Of a stretch of DNA of 64,000 nucleotides, positions 1 to 64,000 are shown piece by piece. The position numbers were made by a program, and so were the translations under genes. The first letter of the stretch is position 1. Each line of letters starts with the position of its first letter. The DNA is taken from contig LOEU01000024.1 in NCBI GenBank assembly GCA_001516025.1, positions 1 through 64,000 on the forward strand. The letters run 5' to 3'. The notes under the pieces were generated by a model. The model saw only the letters and a list, made by a program, of their open reading frames with translations. It ran no database searches and was not told the DNA's origin. Origin of the DNA: a bacterium BRH_c32. Lineage in GTDB: Bacteria; Bacteroidota; Ignavibacteria; Ignavibacteriales; Melioribacteraceae.

Positions 1-1641
1 CGCATATTCCAAAGTAAATATCGATTTATCTATTGCCAACTTATCTTCGAGATATCCATAAATTACTTTTGATAATTCTAAGAAGAATAAATTTTCATCT
101 TTGCTATCTAATGCCTTCTTAGCCGCTCTCAACCTTTCTTTTGCAACCTTACCTGCTTTATAATATTTCAATAATGATTCATTACTATATAATTTTTGTT
201 TTCTCTTTGAATAAATGAGGATTCCGATGAAACCAACCATAATCGAAGCATTCAATATCCAAAACCATTCTCCGATTTTATGTGATGTATAAATTGGTTC
301 AAATTCTTCAGGTGAATTGCTTATATATCTGATATCCTTACTTAGCATTGAAACATCTTCTTTTTGATTTGGAGCAGGACTATTTGCATAACTTCCTGTT
401 CCTTGTTCTACGTGTATGCTAATTTCATCTGTCCGCTTCGTGCTAAATGATCCCGTTGCAGGATTAAACGAGCTAAATTCAATCGATGGAATTTTAAATT
501 CACCCGATTGACGCGGGACTATTAAATATTCAAAGATTTTCTTTCCATTAATCTTTCCAGTTCGATTTATTGTTTCAGTAATTTTTGGTTCATATTTATC
601 AACCGTATTTGGAAGTATTAAATCAGGTAGAGTCAATAACTTAATATTTCCCGTGCCTTCTATTTCTACCTTTAGATTTATACTCTCATTTGTTTTTACA
701 TCTTTTTTATCGGTAAATGATTTAATTGAAAAAGTACCAACTGCGCCGTTATAACTATCCGGTTTATTAACAGGCAATGGAAGAACTTCAATTTTTATTG
801 TATTTGATTTCGCAGTGTGTTGAAGAGTTTCGGTTCTATTAAAAAATGGATCATTAAAGAAATCATCAAAAACCGAATTACTCCTCTGCTGCTTCTTCCT
901 CTGTATCATTACTGGTATATTTAATTCGAATGGAGTTACAGATAAGGTACCCGTTCTTGTGGGAAACAATGCCACTTGTTTTAATTTTGCCGCTCTGAAT
1001 CTTTCACCGTTATACATAACAATATCAAAATTGATTGTATTTGAAGATTCAATCTCTTCCTGCCAAAAACCTTCATAATTTGGAAGTTTACTTATTTGGG
1101 GTGAATTAATATTTAGTTTTGTGTAAAGTTTATAAGTAATTGTGACTTGTTCACCTTGAAATACTTTTCTTTTATCCGCTTCGGCTAAAATAAAAACACT
1201 TTTAGACAAATCTTCTGTATCAGCTTTTTCGTCTTTTTTACCTGATTGCGGAGTTGTACTTCCTTGAACCACTTCTATTTTTATAGGCTTAGATGAATAA
1301 TTATTCCCGTTATAATTTACTGTTGCCGCTCCAATAGAAAATTCTCCCATAGCAACAGGCTGGACTATATATGAAAAGGATACCGATCCATTCATCTTCC
1401 CATTTATTATCTGCATACTTGTGGATTGATTCGGTCCCGATAATATTCTAAAATTAGAAAATACCGGCGGCTTAAAATTTCTTATACCATTTACGTCTTC
1501 ACAAGTAAATGCAAAATCGATCTGAAAATTTTCATTTAATCCGACTTTGCTTCTATCAACTGAAGCATTAAATTCCTGTGCCTTTAATAAGGTAAAGCAA
1601 AAGAAAATTAAAATGAATAATATCTTACCAGTCTTTTTCAT
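1..1641 (-). CDS. batD: BatD family protein, 3' end cut by window edge
   Basis: The reading frame is open from an ATG at 1641 to the left edge (547 codons, no stop), so the C-terminus is missing. It starts with a signal peptide (about residues 1-20, ending LLKAQ), followed by a long beta-rich periplasmic region, a transmembrane helix near the end of what is visible (FWILNASIMVGFIGILIY) and a cytoplasmic helical tail. This is the BatD (oxygen tolerance) architecture. BatD works with the von Willebrand proteins BatA/BatB in the cell envelope; its biochemistry is not known. It is the last gene of the moxR-bat run and its start overlaps the end of batC by 17 bases, which suggests translational coupling. 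Confidence 0.9.
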   Translation of the reverse strand, partial: MKKTGKILFILIFFCFTLLKAQEFNASVDRSKVGLNENFQIDFAFTCEDVNGIRNFKPPVFSNFRILSGPNQSTSMQIINGKMNGSVSFSYIVQPVAMGEFSIGAATVNYNGNNYSSKPIKIEVVQGSTTPQSGKKDEKADTEDLSKSVFILAEADKRKVFQGEQVTITYKLYTKLNINSPQISKLPNYEGFWQEEIESSNTINFDIVMYNGERFRAAKLKQVALFPTRTGTLSVTPFELNIPVMIQRKKQQRSNSVFDDFFNDPFFNRTETLQHTAKSNTIKIEVLPLPVNKPDSYNGAVGTFSIKSFTDKKDVKTNESINLKVEIEGTGNIKLLTLPDLILPNTVDKYEPKITETINRTGKINGKKIFEYLIVPRQSGEFKIPSIEFSSFNPATGSFSTKRTDEISIHVEQGTGSYANSPAPNQKEDVSMLSKDIRYISNSPEEFEPIYTSHKIGEWFWILNASIMVGFIGILIYSKRKQKLYSNESLLKYYKAGKVAKERLRAAKKALDSKDENLFFLELSKVIYGYLEDKLAIDKSIFTLEYA

Positions 1642-2338
1642 TTCTAACAGGTTTACCCTTAATTTTTCTTATCTTTTTCTGAATATCATTTTCGTTATTT
1701 TTTAATGCCTGAAGAATACGTTCGGCTTCTTCTTTAGAAATCTGATCTTTTTGTTGCTGTTGCTGCGGCTGGTTTTGTTTATCTTGATCTTTTTTATCGT
1801 CATCTTTCTTTTGATCTTGATTGTTCTGATTCTGGTCTTGATTTTTCTGATCGTCTTTGTTCTTATCTTGTTTTTTATCCTGATTCTTATCTTGATTCTG
1901 TTGTTGCTGCTGTTGCTGTAATTGATTCAAGGCATAAGACAAATTGTATTTTGTCTCTAAATCTTTTGGATTCTTTTTAAGTGAATTTTTATATGCTTCT
2001 ATACTCTCTTTATATTTCTGTTGCTTCAAATAAGTATTGCCAAGATTGTGATATGCTTTAGCTTTTAATACATCGTCATCAGTCATCTCAGAAGATTTCT
2101 TAAATAATTTTATTGCTTCATCTAATCTATTCTGTTTATATAAAGCATCACCAAGATTAAAATGAGGTTTGAAAGATGTGGAATCTTTTTCAATCCCTTT
2201 TTTAAATGCTACTTCCGCATCAGAATAATTTTTCTCTTTATACTTATCCACACCATCATTATTCAATTCTCTTAGTGACTGTCCCGAAACTATAACCGGT
2301 ATAAGAAATATTACCATATATAAATAATTACGTGTCAT
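1625..2338 (-). CDS. batC: BatC-like TPR protein with Gln/Asn/Asp/Lys-rich tail
   Basis: 237 residues: signal peptide (about 1-19), then about three tetratricopeptide repeats (residues 27-137, e.g. the NLGDALYKQNRLDEAIKLF and NLGNTYLKQQKYKESIEAY types), a low-complexity segment from about 139 to 199 composed almost only of Q, N, D and K with runs of 7 and 5 Gln, and a short charged C-terminal helix. TPR proteins at this position are called BatC (or BatE) and are thought to scaffold the Bat complex in the periplasm. It overlaps batB by 4 bases and batD by 17. The family call rests on the TPRs and the operon position. Confidence 0.85.
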   Translation of the reverse strand: MTRNYLYMVIFLIPVIVSGQSLRELNNDGVDKYKEKNYSDAEVAFKKGIEKDSTSFKPHFNLGDALYKQNRLDEAIKLFKKSSEMTDDDVLKAKAYHNLGNTYLKQQKYKESIEAYKNSLKKNPKDLETKYNLSYALNQLQQQQQQQNQDKNQDKKQDKNKDDQKNQDQNQNNQDQKKDDDKKDQDKQNQPQQQQQKDQISKEEAERILQALKNNENDIQKKIRKIKGKPVRNEKDW

Positions 2339-3375
2339 TGCTCTCCGTTACTTTTATATAATTTCTGATATAATTTTGATTTTCTGTTTGATATGAACGC
2401 ATCGATAAATAACAATAACAAAGCAGGAAATAAGAAATAATAATATCTATCCTCATATTCAGTTACTTTCTTAGTGCCATATTCAGATTGCTCCAAATTA
2501 GATAACTTATTATATATCTCATTTAGTTCATCCGAATTCTGCTGTGTCTTAAAATATTCACCGCCGGTATCTTTTGAAATCTGCTTTAATGTATTTTCAT
2601 CTAATTTTGTAAGAACTGTGTTACCCGACAAATCCTTTTTGAATCCAAGATTATTTCCTCGTTCGTCATAAACTGGAATGGGTACTCCTGTAATAGACCC
2701 GATGCCGATTGTATATATTTTTATATTTTTATCCTTTGCTTTCTCTACTGCTTTTTCAATATCTCCTTCGTGATCTTCGCCGTCAGAAATTACAATAATT
2801 ACTTTTTCTGTTACTTTATCTTCCTTAAATGATTCAGATGCTAAATCAATTGCTTCGGCTAACGCCGTACCCGGTTGCGGGATTGAACCCGTATTAACAG
2901 TGTTTAAAAATAAATTTGCCGCTCCATAATCGCTTGTAAGTGGAAACTGAATATACGCCCTGCCTGAAAAAATTATCAATCCGATCCGGTCACCCTCTAA
3001 TTTTTGTATTAGTTTAGAAATATCAAATTTCGCCTTTTGTAATCGGTTCGGTTTAATGTCTTCGGCACTCATACTTAGCGATACATCCAATGCTATATAT
3101 ACATCTATTCCTAGCTGTTTTACTTCTTCTACTCGAGTTCCTATCTGAGGATTCGCTAAAGTCAATATGATCAAAACTAATGCAAATGAATAAATGCCGA
3201 ATTTTATATGATTCTTTGTGGTACTTCTTTCCGATATCACATGTTTGTGAAGTTCTAAACCAATAAACATCTCTAAAAAAGAATTTTCCTTCTTATAAAA
3301 ATAATAGTATATCAATACCATTATTGGAATAATATATAAAAGATGAAGATATTCCGGATTAGCAAATCTGAACAT
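2335..3375 (-). CDS. batB: BatB, von Willebrand type A membrane protein
   Basis: 346 residues. Two N-terminal membrane helices (about 11-27 and 58-76), a VWA domain (about 88-290) with an intact MIDAS metal site beginning D97-V-S99-L-S101, and a C-terminal membrane helix (about 311-330). VWA domains bind partners through a divalent metal; BatA and BatB are paralogues that form part of an envelope complex tied to aerotolerance in Bacteroides and to stress survival in other bacteria. Lies one base downstream of batA and overlaps batC by 4 bases. Confidence 0.92.
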   Translation of the reverse strand: MFRFANPEYLHLLYIIPIMVLIYYYFYKKENSFLEMFIGLELHKHVISERSTTKNHIKFGIYSFALVLIILTLANPQIGTRVEEVKQLGIDVYIALDVSLSMSAEDIKPNRLQKAKFDISKLIQKLEGDRIGLIIFSGRAYIQFPLTSDYGAANLFLNTVNTGSIPQPGTALAEAIDLASESFKEDKVTEKVIIVISDGEDHEGDIEKAVEKAKDKNIKIYTIGIGSITGVPIPVYDERGNNLGFKKDLSGNTVLTKLDENTLKQISKDTGGEYFKTQQNSDELNEIYNKLSNLEQSEYGTKKVTEYEDRYYYFLFPALLLLFIDAFISNRKSKLYQKLYKSNGEQ

Positions 3376-3376
3376 A

Positions 3377-4369
3377 TTAAGGCATTTTCCTTAAGTATAA
3401 TTTTGTAATAAAAAATTCAAAGAGTAAGAAAAAGAATCCTGCCCAAACCCAGTTATAAAAAAGCTCTGCTGCTTTTCTATATGATGTTACTTCCACTCTC
3501 GTTTTTTCTAATCTATCGATTTCGTTATAAATATTTTCTAAACTTTTATTTCCTGTGGCTCTAAAATAATTTCCACCTGTCTGCTTAGAAATATTCTTTA
3601 GCAAATTTTCATCAATCTCCACAGGCACCATCTGATATCTTCTTCCGAATGGAGTATTAAATGGATATGGAGCTTGTCCCATTGAGCCGACTCCAACTGT
3701 ATAAATTCTTATGCCAAATTTTTGAGCAATTTGTGCTGCCGTCATCGGGTCTATTTCTCCCGAATTATTAACACCATCGGTAAGTAATATCATTACTTTA
3801 CTTTTTGCTTTGCTCGTCTTTAGACGATTAACACCATTTGCTATCGCATTACCTATTGCAGTCCCATCCTCCACCATTCCGCTATACACTTCTTTGAGAA
3901 GATTTCTTAGTACCATGTAATCGATTGTAAGCGGAACTTGCGTAAAACTTTCACCGGCAAATATCACTAACCCTATTTTATCCGATGTCCTTCCTTTAAC
4001 AAATTTATCAATTACATTTTTTGCAGCTTCTAATCTATTTGGTTTAAAATCCTCGGCTAACATACTCCCTGAGATATCGAGTACCATTGCAATATCAATT
4101 CCCTCTGTATATACATTCTCACCGGAAGAAAAAGATTGGGGACGAGCCATGGCTATTAAAAAAAGCGACAACGCAATCATTCTTAAAATAAACGGTAGAT
4201 GAGCCAATCTTTCTTTAATGCTTTCCTTTGCTTCTCCAAATAGATCGAATGATGAATATTTTAATTCCGTAAAAAGATATCTGTTTTTCTTCCAATAAAA
4301 ATAACTAAGCAATGGTATCAGTATTAAAAGATATAGGAATATCGGATATGCAAACGTTACATCACCCAT
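3377..4369 (-). CDS. batA: BatA, von Willebrand type A membrane protein
   Basis: 330 residues. N-terminal helices at about 8-25 and 58-76, VWA domain with MIDAS motif D98-I-S100-G-S102 and a conserved LLTDG segment, and a C-terminal membrane helix (about 306-325). Clear paralogue of the next gene (BatB); the FKPNRLEAAK stretch after the MIDAS is shared. Its ATG overlaps the stop of the upstream gene by 8 bases. Role as for BatB: a membrane-tethered, metal-dependent protein-interaction module probably controlled by the MoxR ATPase. Confidence 0.92.
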   Translation of the reverse strand: MGDVTFAYPIFLYLLILIPLLSYFYWKKNRYLFTELKYSSFDLFGEAKESIKERLAHLPFILRMIALSLFLIAMARPQSFSSGENVYTEGIDIAMVLDISGSMLAEDFKPNRLEAAKNVIDKFVKGRTSDKIGLVIFAGESFTQVPLTIDYMVLRNLLKEVYSGMVEDGTAIGNAIANGVNRLKTSKAKSKVMILLTDGVNNSGEIDPMTAAQIAQKFGIRIYTVGVGSMGQAPYPFNTPFGRRYQMVPVEIDENLLKNISKQTGGNYFRATGNKSLENIYNEIDRLEKTRVEVTSYRKAAELFYNWVWAGFFFLLFEFFITKLYLRKMP

Positions 4370-5309
4370 TTATTGCAGCTCCATTATTTCTTTCCTTTAT
4401 CTCTTTTACCTTCTTCACAAAATCATACGCTTGCCTCATCATCTCTTCATTTACTTTTGGCATCGGATTAAATTTCGCAAATTTTACCATATCCGCATTC
4501 TCAAAAAATCTATTTGCAGAATCTAAAATTTCTTTATCCTCAGTAATCACTTCACTTAAGCTTATCATTAATTCGCCTGATGTAATTTCCATTGCAGGAA
4601 TATTAAAATCAGCCTCGATATATCTTCTTATAATTTCCGTAATCTCTGAGTGATATTCTTTGATTTCTCCCTTTTGCCATAATTTTCTGCCTTCTAAGGA
4701 TTGCAACGCTTCTAAAGCAATATTATATGCAGGTATATAAATTGGTTTCTCTTCCGGTATTATATTCGCTTTCTTCTTTTGATATCGAGAGTATAAATAA
4801 TATCCCAATAAAGCTAAAAGTAATACTCCGGCTACAATTAATACAATTATCCAAGGACTAAGATTAATCTCTAATGGTTCTTTAACATCTTTAATTTCTT
4901 CATCCGCATTTACCAATATTTTTCTTACAGTTAATTTTATCTCACTTGTTTGAGTAAGCTTTTGGTCGCCGCTATTTCCTTGAGTATAATAAATATTAAT
5001 TGGAGGGATTTTTATTTCTGCCGAATCGTATTTTGAAAATATGAACGTATGCTTCTCAAATACATTATCCCCATCTTCTTTTTTCTCGATAGGTAGATTC
5101 TTAATAAATTCTAATTCCTTTACCGAATCTTTTACTGCAGGAATGATTGGTTTAATCCTTTTATTATACTTTAATTCAAGATGGAGCTGAATATAATCGC
5201 CGACATAATAGCGAGCAGAATCCGTATAACTTTGTACAGTTATATCCTGCGCATTTATTGTTACATACGATATAAATAAGAGAAGAATTAATTTGTAAAT
5301 TTTTACCAT
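4362..5309 (-). CDS. DUF4381-like Bat-operon protein
   Basis: 315 residues. Signal peptide (1-20, ending INAQ), a periplasmic beta domain (about 21-145) that resembles a short BatD repeat, one membrane helix (about 152-173, IIVLIVAGVLLLALLGYYLY) and a cytoplasmic helical domain (about 190-305) of the type seen in DUF4381 proteins (ALEALQSLEG...EYHSEITEIIRRYIE). Proteins of this design sit between the DUF58 gene and batA in many Bacteroidota. The exact function is unknown; the position and topology suggest an adaptor between the cytosolic MoxR/DUF58 pair and the envelope VWA proteins. Confidence 0.75.
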   Translation of the reverse strand: MVKIYKLILLLFISYVTINAQDITVQSYTDSARYYVGDYIQLHLELKYNKRIKPIIPAVKDSVKELEFIKNLPIEKKEDGDNVFEKHTFIFSKYDSAEIKIPPINIYYTQGNSGDQKLTQTSEIKLTVRKILVNADEEIKDVKEPLEINLSPWIIVLIVAGVLLLALLGYYLYSRYQKKKANIIPEEKPIYIPAYNIALEALQSLEGRKLWQKGEIKEYHSEITEIIRRYIEADFNIPAMEITSGELMISLSEVITEDKEILDSANRFFENADMVKFAKFNPMPKVNEEMMRQAYDFVKKVKEIKERNNGAAING

Positions 5310-6190
5310 CTTTTTTCACGCATTTTAAAGAAATTAATCATTGGTTTTATATACGACTCATTATCATCTTCCTTGATATTTACTTCTATTGAATCCACTC
5401 CGCTTGAGATAAAAATACTTTTTCTGATTTCTAATCTTCTTTTAAGTGTTTCATTGAACCATGCTTGAACGCTTTGCGAGCTTGTATCAAGATGCCTTAC
5501 TATATCGCTTTCTGCATCATAGACTCTTATTAGTCCTCCCTTAGGAATAGATAATTCCCTTGGGTCAGTTATTGGTATCGAAATTAAATCATGTTTTTTG
5601 CTTACAGTCTTTATAATTTTTTCGTATCCCAAATCCATAAAATCAGATACAAGGAAAGCAATAGATTTTTTCTTAATTGCATGATTGAAAAACTCTAGTG
5701 CTGATTTAATATTGGTCTGTTTTGCCTGAGGTTCAAATGTTAAAACTTCTCTGATAATCCTTAGGACGTGGCTTTTCCCTTTTCTCGGTGGAACGAATTT
5801 CTCAATCTTATCCGTAAAGAGTATCAATCCAACTTTATCATTATTTTGAAGAGCCGAGAATGCAAGTACACCGCTTAATTCAGCGGCTATCTGTTGCTTA
5901 GTTTTGTGTAGACTTCCAAATCCCATCGAGCTGCTCATATCCACAATTAGCATAACGGTAAGCTCTCTTTCCTCTTCGAATATTTTTACGAATGGATGTC
6001 CAAACCGTGCCGTTACGTTCCAGTCAATACTCCTTATATCATCGCCGGGCTGATATTCTCTTACTTCAGAAAATGCCATTCCTCTCCCCTTGAATACAGA
6101 ATGATATTCACCTGAAAAAATATCGTTGACTAATGCTTTAGCGCGAATCTCAATTTGACGTATCTGCTTTATCTGTTCGTTAGATGGCAT
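5303..6190 (-). CDS. DUF58 domain protein (VWA-like)
   Basis: 295 residues, no signal or membrane segment. The hallmark DUF58 stretch GDDIRSIDWNVTARFG lies at 49-64, followed by a VWA-like core with a metal-site motif D84-M-S86-S-S88. DUF58 proteins are almost always encoded next to a MoxR AAA+ ATPase and are believed to be its cytosolic partner. One base separates it from moxR and it overlaps the next gene by 7 bases, so the three are surely one transcript. Confidence 0.92.
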   Translation of the reverse strand: MPSNEQIKQIRQIEIRAKALVNDIFSGEYHSVFKGRGMAFSEVREYQPGDDIRSIDWNVTARFGHPFVKIFEEERELTVMLIVDMSSSMGFGSLHKTKQQIAAELSGVLAFSALQNNDKVGLILFTDKIEKFVPPRKGKSHVLRIIREVLTFEPQAKQTNIKSALEFFNHAIKKKSIAFLVSDFMDLGYEKIIKTVSKKHDLISIPITDPRELSIPKGGLIRVYDAESDIVRHLDTSSQSVQAWFNETLKRRLEIRKSIFISSGVDSIEVNIKEDDNESYIKPMINFFKMREKRW

Positions 6191-6191
6191 T

Positions 6192-7175
6192 TTAAGGCAC
6201 TTCTACTTTATTTAATATCTTCTGAATAATTTCATCTGAATTAATTTCCTGAGCTTCAGCTTCATAAGTAACGGCTATCCTATGTCTCATTACATCTGCA
6301 CAAATACTTCGTACATCTTCAGGAACAACATATCCGCGTCTTTTTATAAATGCCATCGATTTCGCACCGTTCGCTAAATTAAGAGTTGCTCTCGGTGATG
6401 CTCCATAACTTATTAAATCAGTTAATTCACTCAAACCATATTCTGCGGGATTTCGTGTAGCAAATACTATATCAAGAATATATTTCTCAACTTTTTCATC
6501 AATATAAATATCCTTTACTACTTGACGTGCACGTATGATATCTTCTTTTGTAACTACTGCATTAATATTTTCAGAAATATCATTTGTGTACATTCGCATT
6601 ATCTTTAATTCTTCTTCTTTGCTTGGATATGTAATTTTGATCTTAAGCATAAAACGATCAACTTGCGCCTCGGGTAATGGATACGTTCCTTCCTGCTCAA
6701 TTGGATTTTGAGTTGCCAATACCAAAAATGGTTCATCCAATTTAAAAGTCGTATCACTGATTGTTACTTGGCGTTCTTGCATCGCTTCGAGCAGTGCACT
6801 TTGTACTTTGGCTGGAGCTCGGTTAATTTCATCGGCTAATATAAAATTAGAAAATATCGGTCCTTTTTTAATAGTAAAATTTCCGTCTTTCTGATTGTAT
6901 ATTAAAGTACCCAGTAAATCCGCAGGTAAGAGATCCGGTGTAAATTGTATCCTCTGAAAATTTGCTTTCATAACAGATGAAAGCGATTTGATTGCCAAGG
7001 TCTTGGCTAGTCCCGGAACACCTTCTAATAATACATGCCCATTAGAGAGAAGTCCAACCACCAACTTTTCAACCATATTTTTTTGACCAACTATTGCTTT
7101 ACTGATTTCATGGAATAGAATATCGATAAACTCGCTTTCTTTTCTAATCCGTTCGTTTAAAACAGTAATATCCAA
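6192..7175 (-). CDS. moxR: MoxR family AAA+ ATPase
   Basis: 327 residues. Walker A GVPGLAKT at 52-59, Walker B FILADE at 111-116, sensor and lid regions follow (ATQNPIEQEGTYPLPEAQVDRF is the typical MoxR segment around 150-172). MoxR ATPases act as chaperone-like remodelers of VWA proteins. The start is a TTG at 7175, not an ATG: a strong Shine-Dalgarno (GGAGG) lies 7 bases upstream and the residues after it match the family N-terminus. First gene of the Bat operon; I could not pin a promoter in the 99 bases upstream. Confidence 0.95.
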   Translation of the reverse strand: MDITVLNERIRKESEFIDILFHEISKAIVGQKNMVEKLVVGLLSNGHVLLEGVPGLAKTLAIKSLSSVMKANFQRIQFTPDLLPADLLGTLIYNQKDGNFTIKKGPIFSNFILADEINRAPAKVQSALLEAMQERQVTISDTTFKLDEPFLVLATQNPIEQEGTYPLPEAQVDRFMLKIKITYPSKEEELKIMRMYTNDISENINAVVTKEDIIRARQVVKDIYIDEKVEKYILDIVFATRNPAEYGLSELTDLISYGASPRATLNLANGAKSMAFIKRRGYVVPEDVRSICADVMRHRIAVTYEAEAQEINSDEIIQKILNKVEVP

Positions 7176-7274
7176 ATTTTATCCTCCTAATTATGAAATC
7201 CCACGTAATTTTTACAAAATGAAAAATTAAAAGTTTCTCTAAATTCTTTAAAATCTTTAAATAATCAAAGAAAA

Positions 7275-8450
7275 CTATAAATCTTTTACAAAAAAGAGCG
7301 CAAACTTAAGATAAGACGTTTCATTCATCTCCGGTAGAGACGGATGATCCATCGAAGCCGTATTGAAATAAACTAATTTGATCTCCTTTTTTGCTTTTCT
7401 TGCTGCACTATGAACTGCTTCTAAAAATTCTCTCTTCTTTAAATGAAACGAACAAGATGAAGTTACCAAAAAACCGCTATTAACAAGAACTTCCATACCA
7501 AGTTTATTTAATTTTTCATATCCTGCGATTGCACTTAGAAGATTTTTTTTATTCTTTGCAAATGCAGGCGGATCAAGATTTACAACGTCAAATTTTCTTC
7601 CCTCTGCTTTATATTTTTCTAACTCTTCAAATGCATCACCAATCACGAAATCAAAATTTGAAGAAAAACCATTGAGCTCAATATTCTTTTTTACGTTTTC
7701 TATTTCCGTCTCTGATGAATCTATAAATGAAACCGAAGCGGCATCTCCATTAATTGCATTCAATCCAAAACCTCCGGAATTGCAAAAGCAATCAAGGATA
7801 GTTTTACCTGAAACAAATTTTGCTAAGAAATGCCTATTGTCAGATTGATCAAAATAAAAACCGGTTTTATGTCCCTTAGTAAAATTAATATTGTATTTAA
7901 CTTCACCATCTGATATTACTTCATCCGTAATTTCTCCAAGATAAATTTTATCTTCTGTGGAAAGTCCTTCAAGCACTCTAAAATACTCTTCGTTCTTCGA
8001 GAAAATATTTTTTGCTCCTAATTCATTCTTCAATAAATTGCATACAATCTCGATATTCTTGTCCATCCCAAAGGAATATACTTGCAATACATATGTATCA
8101 TTATATTTATCTATAATTAAACCGGGGAGGAAATCACTTTCGCTAAAAACCAACCTATAAGAATCTCTCCCTGAAAGACTCGCTTTTCTTAATTCATAAG
8201 CATCTAATATTCTTTCCTTAAATAATTCATTTAAATTTTCAATTTTTCTTCTGCTTAGAATTCTAACCGAGATAAGAGAGTTCTTGTTATAAAATCCCGC
8301 CCCAAGAAATTTATTCTTACTGTCATATACATCTACAATACTCCCATTCTCCGGATTTTCTTCAATTAAATGTATCTCATTACTGAATATCCATAAATGA
8401 CCTTTTACAATCCTTCTTTCTTCATTCTTCTTTAGTATTATCTTTGCCAT
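7275..8450 (-). CDS. rlmI: RlmI-like class I SAM rRNA cytosine methyltransferase
   Basis: 391 residues from the ATG at 8450. An N-terminal PUA RNA-binding domain (about 1-80, MAKIILKKNEERRIVKGHLWIFSNEI type) is followed by a Rossmann methyltransferase (about 180-391) with the SAM motif ILDCFCNSGGFGLNA and the catalytic-loop NLDPPAF. This is COG1092; members methylate C5 of cytosine in 23S rRNA (position 1962 in E. coli). An in-frame upstream ATG at 8483 would add 11 residues, but these translate the T-tract of the upstream terminator, whereas a good GAGGCGG ribosome site precedes 8450. The specific target base is inferred. Confidence 0.88.
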   Translation of the reverse strand: MAKIILKKNEERRIVKGHLWIFSNEIHLIEENPENGSIVDVYDSKNKFLGAGFYNKNSLISVRILSRRKIENLNELFKERILDAYELRKASLSGRDSYRLVFSESDFLPGLIIDKYNDTYVLQVYSFGMDKNIEIVCNLLKNELGAKNIFSKNEEYFRVLEGLSTEDKIYLGEITDEVISDGEVKYNINFTKGHKTGFYFDQSDNRHFLAKFVSGKTILDCFCNSGGFGLNAINGDAASVSFIDSSETEIENVKKNIELNGFSSNFDFVIGDAFEELEKYKAEGRKFDVVNLDPPAFAKNKKNLLSAIAGYEKLNKLGMEVLVNSGFLVTSSCSFHLKKREFLEAVHSAARKAKKEIKLVYFNTASMDHPSLPEMNETSYLKFALFFVKDL

Positions 8451-8463
8451 AACCGCCTCATTT

Positions 8464-8505
8464 AAAATAAAAAACCCCGACATTGAAAATACACAAAATC
8501 GGGGG
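8464..8505 (-). terminator. Intrinsic terminator of the DUF302 gene
   Basis: On the minus strand a stem CCCCGA (8499-8504) / TCGGGG (8475-8480), extended inward by further pairs, is followed by TTTTTTATTTT. It lies 20 bases after the DUF302 stop and immediately before the ribosome site of the rlmI-like gene. Confidence 0.85.
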
Positions 8506-8524
8506 CAAAAAAATCTTATTTATT

Positions 8525-8911
8525 TTATAAGTTTTTCAAAACCTTATTTAATTTTTCTGTTATATCTGCAGCGGTTTCTGCAAGTAATGGATTTTTCACG
8601 TTCTTCATTGATTCCATAGGATTTATAAAACTGACTGAAACTGTTCCCTCTTCTTTCTCTTGAACTACTACATTACAAGGAAGCAATACTCCAATATTCT
8701 CTTCTACCTGTAATACTTTATATGCAGAAGGTGGATTGCATGCACCTAGTATTTTATATTTTCTAAAGTCAACATCAAGCTTTTTCTTAAGCGTTTCTTT
8801 AACATCTATCTCTGTAAGTATTCCAAAACCTTCTTTTTTCAATTCTTCGCCGATTTTTAGAATTGCTTCATCAAATCCTAAATTTAATACTCTATTATTA
8901 TAATATGACAT
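8525..8911 (-). CDS. DUF302 family protein
   Basis: 128 residues, cytosolic, with the DUF302 fold pattern: an N-terminal alpha/beta unit (FDEAILKIGEELKKEGFGILTEIDVKETLKKKL), then KILGACNPPSAYKVLQ and LPCNVVVQE. Length is normal for the family. The cysteine in GACNP and in LPCNV are common in the family. Function is unknown. Monocistronic: own ribosome site GGAGAA before the ATG and its own terminator downstream. Confidence 0.88.
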   Translation of the reverse strand: MSYYNNRVLNLGFDEAILKIGEELKKEGFGILTEIDVKETLKKKLDVDFRKYKILGACNPPSAYKVLQVEENIGVLLPCNVVVQEKEEGTVSVSFINPMESMKNVKNPLLAETAADITEKLNKVLKNL

Positions 8912-8965
8912 ATCATTCTCCTTTTTTTATTTATATAAATTAGATGATAATTTTCATTAAACGAT

Positions 8966-10438
8966 TCATAATGTTAATAGAAGATATGATAGCAAAGTAA
9001 TAACTACAATGCAAATAAAATCCAAAAACACTCCCGGTTTTACCATATCGATAATTTTCAATCTTTCACTGCTAAAAATAATTGCATTTGGCGGAGTTGA
9101 GATCGGAAGCATAAATCCCATTGATGCTGCAATTGTAGCAGGAATCATAATTAATAATGGATCTGTATTTATCTGCACGGCAAGAGATGCTAATACTGGT
9201 AATGCTATCTGTGCTGTTGCTGTATTGGAAGTTACTTCCGAAAGAAATGTTATAACTAAACAAATAACTCCAATTATAACGATTAACGGAAAGCCATTCA
9301 ATGCAATAAATTGCTTACCAATAATTTCTGAAAGTCCGCTCTTTATAAATCCTTCGGCAATTGCAAATCCACCACCGAATAATAAAATAATATCCCATGG
9401 TACTTTTCTTATTACATCATTATCAATAATATATCCTCTTTTTGATTCATCGGATTTAGCGGGGAGTATAAAAAGTAGAAATGCCATCATTATCGCCACC
9501 GTTCCATCATCTAATAATTTATAATGTGGAAGCAATTTCGACCAACCCGGAATTTTAACAAATCCCAAATCTAATTCTACTCTAAATAACCAAAGTAGCG
9601 ATGTAAGGACAAAAACTGTCATTACAACTTTTTCTTCGTAGGTTGTTTTACCTAACGAATCCTTCTCTTTCCTTAAAATCACCGGGTCAAATTCTAATCC
9701 TTTTTTGACCGGATAGAATACCTTTGCAATTATATACCAAAAAATAATTAGTAAGACTACACTTATAGGAAATGCTATTTTAATCCATTCACCAAATAAA
9801 ATAGCAGGTTTATCAGGAAAACTTATTGAATATACTCTTAAGAAAACTAAATTCGGCGGTGTTCCAATTAATATAGCTATCCCTCCGATTGTACATCCGA
9901 ATGCAATCCCCAACATTAATGCTTTAGAAAACGGAAGCATATCCACCTTACCATATTCATCTTCAAGTTTATGCATAATTGCTAAACCGATTGGAAGCAC
10001 CATTAATGCAGTGGCTGTATTTGATATCCACATTGATATGAATGCTGTTGCAATCATAAATCCTAAGACAACTCCCGAAGGAGATGAACCAAACCATAGA
10101 ATTACTGTCAACGCCACCCTCTTATGAAGATTCCATTTCTCCATAGCTAACGCAATTATGAACCCGCCTATGAATAAAAATATTGTAGAATTTATATAAG
10201 ACTGCGCGATTATATTAGCCTCTAAGACTCCGAAAAGAGGAAAAACAATTAACGGAATTAATGATGTAGCGGATAAGGGGATTACTTCTGTCATCCACAG
10301 AACTGCCATACTTATAGTTACTGCCGCTACTATCTCGGCATTAAATTTCCCAGGTCCAAAATCGACCAAAAACAAAACTAAAAAAAATGAGACTATCGAA
10401 AAAGAAATGATTCCATACTGTACAGAACGCTTCTCCAT
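8966..10438 (-). CDS. SLC13/DASS family sodium-coupled anion transporter
   Basis: 490 residues, almost entirely membrane helices. The two SNT sodium/substrate motifs of the divalent anion:sodium symporter family are present: ISNTATALMVLPIG in the first half and TSNTATAQIALPVL in the second, with the downstream PISTPPNAI signature near the C-terminus. Substrates of the family are C4 dicarboxylates, citrate or sulfate; the sequence does not settle which. It precedes the DUF302 gene on the same strand by 54 bases and follows the dehydrogenase gene by 26, so it may be cotranscribed with bshB1 and the dehydrogenase. Confidence 0.92.
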   Translation of the reverse strand: MEKRSVQYGIISFSIVSFFLVLFLVDFGPGKFNAEIVAAVTISMAVLWMTEVIPLSATSLIPLIVFPLFGVLEANIIAQSYINSTIFLFIGGFIIALAMEKWNLHKRVALTVILWFGSSPSGVVLGFMIATAFISMWISNTATALMVLPIGLAIMHKLEDEYGKVDMLPFSKALMLGIAFGCTIGGIAILIGTPPNLVFLRVYSISFPDKPAILFGEWIKIAFPISVVLLIIFWYIIAKVFYPVKKGLEFDPVILRKEKDSLGKTTYEEKVVMTVFVLTSLLWLFRVELDLGFVKIPGWSKLLPHYKLLDDGTVAIMMAFLLFILPAKSDESKRGYIIDNDVIRKVPWDIILLFGGGFAIAEGFIKSGLSEIIGKQFIALNGFPLIVIIGVICLVITFLSEVTSNTATAQIALPVLASLAVQINTDPLLIMIPATIAASMGFMLPISTPPNAIIFSSERLKIIDMVKPGVFLDFICIVVITLLSYLLLTL

Positions 10439-10464
10439 ACTTTCTCCAATAAATTTTTAGAGAC

Positions 10465-11325
10465 TTATTTCTTCGGATTTATTATCTCATAAAGTGCCGA
10501 ATAATCTTTATCTCCAAGATTTTCTCCGACTGCATTTATTAGTATTTCCTTAACCGCTTCTAATATAGATGTATTTATTTTTGCTTCTTTGAATTGAGTC
10601 TCAATCAAATTTATATCTTTTAACATATGCTTAAGTGGAAAATTTGGATTGTCATAATTTCTTGAATCATAATTACTAATTTTTTTTTCATAAGTCGGAG
10701 CATATAACGCACTATGCTTAAGTATATTCATAAAGGGTACGGTATTAATATTATTTTTCAAAAGGTAAGAATAACTTGCCGAAAATATTGCTGCAAGTGA
10801 AGGGATAAATTGATTAAGTGCCAGTTTTATTGCCGCTGCACTTCCAATATTACCGACATAAGTGATATTATTACTAATGAATTCAAGTACAGGTTTGTAT
10901 TTATTAACCAATTCTTCTTTGCCGCCGCATAGTATCATTAATGAGCCGTCTTTAATTTGTGGAATACTACCAAGCACCGGGGCTTCAATATACTCTCCTC
11001 CAAATGATTCTATCCTCTCCTCTAATAACTCACTTTCACCCGGTGAGATTGTGCTCATTTGTATGATAGTCCTTCCGGAAAAAGTATTATGTCCATCTGA
11101 AAAAAGTAATGAGCATAAAGCCGGATAATCAGTAACCATCGTAAAAATTATATTACTTCCTTTTATTGCTTCTGCCGGTGTTTCGGCTGCTATTGCTCCT
11201 TTCTTAATTAGTTCTTTCGTTTTACTTTTTGTTCTATTATAAATATATAGCTGTTTAGATTTACCAATAAATTTCTCTGCTAATGGTTCTCCCATTAATC
11301 CTATTCCAAGAAAGGCAATTTTCAT
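10465..11325 (-). CDS. NAD(P)-dependent beta-hydroxyacid dehydrogenase family protein
   Basis: 286 residues. N-terminal Rossmann domain with GIGLMG nucleotide-binding loop (7-12) and NRT phosphate-type motif after the second strand, which is often seen with NADP preference; the C-terminal all-helical domain begins near 165 with the conserved catalytic lysine in GSAAAIKLALNQ. This is the 3-hydroxyisobutyrate dehydrogenase / glyoxylate-succinic semialdehyde reductase superfamily. The substrate cannot be told. It overlaps bshB1 by 4 bases and is therefore coupled to it. Confidence 0.88.
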   Translation of the reverse strand: MKIAFLGIGLMGEPLAEKFIGKSKQLYIYNRTKSKTKELIKKGAIAAETPAEAIKGSNIIFTMVTDYPALCSLLFSDGHNTFSGRTIIQMSTISPGESELLEERIESFGGEYIEAPVLGSIPQIKDGSLMILCGGKEELVNKYKPVLEFISNNITYVGNIGSAAAIKLALNQFIPSLAAIFSASYSYLLKNNINTVPFMNILKHSALYAPTYEKKISNYDSRNYDNPNFPLKHMLKDINLIETQFKEAKINTSILEAVKEILINAVGENLGDKDYSALYEIINPKK

Positions 11326-12053
11326 TTTGCTCCCTCCAATAAAATATTTAAATCATATTCCATTAATTCTTCCGAGTAAAATGCTTCTCCATATTCTTTA
11401 CCTATTTTGAAGCCAAAGTATTTTGCTCTCGCTTCCAAAAATTTAATAAATTCCGGACTGCTAATAAATGTCTCCGGTCCATTGCTCTCAACATCCGGAT
11501 TATGAAATTGTGTATTGAATGCATAAACTGCATCCATTTTTTTCTTAAACGAGTTACTTATATCTATTATAAAAGAAGGCTGAAATTCATAAGTCTGCAT
11601 AAAATAAAAAAGTTTCTTTGGTCGATATGCCGATTGTATAATGCCGTTCTCTTTCGTTTCATATTTGGTAACACCCGAGAAAAACATTGCTTCTTTTATT
11701 AACATACTTACACCGATATGATCAGGATGCCGATCATTATTATATGGAGCAAATATTATTTCAGGTTTGTATTTCCTTATAAGAGAAATGATGACTTTTC
11801 TAAATTCCAAATTCGGTTTTAAATTTCCGTCCGGAAATCCAAGATTTTCTCTATATGTCAGATTCAAAATCTTGGTAGATTCCTCAGCTTCTTTCTTACG
11901 TGTTTCTGCATTACCTCTCGAACCCAATTCGCCGGCAGATAAATCAATGAGCCCAACTTTCTTACCTTCGGAAGTCAAATTGGCTATTGTTCCGCCCATT
12001 CCCAGTTCTGCATCATCAGGATGCGCTGCAAATACCATCACATCTAATTTCAT
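11322..12053 (-). CDS. bshB1: Bacillithiol biosynthesis deacetylase BshB1
   Basis: 243 residues. PIG-L/LmbE fold with zinc and catalytic residues H11-P-D13-D14 near the N-terminus and RHPDH (H112 as third zinc ligand); AAGELGSRG and FPDG segments match the BshB1 subfamily closely. It removes the acetyl group from N-acetylglucosaminyl-malate, the second step to bacillithiol. bshA lies in the same window at 52973 on the other strand, which supports the pathway call; bshC is not in the window. ATG start; the upstream intergenic region is shared with a divergent gene. Confidence 0.93.
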   Translation of the reverse strand: MKLDVMVFAAHPDDAELGMGGTIANLTSEGKKVGLIDLSAGELGSRGNAETRKKEAEESTKILNLTYRENLGFPDGNLKPNLEFRKVIISLIRKYKPEIIFAPYNNDRHPDHIGVSMLIKEAMFFSGVTKYETKENGIIQSAYRPKKLFYFMQTYEFQPSFIIDISNSFKKKMDAVYAFNTQFHNPDVESNGPETFISSPEFIKFLEARAKYFGFKIGKEYGEAFYSEELMEYDLNILLEGAK

Positions 12054-12157
12054 TTTATCCTTTGATTTAATTCACGTACTTAAATTAAAAAAAAATCATT
12101 CTTTATGTTATCTAAAAGTATGATTATATTTAATCATTACATTCGGAAGTGCATTAA

Positions 12158-13309
12158 ATGAGAAATTCAAAAAATAACATTTGTATTTCTTTTATTCTGT
12201 TTTTAATCTCAATAGGAATATTTAATAGTTGTGAATTAAAGGAAGCTGCTCCAACCGGTCCGGTTTCTGATTCCATTAACGATATTAAGTTTATTTCCGG
12301 TAAAATCATTTCTGAGGAAACCGGTTTCGGTTTATCGGGAGTTTCGATTACTCTTAATAGCATTGTTGTTACTTCCGATTCGTTTGGCAATTTTGATTAT
12401 GGCAATAAATTTATGATAGGGAGATATTCAGTTTCTCTTACAAAATCAGGTTACATTCCAACTACAAGACAAATTAATATATTTGATGCATCTGAAGGTA
12501 AATCATTTTTGCTTTTTATGAGTATGACTAAAAAAAATTCAGGGGTAGCAATTAATTCAGCAGCTACAAATACTATTACAACAAATGAAGGTTTATCACT
12601 TACGATAAATCAAGGTTCTGTTTCGAGCAATGCTAATATATCAATTACTCCGTTCTTTGGTGCCGGTAATCCAGCGGTTTATTGGTCTGACAAACTTCAA
12701 CTCGGCGGGGCTTTAATAGAAGCTGATAATAATGTTTCTATATTGTCTCCTCTTACTTTACGAATTCCTAGAATTACTAATCGAGGTGATATTAACAAAA
12801 TAAAAGCAGGCATCTGGGACCCGGTAACTTATTCTATTACCAAAGAACTTCCTATAAGGTGGGAAACTTCTTCATCTCAATTTCTTGTTGACGTTCCACA
12901 ATTTGGATATATTCGCGCATGGTATGAAAATCCGGTTAGAATATTAGAAAATTCTTACCAAGATTCACTAGTTGTTACTACTTCCATTGCAGATTGCACT
13001 AATCTAATCGGAATAACTAAAAAGACATTTACTATTTCTGAAAGTAATTCAGAAAATAAATTATTACTTGAAAATCATACAGGTTTTCATACCGGGATCT
13101 CATTTTCAAGAAATCTAGTCGTAAAAAGAAATGAAAGCGAACAAAAGAAACAATTAACTTATCAAGAATCAGGTTTTGACTATAAAGTAGAATATTTAAA
13201 TAGTGAAAACAATTCATGGGAACTTATTGGCGTTCATAAAGTACCTCATAATATCAAAGTAATTAGCCGACTGGTCGGCGTCTGCCATAATCAAGGCAGT
13301 GGCAATTAA
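12158..13309 (+). CDS. Lipoprotein with carboxypeptidase-regulatory-like domain
   Basis: 383 residues. Lipoprotein signal with hydrophobic segment 8-22 and a probable lipidated C25 (FNSC). Residues about 45-115 look like a CarboxypepD_reg-like beta-sandwich (SGKIISEETGFGLSGVSITLNS...GYIPTTRQI), common in Bacteroidota surface proteins. The rest (about 130-380) has no family I recognise but is beta-rich. Probably an outer-membrane-anchored structural or binding protein. Transcribed toward gatB, which begins 25 bases after its stop. Confidence 0.7.
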   Translation: MRNSKNNICISFILFLISIGIFNSCELKEAAPTGPVSDSINDIKFISGKIISEETGFGLSGVSITLNSIVVTSDSFGNFDYGNKFMIGRYSVSLTKSGYIPTTRQINIFDASEGKSFLLFMSMTKKNSGVAINSAATNTITTNEGLSLTINQGSVSSNANISITPFFGAGNPAVYWSDKLQLGGALIEADNNVSILSPLTLRIPRITNRGDINKIKAGIWDPVTYSITKELPIRWETSSSQFLVDVPQFGYIRAWYENPVRILENSYQDSLVVTTSIADCTNLIGITKKTFTISESNSENKLLLENHTGFHTGISFSRNLVVKRNESEQKKQLTYQESGFDYKVEYLNSENNSWELIGVHKVPHNIKVISRLVGVCHNQGSGN

Positions 13310-13334
13310 TTTTAATCATTAATCCCTTATTAAT

Positions 13335-14771
13335 ATGACAAAATTTGAAACTGTGATTGGATTAGAAATCCACGCACAATTATTGACTAAAACAAAATTA
13401 TTCTGTAGTTGTTCTACAAAATTTGGTAACCCACCTAATTCCAATATATGCCCTATCTGTCTTGGACATCCCGGCGTATTACCTGTACTTAATAAAAATG
13501 TTGTTGAGTTTGCTATCATGATGGGACTCGCCGTTAATTGTTCAATACGAGAATTTTCTACTTTTGCTCGCAAGAACTATTTTTATCCCGACCTTCCAAA
13601 AGGATATCAAATTTCGCAATACGATGAACCAATTTGTGAAAATGGTTATGTCTTTATCAATTCCGAATCGGGTGAAAAAAAAATAAGAATCTTAAGAATT
13701 CATATGGAAGAAGATGCGGGCAAATCTATTCACGATCAAGGTTATGGCACTTTGGTTGACGTTAATCGATGCGGTGTTCCATTAATTGAAATAGTAACAG
13801 AGCCGGACTTAAATTCTCCCAGTGAAGCATTCCAATATCTTAATAAGATTAAGCAAATACTTACATATCTTGGAATATGTGATGGTAATATGGAAGAGGG
13901 CTCTCTAAGGTGCGATGCTAATATCTCAATAAGAGCAATGGGCGAAACTGCTCTCGGAACTAAAACTGAAATTAAAAATATGAACTCCTTCCGAAACGTG
14001 GAACGAGCTTTAACCTATGAAATAGAAAGGCAAATCGATTTAGTTGAAAATGGCGGGAAAGTGATTCAGCAGACTTTATTGTGGAATGCCGATAAGAACG
14101 AAGCATATCCAATGCGTAGCAAAGAAGAAGCACATGACTATCGTTATTTCCCCGATCCCGATTTAGTGAAACTCCATGTGAATGAAAAATGGAAAAATGA
14201 AATAAAGAATAATTTACCCGAACTTCCTGAAGCAAAATTCAATCGCTTCCTGAGTGATTTTAATCTTCCCCAATATGATGCTGAAGTTCTTACTTCTTCA
14301 AGAGAACTAGCTAATTATTTTGAAGAAGTTACCTTAGATACGAAGGATTATAAATCAGCTAGCAATTGGACAATGGGAGAAATTTTAAAACTTTCAAATG
14401 AACTGAATCTTTCACCTTTAGAATTAAAACTGACTCCTAAAAAAACAGCTCGACTTATTGAACTCATTAATCAGAATATTATCAGCAATAAAACCGCACG
14501 TGATATTGTCCCCGATTTAATTAATTCAGTTAAATCTCCCGATGAAATAATCAAAGCAAAGAATTTAATTCAAATTAGCGATGATTCATTTATAATCGAA
14601 ATCGTTAATAAAGTCATTGACGAGAATCCTACGGAGGTGAAAGAATATAATAACGGTAAAGAGAAATTAATAGGTTTCTTTGTAGGTAAGATTATGCAAC
14701 TTTCTAAAGGGAAAGCGAATCCTCAAATTGTTAATAAAATCCTAAAAGAATCCTTATTGGCAAAGAAATAA
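13335..14771 (+). CDS. gatB: Asp-tRNA(Asn)/Glu-tRNA(Gln) amidotransferase subunit B
   Basis: 478 residues, full length. The GatB N-terminal catalytic/tRNA-binding domain is clear (ETVIGLEIHAQLLTKTKLFCSC, CPICLGHPGVLPVLN, YFYPDLPKGYQISQYD, EEDAGKS), followed by the helical linker and the C-terminal YqeY-like tail (about 325-478). It transamidates mischarged Glu-tRNA(Gln) and/or Asp-tRNA(Asn) as part of GatCAB; the cysteines in CSC...CPIC are the usual zinc site. gatA and gatC are not in this window, so the subunits are encoded apart. Confidence 0.96.
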   Translation: MTKFETVIGLEIHAQLLTKTKLFCSCSTKFGNPPNSNICPICLGHPGVLPVLNKNVVEFAIMMGLAVNCSIREFSTFARKNYFYPDLPKGYQISQYDEPICENGYVFINSESGEKKIRILRIHMEEDAGKSIHDQGYGTLVDVNRCGVPLIEIVTEPDLNSPSEAFQYLNKIKQILTYLGICDGNMEEGSLRCDANISIRAMGETALGTKTEIKNMNSFRNVERALTYEIERQIDLVENGGKVIQQTLLWNADKNEAYPMRSKEEAHDYRYFPDPDLVKLHVNEKWKNEIKNNLPELPEAKFNRFLSDFNLPQYDAEVLTSSRELANYFEEVTLDTKDYKSASNWTMGEILKLSNELNLSPLELKLTPKKTARLIELINQNIISNKTARDIVPDLINSVKSPDEIIKAKNLIQISDDSFIIEIVNKVIDENPTEVKEYNNGKEKLIGFFVGKIMQLSKGKANPQIVNKILKESLLAKK

Positions 14772-14772
14772 A

Positions 14773-15633
14773 ATGAAAAAAGAAAATTTATTAATCGGTG
14801 CACATGCCTTTGTAAAAGGAGGTTGTGCATCTGCTGTCTATACTTCCGATAAGCTCGGTTTTACTGCAATGCAGCTATTCACAAAGAATAATAATCGGTG
14901 GGCAGCGCCCGCATTAAAGGACTCCGAAATTGAAGAATTTAGAAATGCACTTTCTAATTCTAATATAAAATTTGTAGTCTCTCATGATTCTTATTTGATT
15001 AATCTTTGTGCGGTTAATCCTGAAATTTTAGAGAAATCTCGCTTAGCATTTATTGATGAATTGACAAGATGCGAACTTCTCGGAATTCCTTATCTAAATT
15101 TTCATCCTGGTTCACACGGTTCACAAGGAGAAGATGAAGGTATCCGCCTCATCATTGAATCCCTTAATCTTGCTCATGAAGCAACCAAAGACTATATAAC
15201 CGGAAGCATGCTAGAGCTTACTGCCGGACAAGGCACTGCAATAGGATATTCTTTTGAACATTTGAAAAGAATTATTGATGGTGTTGATGATAAATCACGA
15301 ATGAGTGTCTGTATTGATACTGCTCATGCTTTCGCTGCCGGATATAATATAAAAGACCTTGCCGCTTATGAAAAAGTAATTTCTGATTTTGATAATATTA
15401 TCGGTTTGGAGCGTCTTAAATGCTTTCATATGAACGACAGTAAAAAAGAACTTGGTACGAGAGTAGATCGGCATGATCATATCGGGAAAGGTTTTATTGG
15501 GCTTGAAGGTTTTTCTAACATTATGAATGATAAAAGATTGGAATCGATTCCTAAAATTCTTGAAACTCCCAAAGAACCAGATCAAAAAGAAGACTTAATG
15601 AATATTAAAGTATTATTATCACTTATAAAATAG
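14773..15633 (+). CDS. nfo: Deoxyribonuclease IV (endonuclease IV)
   Basis: 286 residues. TIM-barrel AP endonuclease with the trinuclear zinc-site segments visible in order: GAHAFVKGG, FHPGSHG, LELTAGQGTAIG, CIDTAHAFAAGY, CFHMNDSKKELGTRVDRHDHIGKG and the final LETPKEPD. Cleaves the phosphodiester backbone 5' of abasic sites in base excision repair. Starts one base after gatB ends, so it is cotranscribed. Meets the DUF1460 gene tail-to-tail with 25 bases between and no obvious terminator. Confidence 0.96.
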   Translation: MKKENLLIGAHAFVKGGCASAVYTSDKLGFTAMQLFTKNNNRWAAPALKDSEIEEFRNALSNSNIKFVVSHDSYLINLCAVNPEILEKSRLAFIDELTRCELLGIPYLNFHPGSHGSQGEDEGIRLIIESLNLAHEATKDYITGSMLELTAGQGTAIGYSFEHLKRIIDGVDDKSRMSVCIDTAHAFAAGYNIKDLAAYEKVISDFDNIIGLERLKCFHMNDSKKELGTRVDRHDHIGKGFIGLEGFSNIMNDKRLESIPKILETPKEPDQKEDLMNIKVLLSLIK

Positions 15634-15658
15634 GGTCTGAAGTGAGTCTGTAAAAGTA

Positions 15659-16507
15659 TTATAGAGGTCGTACTACAATTATTCCTGTTTGTTTTTTATT
15701 CCCTTCCAAATAATCTGCAAGTGGTTTTTCTGTTATTTGTATTTTATATCCTACATTCGGCGAATGAAGAAGATGTATCCTTCCGTCATCATTACGAACA
15801 GCTATCCCAACATGAGAAACATCTAACCCTTTTATAGTCGTTGTGATAGAGATTAAATCCCCATCATTAATATTGCACTCTAACTCTGCTAAATTTCCCT
15901 CAGGGATATAATAATATTCCCTTCCATTTATTTCGTTCTCAATCTTTTTTATTCTTTTTACTAATGCGGGAGTTTCCCTCAATTGCTTATATGATTTCGG
16001 GTTAGATGACATAAAATTAATTTCTTTTTTATATCGTATACCGCCAATCTCCTTGGTAATATCTTTTACAATTCCTCTTTTCTGCAAATCGTAAATCCAA
16101 TCAGTAAAATAATGGAGACGTGAAATGTAATCCGTTCTTTTTCCATCTCGATATCTAATATTTACTAGTTCTTTTTTATATGCGTCAAATCCAAAACTAT
16201 TTGATTTTATAGTTCTCCCAAAAACTAATGCGCTTTCTAAAAACGTATAGCAATCTAATCCTGTAAGACTTATTATTAATGGTTCAGCTTCTTCTGCCGG
16301 TTTATCTAAAGTGGAAGCCTCATAATCTGTTCCAATAAATGATTTCCCAATTACAGCTATTACATCACCAATTGGTTTTTGCGCAATCTCAGAATCGATA
16401 GCAAGTGTGTATTTAGAAGTGCATACTTCAATATCTTTTTCTGAATAAATCTCTTGTGCTCGGAGAGTAATTGAAAAAAGAAATAATATAAAAATAAAAC
16501 ATCTCAA
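15659..16507 (-). CDS. DUF1460 (NlpC/P60-like) secreted protein
   Basis: 282 residues. Signal peptide (1-17, ending LRAQ), then a DUF1460 domain, a permuted NlpC/P60-type cysteine hydrolase fold: catalytic C86 in TGLDCYTFLESAL and H232 in DVSHVGIAV, followed by RIHLLHSP. Family members characterised are cell-wall amidases or peptidases. Its start is a TTG at 16507 overlapping the dnaB stop by 4 bases; the only nearby ATG is out of frame. Unexpected company for a replicative helicase, but the overlap makes cotranslation likely. Confidence 0.85.
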   Translation of the reverse strand: MRCFIFILFLFSITLRAQEIYSEKDIEVCTSKYTLAIDSEIAQKPIGDVIAVIGKSFIGTDYEASTLDKPAEEAEPLIISLTGLDCYTFLESALVFGRTIKSNSFGFDAYKKELVNIRYRDGKRTDYISRLHYFTDWIYDLQKRGIVKDITKEIGGIRYKKEINFMSSNPKSYKQLRETPALVKRIKKIENEINGREYYYIPEGNLAELECNINDGDLISITTTIKGLDVSHVGIAVRNDDGRIHLLHSPNVGYKIQITEKPLADYLEGNKKQTGIIVVRPL

Positions 16508-17937
16508 AATGGTTTCTCTTCTTCTTGGTTCATTGAATTTTCCGGAATTTGTCCGTAAATCATTTCGAGATTTTCGAATCTCGTATATTCTTTCATAAAC
16601 TTTAATCTAACATCACCAGTAGGGCCATTTCTTTGTTTACCTACAATTACCTCTGCCATTCCTTCAGTCGGTGCTCCATCAGGGAATTGTGTTATCTGAT
16701 AATATTCAGGTCGATACAAAAACATTACAACGTCTGCATCCTGCTCAATTGCACCCGATTCACGCAAATCTTGAAGCATCGGTTTTTTATCGCCCCTTCC
16801 TTCCACACCTCTATTCAACTGTGAAAGTGCAATTACCGGGATCTTTAATTCCTTTGCTAATGCCTTTAATGATCTCGATATCATTGCTATTTCTCTTTCA
16901 CGGCTATCCATAAATGCCGATGGAGAAATCAACTGTAAATAATCAATGATCAATAATTCTATTTTATGTTCGTTTTTTAGTCTTCTTGCTTTTGCACGTA
17001 ATTCAAGTATCGATATGCCTGCCGTATCATCAATGTATATAGGTGCTTTTGTTAATTTGTGTACTGTTCTACTTATCTTTGCGCCTTCTTCAGCTTTAAA
17101 TTTTCCGGTTCGGATTGAGTGAGCATTAATACGTGCTTCTGAGGAAATCAATCGTGTTGCTAATTGTATTGTGGTCATTTCGAGACTGAATACACCGACA
17201 GGTGTATTATGGTCTATGGCTGCATTGCGCGCTAATGACATAGCAAATGCTGTCTTTCCCATCGATGGACGTGCCGCAATAATAATCAAATCTGATTTCT
17301 GCAATCCGCCTAGCATATTGTCAAGTTCTATAAATCCTGATGATACAGCTACTGCCGAATGCTTTTTGGAATGGATCGCTTCAATTAGTTCCAATGCTTC
17401 TTTAACTGCTCTTTCCATCGATTTAAAAGATTCTTTTACTCCCTGCTCCGATATCTCAAAAATTTTCGATTCGGCAGCATCTAATAAATCAAATACATCT
17501 TCGCTTCCATTATATGCGCTTTCAGCAATACTATTTGAGGCTGAAATTAATTTCCTTAATATCCATTTTTCTAGAACTACACGTGCATGATATTCCACAT
17601 TTGCGGCAGACGATACATCATTTGAAAGACGAGTTACATAACTTGCGCCGCCTGCTGTTTGGTCTTCGCCTCTCTTTTTTAATTCTTCAAATACTGTAAG
17701 AGTCTCTACCGGTTCACTTGATTCATATAATGAAAGCATTGCTTTGAAAATTGTTCGGTTCTTCGGATCATAAAATGCTTCGTCGCGGAGTACCTCTATT
17801 ACCTTAGAGACTGCTTCATTATCAATTAGCATCGCACCTAAAACTGCTCGTTCCACTTCCACTGCATTTGGGCTCGTTTTTGCCGAGCTTATTATTGCAT
17901 TCGGATTATCTATTTCGGATTGTTTTCGCTTTGCCAT
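16504..17937 (-). CDS. dnaB: Replicative DNA helicase DnaB
   Basis: 477 residues, no intein. N-terminal helical domain (about 22-125, PNAVEVERAVLGAMLIDNEAV), linker helix, then RecA-like ATPase with Walker A ARPSMGKT, Walker B LLIIDYLQLI and the DnaB motif SREREIAMISRSLKALAKELKIPVIALSQL in pieces. Hexameric helicase that unwinds the fork. Member of the yicC-gmk-rpoZ-udg-dnaB-DUF1460 operon with 4 bases to udg. Confidence 0.97.
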   Translation of the reverse strand: MAKRKQSEIDNPNAIISSAKTSPNAVEVERAVLGAMLIDNEAVSKVIEVLRDEAFYDPKNRTIFKAMLSLYESSEPVETLTVFEELKKRGEDQTAGGASYVTRLSNDVSSAANVEYHARVVLEKWILRKLISASNSIAESAYNGSEDVFDLLDAAESKIFEISEQGVKESFKSMERAVKEALELIEAIHSKKHSAVAVSSGFIELDNMLGGLQKSDLIIIAARPSMGKTAFAMSLARNAAIDHNTPVGVFSLEMTTIQLATRLISSEARINAHSIRTGKFKAEEGAKISRTVHKLTKAPIYIDDTAGISILELRAKARRLKNEHKIELLIIDYLQLISPSAFMDSREREIAMISRSLKALAKELKIPVIALSQLNRGVEGRGDKKPMLQDLRESGAIEQDADVVMFLYRPEYYQITQFPDGAPTEGMAEVIVGKQRNGPTGDVRLKFMKEYTRFENLEMIYGQIPENSMNQEEEKPF

Positions 17938-17941
17938 TATA

Positions 17942-18679
17942 TTATTTAGTTAATTCATCATAATATTTTCTGAATATTTTTACATCTTCCCAGCATCCTC
18001 TTTTCCAATTTGGATTTCTCAATAATGCGGCTGGATGATAAGTAACTATAACTTTTATCCCTTTATATTCATGTTCATCTTTACGCCATTCGCCCAGGGT
18101 CATCTTTTTATTTAACAAACCATTCGCCGCTACTCTGCCAAGGCATAGAATAATTTTAGGTTTTATCAATTCAATCTGTTTATCTAGATATGGGAAACAG
18201 GTATCTGTTTCTTCAGGTAAGGGATCTCTATTATTTGGAGGACGACATTTAAGAATATTTGCTATGAATACATCTTCTCTTTTGAACTGAATTGCAGTTA
18301 AGATATCAGTGAGAAGTTTGCCTGCTCGCCCTACAAATGGCTCTCCCTGCTTATCCTCATCTGCCCCGGGTGCTTCTCCTATAAGCATTGCATCTGCATT
18401 TGGATTACCGGTTCCGAATACAAACTTAGTTCTAGTCTCACCCAAAGGACATTCTTTACAATTATGAATTTTATCATAAAGCTCTTCAACTGAACCTGAT
18501 TCTTTATAAGATTCGTCTATTGTACTTGAAGATAATTTATTTTTCATATTTGTTCCCAAATCGGTGCTTGATTTCTTCGGCTCAATTCTTAAATCAAATT
18601 TATCAAATAAAAGATCACCGAATATCTCTTTTTGATCTTTTATTGCTTCAATAATAAGTTTCTCTAAAGATTCAGACAT
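17942..18679 (-). CDS. Family 4 (iron-sulfur) uracil-DNA glycosylase
   Basis: 245 residues. A variable helical N-terminal extension of about 70 residues precedes the UDG domain. Motifs: [20 protein letters not shown] with two [4Fe-4S] cysteines, [20 protein letters not shown] (catalytic loop, motif 1), [12 protein letters not shown] and TCFPYL with the third and fourth cluster cysteines, and [11 protein letters not shown] (motif 2). Removes uracil from deaminated DNA. The cluster requirement is of note given the suf operon in the same window. Sits between rpoZ and dnaB. Confidence 0.93.
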
Positions 18680-18690
18680 TTTATCAGTAA

Positions 18691-18984
18691 TTATTTTTCG
18701 TTTTTATAACGATATTCAATTCCATCTTTTACTAATTCATGAATTGCTTCAATATGTGGTTTTTCTTTTCTTTCGAATTCAAGTGATAATTTCAATTGCT
18801 CGGGGTTTTCTCTCTCTTCATGATCATCATCTAGCTTTGTAGAAACTTCTCCGAGTGCTTTAGAGAACTCAGTTCTTGTATCATCATTAATTTTACGAGC
18901 TTTTCTTGCAGATACAATTATTGCTTCATATAAATTTGATACCCTACCTTTTATCACAGATAAATCTTGTGGTGTTATAGCCAT
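18691..18984 (-). CDS. rpoZ: RNA polymerase omega subunit (Bacteroidota type)
   Basis: 97 residues, rich in charged residues, with the omega core motif VSNLYEAIIVSARKARKIND. Shape and length match the RpoZ/omega proteins of Bacteroidota-Chlorobiota, which follow gmk. Assists assembly of the beta' subunit. Starts 4 bases after gmk ends with a GGAG-type ribosome site inside the end of gmk. Confidence 0.88.
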   Translation of the reverse strand: MAITPQDLSVIKGRVSNLYEAIIVSARKARKINDDTRTEFSKALGEVSTKLDDDHEERENPEQLKLSLEFERKEKPHIEAIHELVKDGIEYRYKNEK

Positions 18985-18988
18985 TTTA

Positions 18989-19555
18989 TTACTCCTTATT
19001 TATTTCTTTTTCTATTATTTCTAAAACATTTTGCTTTGCAGAATTCAAATCATAATTCAGAATAACATAATCAAATTTATCTTTAAATGATAATTCAAGT
19101 TCAGCTCTTTCGATTCTTTTATGAAAATCTTCTTCCGATTCCGTATTTCTGAGCGATAGCCGTTTTTTCAATTCTTCTATACCCGGTGGAGCTATAAATA
19201 TTAATACCGAATTTGGATATTCGCTTTTTATCTTCAAAGCACCTTTAACGTCAACCTCAAGAACTAACGATTTTCCATCATTAATATTTGATTCTACAAA
19301 ACTCCTTAAAGTTCCATAATAATAATCGTAGAACCGCTCCCATTCAATAAATTCATTTTTCTCAATTAGTTCCTTGAAACTATTTTCATCGAGAAAAAAA
19401 TAATCTATACCGTCTTTTTCATTCAGCCGATTAGCACGAGTTGTCGCTGATATAGAAAAAACCAATTCTTTATATTCTGCCATTACTGCTTTTACAATAG
19501 TTGTTTTACCCGAACCACTTGGCGCAGAGAAAACAAATAGTCTGCCTTTTTTCAA
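18989..19555 (-). CDS. gmk: Guanylate kinase
   Basis: 188 residues, standard length. P-loop SAPSGSGKTTI at 10-20, GMP-binding residues in TTRANRLNEKDGIDYFF and FIEWERFYDYYYGT, and the LEVDVKGALKIK Walker B-like strand. Phosphorylates GMP to GDP. Start is a TTG at 19555, three bases after the yicC stop; no ATG is available without deleting the P-loop strand. Confidence 0.96.
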   Translation of the reverse strand: MKKGRLFVFSAPSGSGKTTIVKAVMAEYKELVFSISATTRANRLNEKDGIDYFFLDENSFKELIEKNEFIEWERFYDYYYGTLRSFVESNINDGKSLVLEVDVKGALKIKSEYPNSVLIFIAPPGIEELKKRLSLRNTESEEDFHKRIERAELELSFKDKFDYVILNYDLNSAKQNVLEIIEKEINKE

Positions 19556-19558
19556 GTC

Positions 19559-20434
19559 TTACTCAATATTTTGTATTTGTTCTCTGATTTTCTCTAATTC
19601 TTCTTTTATCATTATCCCAAGATGTGATACATCTGATGATATTGATTTACTGTTTATAGTATTCGCTTCGCGATTCATCTCTTGAACAATAAAATTTAAT
19701 CTTCTTCCTGCATCATCCGGCTTTGATAATGTATCACCAAACATTTTTAAATGGCTTCTTAGTCGTACGCATTCTTCTGTAACGTCATATCTCTCAGTAA
19801 TTAAAGCCAATTCCGCACTCAATCTTTCCGGATATTCGGCCAAATCTGCGAATAAAACCCTTGCTCTTTCTTTAATCCTATTAAAATAATCAGCTGTATT
19901 ATTCTTTACTTGTCCTTCAATTTTTGCTAAATACTCACCAATTAAATTGATCCTATTGGATAAATCCTTTTGAAGTTCTGCCCCTTCATCCTTTCGCATT
20001 TTTTCAAGATCAATAATTGCATCGCCAATTGCTTGAAGCACAAGTTCTATATCATCATTATCTTGAGTTCCGGTATCATCAAAAAATAGTGTCTGAAAAT
20101 TTAGTAAGTCTGCAAGTGTAATTTCATCTTTTAAATCAGCAGTTTTCTTTACTTCTTTTAGCACATCTAATGCATATTTCACTCCTTCAGAATTGTATGG
20201 AGCAAATTTCTGTTCTATTCCTTCTTTCGTAATCGTAATTGTAAGATAGATTTTTCCGCGAGAGATTCTGCTCTTAACTTTTTCTCGAATCTCCAATTCT
20301 TTATAGTATAAGTTTTTCGGAAGTTTTATCGATAAATCTAAAAACCTATTATTAAGACTTTTTATTTCTGTCTCAACTAACGTACCATTATTTTGAACCA
20401 CCGATTTGCCATAACCGGTCATACTTGATATCAT
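19559..20434 (-). CDS. yicC: YicC family endoribonuclease-like protein
   Basis: 291 residues, full length. N-terminal MISSMTGYGKS and the ETEIKSLNNRFLDLSIKLP segment are hallmarks; the C-terminal DUF1732 portion contains ERLSAELALITERYDVTEECVRLRSHL and GRRLNFIVQEMNREANTINSKS. YicC proteins are oligomeric ribonucleases; E. coli YicC takes part in small-RNA turnover. First gene of the operon leading to dnaB. Confidence 0.94.
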   Translation of the reverse strand: MISSMTGYGKSVVQNNGTLVETEIKSLNNRFLDLSIKLPKNLYYKELEIREKVKSRISRGKIYLTITITKEGIEQKFAPYNSEGVKYALDVLKEVKKTADLKDEITLADLLNFQTLFFDDTGTQDNDDIELVLQAIGDAIIDLEKMRKDEGAELQKDLSNRINLIGEYLAKIEGQVKNNTADYFNRIKERARVLFADLAEYPERLSAELALITERYDVTEECVRLRSHLKMFGDTLSKPDDAGRRLNFIVQEMNREANTINSKSISSDVSHLGIMIKEELEKIREQIQNIE

Positions 20435-20506
20435 AAGACCTCAAAAAAGAGTGATTTTAAATTTACCATTTTATTTGGGAAAAGAGAAATCTATTAATTT
20501 AAATAA

Positions 20507-22630
20507 TTAGAATGCTTCACCGATGCCTACATGAAACTGAAGAAGTTCTCCAAGGAATCGTTTCTTATAAAATGCTCTCGAATCCTCCGGATCATAAGCC
20601 TTAAATCCAAAATCGATTCGTATTGGTGCAAAATCAGAATAATATCTGATACCAAAACCGATGGCTACGGCAACTTGATCAAATCTGAATTCAGAATAAT
20701 CATTCCATGTATTACCGTAGTCTATAAATATAGCAGAACCTATTTGTCCTATTAACCGATTCCTAGTTTCTATCGATCCTTCAAATAGAAAGAATCCACC
20801 CGGTATTGTTCTCCTTATCAAAAACGTCTCAATCTGATCTAAGTTGGTTGGAGTTAAATTGAATATTGGAGTTAGGGGAACTAATTCTCTCGATGACCAG
20901 CCTCTCACAGAGTTACTTCCACCGGCATAAAATCTTTGATTTAATGGAATTTCTGATTTATCACCTGAATAGGTAAAAATCTGTCCGACTCTTAATTTTA
21001 CGGCAAATGCATTCTCTTTATTGTTATAGAAAGGTAAATAAATCGAAGTAGTCGATTGCAATTTTATATAACTTGGCACATCTAATTGATTCCCTGCTAT
21101 TTTTGTAATTAAATATGGAATCGAATTTCCGTCTTCAATATTTATTACACTTAAATATCCTCTGGTCGGAAAGAAAAAATCGTTTGATTTATTTGTAATA
21201 AGATTCACACCCATCAGCATATTTGTAGATCTCGACCTAAAATCACCTTCAGAAGCATTGTTGAATATTTGAGACATTAAAGAATCTAAATCCTCCTTAG
21301 GAATAAAATTAGAAAGATATGATTCAAAACTATTCATAATATAACTTAACCTATAATCATATTCCGAACGCTCTACATTCAAATAAGCATTTAATCCTGT
21401 CAGATAAATATATTGCGGAACTTCAAAATCTAAGCTTATCTTACCACCGTATAAAAATGAATTATATTCCGCCTTCCGTTTTTGGAATGTTACGTATGTC
21501 TCGAATTTTGTATTTATCGGTTCACCGAAAATAAATGGCTGTTCAATTCCTACTCTAGTATCTGTATATCCATATATAGAAGAATCTGCGAATGAAGGAT
21601 GCTTAATAAACTCAGTAAAATTTTGCGCCGCTACTGAAGCCCCCACCGAGAATTTTCTCGCATCGCCAAGAAAATTTTTACGACTATAATTTGCGCTTAA
21701 ACCAAGATTAAATTGATTGTCTTCATTATTCATAATAATTTCCGGTGACAATTCATTCATTAATCCTATATCAGCACTTATCAAAATAGGGACTTGATTT
21801 CCCGTTGTATCATTTATATCTGCATTTACTAATGCAGAAGTAAATAAATTTGATCTGTAAAGGCGTACCTGCCCCCTTTGCAATTCATAGCTACTATAAT
21901 ATTGCCATTGTCTTATATTTACTAATTTCTTTAATAGATCATCTTCTACTAAGTCTTTTCCTGGACCTCTTCTAACGGTTCTTATCTCACTTATCTTATA
22001 TCTGTTCCCTGTATAAAAATTTATTTCCAAATCCACTTTGTTTATTAGAGTATCGATATATACTATTGGAGATTCAACTTTTGCCATCATATAACCATGA
22101 TTTTTCAAATAGTTGATTGCATAATTTTTCTTTTCTTCTACATATGTATTTATAAAAAATTGAGAGGTGTCTGTTTTAATATAATTTGAAATCTCTTTTT
22201 TTACTTCATCAGGAACCGAATCTAAACCGGTAAAAGTAAATTTTCTAAAGCTTGCTCTATCTTTCTCTTGGATGTTATAAATTAATACTGCTGATTTATT
22301 TTTTTTATCTAATTCATATTTTGAAAAAACTTGAGTCTTAAAAAACCCTTTCGCTTTATAATAGTCTTTAATAATACTTACATCAGTAGGGATTAATAAA
22401 GAATCAAAATAAAGAGCTGATGCACCGAAACTTGTAAACGAATTAATAAATTGCGAAATCCAATTTGGCGATTCTTTGGAGAGCACGACTTGTTCAAGTT
22501 CACCTGTCGGAATAGTGGAATTTCCTAGGAATAAAACTCCATCTAATTCAAATTTGATATCATCGCCTATTTGCTGAGCAATTAGCGGGATACTTAGAAA
22601 AAAGATTATTAAAAGAATTTTTGTTTTCAA
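20507..22630 (-). CDS. Omp85 family outer membrane protein (BamA/TamA-like)
   Basis: 707 residues. Signal peptide (about 1-18), then POTRA-like repeats (about 25-270, including the SAVLIYNIQEKDRASFRKFTF unit) and a 16-strand barrel domain (about 300-707). The barrel holds the L6-loop signature RFYAGGSNSVRGW with the VRG motif, and the chain ends in Phe as outer-membrane beta-signals do. Members insert barrels or export proteins; fewer POTRA units than a standard BamA suggest a TamA-like or specialised paralogue. TTG start at 22630, 4 bases after the YkuD-like gene, so the two form an operon. Confidence 0.88.
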   Translation of the reverse strand: MKTKILLIIFFLSIPLIAQQIGDDIKFELDGVLFLGNSTIPTGELEQVVLSKESPNWISQFINSFTSFGASALYFDSLLIPTDVSIIKDYYKAKGFFKTQVFSKYELDKKNKSAVLIYNIQEKDRASFRKFTFTGLDSVPDEVKKEISNYIKTDTSQFFINTYVEEKKNYAINYLKNHGYMMAKVESPIVYIDTLINKVDLEINFYTGNRYKISEIRTVRRGPGKDLVEDDLLKKLVNIRQWQYYSSYELQRGQVRLYRSNLFTSALVNADINDTTGNQVPILISADIGLMNELSPEIIMNNEDNQFNLGLSANYSRKNFLGDARKFSVGASVAAQNFTEFIKHPSFADSSIYGYTDTRVGIEQPFIFGEPINTKFETYVTFQKRKAEYNSFLYGGKISLDFEVPQYIYLTGLNAYLNVERSEYDYRLSYIMNSFESYLSNFIPKEDLDSLMSQIFNNASEGDFRSRSTNMLMGVNLITNKSNDFFFPTRGYLSVINIEDGNSIPYLITKIAGNQLDVPSYIKLQSTTSIYLPFYNNKENAFAVKLRVGQIFTYSGDKSEIPLNQRFYAGGSNSVRGWSSRELVPLTPIFNLTPTNLDQIETFLIRRTIPGGFFLFEGSIETRNRLIGQIGSAIFIDYGNTWNDYSEFRFDQVAVAIGFGIRYYSDFAPIRIDFGFKAYDPEDSRAFYKKRFLGELLQFHVGIGEAF

Positions 22631-22634
22631 TATT

Positions 22635-23261
22635 CTAATACTTTATTTTTATTGGTGTTCCTACTTTTAAAACTTCTACAAGCTCTTGTATGTCTGAATT
22701 GTTTAATGCAATTGATCCATCCGTCCAATTAAAGCTAAAAGGGAGATTTTTAAATATAAAATCATACTCACCTAATCCGTGAATACTTATATCTCCCCCT
22801 AAGACAGGGTCATACTCCGGGCATAAACCTTTTTCATTTGCATCAAAAATTTTTTTGAATGCCTTCTCATTTATCAAACCTCTTTTTAATGCTTCACCCG
22901 CATCCTTATCATTTGGATAATTTATTAAAATTAGCTTATAATATTGAGAGTCCTCTTTTATTTTGCAAACTCGATAATCGCCAACAGGAGTTATATAATC
23001 ATCAGCTCTTGTTTTAAGTCCGTTATTATTTTTACCAAATATGGCTCGATATCTTTTTACTAATACACCTTCTGAATATAAATCTAATTTATACGACCTT
23101 CTATCGATAACAACATTAGGTTCTTTAATTTCCTTCATTCCTTTGCTATTCATTAATTCAGATAGCGGTGCCTCTCTGGTACTTAAGAAAATACCATAAA
23201 TGATTAGTCCCGAAAAAAAAAGAATAATACTCGCTATTATGTAAAATACATTTTTAAGCAC
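22635..23261 (-). CDS. YkuD-fold (L,D-transpeptidase-like) protein with Cys replaced by Ser
   Basis: 208 residues. One N-terminal membrane helix (5-26) anchors a YkuD domain (about 47-207): VVIDRRSYKLDLYSEGVLVKRY, TPVGDYRVCKI, SIHGLGEYDF with conserved H161, and the active-site region NWTDGSIALNNSDIQEL followed by VGTPIKI. In the family the residue at 183 is the nucleophilic Cys (GCIAL); here it is Ser, codon TCA at 22713-22715, two changes from a Cys codon. GTG start at 23261. It is either inactive, a serine variant, or a peptidoglycan-binding protein. Cotranscribed with the Omp85 gene. Confidence 0.87.
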   Translation of the reverse strand: MLKNVFYIIASIILFFSGLIIYGIFLSTREAPLSELMNSKGMKEIKEPNVVIDRRSYKLDLYSEGVLVKRYRAIFGKNNNGLKTRADDYITPVGDYRVCKIKEDSQYYKLILINYPNDKDAGEALKRGLINEKAFKKIFDANEKGLCPEYDPVLGGDISIHGLGEYDFIFKNLPFSFNWTDGSIALNNSDIQELVEVLKVGTPIKIKY

Positions 23262-23298
23262 TTTACCTAATGAGAAATAAAAGAATGTCTAAATATAG

Positions 23299-23322
23299 AA
23301 AAGCACCCGATAAGGTGCTTTT
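23299..23322 (-). terminator. Terminator after maeB
   Basis: Stem AAAAGCACC / GGTGCTTTT with loop of 6 bases, 16 bases beyond the maeB stop. T-rich on both flanks, so it can act in either direction. Confidence 0.8.
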
Positions 23323-23337
23323 TTATTTGAAAGGAAT

Positions 23338-25590
23338 TTACTTTAAATTTTCGGCTTCTACAACTGCAATTGCAGACATATTAATGATTTCATTGACGGT
23401 TGCCCCTCTTTGTAAAACATGGATTGGTTTTTTGACTCCCATTAATAATGGTCCAATCAAACTAGCATCTGTCAATCGTTCAAATAATTTGTATGCAATA
23501 TTCCCGGAATTTAGATCGGGGAAAATTAATACATTCGCTCCTCCCTTGAGTGAACTAAAAGGAAATTCCTGTTCTAGTCTTTCAGGAACTACTGCTGTAT
23601 CTGCCTGCATTTCTCCATCTACCATAATATCAGGACGAAGTCGCTTTACTAATTCGGTTGCTTGCTGCACCTTTTTAGATTGCGGATATACAGCACTTCC
23701 AAAATTACTGAATGAAAGCATTGCCAAACGTGGTTTAATATCAAATTCTTTTACAGTATCGTGAGACATTATTGCTATCTCTGCTAATTGCTCTGCTGTT
23801 GGATCTACATTCACACTTGTATCTGCAAAGAAATATGTTTTTCTTTTTATTACAACAATATATAATCCGGAAACTACATTATGTCCATCTTTTATTCCGA
23901 TACATTGCAATGCCGGTCTTATTACCTGCGGATAATGATATGTCAATCCACCAATCAATGTATCAGCATCACCATTTCGGACCATCATACTTCCATAATA
24001 GTTTGGCTGTTTCATTAATATCTTTGAATCTCTTAGTGTTACACCTTTTCTCTGCCTGATTTTGAAAAATTCATTAGCATAATCTTTCACATTTGGAGAG
24101 TTTTGCGGATCTACTATTTCAAAATGTTTTTTATCGTATCCCAATTCCAGGATTTTTTCTTCTATTAATTCTACATTTCCCAACAAAACCGGATTACCAA
24201 TTCCCTCTTCAACAATTGAGTGTGCAGCTCTAATAATTTTTTCTTCTTCACCTTCGGTATAAACAATTTTTTTAGGATTCTTTTGCGCTTTGTGAAGCAT
24301 AACTCTCACAATCTCATTTGAATAACCTAGTCGCTCTTGTAGCGCCTCTTTATATGAATTCCAATCTTCAATATTTACTCTTGCAACACCGGTTTCCATT
24401 GCCGCTTTGGCCACAGCCGGAGCTACTGTCCAAAGAACACGCGGATCAAACGGTTTTGGAATTATATACTCAGGTCCAAACGAAAATTCTTGACCGCCAT
24501 AAGCACTTAATACAGCTTCGGATGCTTTTTCTTTTGCTAATCCGGCAAGTGCCATAACGGCTGCCATCTTCATCTCTTGATTAATTGCTTTCGCCCTTAC
24601 GTCCAAAGCTCCTCTAAATATAAATGGAAACCCAAGAACGTTATTTACCTGATTTGGATAATCGCTTCTTCCCGTTGCCATAATTATATCTTTTCTGGCA
24701 TCAATTGCATCTTCGTAAGTAATTTCAGGATCCGGATTTGCCATTGCAAATACTATCGGATTATCTCCCATACTTCTTACCATATCTTTGCTTAAAAGAT
24801 TCGCCTTTGATAATCCAACAAATACATCTGCGCCCGTGAGTGCTTCTTCGAGTGTTGCATATTTATTTTCAATTGCAAAAGCTTCTTTATATTTATTTAG
24901 ATCTTTTCTATCTTTATGTATCAATCCTTTTGTATCAAACATGGCAATGTTTTCCTGCTTCACTCCTGCTGTCATATACATATTACAACATGCAATGCCC
25001 GCAGCTCCGGCTCCTACTACTACTAAGCGAATTTCATCCATCTTTTTATTTGATATCTCTACCGCATTTATTAATGCAGCGCATGAGATTATCGCCGTAC
25101 CATGCTGGTCATCATGAAATACAGGTATGTTCATTGTCTTGATTAGTTCTTCTTCAATCTCAAAACATTCCGGAGCTTTTATATCTTCTAAATTGATCCC
25201 CCCGAATGTCGGTTCTAATATTTGTACCGTTCTTATTATCTCTTTAGCATCCTTAGATTTCAATTCAATATCAAATACATCTATATCAGCAAATCTTTTA
25301 AACAAAACTCCTTTACCTTCCATTACTGGTTTTCCGCCATGAGGACCGATATCACCAAGGCCAAGAACTGCCGTACCGTTTGAAACTACCGCAACTAAAT
25401 TACCTTTTGCGGTATATTTGTAAACGTCATCATCATTTTTCTCAATCTCTCTGCATGGTTCTGCTACTCCGGGAGTGTATGCTAATGAAAGCTCGCGGGC
25501 TGTGAAGCAGGGCTTTGTTGGCACTACCTCAATTTTTCCTTTTCTTCCTTCACTGTGATATTTTAATGCTTCTTCCTTTGTAACGCTCAT
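23338..25590 (-). CDS. maeB: NADP-dependent malic enzyme with phosphotransacetylase-like domain
   Basis: 750 residues. Malic domain (about 15-160; SLAYTPGVAEPCREI, GLGDIGPHGGKPVMEGKGVLFK, catalytic region GGINLEDIKAPECFEIE, FHDDQHGT), NAD(P) domain (about 165-395; VVVGAGAAGIACC), and a C-terminal phosphate acetyl/butyryltransferase-like domain (about 425-750), the MaeB layout. Decarboxylates malate to pyruvate; the C-terminal domain is regulatory (acetyl-CoA) in characterised homologues rather than catalytic. Stands alone with its own terminator. Confidence 0.95.
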   Translation of the reverse strand: MSVTKEEALKYHSEGRKGKIEVVPTKPCFTARELSLAYTPGVAEPCREIEKNDDDVYKYTAKGNLVAVVSNGTAVLGLGDIGPHGGKPVMEGKGVLFKRFADIDVFDIELKSKDAKEIIRTVQILEPTFGGINLEDIKAPECFEIEEELIKTMNIPVFHDDQHGTAIISCAALINAVEISNKKMDEIRLVVVGAGAAGIACCNMYMTAGVKQENIAMFDTKGLIHKDRKDLNKYKEAFAIENKYATLEEALTGADVFVGLSKANLLSKDMVRSMGDNPIVFAMANPDPEITYEDAIDARKDIIMATGRSDYPNQVNNVLGFPFIFRGALDVRAKAINQEMKMAAVMALAGLAKEKASEAVLSAYGGQEFSFGPEYIIPKPFDPRVLWTVAPAVAKAAMETGVARVNIEDWNSYKEALQERLGYSNEIVRVMLHKAQKNPKKIVYTEGEEEKIIRAAHSIVEEGIGNPVLLGNVELIEEKILELGYDKKHFEIVDPQNSPNVKDYANEFFKIRQRKGVTLRDSKILMKQPNYYGSMMVRNGDADTLIGGLTYHYPQVIRPALQCIGIKDGHNVVSGLYIVVIKRKTYFFADTSVNVDPTAEQLAEIAIMSHDTVKEFDIKPRLAMLSFSNFGSAVYPQSKKVQQATELVKRLRPDIMVDGEMQADTAVVPERLEQEFPFSSLKGGANVLIFPDLNSGNIAYKLFERLTDASLIGPLLMGVKKPIHVLQRGATVNEIINMSAIAVVEAENLK

Positions 25591-25626
25591 TTAGTTTGCC
25601 TTTCTTCAATGAATTAATTAGTTATT

Positions 25627-25642
25627 AGGATATATTTATCCT
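25627..25642. promoter_or_regulatory. Inverted repeat upstream of maeB
   Basis: Perfect repeat AGGATA-TATT-TATCCT lying 37 bases before the maeB ATG, in the only space available for its promoter. A TTGTTC on its 5' side (minus strand) could be a poor -35. Candidate operator; the binding protein is unknown. Confidence 0.35.
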
Positions 25643-25669
25643 GAACAAAATAATAATTATTTATAAAAC

Positions 25670-25698
25670 AACAAAGCCGCTTAATAAGCGGCCTTGTT
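25670..25698 (-). terminator. Terminator after frr
   Basis: Thirteen-pair stem (left arm 25670-25682, right arm 25686-25698, core GCCGCTT/AAGCGGC, loop of 3) begins 1 base after the frr stop and is followed on the minus strand by a T-rich run. Confidence 0.88.
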
Positions 25699-25699
25699 T

Positions 25700-26254
25700 C
25701 TAAACTTCCATTATCTCTTTCTCTTTATGTTTTATCATTTCATCAATTTTTGCTATATGAGCATCTGTTGCCTTTTGAATCTCAATTTCTAAATCTGCTT
25801 TATTATCTTCGCTAATTTCTTTATTCTTTTCCAATTTCCTCAAACTCTCATTAGCATCTCTTCTAACATTCCTTAATGCAATCTTAGATTCCTCGCCAAA
25901 CTTCTTAACTAATTTTACGTATTCCTTTCTTCTCTCTTCATTTAAAGGAGGAATCGGAACCCTTATGTTAGTTCCATCGCTTAATGGATTAAGTCCCAAA
26001 TCGCTTGCTAATATTGCTTTATCTATTACTTGCACCATACCCTTATCCCATGGCATTATGCTTAACGTATGTGCATCCAATACAGATACGTTTGCCACCT
26101 GAGTTAATGGAGACATTGAACCGTAATAATCTACTTTAATTCCATCCAACAAGGCAGTTGTTGCCTTACCGGTTCTTATCTTTGTTATTTCCTGCCTAAA
26201 TGCATCAAGGGTAACGTCCATCTTATGATTAGTTTCTTTAATAATTGCATTCAT
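25700..26254 (-). CDS. frr: Ribosome recycling factor
   Basis: 184 residues, the family length. Helical-bundle and beta-domain segments are all visible: EITKIRTGKATTALLDGIKVDYYGSMSPLTQVANVSV, DGTNIRVPIPPLNEERRKEYVK and RNVRRDANESLRKLEKNKEISED. Splits post-termination ribosomes together with EF-G. Twenty-five bases after pyrH and cotranscribed with it. Confidence 0.97.
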   Translation of the reverse strand: MNAIIKETNHKMDVTLDAFRQEITKIRTGKATTALLDGIKVDYYGSMSPLTQVANVSVLDAHTLSIMPWDKGMVQVIDKAILASDLGLNPLSDGTNIRVPIPPLNEERRKEYVKLVKKFGEESKIALRNVRRDANESLRKLEKNKEISEDNKADLEIEIQKATDAHIAKIDEMIKHKEKEIMEV

Positions 26255-26279
26255 AAGTTCCTCAATTTTATTTACAAAT

Positions 26280-27014
26280 TTAATTCTTTATTGCGAAATC
26301 GCCAACAGAAGTACCAATATTTTCGCCTGTTATTACTTTCATTAAATTTCCCGGCTTATCCATATTGAATACTATTATCGGAAGATTATTTTCTTTACAT
26401 AAACTAATTGCCGTCAAATCCATTACCCTTAAATTTTTCTGAAGTACATCATAATAAGAAATTTCCTCAAAGAAATTAGCATTCGGATTCTTTTCAGGAT
26501 CAGAATCATAAACACCATCTACTCGTGTACCTTTGAAAATTGCATCTGCCTCAATTTCAACAGCTCTCAGAGATGCTGCTGTATCAGTACTAAAATATGG
26601 ATGTCCTGTACCCGCTCCGAATATTACAATCCGATCTTTCTCAAGATGTCTTATAGCTCTTCTTCTTATATAGGGCTCAGCCATTTCTTCCATCTTGATT
26701 GCAGTCATTAACCGAGTATATACACCTTTATTCTCAAGAACATTTTGAAGTGCTAAGGAATTTATTACCGTAGCCAGCATTCCCATCTGATCTCCGGTAA
26801 CCCTGTCTATTCCCTGTGCATTTGCATTCAATCCACGGTAAATATTTCCACCGCCGATTACTACACCAATCTGGACACCTAAAGTATGAGTTACTTTTAA
26901 TTCCTCTGCAAAAAAATCTAATCTTTTTGGGTCAATTCCATATCCATTATCTCCCATTAAAGATTCACCGCTTAATTTTAGCAGCACACGATTGTACTTA
27001 AGTTTTTTTTCCAT
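26280..27014 (-). CDS. pyrH: UMP kinase
   Basis: 244 residues. Amino-acid-kinase fold: [60 protein letters not shown] and [13 protein letters not shown]. Makes UDP from UMP. Lies downstream of tsf as usual, but a strong intrinsic terminator separates them, so pyrH-frr depend on readthrough or on a promoter inside or after tsf. Confidence 0.97.
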
Positions 27015-27032
27015 AGACCCTTAAATATATAA

Positions 27033-27065
27033 AAAAAAGGTCTTATAAATTATAAGACCTTTTTT
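27033..27065 (-). terminator. Terminator between tsf and pyrH
   Basis: Minus-strand stem GGTCTTATA/TATAAGACC (27051-27059 with 27039-27047), loop of 3, flanked by A and T runs that lengthen it, with 8 Ts after. It begins 6 bases beyond the tsf stop. A classic strong terminator inside an otherwise conserved gene order. Confidence 0.88.
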
Positions 27066-27071
27066 GAAATG

Positions 27072-27941
27072 TTATTTTTTTTCGTCGCCAAGATGAAAAC
27101 GCTTGAAAAGAACGAGTTTTGCTTCTGCTGAATTTTTCTTGTTGAAATCTTCAATTAAGTTTTGAATCTTCTTTGAATTGTCTTTTACGAATACTTGATC
27201 TACAAGACAGTTCTCTTCAAAGAATTTGTTTAACTTACCTTCTGAAATTTTATCCAACATGTGCTCAGGTTTTCCTTCTTTTCTAAGAAGTTCTTTAGCA
27301 ATCTCAATCTCTTTATCTAATACTGTTCTTGGAAATTCTTCTCTAAACATAAACATCGGTTTCATTGCTGCCACTTGCATTGCGATATCTTTTGTTACAT
27401 CTGAAAATTCATCTTTCTTTTCTGAAGGTACATTATCAGCTTTAACCAATACTCCCAATTTTGAACCATGATGAAGATAATCAACAATTAAACCTGAATC
27501 GGTTTTTTCATAAGTAAAACGAGATACTTCAATTTTTTCACCTATCTTACCTATTATTGCGGTTAATTCTGAATTTAAATTCTTTCCGTTATATGCTGTA
27601 TTCATTAATTCTTCAACAGAATTTGGTTTATTGGCAATAATCGATTCTAAAGCTAAATTAGCGAATGATAAGAAATCTTCGCTCTTTGCAACGAAATCTG
27701 TTTCGCAATTTACTTCAACCATTACAGCTTCTTTACCATCATTAAATATCTTTGTTAATACGATACCTTCATTTGCGGATCTTTCAGCTCTCTTAGCAGC
27801 TACAGCAGCACCTTTCTTTCTAAGCGTATCAATTGCTTTTTCAAAATCACCATTGGATTCTTCTAAAGCTTTTTTACAATCCATCATTCCGGCACCGGTT
27901 TTATCTCTTAATTCTTTTACTTGACTTGAAGTAATAGCCAT
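27072..27941 (-). CDS. tsf: Elongation factor Ts
   Basis: 289 residues. UBA-like N-terminus with the signature LRDKTGAGMMDCKKALEES, then VMVEVNCETDFVAKSEDF, and dimerisation and C-terminal modules (VDYLHHGSKLGVLV, DIAMQVAAMKPMF). Nucleotide exchange factor of EF-Tu. Thirty bases after rpsB. Confidence 0.97.
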   Translation of the reverse strand: MAITSSQVKELRDKTGAGMMDCKKALEESNGDFEKAIDTLRKKGAAVAAKRAERSANEGIVLTKIFNDGKEAVMVEVNCETDFVAKSEDFLSFANLALESIIANKPNSVEELMNTAYNGKNLNSELTAIIGKIGEKIEVSRFTYEKTDSGLIVDYLHHGSKLGVLVKADNVPSEKKDEFSDVTKDIAMQVAAMKPMFMFREEFPRTVLDKEIEIAKELLRKEGKPEHMLDKISEGKLNKFFEENCLVDQVFVKDNSKKIQNLIEDFNKKNSAEAKLVLFKRFHLGDEKK

Positions 27942-27971
27942 CTATTTATTCCTTTTACCTTATTTATAAAC

Positions 27972-28949
27972 TTATTTTTCAGTTGTTTCTTCAGGAGCAG
28001 ATTTAGATTCCGATTCCTTTGCAGGCACTTCAGGAACATCTAAAGCCGGAGCTGCACTTTGTGCCGGTTTAGGTGTTGGTGTCTGGTTTGAACCTTGTCT
28101 TCTGTCACCGCCGCCTCTTCTGTCAAATTTTCTCTTATCGTCTCTTCCATCAACTTTTAATCTTTTTACTCTTGGCTTTCCGTCTCTCTTATCACCATCT
28201 CCATCATCTTCATTAATCTTTCCTAATTTCTCATTCTCGGCTGCTTCGTTTGCTCTTAATTCTTTCGATTTCTCATTCCCTTCAATTATAGCATCTGCTA
28301 AAATTTTAGAAATAATTTCAATTGCTCGTGAAGCATCGTCATTTCCCGGAATAATATAATCAATCGGATCAGGATCACAGTTTGTATCAACTATCGCAAA
28401 AAGAGGAATGTTTAATCTAAGCGCTTCTCTGATTGCAATCGATTCTTTCTTAATATCAACTATAAAAATAGCACCCGGCATTTTTGATAATGTTTCTACG
28501 CCATCAAGTACTTTTCTTAATTTATCTTTTTCTCTTGTAAGTGTTAATCTTTCTTTCTTGGTAATTTTTTCAAATGTACCATCGGTTTCTTTCTTTTCGA
28601 TATCTTGAAGACGTTTAATGCTTTTTCTAATTGTAGAAAAATTTGTAAGCATTCCGCCCAACCATCTTTCACTTACCCAGTTTGCATTACATCTTCTAGC
28701 TTCGGAAGCGACAGTACCTTTAGCTTGTTTTTTAGTACCTACGAATAGAACTCTTTTGCCTTCAGATGCAATTCTTGTCATGGCTTCGGCTGCGAGATCT
28801 ATTGATGATTGTGTTTTCTTTAAATCGATTATATGAATACCATTCTTTTCCATGAAAATATATGGTTTCATCTTTGGATTCCAACGGCGTGTAAGGTGCC
28901 CAAAATGTGCACCTGCTTCGATGAGTTGCGTTAATTCTACTCTTGGCAT
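27972..28949 (-). CDS. rpsB: Ribosomal protein S2 with a long C-terminal tail
   Basis: 325 residues; the core S2 fold ends near residue 228 ([50 protein letters not shown] are diagnostic). The remaining 97 residues are an extension: acidic and helical at 229-255, then basic and Arg/Gly rich ([11 protein letters not shown] region around 275-285), then a Pro/Ala/Glu/Ser tail. No frameshift is involved; the frame is continuous to a stop. The tail is likely disordered and could touch RNA. A structured leader precedes the gene (28983-29025). Confidence 0.95.
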
Positions 28950-28982
28950 TTTTTCTCCTGTTTAGCTTCTATTCCCTTCATC

Positions 28983-29025
28983 TTTGCCTTTCGTCTCTTT
29001 TCTAGTATGAGACACAGGGGGCAAA
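28983..29025 (-). promoter_or_regulatory. Structured 5' leader of rpsB (candidate S2 autoregulatory element)
   Basis: Read on the minus strand: outer stem TTTGCC (29020-29025) with GGCAAA (28983-28988), an asymmetric internal loop (6 bases on one side, 4 on the other, GAAA), inner stem GTCTC (29009-29013) with GAGAC (28993-28997) and an 11-base apical loop. It sits 33 bases before the rpsB ATG, in a 116-base gap. The geometry is that of a protein-binding leader, not of a terminator: no T-tract follows. Identity as an S2 site is inference. Confidence 0.5.
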
Positions 29026-29065
29026 TCCGGAAATATGAATATTGTTTAATACGTTTATTAAAATA

Positions 29066-29452
29066 TTATCTCTTAGAGAACTGAAATCTCTTTCTAGCTT
29101 TTGGTTGTCCGTATTTCTTACGTTCCACCATTCTTGGATCTCTCTTGAGTAATCCTTCTGATTTTAAATTTGTTCTGAAATCAGGATTAATTTCTTCTAA
29201 GGCCCTTGAAATTCCAAGACGAATTGCTTCTGACTGCCCTGTAATTCCACCGCCATTTACTCTTGCGAATAAATCATATTTCCCTGATGTTTCAGTTACA
29301 CTAAATGGTTGCAAGATTGTATCTCTTTGTTCTTTCATTGGAAAGAATTTTTCGAATTCCTTATCATTGATCGTAACTTTTCCTGAACCACTTCTCAGGA
29401 ATACTCTTGCTACCGCATTTTTTCTTCTTCCAACGAATAATTTGTCAGCCAT
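29066..29452 (-). CDS. rpsI: Ribosomal protein S9
   Basis: 128 residues. [25 protein letters not shown] at the start and the C-terminal [24 protein letters not shown] with the terminal Lys-Arg that reaches the P-site are all present. Its ribosome site AAGGAG overlaps the stop codon of rplM, consistent with coupling of the pair. Confidence 0.98.
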
Positions 29453-29464
29453 TAAAACTACTCC

Positions 29465-29905
29465 TTAAAAACTTAACGGTTCCGGTTGCTGTGCAAGATG
29501 TGGATGCTCAACTCCGGTGTACACTTTTAATTTTTTTATTAATTTTCTTCCTAATTTAGTTTTAGGAAGCATCCCCTTTACAGCGGTCTCAATTATAAAT
29601 TCAGGTTTCTTTTCCATCATCTCTGCATAAGATCTTATTTTAACTCCACCAGGATATGTTGAATGGTGAAAATATGTTTTCTGGATTTCTCTCTTTCCGG
29701 TCATAACTACTTTATCAGCATTTATAACCACTACGAAATCACCAGCATCCATATTAGGTGTGTAAAGAGCTTTATTTTTACCTCTTATTACTTTAGCTAT
29801 ATTAGCAGCTAATCTACCGAGCACCTGATCAGTCGCATCTACTACATACCATTTTTGATCGGCTTCTTCCGGCTTATAGAATCGTGTTATTTTTTCTTGT
29901 TTCAA
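29465..29905 (-). CDS. rplM: Ribosomal protein L13
   Basis: 146 residues with KWYVVDATDQVLGRLAANIAKVIRGKNKALYTP, GDFVVVINADKVVMTG and AVKGMLPKTKLGRKL. The start codon is TTG at 29905: GGAGGAG lies 8 bases upstream and no ATG exists before the conserved core. First gene of rplM-rpsI-rpsB-tsf. Confidence 0.97.
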   Translation of the reverse strand: MKQEKITRFYKPEEADQKWYVVDATDQVLGRLAANIAKVIRGKNKALYTPNMDAGDFVVVINADKVVMTGKREIQKTYFHHSTYPGGVKIRSYAEMMEKKPEFIIETAVKGMLPKTKLGRKLIKKLKVYTGVEHPHLAQQPEPLSF

Positions 29906-29951
29906 CTTTACTTCTCCTCCAAAGGGAACACTTTTTATTACAAAGAACCGA

Positions 29952-29980
29952 AATATATTTTAATCCCTAATAAATGTCAA
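29952..29980 (-). promoter_or_regulatory. Promoter of rplM-rpsI
   Basis: TTGACA (29975-29980), 17-base spacer, TATATT (29952-29957) followed by TCG on the minus strand. Near-consensus vegetative promoter; predicted 5' leader is about 40 bases. The bases AATCTTGAC across the -35 are shared with the sufB promoter, but the second palindrome arm is absent here. Confidence 0.75.
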
Positions 29981-30156
29981 GATTACTCCCTTGTAAATAA
30001 ATAAGTTATCTCTTTTTTGTTGAGTTGCTTTATTCTTACACATTTTAGGTTATTACTATATTTACGTTATTTACTACTAAAATAAGAAAATTTTATTTTA
30101 TATAAAGAATATTTATATTTATTTTTTATATCAAATTTAATTGGAAGGAAAATATA

Positions 30157-31185
30157 ATGCCGAAAAAAAGTGATTTCTTAAAAGATGTGATACAACATTT
30201 CGATATTAAAGAACATAATGTAGTGCCTTTAGTAGACGCTATGGAAAAAATGGCTTTCAGTGCTCGCGACTTAAATCGTGCTGCCAAAATTTATGATATG
30301 ATGCTTAAAGATAAAGAATGTGCTGTTATACTTACCCTTGCTGGTAGTATCTTTAGCGCAGGTCTTAAAAAAATCGTTCATGATCTTATTGCGAATAAAA
30401 TGGTTGATGCCGTTGTATCTACCGGTGCATTAATGGTCGATCAAGATTTTTTTGAGGCTCTTGGTTTTAAGCATTATATCGGAACTCCATTTGTTGATGA
30501 TAACGTAATGAGAGATCTCCATATTGATAGGATCTATGATACCTTTATTGATGAAGATGAACTTAGAATTTGTGATGATACAACTGAGAAGATTTTTAAT
30601 AGCTTAGAACCTCGTCCATATTCTTCACGCGAACTCTTATGGCACTTCGGTAAGTACCTTGATGAAACCGGAGGTCCTAAAGTTGATGATTCTGTAATTT
30701 ATGCGGCATATAAAAATAATGTTCCCCTCTTTGTTCCTGCATTTTCTGATTGCTCCGCCGGTTTCGGAATTGTAGTTCATCAACATAATAATCCCGATAA
30801 ACACGTTTCTTTCGATTCAGGAAAAGATTTCCTTGAATTGACTCAAATTAAACTTCATAATAAAGAAACAGGTATTTTCATGATTGGCGGTGGAGTTCCT
30901 AAAAATTTCACTCAAGACATTGTGGTTGCAGCAGAAATATTAACAGACGATGCTCCTATGCACAAGTATGCAATTCAGATTACAGTTGCAGACGTTAGAG
31001 ACGGTGCCCTTTCAAGTTCTACTCTTAAGGAGGCTTCTTCATGGGGCAAAGTGGAAACTACTTATGAGCAGATGGTTTATTCAGAAGCAACTCTAGCAAT
31101 GCCATTAATTGCGGGCTATGCTTATCATAAAGGATCTTGGAAGGAGAGAGAATTTAAAGAACTCCAAAAACTCTTTATTAAATAA
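30157..31185 (+). CDS. Deoxyhypusine synthase-like protein
   Basis: 342 residues, the length of eukaryal/archaeal deoxyhypusine synthase. Motifs: FSARDLNRAAKIYDMML, LTLAGSIFSAGLKKIVHDLI, NKMVDAVVSTGALMVDQDF, PAFSDCSAGFGI, FMIGGGVPKNF and ASSWGK, where K298 aligns with the lysine that takes the aminobutyl group from spermidine in the human enzyme. Bacteria lack eIF5A, so the bacterial branch must use another acceptor; a polyamine such as putrescine (homospermidine formation) is the best-known alternative. ATG preceded by GGAAGGAAA. Single gene between a divergent ribosomal operon and its own terminator. Confidence 0.88.
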   Translation: MPKKSDFLKDVIQHFDIKEHNVVPLVDAMEKMAFSARDLNRAAKIYDMMLKDKECAVILTLAGSIFSAGLKKIVHDLIANKMVDAVVSTGALMVDQDFFEALGFKHYIGTPFVDDNVMRDLHIDRIYDTFIDEDELRICDDTTEKIFNSLEPRPYSSRELLWHFGKYLDETGGPKVDDSVIYAAYKNNVPLFVPAFSDCSAGFGIVVHQHNNPDKHVSFDSGKDFLELTQIKLHNKETGIFMIGGGVPKNFTQDIVVAAEILTDDAPMHKYAIQITVADVRDGALSSSTLKEASSWGKVETTYEQMVYSEATLAMPLIAGYAYHKGSWKEREFKELQKLFIK

Positions 31186-31225
31186 TCTGTAGGCACTTTT
31201 AAGCGTTATTTAGTTTTATTGCAAA

Positions 31226-31257
31226 AAACCCCGTCATTAAAACGGGGTTTATTTTTT
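31226..31257 (+). terminator. Terminator of the deoxyhypusine synthase-like gene
   Basis: Stem AAACCCCGT/ACGGGGTTT, loop of 7, then ATTTTTT. Forty bases after the stop. Confidence 0.88.
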
Positions 31258-31400
31258 GCAGATTCATCTAAAAAGAACAATAATCTTCAGTTTGAAAGCC
31301 CTCGATTTCTCAACCGAACACTACTATTCAAAAATGTCTCTGCCGTCAATTTTTATAATAATTTATTACAATATGTATTCAATGTAGTAAATATTTACCT

Positions 31401-31423
31401 AAAAAAATATCGTACTTGTACGA
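31401..31423 (-). terminator. Second, weaker terminator after the T9SS peptidase gene
   Basis: Minus-strand hairpin TCGTA-CAAG-TACGA (31410-31423, with the loop counted as 4) followed by TATTTTTTT. It lies 30 bases past the main terminator at 31454. Confidence 0.45.
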
Positions 31424-31453
31424 AAAATTTTCAATTTTGGACGATTTTTTATT

Positions 31454-31480
31454 AAAAACCGGAGTTCGCCCCGGTTTTTT
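31454..31480 (-). terminator. Terminator of the T9SS peptidase gene
   Basis: Nine-pair stem AAAAACCGG (31454-31462) / CCGGTTTTT (31471-31479), loop of 8, Ts on both flanks. Twenty-nine bases beyond the stop. Confidence 0.82.
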
Positions 31481-31508
31481 AATTTTATTCTTTGTATATC
31501 CTTTGCTC

Positions 31509-33827
31509 TTACTTCATCAAGATCATCTTCTTTGAAAGTTGAACGCCTTCTGATTGGATCGAATAAACATAAATTCCGCTTGCAAGTCCATTACCAAAAT
31601 TATCTTTTCCATCCCATACTAAGCTATAAACACCGGCTTCCATCTCTTTATTTACCAATGTCGCAACTTCTTTTCCAAGTATGTCATAAATTTTCATAGA
31701 TACATTACTGCTCTTGGGTAATGAAAATCTAATTGTAGTTTCCGGATTAAATGGATTGGGATAATTCTGTTCCAATGCAAATGTTTCAGGCAATAATTCT
31801 AATACATTTTCTTTTACATCCGTAACACCTGTGCTTACATATGCGCGAATCATATAAGTGTAAATTTTATCGGACCCTGAAGTGAGATAATACCATGTAT
31901 TTCCTGCCGATCCGGAAGTATAAGTAGCACTTGTATAATTCATCTGATTAGCCGGATTTGGCGAGCCGGTAATCATCACTCTATTTGCCCCTGTGCCATT
32001 ACCGTTATACTCGCCTTGAACAGGCAACATAACAACGAAACTCTTTGAAGCATCTATATTCTTTGATCTAAGATCTACCTTGAACCAATTAGTCCATGGA
32101 ATAGGATAAGGACTTGGAGGACGAGCATCAGAATTAACAGAAAATGAGGCTAATTGACCTTTGGAAATATTTGGTCTAAGAACACCACTATAATTTGAAA
32201 CTACACCTCTAATTGTTCCTGTTTGTCGTAATGCAAGTTTTATCGAATCTAATCTTGCACCCGGTATTCCCGGAAAAACAACTGCCACTGAATCACCATC
32301 CGTTAATGGTAATACTCCGGTAGGTTCTGTATCATCGTAAGAAAATGGGAAGATAGCATTCGAAACGTCTCCTACTACATTTAATCCAAATGAATATGGA
32401 CCCGGATTCCCTATTGTTGCTGCTCTATTTGTTATTCTCATCACTGCTAAGATTAATTCATTCTGATCTGAATTTAGTGTTACTTTATGTCCTTCTATTG
32501 CAGGTACGTCTTCAATTTCCACACTATTCGGACCTAATTTTATTGCTTTTAGCATTAGTGCATTATTACTCATTTTGTCGAAAGATACAGAATAACTTTT
32601 AGATCCGACAAATCGATAATATTCTACTCCAAAATTATATACTGTACCTTCGAGTCTTCCTGTGTTTGAATTGAGAAAATTGAATTTACGAGGTACTGCT
32701 AAGTCATTATATCTATTGCTATATGAATATCCATATTTGCTGTTCACATGATATTTATTGGCTACGTTAGCAATAAAGAAATCCTGAACTATGTCATTAA
32801 ATCTTCTCGAAGAACCCATTCGACTTAATGCCAGGTCTAATGCTCCTTCGGCAAACTGCCTTGTCTCAAGGAATTTCTTGAAGAACTCAGCTCCAAATTG
32901 TTCATATAGATAAAGTGCAAAACGTGCACCTCTTGAATAGTCAGTTAACACAATACTATTCGCACCGTCACTTCTCCAAGTTAATAGATATTGATTAGGT
33001 TCGCCGGCAAAACGGTACTGGCTATAAATTGGATATCCGTTTATAAATTCTGCTCCTAAAGAAAATGCTTCATTAAAAAAAGTTTCTTGTCTCTGATAAT
33101 AATTGTAATGAATCATATGTTGAAATTCATGAGCTAAAGTAGAACTTGCATTAACTTGATCTTCTACTTTTGTTAAATCCCATGGATTTGCATCTATATA
33201 AAAAATTTCTGCTTCATTGCTTGACGCGAATTGAGCTTTAGTATATTGATCACCACTGAAAAAATATCCGGCAACAAAACCGCCTGACCCGGTATATCCA
33301 TCCTTAATATCCAATAAAAGAATTACTATTCGAGGATCCCCGTCTTTATCAGGTGGTGCTCCAAATGTTTCGACGTCATTCTGATAAATGCCTTTCCCGT
33401 TATTCGCCGGTACTTTACTATCAAATGCTTCGATAAAAGCATTGACTGAAGATTGATTTACTCTACTGCCCCATTGTGCATCTTCTACGAATATGTAACA
33501 ATTCTGTCCGATGCCTCTGCAAGTCGCAGGAACTTTATAATAAGAATCATCAGTATGATTAATTGCAAACCATTCTTTCTGGCTTCCTACACTGAAATTC
33601 CATCCTTCTGCATTCGCGCTACTCTGAACTTTATTGAGTTCAGGATTTTTCTTTAAGTTCGCCTCTATTGCATCAACCAATTTATCTAATTTGGAATTCA
33701 TATCAATTTTGTATCTATCTTCAATTTTTTGTAAACCATTCTCTGCCGTTAGGTTTACATTTAGTTTCTGCGCTGATATAGATACAGTAAATAGAAATAT
33801 AATTGCTATAAATATTCTACTTTTCAT
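31509..33827 (-). CDS. Secreted HExxH metallopeptidase with type IX sorting domain
   Basis: 772 residues. Signal peptide 1-19; peptidase domain about 85-400 with H233-E-F-Q-H237 and a downstream E253 (FFNEAFS) as probable third zinc ligand, resembling the M30 (hyicolysin-like) and M6-like groups; a beta-rich middle (about 400-660); and a C-terminal type IX secretion sorting domain (about 685-772) opening with LEQNYPNPFNPETTI and closing with KKMILMK. Exported through the outer membrane and probably surface-attached or released. Overlaps the preceding lipoprotein gene by 4 bases. Confidence 0.85.
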   Translation of the reverse strand: MKSRIFIAIIFLFTVSISAQKLNVNLTAENGLQKIEDRYKIDMNSKLDKLVDAIEANLKKNPELNKVQSSANAEGWNFSVGSQKEWFAINHTDDSYYKVPATCRGIGQNCYIFVEDAQWGSRVNQSSVNAFIEAFDSKVPANNGKGIYQNDVETFGAPPDKDGDPRIVILLLDIKDGYTGSGGFVAGYFFSGDQYTKAQFASSNEAEIFYIDANPWDLTKVEDQVNASSTLAHEFQHMIHYNYYQRQETFFNEAFSLGAEFINGYPIYSQYRFAGEPNQYLLTWRSDGANSIVLTDYSRGARFALYLYEQFGAEFFKKFLETRQFAEGALDLALSRMGSSRRFNDIVQDFFIANVANKYHVNSKYGYSYSNRYNDLAVPRKFNFLNSNTGRLEGTVYNFGVEYYRFVGSKSYSVSFDKMSNNALMLKAIKLGPNSVEIEDVPAIEGHKVTLNSDQNELILAVMRITNRAATIGNPGPYSFGLNVVGDVSNAIFPFSYDDTEPTGVLPLTDGDSVAVVFPGIPGARLDSIKLALRQTGTIRGVVSNYSGVLRPNISKGQLASFSVNSDARPPSPYPIPWTNWFKVDLRSKNIDASKSFVVMLPVQGEYNGNGTGANRVMITGSPNPANQMNYTSATYTSGSAGNTWYYLTSGSDKIYTYMIRAYVSTGVTDVKENVLELLPETFALEQNYPNPFNPETTIRFSLPKSSNVSMKIYDILGKEVATLVNKEMEAGVYSLVWDGKDNFGNGLASGIYVYSIQSEGVQLSKKMILMK

Positions 33828-34147
33828 TTAATCCCCTTTTCATTGTCTAATTTCTCTGCTTGTTCTACAACTAAAATTTTACCGTCAGGTCCATCTCTAA
33901 AAGTACCCAATGTAACTGCATATTTTACACCCTGATTATTAAGCAGTTCCGAAACAATCTCTTCACTTCCTTCAATAATAAAGATAGTCCCATCATCTAA
34001 TTTTAATGCCGGTTTTGTAAATGGTTCATTCCCTACAACAACCACCATCCCTTTTAATGTTTCCTTTTCTCCGCAATTGCATGAACATCCCGTATTAATT
34101 AATACGAAAATAAAGGCAAATAAAAGAGTAAATATAATTCTTCTCAT
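33824..34147 (-). CDS. Small cysteine-rich lipoprotein
   Basis: 107 residues. Lipobox INTGC gives lipidation at C21; two further cysteines follow at once (C23, C25: CSCNCG). The rest (30-107) looks like a small beta barrel of OB type (GMVVVVGNEPFTKPALKLDDGTIFIIEG...KYAVTLGTFRDGPDGKILVVE) but I do not recognise the family. Overlaps the T9SS peptidase gene by 4 bases, which suggests a joint role. A TTGATA-17-TACCTT pair in the 104 bases upstream could be its promoter. Confidence 0.7.
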   Translation of the reverse strand: MRRIIFTLLFAFIFVLINTGCSCNCGEKETLKGMVVVVGNEPFTKPALKLDDGTIFIIEGSEEIVSELLNNQGVKYAVTLGTFRDGPDGKILVVEQAEKLDNEKGIK

Positions 34148-34251
34148 AGTGAGCCCTGAATTTAGTAAGTAAGATAAATTTTTATAATCTATTTTGTAAG
34201 GTATAATTTTATCACTTAAGTATCAAAAACGATATTTAATATTAATAAAAA

Positions 34252-34722
34252 TTAATTAGATGAGTTGCTGCCGGGTGCAACATCGAAGAGTGAAAATAAA
34301 TTATCTTCTGTACCAAGAAGGTCTTGAAGAGTCAAATTTACCAAAACATTATCCACTGCGTCCTGAATAATTTTCCATAATGAACGAACTGAGCACTCGG
34401 TAGTATTTGTACAAATATCATTCATCCCCGTATGACTTTGGCAAAAAGAATCATCATATAATCTTCCGCCAAGTACAAAAAGTACATCTATAATTTTTAT
34501 CTTATCGGGAGGAGCCGAAAGTGTGTATCCGCCCGATTGCCCTCTTTCACTTTCAAGGAATCCGCCCATTCGGAGAATGCGTAATATCTTACCCACATTG
34601 TGCTGCGAAATCCCTTCGTAAACGCTTATTTCAGGTATGGTAAGCGATTTTTCTACCTTGAAATACTTACCAATCCTGATTAAGCATCTTAATCCATATT
34701 CTTCTTGTGCACTAAATTTCAT
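34252..34722 (-). CDS. Rrf2 family regulator with three clustered cysteines
   Basis: 156 residues. Winged helix at the N-terminus (AQEEYGLRCLIRIGKYF, PEISVYEGISQHNVGKILRILRMGGFLESERGQSGGYTLS) as in IscR/CymR/RsrR. Cysteines C94, C104 and C110 (spacing 9 and 5) occupy the place of the iron-sulfur ligands of IscR-like members. It is the last gene of the suf operon and overlaps the bacilliredoxin gene by 4 bases, so it probably senses Fe-S status and feeds back on the operon; a matching inverted repeat lies at the sufB promoter. Confidence 0.9.
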   Translation of the reverse strand: MKFSAQEEYGLRCLIRIGKYFKVEKSLTIPEISVYEGISQHNVGKILRILRMGGFLESERGQSGGYTLSAPPDKIKIIDVLFVLGGRLYDDSFCQSHTGMNDICTNTTECSVRSLWKIIQDAVDNVLVNLTLQDLLGTEDNLFSLFDVAPGSNSSN

Positions 34723-35255
34723 TCTTCATTCAATGGAATTTTTGATCCGCATGAAATAAAATATTCTAGTTTAGCATATTTTTCAGGAGAAATTGAAGGA
34801 CCTACTCCTTTACAGAATTTGTCATATTCAGCAACCAAGTCGGCTGAAATCTCTTCGGCAGTTCTTCCTTCAATACCATATCTTGGCATTAAGAAAACCG
34901 ATTCACCTTCCTTGAATAATGCTATAAATGGAGATGACGGAGCTACACCCGGCAGATATTTATCTCTGAATAGTTCTAATGCATCTCTATCTTGACCTGC
35001 AAATAGCGTTAATAATTTATCGGGAATAACTGCATTCTGTAATGATAACGCTACTCCGGGACGTGCTGAACCAGCCGCACAGCCGCAAACAGAATTTATT
35101 ACCACCAAAACTGTTTCATTATTTTTTGGAGATAAAAATTCTTCGACCAACTGCGGAATAGTCAATTCCTTAAATCCAACATATAATAATTCATCCCTCA
35201 TCGGCTGAACTGCCTCAGGATCATATATCGGTGGTTTTATATTTATGTTATACAT
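34719..35255 (-). CDS. BrxA/BrxB family bacilliredoxin
   Basis: 178 residues. Thioredoxin-fold YphP/YqiW family with the CGC redox motif at C57-G58-C59 in VVINSVCGCAAGSARPGVALSLQ. Bacilliredoxins remove bacillithiol from S-bacillithiolated proteins. The protein is about 30 residues longer than the usual 140-145, and the extra C-terminus carries one cysteine in FISCGS and one just before it in KFCKG. Placed between sufT and the Rrf2 gene, 32 bases after sufT, within one transcript. Confidence 0.9.
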   Translation of the reverse strand: MYNINIKPPIYDPEAVQPMRDELLYVGFKELTIPQLVEEFLSPKNNETVLVVINSVCGCAAGSARPGVALSLQNAVIPDKLLTLFAGQDRDALELFRDKYLPGVAPSSPFIALFKEGESVFLMPRYGIEGRTAEEISADLVAEYDKFCKGVGPSISPEKYAKLEYFISCGSKIPLNEE

Positions 35256-35287
35256 CTTATATCCTTTCTAATATTAAAAAATAATAT

Positions 35288-35602
35288 TTATAAAAATCCT
35301 AATTCGAGTTTTGCCTCTTCGCTCATCATATCCATATTCCAAGTCGGCTCCCATACTAAATCCACATAAACTTCCTTAATGTCTTTTACCGTCTTCACCT
35401 TTGATTTTACTTCTCCGGGGAGACTTCCTGCCACAGGGCATGCAGGCGAAGTTAATGTCATTTTTATATACGTGTTCCCTTCATCGTCTATCTTAATTTC
35501 ATATATCAATCCTAATTCATAAATATCAACCGGTATTTCAGGATCAAATACAGTTTTTAGTCTATGAATAATATCCTGCTCTAATTTTCCTTTATCTATC
35601 AT
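35288..35602 (-). CDS. sufT: SufT / MIP18-type (DUF59) Fe-S assembly protein
   Basis: 104 residues from the ATG at 35602. DUF59 signature: RLKTVFDPEIPVDIYELGLIYEI and KMTLTSPACPVAGSLPGEV with the conserved cysteine of the TSPxCP motif. Members help maturation or carriage of Fe-S clusters. A TTG at 35620 in the same frame would add six residues and overlap sufS, but the ATG at 35602 has an AAGGGAA ribosome site and matches family N-termini. Confidence 0.9.
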   Translation of the reverse strand: MIDKGKLEQDIIHRLKTVFDPEIPVDIYELGLIYEIKIDDEGNTYIKMTLTSPACPVAGSLPGEVKSKVKTVKDIKEVYVDLVWEPTWNMDMMSEEAKLELGFL

Positions 35603-35612
35603 CTCTTTTCCC

Positions 35613-36869
35613 TTATGCAAACATTCTTTTTACTTTGAGTAAACTTTGAACTAATTTATCCACTTCTTCTTTGGTATTATAAAATGCAAATGAAGCTCTT
35701 GCAGTCGCAGGAAGCTTAAACCTCTCCATCAATGGCTGCGTGCAATGATGACCCGTCCTTATAGCAATTCCATCGGTATCAATTATTGTCCCTATATCAT
35801 AAGGATGGATTCCATCTATTACAAAAGAAATTACAGAAGCCTTTTTCTTTGCATTCCCTATTATTCTTAATCCGGCAATTTCATTTAATGAACCGGTAGC
35901 GTATTCTAATAGTTCATTTTCATATTTAGTCAGCTCATCTCTATCGAACTGATTAATATAATCGATAGCAGTTCCAAATCCGATTGAACCGGCAATATTT
36001 GGAGTACCCGCTTCGAATTTATGTGGGATATCATCATAGGTAGTTTTTTCAAATGTAACGGTGCGAATCATATCACCTCCACCTTGATATGGAGGCAGCA
36101 TTTCTAACATCTCTGTCTTACCATATAGAACCCCTATCCCCGTTGGTCCGAATGCCTTATGACCCGAAAGTGCATAAAAATCACAATCCAAATCTTGAAC
36201 GTCTATCTTCATGTGAGGAGCCGATTGAGCACCATCAACAAATACCGGAATGTTTTTTCTATGAGCTAAAGTAATGATCTCTTTTACCGGATTGATAGTA
36301 CCTAAGGCATTAGATATATGGACTACAGAAATGAATTTTGTTTTATCATTAAGCATTAATTTAAATGCTTCCATATCTAATTCACCTTCATCGGTAATCG
36401 GAATTACTTTTAATTTTATTTTGTCATGCTCCACTAAAAATTGCCAAGGGACAATATTAGCGTGATGCTCCATATGCGAAATAATTACTTCATCGCCCTC
36501 TTTGAAATAATTTGCTCTAGATAAAGATGCAGCTACTAAATTAATTGCTTCGGTTGTTCCCTTCACAAATATTAATTCTGAAGAACTGATTGCATTCAAA
36601 AATTCTTTCGCTTTGAGTCGTGCATTTTCATAAAATTCGGTGGCGATTTCGCTTAAGAAATAAAGTCCTCTATGAATATTCGCATTCTCAAATGAATAAT
36701 ATCTGGTTATGCTATCAATCACACATTGCGGTTTCTGGGAGGTTGCAGCATTATCTAAATAGACTAACTGCTTCCCGTTAACCGTGCGCTTTAAGATCGG
36801 GAAATCATTTCGTATCTCATCGAGATTAAATTTTCGCGCTTCTAATATTGCCGCTGCTTGCTTAATCAA
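35613..36869 (-). CDS. sufS: Cysteine desulfurase SufS
   Basis: 418 residues. Class II desulfurase: PLP lysine in ALSGHKAFGPTGIGVLYG, the substrate-loop cysteine in AIRTGHHCTQPLM, and NAATSQKP / SRANYF regions typical of SufS. Supplies persulfide sulfur to the SufBCD scaffold. TTG start at 36869, 12 bases after sufD; no better start before the conserved FDLDEIRNDFPIL-like helix. No sufE or sufU lies next to it although those are its normal sulfur acceptors. Confidence 0.95.
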   Translation of the reverse strand: MIKQAAAILEARKFNLDEIRNDFPILKRTVNGKQLVYLDNAATSQKPQCVIDSITRYYSFENANIHRGLYFLSEIATEFYENARLKAKEFLNAISSSELIFVKGTTEAINLVAASLSRANYFKEGDEVIISHMEHHANIVPWQFLVEHDKIKLKVIPITDEGELDMEAFKLMLNDKTKFISVVHISNALGTINPVKEIITLAHRKNIPVFVDGAQSAPHMKIDVQDLDCDFYALSGHKAFGPTGIGVLYGKTEMLEMLPPYQGGGDMIRTVTFEKTTYDDIPHKFEAGTPNIAGSIGFGTAIDYINQFDRDELTKYENELLEYATGSLNEIAGLRIIGNAKKKASVISFVIDGIHPYDIGTIIDTDGIAIRTGHHCTQPLMERFKLPATARASFAFYNTKEEVDKLVQSLLKVKRMFA

Positions 36870-36881
36870 AATTCATCCGGT

Positions 36882-38129
36882 TTAATTATTTTTTACTTCC
36901 ACTCGATTCAAATGCTCGAATACTAAGTGGTTTATCTGCTCTCTTAATTCATCGATCTTTATTTTTTCTATTACATCAGCTGCGAACGCACGTATCAACA
37001 TCGATTTAGCTATATCCTGAGGAATGCCTCTTGATTTTATATAAAACTCCGAATTTTCATCAAGCTGTCCCACAGCTGCTCCATGGCTGCACTTTACATC
37101 ATCAGCAAAAATTTCAAGCTGCGGCTTCGTATCAATTACGGCACTCTTTGATAATAAAACTGCCTTATTCGATTGATATGCATTAGTTTTCTGTGCATCG
37201 CGCCTTACCATAATTTTACCGTTGAAAACACCTCGAGACTCGCCGTCAAGTATTCCTTTATATAATTCATTGCTCATGCAATTTGGCTTTGCATGATCTA
37301 CATACGTGTGATTATCCACATGTTGTTTCTTATGAGCTAAATACAATCCATAAAAATGGCTTTCGATATTCTCGTCATTCAAACAGGTATTAATATCGTT
37401 TCGTGTAATGCTGCCACCGAATGTAAAATTATAATGATTGAATAAACTGTTTGCTTCCTGATATGCCTGCACTTTTTCAATATGGTAAGAATTTTCTTCT
37501 TCTGACTGAATTTTATATAAATCAACTATCGAATTTTTTCCTGCATAAACTTCTGTTACAATATTTGTTAAATACTCTTTCCCTTCAATACCATGATAAT
37601 TGGCAATAATAGATACTTGTGCATTTTCTTCAGCTATTATTAGATTTTTGGGAACTGACAAAACGTTCTCAGTTTTGTCTCCGTTTAAGTATAATACCTG
37701 GATCGGCTTATCTACTACTTTCCCCTTAGGTACAAATACAACTAATCCATTAGAAGAAAGAGAATTATTTATTTCATTAAACCCGTTATCGATAGTGGAA
37801 TATTTATTTAAATGTCTCGATAAAAGTTCGGAATTATTTTTTTGAAAATTAGAAAGACTATCTACGATTATTCCGCTTTCTAATCCGGTCAAATCTGATA
37901 ATTCGCCTGCAAAAATTCCATTAATAAAAACTACTTTGTAATAATCAAAATCTTGGAAGAAAAAATCATGCAAAACTGTCGAAAGATGATTTTCATAACC
38001 TAATGAAGCACCTAAAACATAATTATTTTTCATTATAGGAGCTACATTTGTGTATTTCCAATCTTCGTTTTTTGTAGTGGGGAGATTAAAATCCCGCAGC
38101 TCAATCATATTTAATAAATCATTTCCCAT
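36882..38129 (-). CDS. sufD: Fe-S assembly protein SufD
   Basis: 415 residues. N-terminal helical part (NLPTTKNEDWKYTNVAPI) and the beta-helix core with CSHGAAVGQLDENSEFYIKSRGI, the segment shared with SufB. Partner of SufB and SufC in the scaffold. ATG overlaps the sufC stop by one base (TAATG). Confidence 0.95.
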   Translation of the reverse strand: MGNDLLNMIELRDFNLPTTKNEDWKYTNVAPIMKNNYVLGASLGYENHLSTVLHDFFFQDFDYYKVVFINGIFAGELSDLTGLESGIIVDSLSNFQKNNSELLSRHLNKYSTIDNGFNEINNSLSSNGLVVFVPKGKVVDKPIQVLYLNGDKTENVLSVPKNLIIAEENAQVSIIANYHGIEGKEYLTNIVTEVYAGKNSIVDLYKIQSEEENSYHIEKVQAYQEANSLFNHYNFTFGGSITRNDINTCLNDENIESHFYGLYLAHKKQHVDNHTYVDHAKPNCMSNELYKGILDGESRGVFNGKIMVRRDAQKTNAYQSNKAVLLSKSAVIDTKPQLEIFADDVKCSHGAAVGQLDENSEFYIKSRGIPQDIAKSMLIRAFAADVIEKIKIDELREQINHLVFEHLNRVEVKNN

Positions 38130-38893
38130 TAGACATTCTCTTCAATTAGTTCATCATTTTTTATCCAATCATATCCCTTTTCTTCTAATTCTAGTGCTAA
38201 TTCTTTTCCACCTGATTTAATAATTCTTCCTTTTGAAAGGACATGGACATAATCAGGCACTATATAATCGAGAAGTCTTTGATAGTGAGTTACAAGTAAT
38301 ACTGCATTATCATTATTCTTAAATACATTTACCCCGCTGGAGACAATCTTCAAAGCATCGATATCCAAACCCGAATCTGTTTCATCAAGAAGTGCAAGTT
38401 TCGGTTGAAGCATTAGCATCTGAAGAATTTCATTTCTTTTTTTCTCGCCACCCGAGAAACCTACATTTACAGAGCGACTGATAAACTGTGGGTCCATTCC
38501 AAGCACACCGGATTTCTCTCTTAATAATTCCATAAATTCTTTCGGGGTAGCTTCAGGTTTTCCATTATATTTTCTTACTTCATTTAAAGCGGTTTTCAAA
38601 AATGTCGCATTGCTGATTCCGGGAATTTCTATTGGATATTGAAAAGCTAGAAATATTCCTTCTCTTGCTCTATCCTCAGGAGCTAATTCCACTAATTCTT
38701 TTCCTTCAAAATAAATTTCGCCATCTGTTACTTCGTATCCGCCATGTCCGGCAAGTACATTCGCAAGTGTACTTTTACCTGATCCGTTCGGTCCCATAAT
38801 TGCATGAACTTCACCGGCTTTGATTTCCAAATTGATTCCTTTTAATATTTCTTTACCTTCTACGTTCGCTTTTAGATTTTTTATAACTAACAT
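38129..38893 (-). CDS. sufC: Fe-S assembly ATPase SufC
   Basis: 254 residues. ABC ATPase: Walker [10 protein letters not shown], signature [15 protein letters not shown], Walker [17 protein letters not shown]. The Q-loop region [11 protein letters not shown] is characteristic of SufC. Drives conformational change of SufB-SufD. Twenty-nine bases after sufB. Confidence 0.97.
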
Positions 38894-38922
38894 TTTTTCC
38901 TCTTATTTTTCAATTTTTATAA

Positions 38923-40410
38923 TTAACCGACCGAGCTTTCGAGACTGATTGCCAATAGTTTTTGTGCCTCCACTGCAAACTCCATCGGAAGTTCATTGAA
39001 AACTTCCTTACAGAATCCATTTACAATCATATTCACAGCATCCTCGGTGGATATACCTCTTTGATTCAAGTAAAATATTTGGTCTTCGCCTACTTTTGAG
39101 GTTGTTGCCTCATGCTCCACTTTTGCCGTATCATTTTCAATCTCAATATATGGGAAGGTATGAGCACCGCATTTATCTCCCATTAGCATTGAATCACATT
39201 GAGTAAAATTTCTTGCGTTATCGGCTTTCTTACCTACCTTTACTAATCCTCTATATGAATTATTGCTTTTACCCGCCGATATACCTTTTGAAATAATTGT
39301 GCTGGAAGTATTTTTTCCTAAGTGAATCATTTTAGTCCCGGTATCAGCTTGCTGATAATTATTCGTTACTGCTACTGAATAGAACTCTCCAACCGAATAA
39401 TCCCCTTGCAAAATGCAGCTTGGGTATTTCCATGTTACTGCCGATCCCGTTTCTACTTGAGTCCAAGAGACTTTTGAATGATTTCCTCGGCATGCTGCTC
39501 TTTTTGTTACAAAATTATATATACCGCCTTTTCCTTCACTATTGCCCGGATACCAATTCTGAACTGTTGAATATTTTATCTCTGCATTTTCTAATATAAC
39601 CAGCTCCACTACTGCTGCATGTAATTGATTTGTATCTCTTATCGGTGCGGTACATCCTTCGAGATAACTCACGTAAGAACCTTCTTCGGCAATTATTAAT
39701 GTTCTTTCAAACTGTCCGGTTTCTTCATTATTTATTCTAAAGTATGTAGATAATTCCATCGGGCATCTAACGCCTTTCGGTATATAAACAAATGAACCAT
39801 CGCTAAATACGGCAGCATTTAAAGCCGCATAATAATTGTCTGTATAAGGGACTACCGAACCTAAATATTTTTTTACTAATTCCGGATGATCTTTTAATGC
39901 TTCGGAAACTGAGGAAAAAATTACTCCCTTTTCTTTTAATGTCTCTTTAAAAGTTGTAGCCACCGAAACTGAATCGAAAACTGCATCAACAGCAACACCC
40001 GAAAGAATTTTTTGCTCCTCAAGTGGAATTCCTAATTTCTCAAATGTTTTTAATAATTCAGGGTCAACTTCATCTAGACTATCTAATTGAGGCTTTTTCT
40101 TAGGTGCTGAATAATAAATAATATCCTGAAAATCGATCTTTGGATATTTTACATTGGGCCATTTCGGCTCTTCCATCGTCTGCCAATGCCTAAATGCTTT
40201 CAACCTCCACTCAGTCATCCATTCCGGTTCTCCTTTTTTTAGAGAAATGAAACGAACTATCTCTTCATTCAATCCTTTAGGAGCAGTATCAGATTCGATA
40301 TCTGTTATAAAACCCCATTTATACTCATTTTTCGTAACATCATTGAGTAACTGCATATCTTCAGATATTTCATCTTTTTCTTGCAGACCATTAGTCTTAA
40401 TTTCTTCCAT
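38923..40410 (-). CDS. sufB: Fe-S assembly protein SufB
   Basis: 495 residues. Full SufB with [63 protein letters not shown] and [22 protein letters not shown] in pieces. The main scaffold on which the cluster is built. First gene of sufBCDS-sufT-brx-rrf2; ribosome site AAGGGAAG precedes the ATG, and a clear promoter lies about 25-60 bases upstream. Confidence 0.97.
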
Positions 40411-40435
40411 TGCTTCCCTTTCGTTTTTCTATACC

Positions 40436-40470
40436 CAAAATTATTGAATCTTGATAAAAAAGTCAAGATT
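40436..40470 (-). promoter_or_regulatory. sufB promoter with embedded perfect inverted repeat
   Basis: Minus strand: TTGACT (40461-40466), 17-base spacer, TAATTT then TG (40436-40443), which also fits the Bacteroidota TAnnTTTG element. A perfect inverted repeat, arms AATCTTGA (40463-40470) and TCAAGATT (40447-40454) 8 bases apart, covers the -35 and spacer. A repressor bound here would block RNA polymerase. The Rrf2 protein at the end of the operon is the obvious candidate. Confidence 0.7.
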
Positions 40471-40551
40471 AAAGAAGAGATATTTTTTCCTTATCAGCCT
40501 CTATAGTAGCATTTGTAATAATTAAAGCTTTTTTTTCATTCCATTCGATGA

Positions 40552-41283
40552 TTATGCCGAGCGGCTGCGGAGGATTTCGAAGAGGATTACACCGGTTGCC
40601 ACAGAAACATTAAGTGAATCGAACTTCCCGGGCATATCGATCTTTATTAAGTGATCACAATTTTCTGCTACAAGTCTTCTTATCCCCTTCTCTTCATTGC
40701 CCATTATAAGAGCAATCGGGGATTTGTAATCCACGGTTCTATAATCTTTAGTATCTTTCCCAAGAGTAGAACCGGCGATCCAAAAACCTGCACTTTTAAG
40801 TTTTTCAATAGCATGAATTAAATTTCCGACACGTGCAATTTTTAGGTGAGACACTGCTCCGGCAGAAGTTTTTTCTACTGTCTCATTTATCGGCGCACTA
40901 TTATTTATCGTAGTAATTACACCATCAACTCCGGCACATGCGGCACTCCGAAGAATTGCTCCAAGATTATGTGTATCCTGAATGGAATCTAACATCACGA
41001 TCAATGGAAATTTTTTATCTTTAGATGATTGGATTAAATCTTCAACTTCATAATATCTATTTTCTTCGGCAATGGCATAAACGCCTTGTGTATTCGGATT
41101 CGACGAAGCTGCTTGGAATTTTTGAAGACTTGCTTGACTAATTTTTATTCCACGCTTCTTTGCTTCAGAAAAAATTTTATCTATCGCTTCACCTCTTTGA
41201 CCAAAAGCTACATATATTTGTTCGATCTCTTTGCCAGAAAGTATTGCCTCGAGTACCGGTTTGCGTCCATAGATTTTTTGCAT
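40552..41283 (-). CDS. rlmB: 23S rRNA Gm2251-type 2'-O-methyltransferase
   Basis: 243 residues. SpoU/TrmH SPOUT family: N-terminal substrate-binding domain (MQKIYGRKPVLEAIL), motif 1 DSIQDTHNLGAILRSAACAGVDGVI, motif 2 IALIMGNEEKGIRRLV and motif 3 KIDMPGKFDSLNVSVATGVILFE. The knotted fold methylates ribose of a guanosine in 23S rRNA; TrmH-type tRNA specificity is less likely because of the RlmB-like N-domain. Last gene of ptsN-hisS-hypothetical-rlmB. Confidence 0.93.
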   Translation of the reverse strand: MQKIYGRKPVLEAILSGKEIEQIYVAFGQRGEAIDKIFSEAKKRGIKISQASLQKFQAASSNPNTQGVYAIAEENRYYEVEDLIQSSKDKKFPLIVMLDSIQDTHNLGAILRSAACAGVDGVITTINNSAPINETVEKTSAGAVSHLKIARVGNLIHAIEKLKSAGFWIAGSTLGKDTKDYRTVDYKSPIALIMGNEEKGIRRLVAENCDHLIKIDMPGKFDSLNVSVATGVILFEILRSRSA

Positions 41284-41285
41284 CT

Positions 41286-41804
41286 TTAATTAATTTCCCT
41301 AAATGAAAATTCTTTATTCGTGATTTCAAAATCGCAAAAGAAACGATTATTCTTCTTCTTCGGAACTGATTTTTCTATTAAAACTAATTCTTTATTAAAA
41401 ACGTTAGCATAGAAATGAGCCGAATTTATTGCCCCATCTTTTTTTAATACATTTATCTTAAAATCACCATTAAGCTCTTCTAACTTTATTTCGGTTCTTG
41501 CAGGCATTACTTGCGGAATAATGTTGGTTTTTGCTTTTAGCCCCATTAGGACAATATAATATTCGCCATTTTCTTTAAATGTTTCTAAAGAAATTTCATA
41601 AGCAAAACTTGTAAATTCAGTAATGGTTTCCACTGCAAAAATGAGGAATTGTTTTTGGGGAATCGGTTCATATCTAAAAAATCCCTTAACTAAATACTCT
41701 TTTTTATCGGGTTTCTTTGTCGGAATGGAGTCTAATGCAGATATTCCTTTCTTTTCTCTTGCCCTGGGTAATCTCGGAATATCTGTCGGCTTCTTGAGAG
41801 GCAT
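41286..41804 (-). CDS. Hypothetical protein between hisS and rlmB
   Basis: 172 residues, basic N-terminus (KKPTDIPRLPRAREKKGIS), no signal peptide or membrane helix. Residues about 40-165 predict mostly beta strands. I do not recognise any family. Separated by 1 base from hisS and 2 bases from rlmB, so it is translated with them; the context hints at a role around tRNA or rRNA, but that is only guilt by association. Confidence 0.75.
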   Translation of the reverse strand: MPLKKPTDIPRLPRAREKKGISALDSIPTKKPDKKEYLVKGFFRYEPIPQKQFLIFAVETITEFTSFAYEISLETFKENGEYYIVLMGLKAKTNIIPQVMPARTEIKLEELNGDFKINVLKKDGAINSAHFYANVFNKELVLIEKSVPKKKNNRFFCDFEITNKEFSFREIN

Positions 41805-41805
41805 T

Positions 41806-43065
41806 CTATTCTCTTATCTTTTTTATTAATCCTTTCATATCGGAAGTCTTAAACAAGAATTGATTCCCTTCGGACATATTCTTTAATAAATATTCTCCAT
41901 TCTTATATTCATCTCCTCCGACAAAAAGAGTAAATCGAGAATTAAATTTATTTGCTTCTCTCATTTGGGCTTTTATGCTTCGTGTAAGATAATCCGCATC
42001 CGCTTTAAATCCTTCGCGTCTCAATTCCAGCATTGCTTCAAAAGCATCACTTTTCAATTCAGAATCAAGAAGTATTATATAAACGTCAAGCGGTTCTTCT
42101 TTTACATCAAAAACATTTTCGTTCTTGCAAGCGAGTAGTAATCTTTCAATCCCTGCTGCAAATCCAACTCCCGGAGCCGGTTTCCCTCCTAATTGCTCAA
42201 TCAATCCATCATACCTTCCACCGCCGCATAACGCACTCTGCGATCCCACACTGCCACTTATAATTTCGAATGTCGTATGGCAATAGTAATCTAATCCACG
42301 TACGAGTTTTGGATCAACTTCAAAAGGTACGTTTGAATTTTCCAATACTTTTTTTACTGTATTAAAATGTTCGAGACTAACATCATCCAAATACTCCATT
42401 AGTAAAGGAGCTTCTTTCATTATCGATTGATCTCTATCATCTTTACTATCGAAAATTCGTAAGATATTTATATCAAATCTTTTTTTGCTGTCTTCAGAAA
42501 GATTATTAAAATGGGGGCGTAAATATTCTTTTAATTTTTCTTTATATACTTCACGTGATTCGGTTACACCAAGAGAATTAATTTTTACTTTTAAATTTGT
42601 CAATCCAAGTCTAGCAAAAATATCATAAGCGATTATTATCATCTCGGCATCAAGTAGAGGACTTTGGCTTCCTATCGCTTCTGCTCCGAACTGATGAAAT
42701 TGTCTGAACCTTCCCGCTTGTGGCCTCTCCTGTCTAAACATCGGAGAAATATAGTATAACTTACTTAAACTCTGTTTTTTATCTAATGAATGTTCAATAA
42801 AAGCGCGTGCAACCGATGCAGTCATCTCCGGTTTCAAAGTGAGACTTACGCCACTTCTATCAATAAACGAATACATCTCTTTACTTACAATATCCGTCGC
42901 ATCTCCGATACCACGAGAAAATAGTGCCGTCTCTTCAAATATTGGTGTTCGGATCTCTTTATAATTATATAAACTCATTATTTCATTAACAAGTTTTTCT
43001 AATTCTCTCCATTTATAACTATCCTCTGATAGGATATCATTTGTTCCGGTAATTGCCTTAATCAT
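41806..43065 (-). CDS. hisS: Histidyl-tRNA synthetase
   Basis: 419 residues. Class II synthetase: motif 1 region (FEETALFSRGIGDATDIVSKEMYSF), motif 2 LYYISPMFRQERPQAGRFRQFHQFG, the histidine-specific LVRGLDYYCHTTFE and GGGRYDGL, motif 3 GVGFAAGIERLLL, and the anticodon-binding domain from about 325. Seven bases after ptsN. Confidence 0.97.
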   Translation of the reverse strand: MIKAITGTNDILSEDSYKWRELEKLVNEIMSLYNYKEIRTPIFEETALFSRGIGDATDIVSKEMYSFIDRSGVSLTLKPEMTASVARAFIEHSLDKKQSLSKLYYISPMFRQERPQAGRFRQFHQFGAEAIGSQSPLLDAEMIIIAYDIFARLGLTNLKVKINSLGVTESREVYKEKLKEYLRPHFNNLSEDSKKRFDINILRIFDSKDDRDQSIMKEAPLLMEYLDDVSLEHFNTVKKVLENSNVPFEVDPKLVRGLDYYCHTTFEIISGSVGSQSALCGGGRYDGLIEQLGGKPAPGVGFAAGIERLLLACKNENVFDVKEEPLDVYIILLDSELKSDAFEAMLELRREGFKADADYLTRSIKAQMREANKFNSRFTLFVGGDEYKNGEYLLKNMSEGNQFLFKTSDMKGLIKKIRE

Positions 43066-43072
43066 CAGTTCT

Positions 43073-43546
43073 CTATACTATTTCGAAATATTGTTTTTCT
43101 TCGTCATCAAATATTTTATATATCTCTTCGGCTGTTTTTGCTTTCGATAGATTTTCACGAAATTCATCTTTGTTCATCATTCGAGAAATGCGGCTAAGTA
43201 ATTTGATATGCGGACCCACTAGATTTTCTTTTCCTATGAGTAGAAAAATCAAATTAACCGGATTGCTATCTAAAGCTTCGAAATCGATCGGTTTATCAAG
43301 CTTCCCAAATGCTGCAACTATTTCATTAACTCCATTTGTTTTTGCGTGTGGAATTGCAAATCCTTTTCCTACTCCGGTGGACATGATCTTTTCTCTTTCA
43401 ATTACGGCAGATCGCATCTGCTCTACATCCTTTACTTTATCATCACCTATGAAAAGATCAATTAATTCGTTTATTGATTGTTCCTTTTCGGTGCTTTGCA
43501 TCGAAGCAATTATCTTTTCCGGTTTTAATATATCGCAAATTTTCAT
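43073..43546 (-). CDS. ptsN: PTS IIA-like (PtsN) regulatory protein
   Basis: 157 residues. EIIA fructose/nitrogen type domain with the phosphorylatable H67 in GFAIPHAKT and the LIFLLIGKENLVGPHIKLLSRISRM segment. No permease or HPr gene is near, so a regulatory rather than transport role is more likely. First gene of a four-gene operon with hisS. Confidence 0.9.
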   Translation of the reverse strand: MKICDILKPEKIIASMQSTEKEQSINELIDLFIGDDKVKDVEQMRSAVIEREKIMSTGVGKGFAIPHAKTNGVNEIVAAFGKLDKPIDFEALDSNPVNLIFLLIGKENLVGPHIKLLSRISRMMNKDEFRENLSKAKTAEEIYKIFDDEEKQYFEIV

Positions 43547-43581
43547 TCTTCTTCTTTTTATTTGATTATAAATGTGGTCTA

Positions 43582-43614
43582 AATTTAAGAAAGACTGATA
43601 GTTTTATCAATCTT
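43582..43614 (-). promoter_or_regulatory. ptsN promoter overlapping an inverted repeat
   Basis: Minus strand TTGATA (43605-43610), 17-base spacer, TAAATT (43582-43587). An inverted repeat with 10-base arms (43605-43614 and 43591-43600, one mismatch, loop of 4) covers the -35 and spacer, the same arrangement as at sufB but with different arm sequence. Confidence 0.5.
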
Positions 43615-43702
43615 ATTCTATTTTATTTTGATTTTCGTTTGGGAGAATGTTAGATGAAGATTATTATTATCATTAATCTTAAAATTGGATTTATATTTTT
43701 TT

Positions 43703-43723
43703 GCTCCGGTTCGATACCGGAGC
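43703..43723. repeat. Perfect 7-pair GC-rich hairpin, T-arm-like
   Basis: GCTCCGG and CCGGAGC enclose the 7-base loop TTCGATA, preceded by 7 Ts on the plus strand. It is the most GC-rich element in this 198-base gap between two minus-strand genes. No run of Ts follows it on the strand of the neighbouring genes, so it is not a normal terminator for them. Confidence 0.5.
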
Positions 43724-43744
43724 TTTAGTGTACAGTTTAATTTA

Positions 43745-44143
43745 TCAAAAATAAAAATTAGCTATCTTAGAAATTCCTGACTTTTTTATCTCTTCATTTA
43801 CTACTTGATAACGTTTTTGACTAGGCAAATTTTCTCTGCTTACGTAACGGTTAGGAATTTCTTCCTCAGTTAAATGTGTTACTTTTCTTATAACTTTCAC
43901 AGGTCGCGAAGTATTATTCTCAATTGGGAAGATCATTGGCGAACGCCCCGGATTTATATATTGATTACCACGTGAAGAGTGAGTTGCCTTTACTTTAATT
44001 TTCGGAGCCGGATTCACCTGTTCCCTCAATAATGGATTATCTACTCTCTTTGATTTAGAGAAAATCCACGACACTATCACTACTGTCATTAATAAGGAAA
44101 AACCACCGATCAATACAGTATATACTATATCCAATAATTCCAT
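43745..44143 (-). CDS. Small single-pass membrane protein of unknown function
   Basis: 132 residues. One N-terminal membrane helix (about 5-28, IVYTVLIGGFSLLMTVVIVSWIF), then a basic, probably unstructured cytoplasmic part with several Pro, Asn and Arg. No family recognised. Stands alone on the minus strand with long untranslated gaps on both sides. Confidence 0.65.
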   Translation of the reverse strand: MELLDIVYTVLIGGFSLLMTVVIVSWIFSKSKRVDNPLLREQVNPAPKIKVKATHSSRGNQYINPGRSPMIFPIENNTSRPVKVIRKVTHLTEEEIPNRYVSRENLPSQKRYQVVNEEIKKSGISKIANFYF

Positions 44144-44217
44144 ATCGGTTCTTTCATTTAATTATTTATATAATTACTTTCAAAAACAATACCAAGAATT
44201 AGCACCTTTTTGACATT

Positions 44218-44253
44218 AAAAGAGACATATCCATTTTCTAAAACGTCTCTTTT
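44218..44253. terminator. Orphan terminator-like hairpin upstream of a small membrane protein gene
   Basis: Arms AAAAGAGAC (44218-44226) and GTCTCTTTT (44245-44253), loop of 18. It follows no gene on either strand. Read on the minus strand it lies about 75 bases before the gene at 44143, and a TTGATA-17-TAACTT pair lies upstream, so it could be an attenuator or the end of a short RNA. Confidence 0.4.
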
Positions 44254-44393
44254 TGGGAAAATGACCTCATATAATACACCAAGTTAATAAAGCAATTAAT
44301 ATATATCAAAACACTTCTATAAATCCCATATTTAATTTAATAAATAAATCTATTAATAAATGTGATTTAGAATAGATATTTAATTTTGACTTG

Positions 44394-44403
44394 TATAATT
44401 TTG
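44394..44403 (+). promoter_or_regulatory. -10 element of the esterase gene, possibly leaderless
   Basis: TATAAT (44394-44399) runs into TTTG, so both the E. coli -10 and the Bacteroidota TAnnTTTG element fit. The ATG begins at 44407, only 7 bases after the hexamer, which would put the transcript start at or next to the ATG. No good -35 is seen. Confidence 0.45.
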
Positions 44404-44406
44404 GAA

Positions 44407-45168
44407 ATGATAATAAACGATAATTCCTCCGAGATAATTGGTTCTCTAAAATACCACCATGAGTTTTATAGTTCTAATCTAAAAAATGAAAGAGATATTT
44501 TAGTTTGGCTTCCCCCCTCTTATCAAACCGGTTCTAAAAGATATCCGGTGATCTATATGCACGATGGACAGAACTTATTTGATCCTCGAACTTCTTATTC
44601 AGGGATCGCTTGGGAAGTGGATAAAACTGTTTCTAAGTTAATTTTTGAGAAAACAATGGAGGAAATAATTGTTGTTGGGATCAATAATTCCAAAGACCGG
44701 TTAGAAGAGTATAATCTTTATACCGAAAAAGGGATTAAATATTCTTCCTTTTTAATCAGTGAGTTAAAGACTTTTATAGACGAAAACTACAGAACAAAAA
44801 CTGATGCTTCTAATACCTGCACAATTGGTTCCTCAATGGGCGGTTTATTTTCTTATCAATTAGTAATGAATTATCCGAATGTTTTTGGAAAAGCTGCCTG
44901 TCTATCTAATTCATTTTGGATAAATAGAGAAAGGATATTCGCTGAACCAAAAGAGAAAATTTTAGATAGCCTTAAAATTTATCTCGATTGTGGTACAGGT
45001 GAAAAAGAACTGATTTTTGATAATATGAAAGCTGCTTTAATTCTAAGAAATAACGGGATGGTATGTGGCAAAAACCTTTTATATCATTTTGAAAAGGACG
45101 CTCTACACTCTGAATCATATTGGGCAAATCGGTTTTATTTACCTCTCAAGTTTCTTTTTGGCAAGTAG
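44407..45168 (+). CDS. Esterase family alpha/beta hydrolase
   Basis: 253 residues from the ATG at 44407. Putative esterase (PF00756/enterochelin-esterase D type): WLPPSYQTGSKRYPVIYMHDGQNLFD, nucleophile elbow GSSMGG, and a late HSESYWANRF with the catalytic His. No signal peptide, so cytosolic. An upstream in-frame TTG at 44386 would place the start inside the -10 region, so I reject it. Ends 6 bases from a convergent gene. Confidence 0.87.
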   Translation: MIINDNSSEIIGSLKYHHEFYSSNLKNERDILVWLPPSYQTGSKRYPVIYMHDGQNLFDPRTSYSGIAWEVDKTVSKLIFEKTMEEIIVVGINNSKDRLEEYNLYTEKGIKYSSFLISELKTFIDENYRTKTDASNTCTIGSSMGGLFSYQLVMNYPNVFGKAACLSNSFWINRERIFAEPKEKILDSLKIYLDCGTGEKELIFDNMKAALILRNNGMVCGKNLLYHFEKDALHSESYWANRFYLPLKFLFGK

Positions 45169-45174
45169 TTATTT

Positions 45175-46065
45175 TCAACGTAAAAAAAGAACCATGATTC
45201 CCGCCACCGCAATAAATGCTCCTGCAATCGAAATCGTAGATAATTTCTCTTTATAATAATACTTAACCATTGGCAGCATAATTATTGGAACTGTTGCCAT
45301 TAACGTAGAAGCAATCCCGACCTTTGCATAAGTAATAGAGATCAAACTAAATGTAATCCCAAGAAACGGTCCAATTATAGAACCGATAATTGTAAAAACT
45401 AAAGCCGGTTTATTCGATCTAAATTTTTCTATCGGCTTTACGAATTTTTTTGTCATCATGGTAAGTGGATATAAAATAATTAAAGCAGAAATAATTCTAA
45501 AAAATGCAGCTACGAAACCATTAACATCTCCTTCATTAAACGCTTTCTTTGCTAATATCAAACCACCCGCCTGTCCAAGAGCACCAATCAATCCAAAAAC
45601 AATCCCCGAATAATCTATTTTGTATATAGTACTTGGCACTTCCTGCCTTTGAAATACTACCATCGCAATGCCGGCAGCAGTAACAAACATTCCGATTATT
45701 CCAAGAGTGGATATAGTTTCCCCAAGGAAGAAATAAGCAAGTACTGCAGCCATTGCCGGGGATGAGGACATAAGCAGCATACTGAGGCGTGCCCCAATAT
45801 GCTGATATGCTTTAAATAAATAAGTATCCCCTAAAACTAAACCTACCACTCCACTTCCAAAAAGATAAAAAATTTGGCTCCCCGATAAACTTATATCCAA
45901 ACCAAATATCAATATCGTAATTGAAAGATATACTACTGCAAAAATTAATCGAGCCACATTGACATAAAAAGAACCAATTCTAATTGAAGCTTCAGAAAAG
46001 GCAATCGCTGTACCTGACCATAATACTGCCGTTAGTATTGCGGTAAATTCACCTATAAAGGGCAT
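45175..46065 (-). CDS. EamA/DMT family transporter
   Basis: 296 residues, ten predicted membrane helices in two EamA repeats (about 5-135 and 150-295). Drug/metabolite transporter superfamily; substrate unknown. Seven bases downstream of glnA with the same orientation, so probably cotranscribed. Confidence 0.9.
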   Translation of the reverse strand: MPFIGEFTAILTAVLWSGTAIAFSEASIRIGSFYVNVARLIFAVVYLSITILIFGLDISLSGSQIFYLFGSGVVGLVLGDTYLFKAYQHIGARLSMLLMSSSPAMAAVLAYFFLGETISTLGIIGMFVTAAGIAMVVFQRQEVPSTIYKIDYSGIVFGLIGALGQAGGLILAKKAFNEGDVNGFVAAFFRIISALIILYPLTMMTKKFVKPIEKFRSNKPALVFTIIGSIIGPFLGITFSLISITYAKVGIASTLMATVPIIMLPMVKYYYKEKLSTISIAGAFIAVAGIMVLFLR

Positions 46066-46071
46066 AAAATC

Positions 46072-47454
46072 CTATAAATTAAAATACATTTTATATTCAA
46101 ACGGATGTGGCATCGTACCAATTGCTTTTATCTCTTCATGCTTGGTTTTTTGCCATTGACTTAATAATTCATCGGTAAAAATTCCACCTCTTTCAAGGAA
46201 TGCAAAATCTTCGTTTAATGCATCCAACGCTTCATCTAAATTCCTTGGCAAGAATTTTATTTTACCTTCGAATGAAGGGTCCATTATATTTTTATCGAAT
46301 GGCCCAAAACCTTCTTTTACCGGATCAATTTTATTTATCACACCATCGATTCCTGCAAGAAGCATCGCCGACATACATAAATATGGATTAATTGTTGCAT
46401 CTGGCGGACGATATTCAAATCGTGTCTCCTCAGGATTGGAAACATAGTTTGGTATCCTTATAGCAGATGCCCTGTTTCCCATGCCGTAAGTCAAAGCCAC
46501 AGGTGCTTCAAATCCCGGGACTAATCTCTTGTACGAATTCGTACTTGGATTTGTAAATGCAGCAAGCGCCGGTGCGTGTTTAAGCATTCCACCGATAAAA
46601 AATCTGCCAAGCTCGTTTACATTCCCGTATTCACCCTTTTTGTAGAATGCGTTCTTTCCATTTTTAGTAAGATACATGTGCAAATGCAATCCATTTCCTG
46701 CCTGCTGATACATCGGTTTAGGCATGAAGGTAATAAAAAGATTTTTCTCTCTGGCATAATTAAAAAGAACATACTTTGCTGTTACTATATTATCACCTGT
46801 CTGAAGAAGACTGCTAAAATTTGTTTCAATCTCCTGTTGACCTCTTTCACCTACTTCATGATGATGATATTTGACACTAATTCCCGCTTTCTTTAATAGC
46901 TTACATGCCTCATCTCTAAAATCATCATAAATATCAAATGGATTAGCAGCATGATATGCCTTTTTATAAAACTCTTCGGCATGCTCCACATTATAATATG
47001 ATGATGAAGTCCTTGTATCATAATCCACCTTAGAAAAAATATAAAATTCAAATTCCGGTCCCCATAATGATGTATCGCATCCGGTAACTTCTTTTAATAA
47101 TTTTTCGGCTTTAGCTGCGATGTATCTGCCATCTTGTGAAAATCGGCTCCTCTTCTCATCAGTCAATACTATATTGGAATAAAAACTTAATGTGAGTGAT
47201 TCACGGAATAGATCAATTGTTCCGGTAGTTAAATCGGGAATCAAGATCATATCACTATTTTCTACTTTTCTAAATCCATAACTTGAACCATCAAAACCGA
47301 CACCTTCGGAAACGAGTTTTTTGAATATACCCGGATAGGTAGGAAGCGAAATATGGTGGAGTCTTCCCGTTAAGTCGATGCACTTCAGATCAATAAATTC
47401 GACATTATTTGTTTTGATATACTTTTCTAATTCCTGAATTGTTTTCGGAATCAT
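46072..47454 (-). CDS. glnA: Glutamine synthetase (type I)
   Basis: 460 residues. Beta-grasp domain (1-105, GVGFDGSSYGF) and catalytic domain with WGPEFEFYIF, the ammonium/metal GERGQQEIE segment, GNGLHLHMYLTKNG, NPSTNSYKRLVPGFEAPV and RFEYRPPDATINPYL. The NLYDLP-type adenylylation motif with its tyrosine is not found where expected (around 385-400, NKIDPVKEGFG), so control by GlnE adenylylation is unlikely. Lies downstream of eno but after a terminator. Confidence 0.96.
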   Translation of the reverse strand: MIPKTIQELEKYIKTNNVEFIDLKCIDLTGRLHHISLPTYPGIFKKLVSEGVGFDGSSYGFRKVENSDMILIPDLTTGTIDLFRESLTLSFYSNIVLTDEKRSRFSQDGRYIAAKAEKLLKEVTGCDTSLWGPEFEFYIFSKVDYDTRTSSSYYNVEHAEEFYKKAYHAANPFDIYDDFRDEACKLLKKAGISVKYHHHEVGERGQQEIETNFSSLLQTGDNIVTAKYVLFNYAREKNLFITFMPKPMYQQAGNGLHLHMYLTKNGKNAFYKKGEYGNVNELGRFFIGGMLKHAPALAAFTNPSTNSYKRLVPGFEAPVALTYGMGNRASAIRIPNYVSNPEETRFEYRPPDATINPYLCMSAMLLAGIDGVINKIDPVKEGFGPFDKNIMDPSFEGKIKFLPRNLDEALDALNEDFAFLERGGIFTDELLSQWQKTKHEEIKAIGTMPHPFEYKMYFNL

Positions 47455-47480
47455 GCATACCTCATTTTAATGAATAGGGA

Positions 47481-47510
47481 AAAAAAGAGCACCGGTTGGT
47501 GCTCTTTTTT
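47481..47510 (-). terminator. Terminator of eno
   Basis: Thirteen-pair stem AAAAAAGAGCACC/GGTGCTCTTTTTT with a 4-base loop, T6 after it on the minus strand. Works in both directions. Confidence 0.9.
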
Positions 47511-47538
47511 TACAGTTAATTTATATTGCTTTATTTTT

Positions 47539-48834
<1,296 letters not shown>

Positions 48835-48869
48835 TTATTACTCCATTTTAATTGTATTCAATAAGGAAA

Positions 48870-48875
48870 ATTATA
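48870..48875 (-). promoter_or_regulatory. -10 element of eno
   Basis: TATAAT followed by TTTC on the minus strand, about 36 bases before the eno ATG; a TTGAAT 15 bases upstream is a poorly spaced -35. Confidence 0.5.
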
Positions 48876-48993
48876 AAAAAAGACATCGAAATTCAATTTA
48901 AAGAAATCTTATTTACTGATTAGCTTTATTAACTTGTAAAAGGGTGCAAATAGTAGATTTTTTTTATATTACAGTTTATGATTTTATTATTAT

Positions 48994-49067
48994 GCCCACG
49001 TAGCTCAGCAGGATAGAGCAGCAGTTTCCTAAACTGTTTGTCGGAGGTTCGAATCCTCTCGTGGGTA
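48994..49067 (+). tRNA. tRNA-Arg (anticodon CCT)
   Basis: 74 bases fold as a full cloverleaf: acceptor GCCCACG/CGTGGGT, D-stem GCTC/GAGC, anticodon stem GCAGT/ACTGT around loop TTCCTAA (anticodon CCU, reading AGG), five-base variable region, T-stem GGAGG/CCTCT around TTCGAAT, discriminator A. The 3' CCA is not encoded. The next gene starts 24 bases further and may share its transcript. Confidence 0.95.
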
Positions 49068-49091
49068 CTAACCATTTAGTGCGAGGATAAA

Positions 49092-49364
49092 ATGACTCAT
49101 ATTATGTCCACAATTGTTTTTGCTTTAGTTGATTTAGTCTGTTTCCTTCAAGGAAGTGTATTACTCCTTTATGGACTCATTAATTTTAGTTACAAAGTGG
49201 AAGTGGTTCGAGGAGAAAATTATTATGCCCTTGAAGCTCAACAAGCTCCTGTGGCAATCGGTGGTTATTACTATTATCCTGAAGCCTACGCTAAAATTAT
49301 TCTCATAGGACTAGCTTTAATAATAACCGGATTTCTTATGAGAAGCTGGAGAAAGAGTTTTTAA
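49092..49364 (+). CDS. Small two-helix membrane protein of unknown function
   Basis: 90 residues with two membrane helices (about 8-32 and 66-83) joined by a Tyr-rich loop (GENYYALEAQQAPVAIGGYYYYPEAY). Good ribosome site GAGGATAAA before the ATG. No family recognised. Immediately downstream of tRNA-Arg. Confidence 0.65.
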   Translation: MTHIMSTIVFALVDLVCFLQGSVLLLYGLINFSYKVEVVRGENYYALEAQQAPVAIGGYYYYPEAYAKIILIGLALIITGFLMRSWRKSF

Positions 49365-49369
49365 CTAGC

Positions 49370-49393
49370 ATTAATTTTTTCATAAAAATTAAT
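49370..49393. terminator. AT-only hairpin between convergent genes
   Basis: Ten-pair stem ATTAATTTTT/AAAAATTAAT with a loop of 4, lying in the 24 bases between two gene ends and overlapping the stop of the minus-strand gene. Possibly a weak bidirectional terminator. Confidence 0.4.
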
Positions 49394-51350
49394 CGACACT
49401 TTGATCTTGAAGGTTATAATTTAATCCTATTCTACTGAGTAAATTATTAAATCTCTCTGTATAATGAATTTTCTTATAAATCGGAGACCAAAGAAAAAGC
49501 AAACCTCCATTTTTTTCAATGAATGCTTTTTCAAGGTATTTAAAAACATTCTCCCAATCTTCTATTCCCGCATATAAAACTGCAAAATCCATATTCATTG
49601 ATGTTTCCGGTTCTAAACGCTCTCTCTCTTTTGTTTTTGTAATAATTTCAAGAGCCTTATCTTTCAAACCCAATTTAGCGCAAATAAAACCATAAGTAGT
49701 AAGTCCCTTTAATGGGTGTCCAACTTGATTAATTACTTTTTCAAATATCTGAAGAGCTTTTTCTAAATCACCTTGGTAATAATGATTCCAACCAATACCG
49801 TAGAGTGCATTTCTGAATGACGGCTCTAATTCTAAAGTCTTCTGGTAATAATGATTGGCGTCTTCAAAATTACCATTATACATTAATGTATCGGCATAAT
49901 TATCTAAAATTACCGGTGAAAGTGGGTCCAAGGCAACGGCCTTTTCTGCAAAGCTTTTTGCTTGTTTAAGTCGATACATTCCGCTCAAAAACATTGAATA
50001 ATATAGATATCCAGTTCCATAACCCGAATTTATTTCTAATGCCTTAAGAAATGAGGCTTCTGCTCCGTCAAAATCCCATTCATAAAAGAACTTGACCATT
50101 CCAATTGCAAGATGACAATCTTCTAAAGTATTATCCATATCCAAAGCTTTATAAGCTAAGTCCTTTGCCCGCGGATAGGCTAATTCCGGCTTCATTATTC
50201 CGGTGGCGCCTAAATAAGTATAACATCCCGATAATCTCGCATACGACAATGGGAATTCAGGCTCAATTTGTATTACTTGATTAAACATATCTATCGCTTT
50301 TGAGGTCATCTCAGGTGTGAATTTATTCCAATAATATAATCCTTTGAGATAAATACTATATGCATTTATATTGCTTGTATATTTTTTAACTAACGGCTGG
50401 GCTAATTCATTTATTGTTAATTTTTCTCTTAGTATGTTCGAAATTCTTCTCGATATTTCCTCTTGAACTGCAAAAATATCTTCCAACTCTCTATCAAATG
50501 ATTCAGACCATAAATGATATCCATCAATGGTATTTATTAATTGTGCTGTTATTCTTACTCTGTTACCAGCTTTTCGGACACTCCCTTCTAAGACGGAACT
50601 AACATTTAACTGTTTTCCAATCTCTCTTATATCAATATTTTTACCTTTAAATGCGAAAGCAGAAGTTCTGGAAGTAACTTGCAATCCTTCAACTTTCGAG
50701 AGAGCATTCAATAAATCTTCCGTTATTCCGTCACTAAAAAATTCATTCTCAATATCGCTGCTCATATTTACAAATGGAAGTACGGCAATACTTTTAAAAG
50801 AGGTTTTGGTTTTTAATTTCAATTCATCACGTTTAGGAATCGCCAATCCCTTATTCGTCAAAGCGAATATTTCTATTGGTCTCCTGACGTTTTTTAATTC
50901 AAATAAACCTTGTGAAACGGTTTGAAATTCAGGATGATTTTTAATCTCATCATAAATTTTATCCGAAATTAATACCCCTCCTTCAATTCCAAGGGACTCA
51001 ATACGCGAAGCAATATTTACACCATCTCCAAAAACACCATCGTCTTCATACACCACATCACCAATATGTATTCCTATTCGGATAGGGATTTTTGGGGCGA
51101 TTTGAAGTTCCTTTTGAATATCTATCGAACAGCGGACAGCTTCAATCGCACTTCCAAATATACTAAGAGTGCCATCTCCATAATATTGAAGTATCCTTCC
51201 TTGATATAGGGGAATGGTTTTTTCTAAAATTTTTCGATGCTTCTCTCTTAAAAAAATAGCTTTATCTTCATCCTCCTGCATTAAAGCCGTATATCCAACC
51301 ATATCTGTGAACATTATTGCAGCTAATAATCTTATGTTTCCGTCGATCAT
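49389..51350 (-). CDS. Class III nucleotide cyclase - TolB-like - TPR protein
   Basis: 653 residues, no membrane helix. (1) Cyclase catalytic domain 8-165: metal ligands D16 (FTDMVG) and D59 (YYGDG), transition-state N112 and R116 (VNIASR) are present. The residues that read adenine are changed: the usual Lys is Q55 and the usual Asp is G105. (2) TolB/FlgO-like domain about 185-310 (IAVLPFVNMSSDIENEFFSDGITEDLL...EGSVRKAGNRVRITAQLIN). (3) About eight TPRs from 330 to 640. The layout is common in Chlorobiota-Ignavibacteriota; cAMP synthesis is plausible but not proven by the motifs. Confidence 0.88.
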   Translation of the reverse strand: MIDGNIRLLAAIMFTDMVGYTALMQEDEDKAIFLREKHRKILEKTIPLYQGRILQYYGDGTLSIFGSAIEAVRCSIDIQKELQIAPKIPIRIGIHIGDVVYEDDGVFGDGVNIASRIESLGIEGGVLISDKIYDEIKNHPEFQTVSQGLFELKNVRRPIEIFALTNKGLAIPKRDELKLKTKTSFKSIAVLPFVNMSSDIENEFFSDGITEDLLNALSKVEGLQVTSRTSAFAFKGKNIDIREIGKQLNVSSVLEGSVRKAGNRVRITAQLINTIDGYHLWSESFDRELEDIFAVQEEISRRISNILREKLTINELAQPLVKKYTSNINAYSIYLKGLYYWNKFTPEMTSKAIDMFNQVIQIEPEFPLSYARLSGCYTYLGATGIMKPELAYPRAKDLAYKALDMDNTLEDCHLAIGMVKFFYEWDFDGAEASFLKALEINSGYGTGYLYYSMFLSGMYRLKQAKSFAEKAVALDPLSPVILDNYADTLMYNGNFEDANHYYQKTLELEPSFRNALYGIGWNHYYQGDLEKALQIFEKVINQVGHPLKGLTTYGFICAKLGLKDKALEIITKTKERERLEPETSMNMDFAVLYAGIEDWENVFKYLEKAFIEKNGGLLFLWSPIYKKIHYTERFNNLLSRIGLNYNLQDQSVD

Positions 51351-51422
51351 AAAATCTTTCTATTTTACTTAGTATAGAAAATTACTTTGAGAAGTATTAA
51401 AAGGCAAACTCTAGTTCAGTTT

Positions 51423-51462
51423 AAAATAAAAATAGCCGCAAACTTACTTAAGAATGCGGCTA
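51423..51462 (-). terminator. Terminator of the lectin-like gene
   Basis: Stem TAGCCGCA/TGCGGCTA (51433-51440 with 51455-51462), loop of 14 that can pair further, then TTTTTATTTT on the minus strand. Twenty bases after the stop. Confidence 0.85.
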
Positions 51463-51482
51463 CCAATCTTAAAATAGATCAA

Positions 51483-51842
51483 TTACTCTTCAATATGGGC
51501 TAACCAATAGCCACCGATTCCGGTAAGCTGTGTATCTCCCCACACTTCAGCTTTTAATACAAATCCATCACGTGAAACACCTGATGCAGATATCGAGTAT
51601 CTGATCTTTGTATCTTTTGCTGCATCTAATAATGTAGTTGAAAGAACAACTTTTGGTTTTTTATCGAAAGGTTTATTAAAGTTGATTTCATATTCAACAA
51701 CTCTCTTACCTTCATTTTTATCTAAGGTAAAACCTTTTGATTCCTGATTAAAGAAAAATGACCCACTCTGCGTTTGAGCCAATACTTGTGAAAAGTATCC
51801 AACTGCAAAAAACAACGCGATTGTTAACACTAATTTTCTCAT
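51483..51842 (-). CDS. Small secreted H-type lectin-like protein
   Basis: 119 residues. Signal peptide 1-22 (AVGYFSQVLAQ). The mature part (about 97 residues) follows the H-type lectin pattern: NFNKPFDKKPKVVLSTTLLD, IRYSISASGVSRDGFVLKAEVWGDTQLTGIGGYWLAHI, with the GF-x-V-x-x-x-x-W and final W-x-A positions. H-type lectins are small hexameric beta-sandwiches that bind N-acetylgalactosamine or related sugars. Ribosome site GGAGGGC. Own promoter region with a palindrome and own terminator; the cyclase gene lies downstream. Confidence 0.7.
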   Translation of the reverse strand: MRKLVLTIALFFAVGYFSQVLAQTQSGSFFFNQESKGFTLDKNEGKRVVEYEINFNKPFDKKPKVVLSTTLLDAAKDTKIRYSISASGVSRDGFVLKAEVWGDTQLTGIGGYWLAHIEE

Positions 51843-51864
51843 TTGCCCTCCTTATTTAGTTATT

Positions 51865-51914
51865 GAAATATATCTTGTCTTATTTGATTTTAAACTTTGT
51901 GATTCCCAATCACA
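51865..51914 (-). promoter_or_regulatory. Promoter region of the lectin-like gene with CRP/FNR-like palindrome
   Basis: TGTGATT-CCC-AATCACA (51898-51914) is a perfect palindrome. A TATATTTC -10-like element lies at 51865-51872 on the minus strand, so the palindrome centre falls about 45 bases before the likely start, the usual distance for a CRP/FNR-family activator. The spacing between TGTGA and TCACA is 7, one more than E. coli CRP. Confidence 0.5.
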
Positions 51915-51957
51915 CTATCAAATATAATAATTTTTTTATTATTTAAACTGATTTTTA

Positions 51958-52875
51958 TCAAATATCTAGTTCTTCTTTAAATAGTTTAAATGTTTCTTCA
52001 ATCTTCCTCGGTTTATATCCTAATTCAATCTGTGCCTTCAGTGTGATTAATCCTGATTTTAATGGACGCGGTGCTGGTTGATTTAATTCTATTGTCTCAA
52101 TCGGATTAATTAATTTTTTCTCTAAACCGAAATAATCTGCAATCCGCAGCGTAAATTCATATCGATTTAATACTTCATCTCCGGCAATATTATATACGCC
52201 TTCTTTTTTCAATTCAATAATTGAATCAATAGCAGATACAATATCATCGATATAGGATGGATTATTATATTGGTCAGTTACTATGTTAATCTTTTTTTTG
52301 TTTTTAAGAGAATCGATTACCCATTTAACAAAATCAGCTCTCCCATACTTAGCCGGACCATAAAGGACATTCGTTCTTATAATAGCAGCACGAACTCCCG
52401 AAATTTTTATCGAGTTCTCGCTTGCCATCTTCGTCCTTCCATAATACCCCACAGGAGATGGTACATCAATCTCGGAATATGGGCCTTCCTTCCCATCAAA
52501 AACATAATCAGTCGATACATGTATCAAATGCGCATCGATTGTCCATGAATACAAAGCTAAATGCTCCACTCCGGTAACATTAATTTTCCAAGCGAGTTCT
52601 TTTTCAGTTTCAGCTTTATCTACATTTGTATAGGCAGCGGCATTAATTACTACATCGGGGAAAAAATCTAATATTATTTTCTTTACACTATTTTTATCCG
52701 TTATATCCATCTGCTTATATTCAACATCGGATTCAAAATAGCTATCCTCGGCAGAGACACATAATAATTCTATTTCACTCTGATTTTTATAAAATTGCGC
52801 AATTCTCTGCCCCAGCATTCCTGTTGCGCCTACAATTAATACTCTCGTTTTTATTAATTTTTCAACTGATGTCAT
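51958..52875 (-). CDS. rfbD: dTDP-4-dehydrorhamnose reductase
   Basis: 305 residues. Extended SDR with VGATGMLGQRIAQFY nucleotide loop, NAAAYTNVDKAETEKELAWKINV, STDYVFDG and the catalytic GYYGRTKMASE (YxxxK). Last step of dTDP-L-rhamnose synthesis. rfbC is nearby (55503) but rfbA and rfbB are not in the window. Divergent from bshA. Confidence 0.92.
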   Translation of the reverse strand: MTSVEKLIKTRVLIVGATGMLGQRIAQFYKNQSEIELLCVSAEDSYFESDVEYKQMDITDKNSVKKIILDFFPDVVINAAAYTNVDKAETEKELAWKINVTGVEHLALYSWTIDAHLIHVSTDYVFDGKEGPYSEIDVPSPVGYYGRTKMASENSIKISGVRAAIIRTNVLYGPAKYGRADFVKWVIDSLKNKKKINIVTDQYNNPSYIDDIVSAIDSIIELKKEGVYNIAGDEVLNRYEFTLRIADYFGLEKKLINPIETIELNQPAPRPLKSGLITLKAQIELGYKPRKIEETFKLFKEELDI

Positions 52876-52972
52876 ATCTTAATATAATTCTTATATTTAT
52901 TTTCTAAATTAAAAACAGTTATTTTGTTTAATACAATTATTGAATTTACGAAAAAAATAGAGAAGTGTTGAA

Positions 52973-54100
52973 ATGAAAATAGGAATTACTTGTTATCCAA
53001 CTTATGGCGGAAGTGGCGTTGTAGCTACCGAATTAGGTCTTGCTTTGGCTGCTCAAGGCCACGAAGTTCATTTCATCAGTTACGCACTTCCTCATCGACT
53101 TAACCGTTTCGTTGAGAAAATTTATTTTCACGAAGTGGAAGTTAGCAACTATCCTCTTTTTGAACATTCACTTTACGCCTTAGCACTAACAAGCAAAATG
53201 GTGGAAGTGATTGAATATGAAAATTTGGATTTAATGCACGTTCATTATGCTATTCCTCATGCAATGAGTGCCTATTTAGCAAAGAAAGTAATTCAGAAAT
53301 CGGGAAAGGATATTAAGTTTATTACAACTCTTCACGGGACGGATATAACTTTAGTAGGACTTGAACCTTCATTTATGCCATTGGTAAAATTCAGTATAGA
53401 AGAAAGTGACGGGGTTACAACTGTCTCTCGGTATCTTAAAGAAAAAACCCTTACAAATTATAATATTGATAAAGAGATCGAAGTAATTTATAACTTTATA
53501 GATACTGATAGTTATAAAAAAACAGACAATGAATTATTGCGTTCACACGTTGCTCCTAATGGAGAAAAAATTTTAATTCATACATCAAATTTTCGACCTG
53601 TTAAAAGAGTAACAGATACAATCAGAATTCTTGAAAAAGTAAAAAATTCAATACCCGCCAAATTAGTATTAATAGGTGATGGTCCTGATAGAAGCGAATG
53701 CGAACGCCTTGCCCGCGAAATTGGTCTGCAAAAAGATGTGATTTTCTTAGGAAAGCAAGATGGTTTGGCAGAACTATTGAGTGCGGCAGATCTATTCTTA
53801 ATGCCTTCTCAATCGGAAAGTTTTGGTTTATCGGCGCTCGAAGCAATGGCTTGCGGATTACCTGTCGTAAGTTCAAGTGTCGGAGGATTGCCTGAATTAG
53901 TTATTCATAATGAAACCGGTTTTATTGCTGAAATTGGTGATGTCGATAGAATGGCGAAGTATAGCATTGATCTATTAACCAACGAAAAGAAGTACAAAAA
54001 TTTCTCTGCCAATTCGCGCAAACGATCTGTCGAAAGTTTTGACAAGAACTTAATCCTTCCAAAATATATTGAGTATTACGAAAAAGTATTAGGAAGATGA
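52973..54100 (+). CDS. bshA: N-acetylglucosaminyl-malate synthase BshA
   Basis: 375 residues. GT4 glycosyltransferase with the BshA-specific N-terminus GITCYPTYGGSGVVATELGLALA, HFISYALPHRL, HVHYAIPHA and LHGTDITLVG, and C-terminal nucleotide-sugar motif SESFGLSALEAMACGLPVVSS. Joins UDP-GlcNAc and malate in the first step of bacillithiol synthesis. bshB1 is 41 kb away in this window; brx lies in the suf operon. Convergent with ugd across a strong terminator. Confidence 0.95.
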   Translation: MKIGITCYPTYGGSGVVATELGLALAAQGHEVHFISYALPHRLNRFVEKIYFHEVEVSNYPLFEHSLYALALTSKMVEVIEYENLDLMHVHYAIPHAMSAYLAKKVIQKSGKDIKFITTLHGTDITLVGLEPSFMPLVKFSIEESDGVTTVSRYLKEKTLTNYNIDKEIEVIYNFIDTDSYKKTDNELLRSHVAPNGEKILIHTSNFRPVKRVTDTIRILEKVKNSIPAKLVLIGDGPDRSECERLAREIGLQKDVIFLGKQDGLAELLSAADLFLMPSQSESFGLSALEAMACGLPVVSSSVGGLPELVIHNETGFIAEIGDVDRMAKYSIDLLTNEKKYKNFSANSRKRSVESFDKNLILPKYIEYYEKVLGR

Positions 54101-54112
54101 GAGTATTTATAA

Positions 54113-54149
54113 AAAATGAGCAGTAGGGTCGATCCCTACTGCTCATTTT
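54113..54149. terminator. Strong bidirectional terminator between bshA and ugd
   Basis: Sixteen-pair perfect stem (54113-54128 with 54134-54149), core GAGCAGTAGGG/CCCTACTGCTC, loop of 5, A and T runs on each side. Confidence 0.92.
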
Positions 54150-54169
54150 TCACTGTCGAAACCGCGAAT

Positions 54170-55492
54170 TTATTTTACAGTCTGTCTTCCGATACTATAA
54201 TAAGTAAATCCCAATTCACTCATTCTGTTTGGTTCATAAATATTACGTCCATCAAATAAAACAGCATTCTTTAATATTGATTTTACTTTATCATAGTCCG
54301 GATTTCTAAATTCGTTCCATTCGGTAAGCACAAGAAGTGCATCGCTGTTTTTTAATGCTTCATATTGGTCTTCATTATATGTTACGGAATCTTTGAGATA
54401 TAATTTTGAATTTTCCATTGCCGCCGGATCATATACTGATACATCTGCGCCTGCCTTTAGCAATTCATTAATAATAACTACAGCCGGAGCTTCTCTCATA
54501 TCATCAGTATTTGGCTTAAATGATAATCCCCAGACCGCAAATTTTTTGCCTGCTAAATCACCGAAATGCTCTTTTACTTTTTTTACTATTACATGTTTTT
54601 GTGCTTTATTAATTTTATCAACTGTAACCAAAATACTCATAGTAGAATCATGCTCGGAAGAAGTTTTTATTAATGCATTTACGTCCTTTGGAAAACATGA
54701 TCCACCGTAGCCGATTCCCGGGAAGAGAAATCGTTTACCAATTCTTGTATCCGAACCCATTCCTCTTCTTACTAAATCGACATTTGCTCCTGCCCTTTCG
54801 CAAAAATTTGCTAATTCATTCATAAATGTAATTCGCATTGCCAGATATGAATTAGAAGCATATTTTGTTACTTCTGAACTCTCCGGATCCATCTCTAATA
54901 TCGGATTACCTTGCCTTACAAACGGTTCATAAAGTTCACGCATTTTTTGAAAAACTTCTTTTGTTTTTGCTCCTATTACAATTCTATCCGGTTTCATGAA
55001 ATCTTCTACTGCATAACCTTCTTTCAAAAATTCAGGGTTCGATACCACTTCAAAATTTTTCAAACCGTGGCTCTGTAAAATCTCTGTTACTTTCTGTGAA
55101 GTACCAACCGGTACGGTACTTTTATTTACTATAATTTTAAATTCTTTATCGCCCCCTTTTTTCAATATTTCTCCAATTTCATCTGTTGTCTTCATTACAT
55201 GTGAAAGATCAGCTGAGCCATCTTCTGATTGAGGCGTAGGAAGACTAAGAAAAATAAATTCGGAATTTGTAATAGCATATTCCAAATCGTCCGTAAAAAC
55301 AAGTCTTTTTTTAACTATGTTTCTTAAAAATAAAATTTCCAATCCCGGTTCATAAATTGTAACGATACCCTCATTCATCTTGGCAAGTTTTTCTTTATCG
55401 TTATCAACGCATATTACATTATTGCCCATCTCGGCAAAACATGTTGCACTTACTAATCCGACATAACCGGATCCAATTACTGATAGATTCAT
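54170..55492 (-). CDS. ugd: UDP-glucose 6-dehydrogenase
   Basis: 440 residues. N-terminal Rossmann loop GSGYVGLVSATCFAEMG, central dimerisation helix region, catalytic cysteine in GIGYGGSCFPKDVNAL and C-terminal domain with WGLSFKPNTDDMREAPA. Oxidises UDP-glucose to UDP-glucuronate for surface polysaccharide. Third gene of galE-rfbC-ugd. Confidence 0.95.
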   Translation of the reverse strand: MNLSVIGSGYVGLVSATCFAEMGNNVICVDNDKEKLAKMNEGIVTIYEPGLEILFLRNIVKKRLVFTDDLEYAITNSEFIFLSLPTPQSEDGSADLSHVMKTTDEIGEILKKGGDKEFKIIVNKSTVPVGTSQKVTEILQSHGLKNFEVVSNPEFLKEGYAVEDFMKPDRIVIGAKTKEVFQKMRELYEPFVRQGNPILEMDPESSEVTKYASNSYLAMRITFMNELANFCERAGANVDLVRRGMGSDTRIGKRFLFPGIGYGGSCFPKDVNALIKTSSEHDSTMSILVTVDKINKAQKHVIVKKVKEHFGDLAGKKFAVWGLSFKPNTDDMREAPAVVIINELLKAGADVSVYDPAAMENSKLYLKDSVTYNEDQYEALKNSDALLVLTEWNEFRNPDYDKVKSILKNAVLFDGRNIYEPNRMSELGFTYYSIGRQTVK

Positions 55493-55502
55493 TAAGCCCT
55501 CC

Positions 55503-56048
55503 TTAAATGAACAAATCTTTTTGTTTATCTAATTTTACTGCTATTTTATCTTTTTCTGAGACTATCGGTTCTCTTGAAGACCAATTAATTCCAATCTCCG
55601 GATCGCTATATAATACGGCTCTTTCATGCTCTTTGCTATACATTCCACTGCATTTATAATGGAAAATAGTATCCTCTTCGAGCACCTCAAATCCATGAGC
55701 GAATCCCGGCGGGATCCATAATTGCATTTTATTTATACTCGAGAGTTCAACTGCGAAGAACTTTCCGAAAGTCGGAGAGCTTTTCCTTATATCCACAGCA
55801 ACATCCAAAACTCTCCCCGTAATTACTTGACAAAGTTTCCCTTGCGGTTTAGGTTCAATTTGATAATGCAATCCTCTTATTGTTCCTTTTACCGATTTTG
55901 AAAAATTATCCTGAACGAAATTAATCTCCAATCCTTCATTAATAAATTTTTGTTGATTGTACGATTCAAAAAAGAAGCCGCGGCTATCTTCAAAAACATC
56001 AGGTGTAATTAATAATATATCCTTGATATCTGTTTTTTCAATTTTCAT
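55503..56048 (-). CDS. rfbC: dTDP-4-dehydrorhamnose 3,5-epimerase
   Basis: 181 residues. Cupin with FEDSRGFFFESYNQQKF, QDNFSKSVKGTIRGLHYQ (catalytic His), GKLCQVITGRVLDVAVDIR and PPGFAHGFEVL. Third step to dTDP-L-rhamnose. Three bases after galE; 10 before ugd. Confidence 0.95.
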   Translation of the reverse strand: MKIEKTDIKDILLITPDVFEDSRGFFFESYNQQKFINEGLEINFVQDNFSKSVKGTIRGLHYQIEPKPQGKLCQVITGRVLDVAVDIRKSSPTFGKFFAVELSSINKMQLWIPPGFAHGFEVLEEDTIFHYKCSGMYSKEHERAVLYSDPEIGINWSSREPIVSEKDKIAVKLDKQKDLFI

Positions 56049-56051
56049 GTT

Positions 56052-57026
56052 CTAATACTTTTTATTTTTTTGCCAATTAAATGAGGATGAAAGAACTTCA
56101 TCTAAACCAATCTTTGGTTCCCATCCTAGAATGTTTTTTGCTTTTTTATTATCAGCCACAAGCACATCCGGGTCTCCGGCTCTTCTTCCGGCTATTTCAT
56201 ATGGTATATCAAGCCCTGTTACTTTCTTTGCCGAATCGATAATCTCTTTAACCGAATAACCCGAACCTGTGCCGAGATTAATAACAGTTGAATCCCCACT
56301 ATTAAATAGATATTCCAAAGCTTTCAAATGAGCATTTGCTAAATCATTAACATGGATATAGTCCCTGATGCAAGTCCCATCGGGAGTATTATAATCATCA
56401 CCAAATACATTTACTGATTTTCTTCTTCCTAATGCAGCATCTAAAACTATCGGAATAAGATGTGGCTCCGGTTCGTGACTCTCTCCAATTATTCCATCAA
56501 AATCACATCCGGCCGCATTAAAGTATCGAAGGCAAACCGACTTCAATTCATAAGCAAAATCAAAATCTCTTAGTACCATTTCTATTACATATTTTGTATT
56601 TGCATAAGGATTAATTGGTTTTACACTTTCTTCTTCGGAGATCGGTACTTTTACCGGGTTGCCATATAACGAACATGTGGAAGAAAAAACAAATTTTTTA
56701 ATACCCGCTTCATTTACTGCTTTTATTAAATTAATACTTCCGATTACATTATTTTGATAATAGACGCCCGGATTCTCAACCGATTCGCCTACATAAGCAA
56801 ACGCCGCAAAATGAACAACTGCATCAGCTTTTGATTCTTTAATAGCTTCGCTTAATTTATCGTAATCAAGTAAATCTATTCGATATAATTTTACTTGCGT
56901 TGGGACGGCTTCTTCGTGCCCTCTACTAAGATTATCTAATACTGCGACATCTATTCCATTCAAAACGAGATACTTTACGAAGTGGCTTCCTATATAACCG
57001 GCCCCTCCGGTAACTAAAATTTTCAA
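56052..57026 (-). CDS. galE: UDP-glucose 4-epimerase
   Basis: 324 residues. Extended SDR: GGAGYIGSHFVKYL, NLSRGHEEAV, SSTCSLYG, NPYANTKYVIE (YxxxK) and RYFNAAGCDFDGIIGESHEPEPHLIP, typical of GalE. Start is TTG at 57026 with GAGGG 5 bases upstream; no ATG precedes the nucleotide loop. First gene of the galE-rfbC-ugd operon. Confidence 0.93.
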   Translation of the reverse strand: MKILVTGGAGYIGSHFVKYLVLNGIDVAVLDNLSRGHEEAVPTQVKLYRIDLLDYDKLSEAIKESKADAVVHFAAFAYVGESVENPGVYYQNNVIGSINLIKAVNEAGIKKFVFSSTCSLYGNPVKVPISEEESVKPINPYANTKYVIEMVLRDFDFAYELKSVCLRYFNAAGCDFDGIIGESHEPEPHLIPIVLDAALGRRKSVNVFGDDYNTPDGTCIRDYIHVNDLANAHLKALEYLFNSGDSTVINLGTGSGYSVKEIIDSAKKVTGLDIPYEIAGRRAGDPDVLVADNKKAKNILGWEPKIGLDEVLSSSFNWQKNKKY

Positions 57027-57111
57027 TTGTCCCTCAAAAAATTCTAATTAATAAAAATACAAAAAAGATTAAGATTTATTAACTTAATAATCTAATTGGG
57101 AGCAAATTTGT

Positions 57112-58245
57112 ATGGGAAAGAAACAATCGGACAGATTGGTTTTTATCGATCTTCTTAAGGGCTTAGTTCTTTTAATGATGATAGAAACTCATGTATTTAA
57201 TCCACTCCTACTTCCGGTTTATAAAGAAGCACCGTGGTTTGGATTAATAAATTTCATTAACGGTCTTGTTGCTCCTTCATTTCTTTTTGCCTCCGGTTTT
57301 ACGTTTATTCTTTCAACAAGCAAAACCTTTAATTCCAAATTCGATAAAACAATTTTCTTAAGAAAAATAAAAAGGATTGGAGTAATCTCCTTATTGGGAT
57401 ACGTCCTCCGCCTCCCTCATCCAAATCTTTCAGACCTTATTACTAAATCGACTGATCTGCAAATGAGAATATTTCTTTCAGTGGATATTCTTCAATGTAT
57501 TGCCGTGGGATTATTAATCTTTGTTCTTTCATCTGTTATTTTTAATAAAGAGAAATCGAATCTGATTTTTCTAATCATTGCTACATTCACGGTAATACTT
57601 ATTAGTCCTGTAATGTGGCAGATACATTTTGAAAATTTTATGCCCGTTGGAATTGCTAATTATTTCAATAGAATGAATGGTTCTCTCTTTCCCATTTTCC
57701 CATGGATTGCATTTATTTTTTCGGGTGGAATTGCTGCTCACTATTATTTAATTCTAAGAAAATCTGAAAAGACCGAAAGCTATTTTAACAAACTTTTTAT
57801 CACGGGAATCTTATTCGCTGTTATCGGTTATTTCGTTTACATGAATTTAAGTGAAGTAATTTTTGTCGGAATTATTCCACATCCATTTTTCTTTCTTGAA
57901 CGTCTAGGGATTATTTTGTTCTTATTATATTTTATGAATTTGATCTCTAAATTCATTGATTTATCTAATTCATTCTTTGTAATGGTAAGTAAAGAATCTC
58001 TGATAGTTTATTTCCTTCATTTGGAATTAATTTATCTTGGCTTCTTTAATGGAGATAGTCTAATTACTGTTTATAAATCACAGCTAACTTTGCTCGAAGC
58101 AAGCGGCATTGCGTTATTAATTATTGTATTAATGATTGCCGCTGCCTATTTATGGAATTATTTGAAACACCATTATAAGCAATATACCACCTACGCAGGT
58201 TATATATTGCTTATCGGTGGATTAACTTATTTTATTCTGGGTTGA
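57112..58245 (+). CDS. Membrane protein of the DUF1624 / heparan-glucosaminide acetyltransferase-like group
   Basis: 377 residues, about ten membrane helices. N-terminus RLVFIDLLKGLVLLMMIETHVFN (Asp, Lys/Arg-Gly and His pattern) and the APSFLFASGF loop match the DUF1624/YeiB-like acyltransferase group. Such proteins move acyl groups across the membrane onto sugars or related molecules; the substrate here is unknown. Next to nucleotide-sugar genes, which would suit a surface glycan modifier. Its 3' end overlaps the convergent ybgC-like gene by 14 bases. Confidence 0.75.
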   Translation: MGKKQSDRLVFIDLLKGLVLLMMIETHVFNPLLLPVYKEAPWFGLINFINGLVAPSFLFASGFTFILSTSKTFNSKFDKTIFLRKIKRIGVISLLGYVLRLPHPNLSDLITKSTDLQMRIFLSVDILQCIAVGLLIFVLSSVIFNKEKSNLIFLIIATFTVILISPVMWQIHFENFMPVGIANYFNRMNGSLFPIFPWIAFIFSGGIAAHYYLILRKSEKTESYFNKLFITGILFAVIGYFVYMNLSEVIFVGIIPHPFFFLERLGIILFLLYFMNLISKFIDLSNSFFVMVSKESLIVYFLHLELIYLGFFNGDSLITVYKSQLTLLEASGIALLIIVLMIAAAYLWNYLKHHYKQYTTYAGYILLIGGLTYFILG

Positions 58246-58708
58246 TGCTTAAGTTCTCATCTTCTTTTTTTAGAACTACTTCACCTTCATAATCCTTAAC
58301 TGCGAGATAAAATTCTTCGGGAAGTGGCTGCGATTTTTTTGTCTTAAGATTTATATGGACAAAAACTCCGCCCCCTTCTGCGATTATCTCACCCGTTTTA
58401 TTATTCTCCACAAGATGAACAAAATGAAAACTTTTATTCGTAATTAATACCACTTTTGTATAGATGGTTAATTCATCACCAAAATGAGCTGACTTTAAAT
58501 AATTGCATTCGTTTCTAGCCATTATAAAAAAGGAATCGCCTTCTAAAATTTCTTTGAATTTATATAAATGTTTCAATGTATTAGTATAACTAATTCTCGC
58601 ATCTTCAAAATAGGTGAAGTATATAGCATTATTAACTATACCCATTAAATCAACTTCATGAAACCGAACATTCTCTTTAATTTTATGTTTAAATTCACTT
58701 TTTTCCAT
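58232..58708 (-). CDS. ybgC: YbgC/4HBT family acyl-CoA thioesterase
   Basis: 158 residues. Hot-dog fold with catalytic-loop VRFHEVDLMGIVNNAIYFTYFEDARISY (Asp in EVDLMG) and HLVENNKTGEIIAEGGGVFVHINLKTKK. Hydrolyses acyl-CoA; native substrate unknown. Last gene of the era-to-ybgC run, 7 bases after ltaE. Confidence 0.86.
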   Translation of the reverse strand: MEKSEFKHKIKENVRFHEVDLMGIVNNAIYFTYFEDARISYTNTLKHLYKFKEILEGDSFFIMARNECNYLKSAHFGDELTIYTKVVLITNKSFHFVHLVENNKTGEIIAEGGGVFVHINLKTKKSQPLPEEFYLAVKDYEGEVVLKKEDENLSINPE

Positions 58709-58715
58709 TTAGTTC

Positions 58716-59744
58716 CTATAATACTTTTGCTAAAATATTTTTTGCTTCCTCTATCTCTTCAAATGAAATATCAAGATGAGCCACAATTCTTAAGTTGCCC
58801 GGACTACCCGTACTTACAATTAAACCGTGTTCTTTGCATTCGTCAATTACCTGCTCTACCGATTTCTCGGTTGGCGCAAACATCAAAATATTTGTTTGAA
58901 CAGTCGCCATATCGATCTTGCATTTCCCATGATTAACTAAAAATTCTGCAATCGATTTAATTTTTTTATGGTCGTCCTTTAGTTTTGGGATATTATTTTC
59001 AAGAGCATATAGCCCGGCGGCAGCAAGTATTCCAAACTGTCTCATACCTCCGCCCCATGATTTCCTTACTCTAAATGCCTCATTAATTACTTCTTTATCA
59101 CCTGCAATGATTGAGCCGACCGGTGCGCCAAGTCCTTTAGATAGACAGCACGATACAGTATCAAAATGCGAAGCATATTCTTTTACAGAAATTCCGGTCT
59201 CAACCGATGCGTTCCAAATCCTTGCGCCATCGAGATGAAAATATAAACCATGTTTCTTTACAACCTCTTCTATTCCTTTAATATTTTCCATCGGGACAAT
59301 TGTTCCGCCGCCTCTATTATGAGTATTCTCTAATTCTACTACTCGCGTGCGAGGCATATAATATGCACTTATCGGACGTATCAATGGCTCAACATCTTCA
59401 GCCGTAAAAACACCATGATCACCATTTATAAGATTTAATTGTAACCCGCTAAGTTTTGCCGGTGAACCCGATTCATACTGAAATATATGTGCATCTTTAT
59501 CGCATATTACTTCATCTCCGGGTTGAGTGAGTACGTTCAAACAAAGTTGATTACCCATCACACCGCTCGATACAAATAACGCAGCTTCTTTGCCTAATAA
59601 TTCTGCTGCATATACTTGTAATCTGTTTACGGTAGGGTCCTCTTGATAAACATCATCCCCAACTTCTGCTTCATACATTGCCTTTCTCATTTCTTGAGAT
59701 GGCTTTGTTACTGTGTCGCTTCTTAAATCAATTATTTTTTTCAT
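58716..59744 (-). CDS. ltaE: Low-specificity L-threonine aldolase
   Basis: 342 residues. Fold-type I PLP enzyme: DLRSDTVTKPSQEMRKAMYEAEVGDDVYQEDPTV, SGVMGNQLCL, HLDGARIWNA and PLP lysine in CCLSKGLGAPVGSI. Splits threonine/allo-threonine to glycine and acetaldehyde. Overlaps lnt by 17 bases. Confidence 0.95.
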   Translation of the reverse strand: MKKIIDLRSDTVTKPSQEMRKAMYEAEVGDDVYQEDPTVNRLQVYAAELLGKEAALFVSSGVMGNQLCLNVLTQPGDEVICDKDAHIFQYESGSPAKLSGLQLNLINGDHGVFTAEDVEPLIRPISAYYMPRTRVVELENTHNRGGGTIVPMENIKGIEEVVKKHGLYFHLDGARIWNASVETGISVKEYASHFDTVSCCLSKGLGAPVGSIIAGDKEVINEAFRVRKSWGGGMRQFGILAAAGLYALENNIPKLKDDHKKIKSIAEFLVNHGKCKIDMATVQTNILMFAPTEKSVEQVIDECKEHGLIVSTGSPGNLRIVAHLDISFEEIEEAKNILAKVL

Positions 59745-61353
59745 CTTCTTTATATATGTTTATTTTGAAATATTTCTTGAGTAAAAACAAGATAAATATC
59801 GCTATCGATATTCCGGTAACAAAATTAGGAATTATTAATGGGAAACTTGTATAGAAAGTTTTTTCGTAATTATAAGTTATATCGCCTACTAATACGTCTC
59901 TTGTAAATAATTCAGTTTCTGAAATGATATTTCCGTGAGGATCAATGATACAACTCACTCCTCCATTTGCCGCTCTGATAACGTACTTCCTATTCTCTAT
60001 TGCTCTAAGCCGACTAATCTCTTTATGCTGAAACGGTCCGCTGGAATATCCATACCAACTATCATTGGTAACTACTGATATTAGTCCCGCTCCTTTCTGA
60101 ACAAACTCCGCAACAAAATCAGGATAGATCGATTCTATACAAATTACTCCTCCGATTTTATTTTTTTCAAATTCAAAAACTTTTATCTCGCTGCCTGTAT
60201 TCCAGCTTGATATACCGACTTGCCATTTTATTAAATCTCCGAGAATCGGAATTTCTTCGACAAATGGGACCTTCTCACCAAATGGGACTAATTTAATTTT
60301 CCCGTATTTCTGTATAACAAAACTATCGGGACTAAATCCGAGGATAGAATTGAATGAAGTATATTTTGCGCCTGAAACTTTTGTTACTTTTGCATTGTCA
60401 GGGGCTTCTTCACCCTCATTATAAAAATTAATATCGGGCATTCCCGTTAAAAGAAATACATTGTTTTTATTAACGAAATTACGAATCCTATTTACTTCAG
60501 AATCATAATTACCTGAGAGAAGATATACGGGCAGAGCGGATTCAGGTAATACAATTAGCTTTGCTCCTTTATCTACCGCCTTTTGAGAAAGCTCCAAATA
60601 AAGATCAATCTGCTCCTCTAAATTTCCTCCGCTCCATTTTTCCCATGGATTTAAATTCGGCTGAATCAATCCAACTCTTACTTTTTCGCCTCTATCATAA
60701 TCGACATTATTTTTAATAACTCCATAAATAATTATTACTACAAGAATTGAGAAGATTGCATTACCAATTAGATAATTTATTTTTCCATTTTTTTTATAGT
60801 CCGAAATAAATAAATAAATAAGAAGATTAATAAACAGAATTAATAATGAAATTCCATAAGCTCCGATTATTTCTGCAATTTGTATAAAATAATTAAATCC
60901 TGTAACAGAATTAGAAAGAGTTAACCAAGGGAAACGGAGATCCGTCAAAGTGTATAAATATTCAAAAAATACCCAGAAAAACGGAAATAAAAAGAGTGCC
61001 CCTTTTTTTCCGATTGTTCTTAATGCATAATGATGAAGAAAGACCGGGATTAAATAAAGTGCAGGATTAACGAATAAAAGTAATCCTCCCGATATCATCA
61101 AGAATGGATCAGCTTCTTTCGTCCAACTCCCAACCCAATAAATTGTAATTAAATTGAATACAAAAAAAGTTATATAAGAAAAATGTACCCTTTTTATTAA
61201 CTGATCGGTATTATTCAAAACATAGAAATAAGGGACAAAAGCAATAAAAATAAAATATGGGAATGGTATTGGGGGATAAGATATTCCGATTAGTATTCCG
61301 CTAACTACACAAATTACTATAATAAGTTTAGTGTTTAATTTAGGCAGATTCAC
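59728..61353 (-). CDS. lnt: Apolipoprotein N-acyltransferase
   Basis: 541 residues. About six to seven N-terminal membrane helices (to about residue 210), a periplasmic nitrilase domain with catalytic Glu (VLPESALPVY), Lys (KIKLVPFGEKVPF) and Cys (GGVICIESIYPD), and a C-terminal helix. Adds the third acyl chain to lipoproteins, of which two are encoded in this window. Start is GTG at 61353, overlapping dedA by 14 bases. Confidence 0.94.
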   Translation of the reverse strand: MNLPKLNTKLIIVICVVSGILIGISYPPIPFPYFIFIAFVPYFYVLNNTDQLIKRVHFSYITFFVFNLITIYWVGSWTKEADPFLMISGGLLLFVNPALYLIPVFLHHYALRTIGKKGALFLFPFFWVFFEYLYTLTDLRFPWLTLSNSVTGFNYFIQIAEIIGAYGISLLILFINLLIYLFISDYKKNGKINYLIGNAIFSILVVIIIYGVIKNNVDYDRGEKVRVGLIQPNLNPWEKWSGGNLEEQIDLYLELSQKAVDKGAKLIVLPESALPVYLLSGNYDSEVNRIRNFVNKNNVFLLTGMPDINFYNEGEEAPDNAKVTKVSGAKYTSFNSILGFSPDSFVIQKYGKIKLVPFGEKVPFVEEIPILGDLIKWQVGISSWNTGSEIKVFEFEKNKIGGVICIESIYPDFVAEFVQKGAGLISVVTNDSWYGYSSGPFQHKEISRLRAIENRKYVIRAANGGVSCIIDPHGNIISETELFTRDVLVGDITYNYEKTFYTSFPLIIPNFVTGISIAIFILFLLKKYFKINIYKEDEKNN

Positions 61354-61960
61354 TTTTACTCTTTTTCTTTTTTATTAAAAACCGATATCCGATTATTAAT
61401 ATTACGATTGCAATCACGATATAAGCAACGTTAGAATAAGTTTTTAGATACAAATCGATTTTATCAATATTTTGACCTAGTTTCATTCCAAGAAATACCA
61501 ATAAAATATACCATAAAAGAGAGCTAATTGATGCTAATAAAAATGTAGGAAGCATTCTAAGCTGATGCAAACCTGAGAAGAAACTTACGACTGCACGAGT
61601 GCCGGGGAGAAAACGATTTACTATTATTATCGAATAACCATATTTATTAAACCATCTGTCTGCTTTTTGTAATAATTCTTGAGTAATGAATTTAATTCTA
61701 TTTGTACGAATTAATTTTAGACCAAGATAATCACCTATCAAATACATTACTATAAAACCGAGTGAACTGCCAATACTTGTTATTAATAATAAAGGAATAA
61801 ATCCGGCAGGAGAATTGGCTAAAATCGTAGAGCCGATTACAACCACTATATCGCTTGGTGAAGGTGGGAATAAATTCTCGATAAATGCAAAAGAGAATAA
61901 TATTAGATAGACTATTAATACATTTTGTGAATTAAGAAATACTACAATTTGTTCGAGCAT
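61340..61960 (-). CDS. DedA family membrane protein
   Basis: 206 residues. VTT/SNARE-associated (DedA) fold: FAFIENLFPPSPSDIVVVIGS, GSSLGFIVMYLIGDYLG and NRFLPGTRAVVSFFSG with the conserved Arg/Pro positions. DedA proteins move undecaprenyl phosphate or phospholipids across the membrane. ATG overlaps the ispF stop by one base. Confidence 0.92.
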   Translation of the reverse strand: MLEQIVVFLNSQNVLIVYLILFSFAFIENLFPPSPSDIVVVIGSTILANSPAGFIPLLLITSIGSSLGFIVMYLIGDYLGLKLIRTNRIKFITQELLQKADRWFNKYGYSIIIVNRFLPGTRAVVSFFSGLHQLRMLPTFLLASISSLLWYILLVFLGMKLGQNIDKIDLYLKTYSNVAYIVIAIVILIIGYRFLIKKKKSKSESA

Positions 61961-62451
61961 TATTTTTCTTTTCTATAAATTAAAACTGTTGCGAATGCTT
62001 CGGCACCCTCTTCCCTTCCTATAAAACCCATCCTCTCTGATGTCGTTGCTTTAATAGATACATCCTGAATATCAATAGAAAGAATCTCCGAAATAACTTT
62101 TTGAATTTGTGGAATGTATGAAGCAATCTTGGGAGCTTCCATTACTATTGTGGCATCGATATTACCGATAAGATAACCATGCGAATTAATTAATTCACTA
62201 ACTTTTTTAAGGAGTATCTTACTATCAATATCTTTATATGATGCATCGGTATTAGGAAAATGATTTCCGATATCGCCAAGTGCTAATGAACCAAGTAGTG
62301 CATCGCATAAAGCATGCAGCAATATATCCGCATCGGAATGTCCATCAAATCCTTTTGAATGTGGAATTTCCACTCCGCCAAGAATTAATTTTCTTCCGGA
62401 TGCAAATTGATGAACATCATAACCCGAGCCAATTCTAAAAGGAAAACTCAT
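61960..62451 (-). CDS. ispF: 2-C-methyl-D-erythritol 2,4-cyclodiphosphate synthase
   Basis: 163 residues. [19 protein letters not shown] with metal-binding D12 and H14, [18 protein letters not shown] and the C-terminal [21 protein letters not shown]. Fifth step of the MEP isoprenoid pathway. The isoprenoid link with the adjacent dedA (lipid carrier) may be functional. Overlaps acyP by 4 bases. Confidence 0.96.
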
Positions 62452-62753
62452 TTGTGGATTTCAAACCTCGAAAATTCTTTTGTCGGTTCTGCCCATTTAA
62501 TTGAATGCCCCTTTACATGTGCATGCATAGGACCTACTTTCATCTCTTCAATATATTCATGTATAAGTTGTTTTGGTCCTTCCACTACCACAAATAGATC
62601 TCCTGTATAAAGGTTTTTTACGAATCCTTTTAGCTCAAATTTTTGTGCATTCCTTAAAGCAAAATATCTGAAACCAACTCCTTGCACTAGTCCTTCTAGA
62701 ACAATTTCAGCTCTTATCGGTTCGTTCTCTTTTAGATTTACGAATACTGTCAT
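62448..62753 (-). CDS. acyP: Acylphosphatase
   Basis: 101 residues. [42 protein letters not shown] with the catalytic Arg in VGFR and Asn in VKNL. Hydrolyses carboxyl phosphates. Unusually deep overlap with the upstream DMT gene (47 bases); there is no later in-frame start before the active-site loop. Confidence 0.92.
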
Positions 62754-63648
62754 ATACTTCTGTTGTAATTAATCCTATAAAGATTAATACGCTCCCTAAC
62801 AATCCAAAGTTACTGATTTTTTCGTTCAGTAGAAAGAACGCAAATACTCCCGCAAATACCGGTTCAAATGAATAGATAATTCCTGCTTTTGTCGGCGTTA
62901 CTACTTTTTGATATTTAAGCTGCATTCCTATATTAAATAAAGTCGCTAATAATGCGGTATATAATAGTGCTGTTACTACATCAAAATTAATATTTATATA
63001 TAGCAATTCAATTCTTGTTACACTTAAAACAAAGGCAGTAATCAGACTAAGAATTGCCGTTGTTGTTAATTGAATAAAAAATAACGACCAGAATTTATGA
63101 ATTGAAGAATAGATATCGATTAAAACTACATGAAGAGCAAAAATTATTGCAGCTAGCAATGTAAGCTGATCTCCAAAATTGAAATCACGACCAACTTCTT
63201 CAAAGAATGACGCAAGTGAATTCCCACTGGTAGATAAAAATATAATTCCAATAAAGACAATTACCGTCCCAATTATTGCGCCTATTGAGGGATATTTCTT
63301 TTTTATGAATATCGCGAAGATTGGAATAAATACGACTAAAGTGCCGGTAAGAAATCCGGATTTAGTGGCAGACGTAAAACGCAGTCCATAAGTCTGTCCA
63401 AAAAAACCTAGATATAAAAAGAAGCCGAGTATCATTCCGTGCCATAATGCTTTCTTCTCAATCTTCTTCTCAAAATGAAAAACCAAAGGGAGCAATACAG
63501 AAGCCGCAATCGAAAATCGAATACCGACATAGAGCATGGAGGAAATATCGTTAAGCGCATTTTTTGTGAGGATAAATGTACCGCCCCATATAATTGTCAT
63601 GAGAAATAAAATCGCTTCTGCTTTAAGTTCTTTGAGACGGTTAATCAT
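62707..63648 (-). CDS. EamA/DMT family transporter
   Basis: 313 residues, ten membrane helices in two EamA repeats, with a positively charged tail ([11 protein letters not shown]). Related only loosely to the other DMT gene at 45175. Substrate unknown. Its ATG overlaps the era stop by 8 bases. Confidence 0.9.
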   Translation of the reverse strand: MINRLKELKAEAILFLMTIIWGGTFILTKNALNDISSMLYVGIRFSIAASVLLPLVFHFEKKIEKKALWHGMILGFFLYLGFFGQTYGLRFTSATKSGFLTGTLVVFIPIFAIFIKKKYPSIGAIIGTVIVFIGIIFLSTSGNSLASFFEEVGRDFNFGDQLTLLAAIIFALHVVLIDIYSSIHKFWSLFFIQLTTTAILSLITAFVLSVTRIELLYININFDVVTALLYTALLATLFNIGMQLKYQKVVTPTKAGIIYSFEPVFAGVFAFFLLNEKISNFGLLGSVLIFIGLITTEVYDSIRKSKRERTDKS

Positions 63649-64000
63649 TATTAGGTATGTATCCGAAGTTTTTTAATTGATAAGGATTTGAACGCCATTT
63701 TTCTTTTACTTTAACAAAGAGTTCAAGATAAACTTCTCGTTCGAGGAATTTTTCAATTTCAGCTCTCGAAATTCTTCCCAATCTTTTAATGCTCTCCCCT
63801 TTATTACCGATTATAATCGGCTTTTGCGAATCACGCTCAATTATTATCGATGCAGAGATATAATCTTTTGCGTTCTCCCTCTCTTTAAAGTCTTCTATCA
63901 CTACTTCCGTACTATATGGGATTTCATCTCTATACATTTCAAAAATCTTTTCACGGATAATTTCGCTCACATAAAAACGTTCATTTTCATCTGTTAATTG
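63641..64000 (-). CDS. era: GTPase Era, C-terminal part only (cut by window edge)
   Basis: The frame is open from the right edge to the stop at 63641 (119 residues visible). It holds the KH domain that binds the 3' end of 16S rRNA: QLTDENERFYVSEIIREKIF, PYSTEVVIEDFKE, PIIIGNKGESIKRLGRISRAEIEKFL and LFVKVKEKWRSNPYQLKNFGY. A GTG at 63970 can be read as a start but is the internal Val of YVSEII. The GTPase domain lies beyond the window. Confidence 0.93.
   Translation of the reverse strand, partial: QLTDENERFYVSEIIREKIFEMYRDEIPYSTEVVIEDFKERENAKDYISASIIIERDSQKPIIIGNKGESIKRLGRISRAEIEKFLEREVYLELFVKVKEKWRSNPYQLKNFGYIPNND

Follow-up and report, generated by a model that had tools for sequence, protein, structure and literature searches.

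A conserved inverted repeat over the suf promoter of Ignavibacteria, a probable operator of the Rrf2 protein encoded last in the same operon

Does the inverted repeat at the sufB promoter of this genome serve as an operator and, if so, for which regulator? The first-pass annotation of the window (the whole stretch of 64,000 nucleotides that was analyzed) had described, in a span comprising the dyad and the -10 element (40436-40470), a perfect 8-8-8 inverted repeat lying on a TTGACT-17-TAATTT promoter, and had pointed to an Rrf2 protein with three clustered cysteines as the product of the final gene of the sufB operon. The repeat was recovered from the sequence exactly as described, and the Rrf2 gene indeed closes the operon (Table 1). 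The minus-strand reading across the dyad and the promoter is AATCTTGACTTTTTTATCAAGATTCAATAATTTTG: the first arm continues into the -35 element, the second arm falls within the 17-base spacer, TAATTT follows, and the sufB ATG is at 40410.

Table 1. Coordinates of the suf operon, its promoter and the candidate operator in the window
Feature	Position	Strand	Remarks
Operator dyad (candidate), AATCTTGA-N8-TCAAGATT	40447..40470	-	Arms 40463-40470 and 40447-40454
Promoter	40436..40466	-	-35 TTGACT 40461-40466, 17-base spacer, -10 TAATTT 40438-40443; TAATTTTG to 40436
sufB	38923..40410	-	NF008773 and TIGR01980 over cut-off
sufC, ABC ATPase	38129..38893	-	SufC name from operon position
sufD	36882..38129	-	SUFBD_core
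sufS, class V aminotransferase, cysteine desulfurase	35613..36869	-	
SUF-associated SufT-like protein, FeS_assembly_P	35288..35620	-	TIGR02945 over cut-off
BrxA/BrxB-type bacilliredoxin	34719..35255	-	TIGR04191 over cut-off
Rrf2 regulator, final gene of the operon	34252..34722	-	C94, C104, C110 (C-X9-C-X5-C), E8, R12, H97

Behind the promoter the genes run in the order sufBCDS-sufT-brx-rrf2, and rrf2 overlaps the bacilliredoxin gene by four bases. A bacilliredoxin gene as a member of the suf operon, flanked by sufT and rrf2, suggests that the thiol redox state is linked to Fe-S assembly. No NifU_N domain (IscU-type scaffold) was found in the organism's own genome, which is 94% complete, and SUF appears to be its only Fe-S assembly system.

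As a generic repeat the dyad is unremarkable, and its significance lies in its conservation only. The window holds 8 perfect 8-8-8 repeats, compared with 2.45 in Markov-1 simulations, and the rarity of the bare repeat was for that reason dropped as evidence. With up to three mismatches the 24-mer occurs at a single place in the window, the dyad itself, 1.52 being expected from shuffles; in the 3.49 Mb genome the dyad is the sole exact match, and 61 places match with up to three mismatches vs. 46 for the reversed control.

SufB was detected in 77 of the 79 family genomes, and the sufB 5' regions of 71 of them were compared together with the window (72 genomes). The first-pass annotation had tied its reading to the persistence of the arms at suf promoters of relatives, and they do persist: 69/71 relatives and the window have the dyad upstream of sufB, i.e., 70/72 family genomes representing 32 genera. 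The best matches to the pattern AATCTTGAN8TCMAGATT have no mismatch in 44 genomes, one in 23, two in 1, three in 3, and six in 1 (G039). Two of the three-mismatch cases belong to genus g34 (ATTCTTGAC and GTCAAGAA or GTCAAGTA), and the third is a chance match in G040. Both arms are near invariant, the two C and the two G of the arms being conserved at 100% in genus-weighted counts; position 19 of the dyad is A or C, and the inner spacer consists of A/T. Immediately outside the dyad it is mainly the -10 element that is conserved, at a fixed spacing within the family. The column table underlying these statements has 71 rows, including the chance match of G040, which was left out of the matrix (70 sites, 32 genera). 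The two genomes without the dyad, G039 and G040, both belong to genus g17, and their 10 kb suf loci also lack the Rrf2 gene, the genomes being 81 and 77% complete, respectively; other Rrf2 genes are still present in them (one in G039, two in G040). Among the remaining 69 family loci, the Rrf2 gene is seen downstream in 55, and the other 14 end too early for it to show.

Outside the family, the site and this clade of Rrf2 proteins occur together. The class sample comprised 159 genomes, with the clade present in 66 (profile A1, E up to 1e-25) and SufB in 130. DNA upstream of sufB was taken from every clade-positive genome of the other families with a SufB match (49 genomes, G088 being clade-positive without such a match) and from 51 of the 65 clade-negative genomes. 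The matrix, built from the 70 family sites alone and applied to the other families of the class, found the arms in 49/49 clade-positive genomes (scores 13.2-30.2) vs. 0/51 clade-negative ones (scores of at most 0.4 in all 51). In the clade-positive genomes the site precedes the beginning of the SufB match by 38-265 bases. In 43/49 of them the rrf2 gene is on the sufB strand, 4.0-7.4 kb downstream as counted from the start of sufB, and in 6 it is on another contig. The clade-positive genomes span eight families (f2, f3, f5, f9, f12, f14, f21, and f22), and the clade-negative ones thirteen. These genomes are related, so that the counts are non-independent and presence or absence follows families; smaller contrasts within families are two only, genus g17 in f1 and genus g83 in f3. 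In family f3, G156 has neither the protein nor the site, both of which are present in the remaining f3 genomes examined.

Other Rrf2 proteins occur in 17 of the 18 clade-negative genomes examined, in several of them beside suf as judged by coordinates (e.g., G129, G147, G153, and G216), and the AATCTTGA dyad is absent from these genomes; therefore, it is this clade that the dyad goes with, and not just any suf-adjacent Rrf2 protein. Together with the joint absence of the gene and the site in genus g17, the clade co-occurrence supports the proposed link between the dyad and the operon-end Rrf2 protein. A different dyad, GACTA-N3-TAGTC, was observed upstream of sufB in 9/51 clade-negative class genomes (loci L323, L324, L328, L331, L333, L334, L339, L349, and L355), in some of which a different Rrf2 gene adjoins suf by coordinates; it may represent a second, unrelated suf operator.

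The number of predicted targets is small. In whole-genome searches, exact matches to the 22-base ATCTTGAN8TCMAGAT concentrate at sufB, being present in 59/79 family genomes, each time at this gene. Elsewhere in the 79 genomes the pattern was found at nine places, including one next to suf in G063, and the reversed control gave two places. Pattern and matrix searches of the organism's own genome revealed no convincing second target. Two further matrix matches in this genome are C15:10492 (score 15.1) and the weak C25:49596 (score 9.4), the latter directly before a gene that we take to be MraZ-like; a one-mismatch place, C36:155216, was rejected since it lies within a coding sequence. Since the matches are nearly all at sufB and no second place is convincing, the regulon probably consists of the suf operon alone. 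A perfect dyad common to three genera (G011, G053, and G060) was taken as a chance coding match: the surrounding DNA is alike in G011 and G060 and, in our own reading, protein-coding, and no Rfam or tRNA matches were found at the dyads of these two genomes. Second copies of the operator were seen upstream of the first, a weaker one at 83 bases in G030 and G062 and a strong one at 232 bases in G063 (L155:8619-8642, L182:1311-1334, and L183:8770-8793); cooperative binding or a divergent promoter are possible explanations.

The candidate regulator belongs to the Rrf2 superfamily (PF02082, 87.3 bits vs. a cut-off of 30; TIGR00738, 86.9 vs. 73.3), and Foldseek matches to CymR, IscR, RsrR, and NsrR confirm the fold only. 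It scores below the cut-offs of the IscR (TIGR02010, 50.4 vs. 207.55 bits; PRK10857, 39.3 vs. 275), NsrR (PRK11014, 40.8 vs. 182), CymR (NF047409, 66.3 vs. 195), and TIGR02944 SUF regulator (58.7 vs. 110.65) models. Cys94, Cys104, Cys110, and Arg12 are invariant in 32 aligned members of the clade, with Glu8 and His97 conserved in at least 90%; in L156 two extra residues separate the first two cysteines. The AlphaFold model has a mean pLDDT of 75, and of 55-57 around the Cys region, where it is too weak for judging ligands. In the tree, which is based on few columns and has long branches, the clade forms one group (100/95), to which neither E. coli IscR and NsrR nor the paralogs nor the other upstream suf regulators belong; its sister is the Rrf2 protein encoded upstream of suf in L054 (100/92). 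In L054 the sister rrf2 gene precedes sufB, as the RisR gene does, and the promoter region holds TGGA-N8-TCCA, with a GA-N8-TC spacing that, read by eye, is that of the window dyad.

Rrf2 repressors of Fe-S operons with promoter dyads are already known, namely IscR and RisR, and RisR of Myxococcus xanthus is to our knowledge the only studied likely relative of the present kind of Rrf2 protein. As described in PMC9973013, RisR belongs to Rrf2 group IS6, which is said to include Chlorobi, carries C92, C102, and C108 and probably a [4Fe-4S] cluster, and recognizes T(t/g)GAC-N7-GTCC(t/a) across the -35/-10 region of suf, repressing in the holo form and being released in the apo form; it also controls isc. 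The two systems share an Rrf2 gene beside suf, the C-X9-C-X5-C spacing, and a dyad of GAC/GTC halves over the suf promoter. They differ in that the RisR gene lies upstream of suf, whereas the rrf2 gene of the window is last in the operon; the GAC-N7-GTC operator of RisR is replaced by one whose spacing is a base shorter, GAC-N6-(G/A/T)TC, with longer arms (AATCT/AGATT); and control of isc contrasts with the lack of a detected NifU_N domain and nearly one site per genome here.

Like E. coli IscR at type 1 sites, the window protein has the Rrf2 fold and is predicted to sense a cluster and to feed back on the Fe-S operon that encodes it, and the site upstream of iscR, ATACCCGAC-N7-GTCAAGTAA, has GAC...GTCAAG in common with ours. 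Nevertheless, the type 1 spacing GAC-N7-GTC differs from GAC-N6-ATC in the window and (G/A/T)TC in the family, and the position of IscR His107 (a ligand in Cys3His1) is occupied by Arg113, conserved in at least 90% of the 32 members; IscR also falls outside the clade. NsrR of Streptomyces and E. coli also has three cysteines, with Asp8/Arg12 in place of Glu8/Arg12, but the Cys spacing is different, and the present site is found essentially at suf only, with none at NO genes. In NsrR the fourth ligand comes from the partner subunit, as Asp8, and is connected with the recognition helix through Arg12 (PMC5411485); by analogy, Glu8/Arg12 suggest an NsrR-like architecture. The TIGR02944 regulators (Xanthomonas type) are likewise encoded beside suf, but in L056, L065, L086, and L091 the Rrf2 proteins whose genes lie upstream of suf are not members of the clade; in L056 a GGACTAATTTAGTCC dyad precedes the rrf2 gene. 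Among the open-licence papers searched, we found no report, for this lineage, of this operator, its shorter spacing, rrf2 as the last gene, or a regulon of nearly one site, and no study of Fe-S homeostasis regulation in Ignavibacteria and relatives; the single paper to mention Ignavibacteria together with Rrf2 links an Rrf2 gene to a nos cluster (PMC3534657).

From the observed conservation, clade co-occurrence, near single-target distribution, operon structure, and protein features, we infer with high confidence that the dyad is the operator of the operon-end Rrf2 protein, best read as a RisR-like Fe-S-sensing repressor that would keep the suf operon, to which its gene belongs, from being transcribed. 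An Rrf2 dimer with an Fe-S cluster would bind the 22-24-base dyad across the -35 element and the spacer and exclude RNA polymerase; since the dimer would cover both, occlusion is the simplest reading of repression. Probably three cluster ligands, Cys94, Cys104, and Cys110, come from one subunit, and Glu8 comes from its partner. When clusters are short or destroyed, the apo form would release the DNA, and sufBCDS, sufT, the bacilliredoxin, and rrf2 would be made. As rrf2 is itself part of the operon it would repress, a negative feedback loop on Fe-S supply would result, probably with one target. Such a specific, testable regulator-operator pair would bear on Fe-S homeostasis in Ignavibacteria and relatives, and the loop looks minimal, with one regulator, nearly one site per genome, and an apparently SUF-only organism.

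It is unlikely, in our estimate, that the Rrf2 protein binds the dyad but mainly activates, or acts as the apo form in the manner of E. coli IscR at type 2 sites. MerR-type activation proceeds by realignment of the promoter, and the 17-base spacer here is near optimal and fixed in the family, so there is no need for a distortion-type activator; the site also covers the -35 element. Apo E. coli IscR does regulate type 2 promoters such as suf (PMC12594620), but RisR, which has the Cys spacing of the window protein, is a holo-form repressor released as apo (PMC9973013).

In a sample of the wider phylum, the clade is present in 40/296 genomes. Twelve further clade-positive loci (L390-L401) were inspected. 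Four loci of family f27 (L390-L393) have AATTTTGA(C/T)-N6-GTA(C/T)AGATT, and the four loci L398-L401, from f2 and f26, show the usual type of site; the matrix scores of these eight are 13.4-27.8. For L394-L397 the matrix failed (-0.5 to -19.1), and their sites are GTTTATAC-TTTTTA-GTACAAAC, ATTTATAC-TTTTTA-GTATAAAT, ATTTATAC-TTTTTT-GTATAAAT, and TTTGTAC-TTTTTT-GTATATA. L029 and L036 likewise carry ATTTATAC-N6-GTATAAAT upstream of sufB. These six Bacteroidia-branch sites share the frame AC-N6-GT, as in ATCTTGAC-N6-GTCAAGAT, and the corresponding Rrf2 proteins form one branch (100/100), in which the recognition helix reads Y-[VI]-[AG]-K-L-[TA]-R vs. mostly H-[NT]-x-[AG]-K-[IL]-L-R in Ignavibacteria. 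The change in the helix and that in the half-site are a single tree event in these sequences, and thus an association, not proof. Two more loci with this Rrf2 protein, L051 (labeled Latescibacterota) and L055 (Gemmatimonadota), keep AATCTTGA and lack the second arm (scores -1.2 and 0.7); L053 (Latescibacterota) has both arms (score 32.3) on a contig that ends before the place where the Rrf2 gene could show. All told, the matrix recognizes the site in 57 of the 65 genomes of other families that have the clade; of the eight failures, six show another half-site in an unchanged frame and two retain the first arm only; L020-L028, L031, and L032, largely genomes already counted, were left out of the counts. 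At some Bacteroidota-type suf promoters (L035, L037, L043, L060, and L081; 5/41 loci by strict patterns) a TTAGA-N5-TCTAA dyad was observed.

These data bear on a further alternative, namely that the dyad is bound by a different regulator, inherited along with this type of suf operon, and the Rrf2 protein acts elsewhere. Three other Rrf2 proteins are encoded in the genome, and co-occurrence alone does not show binding. We nevertheless consider this alternative very improbable, given that G039 and G040 retain other Rrf2 proteins with neither this one nor the site, that site presence matches the clade in 100/100 class genomes from other families, that the branch with an altered operator half-site has an altered recognition helix as well, and that the genome offers the Rrf2 protein no other convincing target. 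If the operon-end Rrf2 protein is the binder, repressor, operator, and promoter may have co-evolved, a suggestion to which we give slightly less than an even chance. One half-site doubles as the -35 element (TTGAC) and would hence be locked; only the second half would therefore be free to drift, giving TCMAGATT, GTACAGATT, and GTATAGATT. In Bacteroidia the TTGAC constraint is perhaps absent, and both halves would have turned into ATTTATAC/GTATAAAT along with an altered recognition helix. If true, the rules by which a little-studied Rrf2 subgroup recognizes DNA could be read as a code, and the operator series with the matching helix change would make direct testing of the DNA code of Rrf2 regulators possible.

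The first-pass annotation had cautioned that part of one arm might be promoter context, as AATCTTGAC also occurs at the window's own rplM -35 element. The caution is justified for CTTGAC: TTGAC lies within 300 bases upstream of rplM in 27/29 relatives, mostly as CTTGAC followed by A/T-rich bases, and the inner first arm is therefore partly promoter context. It does not extend to the outer AAT and the second arm, for which promoter context was rejected: AATC, and with it AATCTTGAC, occurs at only 5/29 rplM promoters, and the second arm is absent from all 29 rplM upstream regions (matrix scores of at most 0.7). That the conservation stems from promoter context throughout, with an extended -35 element and a spacer rich in A/T but no bound regulator, is the least probable reading, since, besides the rplM comparison, ATCTTGAC is not enriched in family DNA outside suf sites (17 vs. 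25.5 expected), the dyad is absent from the suf promoters of the 51 clade-negative genomes, and the near-invariant second arm sits in the spacer. Promoter-like TTGAC sites in family DNA numbered only 7, and this count was left out of the comparison. The rplM promoters themselves (about 29950-29990 on the minus strand of the window; L357-L385) have a common CTTGAC(A/T)TT ... TATATTTG layout, which helps to show what a housekeeping promoter looks like in this group.
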